Shown: positions 1 through 6,832 of the stretch, piece by piece
Layout of the letters: the number at the start of each line of letters is the position of its first letter
Position numbering within the stretch: the stretch's first letter is position 1
DNA from: Deltaproteobacteria bacterium
Lineage (GTDB): Bacteria > Desulfobacterota > BSN033 > UBA1163
Direction: 5' to 3'
Assembly: GCA_016875155.1 (NCBI GenBank)
Contig: VGSD01000159.1
Span: 1-6,832, forward strand
DNA: 6,832 nucleotides
Notes under the pieces: model-generated
Seen by the model: the letters and a program-made list of their open reading frames with translations, nothing else
What the model was told of the DNA's origin: nothing
The model's database searches: none
Translations under genes and position numbers: made by a program

Positions 1-1
1 T

Positions 2-46
2 CCTCCAGAAGATGCAGCAGCATTTTTAAGAGAGATTGAGAGTTAG
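2..46 (+). CDS. C-terminal fragment of an upstream gene (partial, unidentified)
   Basis: The second reading frame from the window edge is open and encodes PPEDAAAFLREIES followed by TAG at 44-46. This short Ala/Glu/Leu-rich segment reads like an amphipathic C-terminal helix, and the stop lies 2 nt before a strong palindrome, a common position for the end of a gene. The other two + frames also stop early (27-29 and 37-39) but give less protein-like peptides. There is too little sequence to assign a function. The frame choice is an inference from composition and position. Confidence 0.4.
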   Translation, partial: PPEDAAAFLREIES

Positions 47-48
47 AA

Positions 49-76
49 GTAGGGGCGATTCATGAATCGCCCCTAC
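49..76. repeat. Perfect 28-bp palindrome (GC-rich hairpin)
   Basis: GTAGGGGCGATT, a central CATG, then AATCGCCCCTAC: every one of the 28 positions pairs with its mirror. As RNA or cruciform it gives a 12-bp stem with a 4-nt loop. It lies 2 nt after the presumed upstream stop codon and 64 nt before the peptidase start. No T-run follows on either side, so it is not a classic intrinsic terminator, although it could still act as an RNA-stabilising or bidirectional 3' hairpin. GTAGGGGCG...CGCCCCTAC stems remind me of dispersed REP/MITE-like repeats in several bacterial phyla. That link is from memory and cannot be tested with one copy. Confidence 0.8.
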
Positions 77-140
77 AGAGTTCGGAGTTATTCTTTTATG
101 CAGAAATGCCACAAGGTCTAAAAGAGATTAAGGGGGAAGG

Positions 141-1454
141 ATGGTGGGTCTTAGTTTTAAAAAATCGAATCGATTAGGAGTTCAAACCTCAGAGGTCCGA
201 AGGAAGAAAAAAAAGTGGCTTCTCCTTTCGGGTTCTTGTTTTATCATCCTTTTAGTGGCTACCTATTTTTATATCCTTCCCTATAATCCCATTCCCTCGA
301 AGGGCGGCACCCCTGACCTCTCCTCCCCGTCACAAGAGGTTCAACCCCCCGAGCCCAAATACCAGACCATCGAGGGCGAGATCAAAGAGAAAAGCACATT
401 TTCAAAGTCATTAGCCGAGAAGTCCATTTCCCAATCTCAGATTGAGCAGATTGTTTTGGCCTTGAAGCCATTTCTCGATTTCAAGAGAATGAAGGGCGGA
501 CAATTCCGTTTTGTCGCTGACGAAAAAGGAGAAATGGTGAAATTTATCTTTGAGGCAGGTCCAATTGAGGTCTATGAGATCGAAAAAGGTCCTGAAGGAT
601 ATGTTGCCCGAAAGAAGGACATCCCTCTCGAAACTTACCTCGTCAAAGTGGAAGGGGTGATTCGTTCCTCCCTCTTTGAGGCGATGGAGGCCATTGGAGA
701 AAAGGAACAGTTGGTGATCTCCTTTGCTGAAATCCTCGCTGCGGAGATCGATTTCTATAAAGATGTGAGGGAAGGGGACCGGTTTCAAATTGCCGTAGAG
801 AAGATTTACAAGGAGAAAGAGTTCATTCGATACGGCCCCATCCATGCCGTTGGATACCAGAGGGGAGATAAGACCATTCTGGGGATACATTTCCATGGCG
901 ATTTCTATAATGAGAAGGGCATGGCTTTGAAAAAGGCCTTTTTGAGATCCCCTCTCCGTTTTACACGCATTAGTTCAAGATTCAGCAGAGCAAGGAAACA
1001 CCCCATCCTCGGTGGGATTCTTCCTCATTACGGGGTGGATTATGCAGCGCCCCCTGGAACCCCCATCTGGGCAGTGGCCAATGGGACCGTGGCCTCCTGT
1101 GGATGGGGGGGAGGGTTTGGCAAGCAGGTGATCCTCCGACATCCGAACGGATATATGACTTATTATGGTCACCTCTCCGGTTACGGTCCCGGAATACATA
1201 AGGGAGCCCGGGTCACGCAGAAGCAAGTCATCGGGTATGTGGGCTCGACCGGACTCTCCACAGGTCCACATCTGGATTACCGGATGGCAAAAGATGGGCG
1301 ATTCCGAAATCCGCTCAGGGAAAGTTTTCCTGCAGGGAATCCGATTGAAAAAGGGAGAATGGATGCGTTTGAGAAGAGAAGGGATGAGATGATCGCCTGG
1401 CTTCAGGGAGACGCTTCCAATCGGAAGAGACTAGAACCCGAGAAAGGCATATAA
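141..1454 (+). CDS. Membrane-anchored M23 family metallopeptidase (murein endopeptidase type)
   Basis: This 437-aa protein is predicted to cut peptidoglycan cross-links in the periplasm. A basic stretch (RRKKKK, residues 20-25) precedes one hydrophobic segment (about 26-46), giving an N-in membrane anchor or uncleaved signal. A Pro-rich linker (47-75) follows, then Csd3/MepM-like N-terminal regions (about 85-255), then the LytM/M23 core (about 270-400). Core motifs are HYGVD (H296, D300), YYGHL (H344) and GPHLDY (H377, D379). In canonical enzymes the last motif is HLH, whose second His binds zinc. Here it is Asp, so activity is likely but not certain. The start at 141 has an AAGGGGG ribosome site 5 nt upstream and places the anchor at the N-terminus. 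The stop overlaps the next start (TAATG), so the gene is coupled to the receiver gene. A 437-aa length is normal for Csd3/MepM-type proteins. Confidence 0.93.
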   Translation: MVGLSFKKSNRLGVQTSEVRRKKKKWLLLSGSCFIILLVATYFYILPYNPIPSKGGTPDLSSPSQEVQPPEPKYQTIEGEIKEKSTFSKSLAEKSISQSQIEQIVLALKPFLDFKRMKGGQFRFVADEKGEMVKFIFEAGPIEVYEIEKGPEGYVARKKDIPLETYLVKVEGVIRSSLFEAMEAIGEKEQLVISFAEILAAEIDFYKDVREGDRFQIAVEKIYKEKEFIRYGPIHAVGYQRGDKTILGIHFHGDFYNEKGMALKKAFLRSPLRFTRISSRFSRARKHPILGGILPHYGVDYAAPPGTPIWAVANGTVASCGWGGGFGKQVILRHPNGYMTYYGHLSGYGPGIHKGARVTQKQVIGYVGSTGLSTGPHLDYRMAKDGRFRNPLRESFPAGNPIEKGRMDAFEKRRDEMIAWLQGDASNRKRLEPEKGI

Positions 1455-1849
1455 TGGCCCATAAGAAGAAGATTCTCATCGTTGATGATGAGAGGGATAT
1501 TGTCAAGGCATTGACCATCCGACTCCAGTCGAGCGGATACAATACAGTGGCGGCTTTTGATGGCGCCCAGGGTGTTTTTATGGCTTACAAGGAGCGGCCC
1601 AAACTGATCATCCTCGATATCCGGATGCCAGCCGGCGATGGATTCAGCGTGGCTGAGAAACTGAAGGAGTCGAAGCGGACAAGCGGGATTCCCATCATCT
1701 TTGTATCAGGGAGCCCGGAGAAAAATGCTGAAGAGAGAGCAAGAGAATTGGGAGTCCGTTTTTTTATCAAAAAACCTTATGATCCGGAAGAGTTGTTAGA
1801 CGCCGTGCGAAGGGCATTAGAGACGAGACCTTCCGATCCTACAACATGA
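1454..1849 (+). CDS. Single-domain response regulator (CheY-like receiver)
   Basis: At 131 aa this is a receiver domain with no output domain. The fold's key residues are all present: acidic pocket D11-D12 (VDDE), phospho-acceptor D55 (ILDIRMP), switch S85 (FVSGS) and K107 (KKPYDPEEL). It should therefore be phosphorylated by a histidine kinase and act by protein-protein contact. No kinase is encoded in the window. The start overlaps the upstream peptidase stop by 1 nt and its TGA overlaps the next gene's ATG by 4 nt, so translation of the three genes is probably coupled. The C-terminus (about 118-131) is a short helix plus a polar tail without a DNA-binding domain. The family is certain; the partner and output are unknown. 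Confidence 0.95.
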   Translation: MAHKKKILIVDDERDIVKALTIRLQSSGYNTVAAFDGAQGVFMAYKERPKLIILDIRMPAGDGFSVAEKLKESKRTSGIPIIFVSGSPEKNAEERARELGVRFFIKKPYDPEELLDAVRRALETRPSDPTT

Positions 1850-2199
1850 ACAAAGAAGATTTTGTCATCCAAACGGAAGTTCGAAGAATGCTGATCCGGA
1901 CCAATATCGATTATACGAAGCTCGATTTTGGAACGGTGAGGGGAGTGGTTTATTTGCGTGGTCTTTTTAAGATTTCCCGCATCTATACGGATGGGGGAGA
2001 GGATGAGATCAAGGAATTTACTGCGAAAACCCTTTTTACCTTCGAAAAAAAGATCAGGTCCATTCCTGGCGTCAGCGATATTGTCTTCCAGTTCATCAAC
2101 TGGCGAAAAGAAAAGGGACAGTGGATTTCGATCGAATCGAAGAAGAAGGAAGAAAAGAAGGAAGAGAAAGATGAAGATAAAACGACTCCCTGTGTATAG
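1846..2199 (+). CDS. Small BON-like domain protein, cytoplasmic, with a Lys/Glu-rich tail
   Basis: This 117-aa protein resembles a BON domain: an N-terminal helix (VRRMLIRTNIDY, about 12-23), a strand pair with a central Gly and hydrophobic core (FGTVRGVVYLRGLF, about 28-41), a helix (about 52-69) and a closing SIPGVSDIVFQF segment (about 72-83) matching the family's typical xxVPGVxxVxxxL ending. BON domains usually bind membranes or ligands and are often exported, but this one has no signal peptide or membrane segment. Residues from about 98 on are almost all Lys, Glu and Asp, a probable disordered tail. The ATG lies in the ATGA overlap with the receiver gene, so it is probably translated by coupling. 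The BON assignment rests on pattern only; function is not known. Confidence 0.8.
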   Translation: MNKEDFVIQTEVRRMLIRTNIDYTKLDFGTVRGVVYLRGLFKISRIYTDGGEDEIKEFTAKTLFTFEKKIRSIPGVSDIVFQFINWRKEKGQWISIESKKKEEKKEEKDEDKTTPCV

Positions 2200-3208
2200 G
2201 CGAATTTTGAACGAGGTCGAGAAGGAGATCGAGATTCATCCGGACTATGCAGACCTCCGAAACCAAAGGGGATTGCTTCTGATGGCGGAAGGAGATCAGG
2301 AGGGAGCGGAGAGGGAATTTGCCCATGCGGTCCGACTCAATCCGAAGTACCGGGAGGCTGCGATCCATTCAGGATACCTCCATATTGAGATGAAGCGGTG
2401 GAAGGAGGCCGAGAGGATTTTTCTTTCCGAAGCCCAGAAGAAACCTAAAGAGAGTTTTTTTCATCTTCTTCTGGGAATGATTTATCTTCAAATGGAAAGG
2501 AGACAGGAAGCCTCTCTGAGGATTCGGAAGGCTTTCCAAATCCATCCTGCCTACCAGGATGAGTACCGGAAGAAAGGGATTTGGGAAAAAGGGGAGATTC
2601 ATCTTGGTGAGATGGCCAAGATGGGATTCGGAAAGATTCATCTCAACCACCTTTATGCACAACTTTATAACTTTACCGGGCTTTATCTGGCACGGGAAGG
2701 AAGATCGGTTCAGGCCATTCGAGAATTAAAGAAGGCGGCAAAACTTGTTCCCGATGAATTCCAATTTCATTTCAACCTCGGTTCGGTCTATTTTTACCAT
2801 GGCTCCTATCTAAAGGCCATTGGGGAGTTTAAAAAGGTATTGAAGATCGATCCCGGTTTTGGAATGGGATATGCCTATCTCAGTTATGTCTACGGTTTGT
2901 TGCGCCGGACCCGTGAGGCCCGAAGGTTGATGGAAAAGGCTGTTCAGTTAAATCCCCGATATGCCGATCTCCATTATAACCTTGCCCTCCTCTACAGCGA
3001 CCAGAGGAGGCACAGAGAGGCGATCTCTGAGTTGAAGAAGGCGATCCGAATCAACCCGAGCTACCTCTTTGCCCGCATCAACCTTGGCGTCCTCTACGAA
3101 GAGCAGAAGAAATGGAAACAGGCCAAGAGGGAGTACGAAAAGATCCTCAGAATCACACCAGAGGATGAGCATGTGCGGAAGCGTCTCGAAAAGATCTTAG
3201 AGAGATAG
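2171..3208 (+). CDS. TPR-repeat protein, eight repeats
   Basis: From ATG 2171 this encodes 345 aa made almost wholly of 34-residue tetratricopeptide repeats at about 26-60, 61-94, 95-128, 162-195, 196-229, 230-263, 264-297 and 298-331. Each shows the usual pattern of a small residue at position 8, Tyr/Leu at 11, Ala at 20 and Pro near 32 (LNPKY, LVPDE, IDPGF, LNPRY, INPSY, ITPED). A segment rich in Lys, Gly and His (129-161) separates repeats 3 and 4. There is no signal peptide, membrane span or catalytic motif, so it is probably a cytoplasmic scaffold. An in-frame ATG at 1958 would add 71 residues, but these are low-complexity Arg/Lys/Ser and lie inside the BON-like gene. ATG 2171 follows a strong GGAAGAGAAAG ribosome site and begins a sensible protein. 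The gene overlaps its upstream neighbour by 29 nt. Confidence 0.92.
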   Translation: MKIKRLPVYRRILNEVEKEIEIHPDYADLRNQRGLLLMAEGDQEGAEREFAHAVRLNPKYREAAIHSGYLHIEMKRWKEAERIFLSEAQKKPKESFFHLLLGMIYLQMERRQEASLRIRKAFQIHPAYQDEYRKKGIWEKGEIHLGEMAKMGFGKIHLNHLYAQLYNFTGLYLAREGRSVQAIRELKKAAKLVPDEFQFHFNLGSVYFYHGSYLKAIGEFKKVLKIDPGFGMGYAYLSYVYGLLRRTREARRLMEKAVQLNPRYADLHYNLALLYSDQRRHREAISELKKAIRINPSYLFARINLGVLYEEQKKWKQAKREYEKILRITPEDEHVRKRLEKILER

Positions 3209-3220
3209 ATGGAGGTAAGG

Positions 3221-4261
3221 ATGAACCCCTCAGCGAAAGGGAGGACCACTGAGGTTGAATCGATGCTGGTGATTCATCAGGGTGCCCTGGGCGATTTCAT
3301 CTTGGCTTTGCCCGTACTTTCTGCACTTAGACGGGCTTTCCCGAACGCAAGACCGGTCATGATGGGTTACCCCCGAATTCTTCAGCTGGCAGAGGGCCGT
3401 TTCTATGCTGACGGGATATTTTCCATCGACCAGAAAGGAATGGCCACGTTCTTTGTCCGTGAGGGGTCGCTGGACCGGACTCTCTCCCAGTTCTTCAGCG
3501 CCTTTGAGCTGATCGTCGTCTTTGGAAAAGATGCAGAGGGGCCGCTCATCAGAAACCTGAAAAGGGTCTGTCAGGGCAGGATTCTTCATATCAACCCCTT
3601 ACCGAATTGGGACGAAGGGGTTCATCTCTCCGAGTATCTTCTGAAACAGTTGACCCGATACGGAATTCCTTTTTCGGAGACATATCCCAAACTCCATCTG
3701 AATGAATCCGACCGGAAATGGGGAAAGTATTTCTGGATGGAAAAAGGGATCAAGCCTGAGGAAAGATCGAGAGTCATCATCTTCCACCCGGGAAGCGGAA
3801 GCAGAAAAAAGATTTGGCCTCTCAACCGGTTTTTAGAACTTTTTCGTCATCTTCAATCTCAACTTAAAGCAACCTTCCTCATTATCTCGGGTCCTGCCGA
3901 GGGGCCGGAGGTTCAAAAGGCCTTCGAAGAATTGGAATTCCACGATCTGGTTCTAGCTAAAGGGCTTTCTCTGGTTCAACTTGCATCGGTCATGGAGGGA
4001 TGTGGACTCTTCATCGGAAATGATTCGGGCATTTCGCATATGGCGGCTGCACTCGGTTTGCCAACCCTAGCCATCTTCGGTCCTACGGATCATCGGGTGT
4101 GGTCTCCCAGAGGGGAAAAGGTCGGGATCGTCCGGAAAGAGATTCCCTGTTCGCCCTGCGCCGAGGAGAGGTTCTTCTTGTGTAAAGGGCTGGAGTGCTT
4201 GAACCGGATCGAGGTCAGAGATGTTTTGAAAAGTTTAAGAGACATGGGAGCAAAGGTTTAA
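3221..4261 (+). CDS. Glycosyltransferase family 9 (ADP-heptose:LPS heptosyltransferase-like)
   Basis: This GT9 protein (346 aa from ATG 3221) probably transfers heptose or a related sugar from a nucleotide donor to the lipid A-core acceptor at the cytoplasmic face of the inner membrane. Family marks in order: GALGDFILALP (about 21-31, the donor/acceptor loop with Asp25), HPGSGSRKKIWP (189-200), GNDSGISHMAAALGLP (266-281) and the FGPTDHRVWSPRG loop (286-298). Four Cys near the C-terminus (310, 313, 321, 326; CSPC then C and C) match a Cys-rich end seen in many GT9 members. An ATG at 3209 touches the TPR stop, but ATG 3221 has a GGAGG 5 nt upstream. ATG 3263, just before LVIHQGALGD, is a third option. 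Family assignment is strong; which core position it modifies (WaaC, WaaF or WaaQ role) cannot be told. Confidence 0.9.
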   Translation: MNPSAKGRTTEVESMLVIHQGALGDFILALPVLSALRRAFPNARPVMMGYPRILQLAEGRFYADGIFSIDQKGMATFFVREGSLDRTLSQFFSAFELIVVFGKDAEGPLIRNLKRVCQGRILHINPLPNWDEGVHLSEYLLKQLTRYGIPFSETYPKLHLNESDRKWGKYFWMEKGIKPEERSRVIIFHPGSGSRKKIWPLNRFLELFRHLQSQLKATFLIISGPAEGPEVQKAFEELEFHDLVLAKGLSLVQLASVMEGCGLFIGNDSGISHMAAALGLPTLAIFGPTDHRVWSPRGEKVGIVRKEIPCSPCAEERFFLCKGLECLNRIEVRDVLKSLRDMGAKV

Positions 4262-4301
4262 TCCTTGGATTTTAAAAACGGGCATTGGCAAATTCTTGGG
4301 A

Positions 4302-4307
4302 AAGGAG
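4302..4307 (+). promoter_or_regulatory. Strong ribosome binding site (AGGAGG) before the EF-Tu domain II-like gene
   Basis: AGGAGG lies 7 nt before ATG 4315, the best Shine-Dalgarno match in the window. It fixes the start of this very small gene and suggests efficient independent translation after the 53-nt gap from the glycosyltransferase gene. Confidence 0.7.
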
Positions 4308-4314
4308 GTAGAAG

Positions 4315-4572
4315 ATGGAAGAGAAGAAAGTAGGGCAGGTGATCAAGTTTTTTGGGAAGATCGGTGTGGCGGCCATCCGAATCTCTGAAGGCTCCTTGAA
4401 GGTGGGAGATCAGATCCACATCGTCGGCCATACGACCGACATCACTCAGACGGTTGACTCGATGCAGATTGAGAACGCCAATGTCCAGGAGGCGGGACCG
4501 GGTGCGGACATCGGGATCAAGATCAAGGACAAGGTGAGGGAACACGACACCGTCTATAAGGTCGTGCCGTAA
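4315..4572 (+). CDS. Stand-alone EF-Tu domain II-like protein (translation elongation factor-like)
   Basis: This 85-aa protein matches only the second (beta-barrel) domain of translational GTPases: VGQVIKFFGKIGVAAIRI (about 6-23), the turn EGSLKVGDQIHIVG (25-38), TTDITQTVDSMQIENANVQEA (40-60), PGADIGIKIKD (62-72) and REHDTVYKV (75-83). In EF-Tu this barrel contacts the aminoacyl end of tRNA. There is no G domain: no P-loop GxxxxGK[ST] and no NKxD. It is therefore not a GTPase and not a truncated gene, because it has a strong ribosome site, a clean start and a complete barrel. Small proteins of this kind occur in archaea and some bacteria, labelled translation elongation factor-like, with no function known to me. 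Confidence 0.88.
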   Translation: MEEKKVGQVIKFFGKIGVAAIRISEGSLKVGDQIHIVGHTTDITQTVDSMQIENANVQEAGPGADIGIKIKDKVREHDTVYKVVP

Positions 4573-4585
4573 TCCTTGATGAAGC

Positions 4586-4650
4586 AGGTTAAGGTTGAGG
4601 TCAAGGTTTAGTAATTTTTTTTGCTCAACCTCAACCTAAACCTCAGCCTC
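4586..4650. repeat. Imperfect inverted repeat built of AGGTTR-type hexamers
   Basis: The left arm (4586-4610) is a run of near-hexamers (AGGTTA, AGGTTG, AGGTCA, AGGTTT). The right arm (about 4625-4649) carries the complementary series (CAACCT, CAACCT, AAACCT, CAGCCT). About 20 of 25 positions pair, counting one G-T, around a 14-nt loop holding an 8-T run. It fills the spacer between the EF-Tu-like and EndoQ genes. The T-run sits in the loop, so this is not an ordinary intrinsic terminator. It may be a dispersed intergenic repeat or an RNA hairpin that separates the expression of the two genes. Confidence 0.7.
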
Positions 4651-4667
4651 CGGAATATGGGTCGTCG

Positions 4668-5918
4668 ATGCGCTTCATTGCTGATTTTCACCTTCACTCG
4701 AAGTATAGCCGGGCGACAAGCAAGGATATGGAGGTGGAGACGCTTGCTCAATGGGCGAAGAAGAAGGGCATCGTACTGCTCGGGACAGGAGATTTCACCC
4801 ATCCCACCTATTATGCGGAGTTACAATCGAAACTCATCCCGGCCGGGAATGGGCTCTTTCAGCTGAAAAAGGGGGATGAAGGGGTCCGTTTCATTTTGAC
4901 GACCGAGGTGAGCAATATCTATTCCCAAGAAGGCAAGGGCAGGCGAATCCATAATATTATTTTTGCTCCCTCTTTTGAAATAGTGGGAAAGATCAATTCG
5001 AGATTAGGGGGCCTCGGAAAACTCTCATCGGATGGAAGGCCCATCTTCGGTTTTACTGCAAAAGAACTGGTTAAGATGATCCTCGATCTTTCAGAAGATT
5101 GCCTCGTCGTTCCCGCACATGCCTGGACCCCATGGTTTTCGATCTTCGGATCCAATTCGGGATTCGACTCGATGGAGGAATGTTTTGGAGAGATGACCCC
5201 CCATATTTATGCCATTGAGACCGGCCTCTCCTCTGATCCGGAGATGAACTGGAGGTTCTCGGCCCTCGACCGCATCACCCTCATCTCTAATTCTGATGCT
5301 CATTCGCCGAATCGTCTGGGAAGAGAAGCAAATGGCTTCGACTGCGAGCTCAATTATAAAGAGATCGTTGATGCCCTCCGGAAGAAAGACAGGAGAAAAT
5401 TTCTTTTCACCATTGAATTCTTTCCAGAAGAAGGGAAATATCATTACGATGGTCATCGCCAGTGTGGGGTCATTTTCTCTCCATCGGAAACAAAGGCGCA
5501 TCAATACCTTTGTCCAGGATGTCAAAAAAGATTGACTGTTGGAGTGATGCACAGGGTGGAAGAACTCTCCGACCGACCAGAGGGTTTTATCCCGAAGAAT
5601 GCAATTCCTTCGATCCACCTCATTCCCCTTGAAGAGATCATTGCCGAAGGATTAGGGGTGAAGGTGGGGACAAAGGCAGTGGAAACAGAATATGACCGAC
5701 TGCTCGAAAGGGGAGGATCTGAATTTCATATCCTTCTCGATGCACCCCCGGATGAATTAGCTTCATTTGTCACTCCAAGGATTCTGGAAGGCATCATCCG
5801 GATGAGGCAGGGAAAGGTCTCAATCGTTCCAGGCCATGATGGGGTCTATGGAAAGATAGACCTCTTCCCTGAAAGGAGAGAGGAAGGGGAATCCAAGGGG
5901 CAACTGAACCTATTTTGA
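4668..5918 (+). CDS. Endonuclease Q (EndoQ) homolog, PHP-domain DNA repair nuclease
   Basis: This 416-aa protein matches the EndoQ family, enzymes that nick DNA on the 5' side of uracil, hypoxanthine, xanthine or abasic sites. A PHP metal-binding domain fills about 1-235: DFHLHSKYS (D6, H8, H10), TGDFTH (D42, H45), TTEVS (E80), RIHN (H95), PAHAWTP (H151) and SNSDAHS (D210, H212). A zinc-binding module follows (GHRQC, C266; LCPGC, C282 and C285, with H259, H263 or H277 as further ligand candidates), then the family's GVMHRVEELSDRPEG (292-306) and a helical C-terminal region. The length equals that of archaeal EndoQ (about 400-425 aa). The final residues GQLNLF match the bacterial beta-clamp-binding consensus QL[S/D]LF. 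Start 4668 fits, because PHP proteins begin just before DFHLH, but its ribosome site is weak (GGG 6 nt upstream). Activity is inferred, since the metal residues look intact. Confidence 0.88.
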   Translation: MRFIADFHLHSKYSRATSKDMEVETLAQWAKKKGIVLLGTGDFTHPTYYAELQSKLIPAGNGLFQLKKGDEGVRFILTTEVSNIYSQEGKGRRIHNIIFAPSFEIVGKINSRLGGLGKLSSDGRPIFGFTAKELVKMILDLSEDCLVVPAHAWTPWFSIFGSNSGFDSMEECFGEMTPHIYAIETGLSSDPEMNWRFSALDRITLISNSDAHSPNRLGREANGFDCELNYKEIVDALRKKDRRKFLFTIEFFPEEGKYHYDGHRQCGVIFSPSETKAHQYLCPGCQKRLTVGVMHRVEELSDRPEGFIPKNAIPSIHLIPLEEIIAEGLGVKVGTKAVETEYDRLLERGGSEFHILLDAPPDELASFVTPRILEGIIRMRQGKVSIVPGHDGVYGKIDLFPERREEGESKGQLNLF

Positions 5919-6006
5919 TTAAAGGAGATAGAGCCATCTCGTGAAAACAAATTACAACTGCAGATGACTGAAAAATAAAACACTAAAAACAGAGCGGGGG
6001 GGAAAG

Positions 6007-6621
6007 ATGGATAAGGAGGTTGAGGAGAAACTCATTCTGGTCTGCCGGAGCGAGATGAAAATGCTAGAACTCATCTTCCAAAGTTTTAGAACACTCAATG
6101 AGAAGTCAATCGAAGAAGCAGATCAGATGAAAGAGGAGGTACGGAAAAATTCAACCGAACTGGCAAAGTTTGTGATCACAAGGAGCTCGCCTACCTGGAA
6201 GGGAAAAGAATGGGCAAAGCCGTACCTCTCCATGGCATCGAGTTTTGACCGGATGGGTTATAACATGGAGGGAATGTTGACACAGCTGAAGGCGATGGCG
6301 AAAGATCATAATCATTTCAGCGATCGTGCTATTAAAGAGGTGAATGATATTTTTCAGGAGGCGATGGACCTTCTCGAAAGCCTTCCGGACCTGATCCAGA
6401 CAAAGAATAAACTCCTCGCCCAACACATCGGAGAACAGGTGTGGTCCATCTTAAAAATTGCCAATGGATACTCGGAGGAACATGAGGATAGGTTAATCCA
6501 GGGGGTCTGTATGCCTAAATCTTCTCCACTCTATCTGGGCCTTCTCGAGTCCCTCAAAGGGATCATCATGCATATCCTGGAGGTGAGCGGGAAGGTTGTT
6601 TCCATATCAATGCGATCGTAA
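6007..6621 (+). CDS. PhoU-like helical protein, divergent
   Basis: This 204-aa, all-helical protein has no signal peptide or membrane segment. Its C-terminal half (EEHEDRLIQGVCMP at about 157-170, then YLGLLESLKGIIMHILEVSGKVV) follows the second half of PhoU-like proteins, particularly those linked to Na/phosphate cotransporters. The first half (about 1-100) forms a matching three-helix bundle. The usual metal-cluster motif E/D-R-x-x-D is altered: the first site reads DRMGY (81-85) and the second (ESLKG, 181-185) lacks the Arg and final Asp. No pst, phoR or Na/phosphate symporter gene is in the window. The start follows a G-rich tract and GGAAAG just before ATG 6007. It could be a phosphate-signalling adaptor or an unrelated helical bundle; the fold call is moderately firm, the role unknown. 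Confidence 0.7.
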   Translation: MDKEVEEKLILVCRSEMKMLELIFQSFRTLNEKSIEEADQMKEEVRKNSTELAKFVITRSSPTWKGKEWAKPYLSMASSFDRMGYNMEGMLTQLKAMAKDHNHFSDRAIKEVNDIFQEAMDLLESLPDLIQTKNKLLAQHIGEQVWSILKIANGYSEEHEDRLIQGVCMPKSSPLYLGLLESLKGIIMHILEVSGKVVSISMRS

Positions 6622-6716
6622 CCTTCAATATCGATTACATTTCGGCAGGCTCAGGCTTCACTGGTTCGCACCCAAAATGGATGGATAGTGTTGGAAAGTA
6701 TTAGATTAATAATATT

Positions 6717-6741
6717 TGGGTTGACAACCCATTTTTTTTAT
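6717..6741 (+). terminator. Possible intrinsic terminator of the PhoU-like gene, overlapping the next promoter
   Basis: A palindrome, TGGGTTG-A-CAACCCA (6717-6731), is followed at once by eight T residues (6732-6739). As RNA it would give a 5-bp stem with a 5-nt loop before a U-tract, a short but plausible rho-independent terminator about 95 nt after the PhoU-like stop. The same bases contain the best -35 box in the region, so the palindrome may instead be an operator. Confidence 0.45.
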
Positions 6742-6749
6742 ATTAGAAA
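6721..6749 (+). promoter_or_regulatory. Predicted sigma-70 promoter of the TetR-like gene
   Basis: A perfect -35 box TTGACA (6721-6726) is followed 17 nt later by TAGAAA (6744-6749), 4 of 6 matches to the -10 consensus. Transcription would begin near 6755-6757, about 40 nt before ATG 6796 and inside the operator-like palindrome. The region is AT-rich, unlike the coding DNA around it. Confidence 0.55.
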
Positions 6750-6783
6750 TGAATAGATATTCATAAAATGAATAACTATTTTT
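6749..6783. promoter_or_regulatory. Tandem operator-like repeat upstream of the TetR-like gene
   Basis: ATGAATA-GA-TATTCAT (6749-6764) is a perfect palindrome with 7-nt arms. A second copy, ATGAATA-AC-TATTTTT (6768-6783), starts 19 nt downstream with one perfect and one degenerate arm (5 of 7). Both lie between the predicted -10 box and the ribosome site, the usual place for self-repression by a TetR-type dimer. That a TetR protein binds here is an inference from position and symmetry. Confidence 0.55.
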
Positions 6784-6795
6784 GAGGGGAAGGGT

Positions 6796-6832
6796 ATGGA
6801 GAAGATTGCCCGGAAAGAGAGGGAACATTTAA
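6796..6832 (+). CDS. Start of a probable TetR/AcrR-family regulator (partial, cut by the window end)
   Basis: ATG 6796 follows the purine-rich tract GAGGGGAAGGG and reads MEKIARKEREHL before the window ends. A short basic, charged helix of this type (KxxRKERE) commonly precedes the helix-turn-helix of TetR/AcrR repressors. The promoter and paired palindromes directly upstream fit an autoregulated repressor gene. Only 12 residues are visible, so the family call is tentative. Confidence 0.5.
   Translation, partial: MEKIARKEREHL

What the first reader, a model, noticed from the sequence alone, without database searches (positions are those of the whole stretch)
5901..5918. EndoQ homolog ends in QLNLF, a candidate beta-clamp-binding motif
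The last five residues of the EndoQ-type nuclease are QLNLF, preceded by a polar, probably flexible stretch (RREEGESKG). Bacterial clamp-binding peptides follow QL[S/D]LF and often sit at a protein's extreme C-terminus, while archaeal repair enzymes use PIP boxes on PCNA. This suggests that a bacterial EndoQ has a clamp tether suited to the bacterial replisome, linking removal of deaminated bases to replication. The motif is seen directly; binding is an inference.
Basis: partly seen in the sequence, partly recalled or inferred. Interest (0 to 1): 0.7.

Follow-up and report, generated by a model that had tools for sequence, protein, structure and literature searches.

The report
Sliding-clamp tether on bacterial EndoQ
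A bacterial DNA-repair enzyme that cuts DNA next to deaminated bases ends in a short tail that looks like a handle for the bacterial replication clamp; such tails are kept in many bacterial relatives while archaeal relatives carry the archaeal version, and in some bacteria the enzyme is fused to a DNA helicase that carries such a handle too.

Summary
ORF 4668-5918 (+, 416 aa) is an EndoQ homolog ending in QLNLF (5901-5915) after a tail predicted to be disordered. QxxLF, the general clamp-binding consensus, lies in the last 20 residues of 120 of 120 listed closest homologs, 55 of 77 EndoQs from nearest species genomes and 69 of 96 standalone EndoQs of the phylum (stricter Q[LM]xLF: 120, 25, 41). 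Homologs found with archaeal queries carry PIP boxes (217 of 227) and hardly ever QxxLF (1 of 227). Two close relatives have a DnaN with an E. coli-like peptide cleft. Binding is inferred, not shown. The idea is in print: Shiraishi et al. 2016 reported clamp-binding consensus sequences at C-termini of bacterial EndoQ homologs. Not found in my literature searches: a clade of 49 sampled EndoQs fused to a UvrD-type helicase, 40 with QxxLF at the helicase end, 26 at the EndoQ boundary, 23 both. Four of four complete UvrD genes beside EndoQ carry it too; ordinary PcrA/UvrD genes rarely do (1 of 30; 1 of 20 paralogs, probably EndoQ-linked). Most likely: clamp-tethered nicking repair of deaminated bases, with an EndoQ-dedicated helicase in some lineages.

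The parts
4668..5918 (+). EndoQ-type nuclease, 416 aa, with stop codon
   Evidence: PfuEndoQ 5zb8 E 5.7e-62; Foldseek 5zb8_A E 2.6e-40, TMq 0.86
4668..5876 (+). folded EndoQ core, residues 1-403, with E80, H95, H151 (Zn ligands E76, H84, H139 of PfuEndoQ) and G186, S188 of the base pocket
   Evidence: mapping; roles in PfuEndoQ from PMC8307549 passages; E80, H95, H151 invariant in the 51 rows of A2
5877..5900 (+). linker, residues 404-411, predicted disordered
   Evidence: pLDDT below 50 at 404-411; variable in close homologs
5901..5915 (+). QLNLF, candidate beta-clamp-binding motif, residues 412-416
   Evidence: conservation
5916..5918 (+). TGA stop directly after the motif

Best explanation
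QLNLF is a beta-clamp (DnaN)-binding motif on a flexible C-terminal leash. EndoQ nicks DNA 5' of deaminated bases; the leash lets it dock in the peptide cleft of a clamp sitting on DNA, which raises its local concentration and places the nick where polymerase can follow, as the PIP box does on PCNA for archaeal EndoQ. Shown here: the motif, its conservation, the bacterial/archaeal switch, a tail predicted disordered, and a canonical cleft in the clamp of two close sequenced relatives. Inferred: binding, stimulation of cleavage, and a role at or behind the fork.
For: QxxLF in the last 20 aa: 120 of 120, 55 of 77, 69 of 96; shuffled-tail expectation 1.0, 0.3, 0.5. Homologs of archaeal queries: 7-residue PIP pattern in 217 of 227, QxxLF in 1 of 227. 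In TkoEndoQ the PIP box is needed for PCNA binding (KD 55 nM) and stimulation (PMC4858679, passages). QxxLF is given as the general clamp-binding consensus (PMC12309361, passages). DnaN of G001 (whose EndoQ, L001, is 88% identical) and of G002: 13 of the 16 E. coli cleft positions checked are identical in both (positions recalled). DnaE of 4 of 5 relatives has QLILF at residue 947-964. The motif recurs at the C-terminus of EndoQ-linked UvrD helicases, 40 of 49 fused and 4 of 4 complete neighbours, against 1 of 30 PcrA.
Against: No binding datum exists for this protein. 27 of 96 standalone EndoQs of the phylum and 22 of 77 nearest-genome EndoQs lack QxxLF; some have no tail at all (L113, L131). 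DnaN was not found in 2 of 12 relatives' genomes (G003, G045), probably missing sequence. In the two Patescibacteria clamps aligned (L293, L294) only 9 and 8 of the 16 cleft positions match E. coli. Position 3 is N/K, not S/D; even a matching QMGLF peptide bound B. subtilis DnaN at only about 78 uM (PMC12309361). No whole genome of the window is held, so its own DnaN was not seen.
Confidence: 0.86

Rival explanations
1. The tail is a C-terminal degron or other tag read through its free carboxylate (a protease or PDZ-type ligand), not a clamp motif.
For: The motif is at the extreme end in 60 of the 69 standalone phylum proteins that have it.
Against: In fusions it lies 1-11 residues before the end in 24 of the 40 with the motif, and 26 of 49 have QxxLF inside the protein at the EndoQ boundary; Q at position 1, away from the carboxylate, is invariant in 112 close homologs.
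Confidence: 0.05
2. The tail packs on EndoQ itself or on an EndoQ-specific partner and is kept for structure.
For: It is kept with EndoQ in many bacteria.
Against: Tail predicted disordered; the linker varies; archaeal-type EndoQ carries a different, PCNA-type motif; the same kind of pentapeptide ends the UvrD part of 40 of 49 fusions.
Confidence: 0.06
3. The tail binds the clamp, but its job is placing EndoQ at repair patches or new strands away from the fork, so the link to replication forks is wrong.
For: Many repair proteins bind clamps (general knowledge); nothing here distinguishes fork from post-replicative clamps.
Against: None from these data.
Confidence: 0.3

Closest known systems
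Archaeal EndoQ with C-terminal PIP box (T. kodakarensis, P. furiosus; PMC4858679, passages)
   Same: Same fold and active-site residues; sliding-clamp peptide at or near the C-terminus
   Different: PIP box for PCNA instead of a QxxLF pentapeptide for DnaN
Bacterial EndoQ homologs with a C-terminal clamp consensus, noted in 2016 for Bacillus and Desulfovibrio type proteins (PMC4858679); activity of B. pumilus EndoQ cited in PMC6202378 (passages)
   Same: Same proposal: beta-clamp consensus at the C-terminus of bacterial EndoQ
   Different: The window is a Thermodesulfobacteriota-type member; this report adds breadth, counts and the helicase link
Clamp-binding motifs of bacterial replication proteins (PolC QLSLF at its C-terminus; DnaE QMGLF internal; PMC12309361, passages)
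   Same: Pentapeptide QxxLF, C-terminal in PolC
   Different: Binding shown for those, not here; N/K at position 3

Membership tests
Endonuclease Q | Catalytic Zn ligands E76, H84, H139 (Pfu numbering) | tested here: met
   E80, H95, H151; invariant in 51 rows
Endonuclease Q | Base-pocket residues G169, S171 | tested here: met
   G186, S188
Endonuclease Q | Whole-length fold like PfuEndoQ | tested here: met
   5zb8_A E 2.6e-40, TMq 0.86
Endonuclease Q | Zinc finger with four cysteines | tested here: inconclusive
   C266, C282, C285 invariant in 51 rows; the first Cys aligns with H263, a possible Zn ligand
Endonuclease Q | Nicks 5' of dU/dI | not testable with these tools
   needs purified protein
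NCBIfam TIGR00375 model | Score over the curated cut-off | tested here: not met
   196.6 of 326.6 bits; 194 of 297 genomes of the phylum match and 0 pass the cut-off
Beta-clamp-binding motif | QxxLF (preferred QL[S/D]LF) | tested here: met
   QLNLF fits QxxLF and QLxLF; position 3 is not S/D
Beta-clamp-binding motif | In a flexible, accessible segment | tested here: met
   404-411 pLDDT below 50, last block mean 51
Beta-clamp-binding motif | Conserved in orthologs | tested here: met
   QxxLF 120 of 120; 55 of 77; 69 of 96. Q[LM]xLF 120 of 120; 25 of 77; 41 of 96
Beta-clamp-binding motif | Clamp with canonical peptide cleft in the host | tested here: inconclusive
   met in close relatives G001 and G002 (13 of 16 positions, recalled); the window's own genome is not held
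Beta-clamp-binding motif | Physical binding to DnaN | not testable with these tools
   needs a binding assay or complex model

The most novel reading that the evidence does not exclude
Bacteria hold a clamp-tethered, helicase-assisted alternative excision repair machine for deaminated bases. EndoQ nicks 5' of the base; a dedicated UvrD-family helicase, first a neighbouring gene with its own QxxLF and then fused to EndoQ, peels off the damaged strand; and both parts hold the clamp, through two motifs in 23 of 49 sampled fusions, so that nicking, strand displacement and resynthesis occur on one clamp.
Probability: 0.5. Interest if true: 0.68.

Novelty: new member of a known kind. Interest (0 to 1): 0.47.

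Why it matters
EndoQ cuts at uracil and hypoxanthine without a glycosylase, and the papers seen here do not settle what follows the nick in bacteria. A conserved clamp handle that takes the bacterial form in bacterial EndoQ and the archaeal form in archaeal EndoQ is strong comparative evidence that EndoQ works on clamps in both domains. The EndoQ-linked UvrD with its own clamp motif names a candidate for the missing helicase step and makes the pathway testable with purified parts.

Tried and rejected
Considered and rejected: chance match (shuffles); the motif as a general feature of UvrD/PcrA helicases (1 of 30 PcrA, the one a QEGLF where its relative L261 has E for Q; 1 of 20 paralogs, the one probably EndoQ-linked). 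My first reading, that fused proteins had moved the motif from the EndoQ boundary to the helicase end, was wrong: it used Q[LM]xLF (4 of 49 at the boundary), while QxxLF is at the boundary in 26 of 49. Counting fusions as independent events was also rejected: the UvrD tree puts all 49 on one side of one branch (support 99), and fused plus EndoQ-linked UvrDs are 54 tips without others (support 72, FastTree). UDG lookup (match in 10 of 14 genomes) led nowhere: EndoQ does not simply replace UDG.

Patterns set after seeing data: QxxLF was adopted after the paper and the tails; my first relaxed pattern was Qxx[LMI][FLY] (66 of 77, 75 of 96, 42 of 49 in the last 15 residues). The PIP pattern was shortened from 8 to 7 residues after seeing the second archaeal set: with 8 residues it is 110 of 120 and 34 of 108.

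Rows dropped or not read: one search dropped 3 of 80 (open) and 4 of 149 (3 open, 1 with a broken frame). Of 150 matches listed, 149 were read (G199 was missed); further matches were not listed. Protein searches list only the best 120 of thousands; one search kept the best 80 of 577. A2 was chosen partly for complete tails, so its invariant Q412 is not independent evidence. The background of 548 ORFs is stop-to-stop and includes ORFs that are not genes, so it is a weak control.

Full report
What is there. The window carries one 416-aa ORF at 4668-5918 (+) that ends in QLNLF followed by TGA. It matches PfuEndoQ over residues 5-402 (E 5.7e-62). Its AF2 model matches 5zb8_A (E 2.6e-40, TMq 0.86, 34% identity). 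The residues that PMC8307549 (passages) gives as Zn ligands and base pocket of PfuEndoQ map to E80, H95, H151, G186 and S188. It stays below the NCBIfam TIGR00375 cut-off (196.6 of 326.6 bits); in the phylum 194 of 297 sampled genomes match that model and 0 pass the cut-off. The protein is 100% identical to a JGI metagenome protein and 99% to one named 'DNA helicase UvrD [Deltaproteobacteria bacterium]'; the nearest species genome (L001, 88%) is titled Thermodesulfobacteriota. No whole genome is held for the window.

The motif is conserved. Of the 120 listed closest homologs (of 7999 with E up to 1e-20), 100 end in QLKLF, 2 in QLNLF (100% and 99% identical to the window), and the others in close variants or with a few extra residues; QxxLF is in the last 20 residues of all 120. 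In the 112 that end in Q[LM]xLF, positions 1, 4 and 5 never vary, while the nine residues before vary; the six sets of motif codons printed there differ. Further out, one search kept the best 80 of 577 loci in a collection of one genome per species; 77 have complete ends and 55 of these hold QxxLF in the last 20 residues, 25 Q[LM]xLF. Titles of loci with QxxLF include Thermodesulfobacteriota, Zixibacteria, Omnitrophota, Brocadiales, Nitrospirae, Methylomirabilota, Neomarinimicrobiota, Armatimonadetes and Patescibacteria. Shuffled tails give 0.3 of 77. Variants such as QIGLF, QKSLF and QTSLF occur. 22 of 77 lack QxxLF; several of these have near misses such as QKTLL.

Bacteria and archaea differ. 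217 of 227 carry Qxx[LIMV]xx[FYWH] in the last 20 residues and 1 carries QxxLF. With the longer 8-residue pattern that I used first, the counts are 110 of 120 and 34 of 108. The 7-residue pattern is in 1 of 120, 0 of 77, 5 of 96 and 0 of 49 of the bacterial sets (shuffles 2.4, 1.2, 1.9, 1.0). The sets were selected by the whole protein, not the tail. In TkoEndoQ the PIP box is needed for PCNA binding (KD 55 nM) and stimulation of cleavage (PMC4858679, passages).

The host side. DnaN was found in 10 of 12 relatives' genomes. In the DnaN of G001 and G002, 13 of 16 E. coli peptide-cleft positions checked are identical (positions recalled, not from a call; alignment); 154, 346 and 360 differ. Two Patescibacteria clamps (L293, L294) match at only 9 and 8 of 16. 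In 4 of 5 close relatives the DnaE polymerase has QLILF at residue 947-964; the fifth (L298) has no Qxx[LM]F. That this is DnaE's clamp motif is by position, recalled. PMC12309361 (passages) gives QL[S/D]LF, or more generally QxxLF, as the clamp-binding consensus, with typical E. coli KD of 100 nM to 1 uM, but about 78 uM for QMGLF on B. subtilis DnaN, so a match does not fix the strength.

The helicase link. In the phylum of G001, 194 of 297 sampled genomes have an EndoQ match. I read 149 of the 150 listed matches (loci): 96 standalone, 49 with a long extension, 4 dropped. Four of the 49 were scanned against Pfam and are UvrD-type helicases (PF00580, PF13361); the others were not scanned, but all 49 extensions align in one UvrD tree. 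QxxLF is in the last 20 residues of 69 of 96 standalone proteins and 40 of 49 fusions (Q[LM]xLF 41 and 36); in fusions it is also at the EndoQ-helicase boundary in 26 of 49, both in 23, neither in 6. Among 548 other stop-to-stop ORFs of 250 aa or more in the loci, four have Q[LM]xLF in the last 15 residues, and all four are UvrD helicases next to a standalone EndoQ. Five of 96 standalone loci show a same-strand UvrD within the few kilobases fetched; the fifth (L116) is cut off by the locus end and its EndoQ ends in QMRLL. Controls: 30 of the 31 best rows, PcrA-type genes of 59 sampled genomes, 1 with QxxLF, at a site where the relative L261 has E for Q (L240 has masked letters near its end, L257 is open); 20 further UvrD paralogs that I picked from the list, 1 with QxxLF (L271). 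L271 scores 600 against the fused-UvrD profile, the others 393-438; it starts at a contig end in a genome, G048, whose EndoQ lies near the end of another contig, so the two may be neighbours (inference). Fused 40 of 49 against 1 of 49 without L271 gives Fisher p 2.9e-17, with L271 1.6e-16; rows are related, so this is not a probability under independence.

History. On a FastTree of EndoQ cores all 49 fusions lie in one group of 57 tips (support 97) with 8 standalone proteins nested in it; the label needs 9 changes, 6 forced by starred branches. All 8 nested proteins lack QxxLF, and one search found no same-strand UvrD in their fetched flanks. Without those, 69 of 88 standalone proteins keep the motif. 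QxxLF itself needs 27 changes on the tree, so it is often lost or regained. On the UvrD tree the fused domains are one side of a branch (99), and fused plus EndoQ-linked UvrDs hold no other rows (72). The plain reading is one EndoQ-linked UvrD lineage, first a neighbour, fused once, with later losses of the helicase; FastTree only.

How it most likely works. EndoQ nicks 5' of a deaminated base (literature). A clamp on the DNA holds EndoQ by the tail, and the same clamp can then serve polymerase for resynthesis (inferred). A 3'-5' helicase loaded at the nick on the continuous strand would move so as to peel off the strand that starts with the damaged base (inferred from UvrD polarity, general knowledge); PMC4357722 (passages) already drew a helicase step after EndoQ and EndoV cuts. 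The window itself shows no UvrD: none of its eight main ORFs matches a helicase model.

Novelty. [quoted passage not shown] its Supplementary Fig. S1 was not seen). So the finding as given is a new, well-supported member of a published proposal. I found no paper on the EndoQ-UvrD fusion in this library: 'TIGR00375' (0 papers); 'endonuclease Q' with 'UvrD' (3 papers; passages of two seen, none on a fusion; the third in the listing only); two of 'PHP domain', 'UvrD', 'EndoQ' (8 papers, listing); three of 'EndoQ', 'helicase', 'fusion', 'bacteria' (12 listed of 9,272). Of the 11 papers with 'EndoQ' and 'clamp' I saw passages of three. Most subscription journals are not in the library, and Fig. 9A of PMC4357722, which draws EndoQ domain structures, was not seen.

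Noticed in passing
L089-L235 (for example L191:1027-4230:-, L209, L163:950-4420:+): EndoQ fused to a UvrD-type helicase in 49 of 145 usable phylum loci, 40 with QxxLF at the C-terminus and 26 at the domain boundary.
   Followed up: yes
L180, L184, L211, L212: Standalone EndoQ next to a same-strand UvrD helicase, both with QxxLF at the end: a likely pre-fusion arrangement.
   Followed up: partly
window 4315-4572 (+): 85-aa protein like EF-Tu domain 2 upstream of EndoQ; a homolog lies in the same locus in 15 of 80 nearest loci, Patescibacteria included. A conserved small neighbour of unknown role.
   Followed up: partly
window 4586-4643: Inverted repeat of 16-nt arms (94%) just upstream of EndoQ, made of AGGTTAAGGTTGAGGT-type repeats.
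   Followed up: no
window 4668-5918: Close homologs are named 'DNA helicase UvrD' in NCBI although this protein matches no helicase model; possibly carried over from fused relatives.
   Followed up: partly
L113, L128, L131, L195: A few standalone EndoQs end right after the core with next to no tail and no motif.
   Followed up: no
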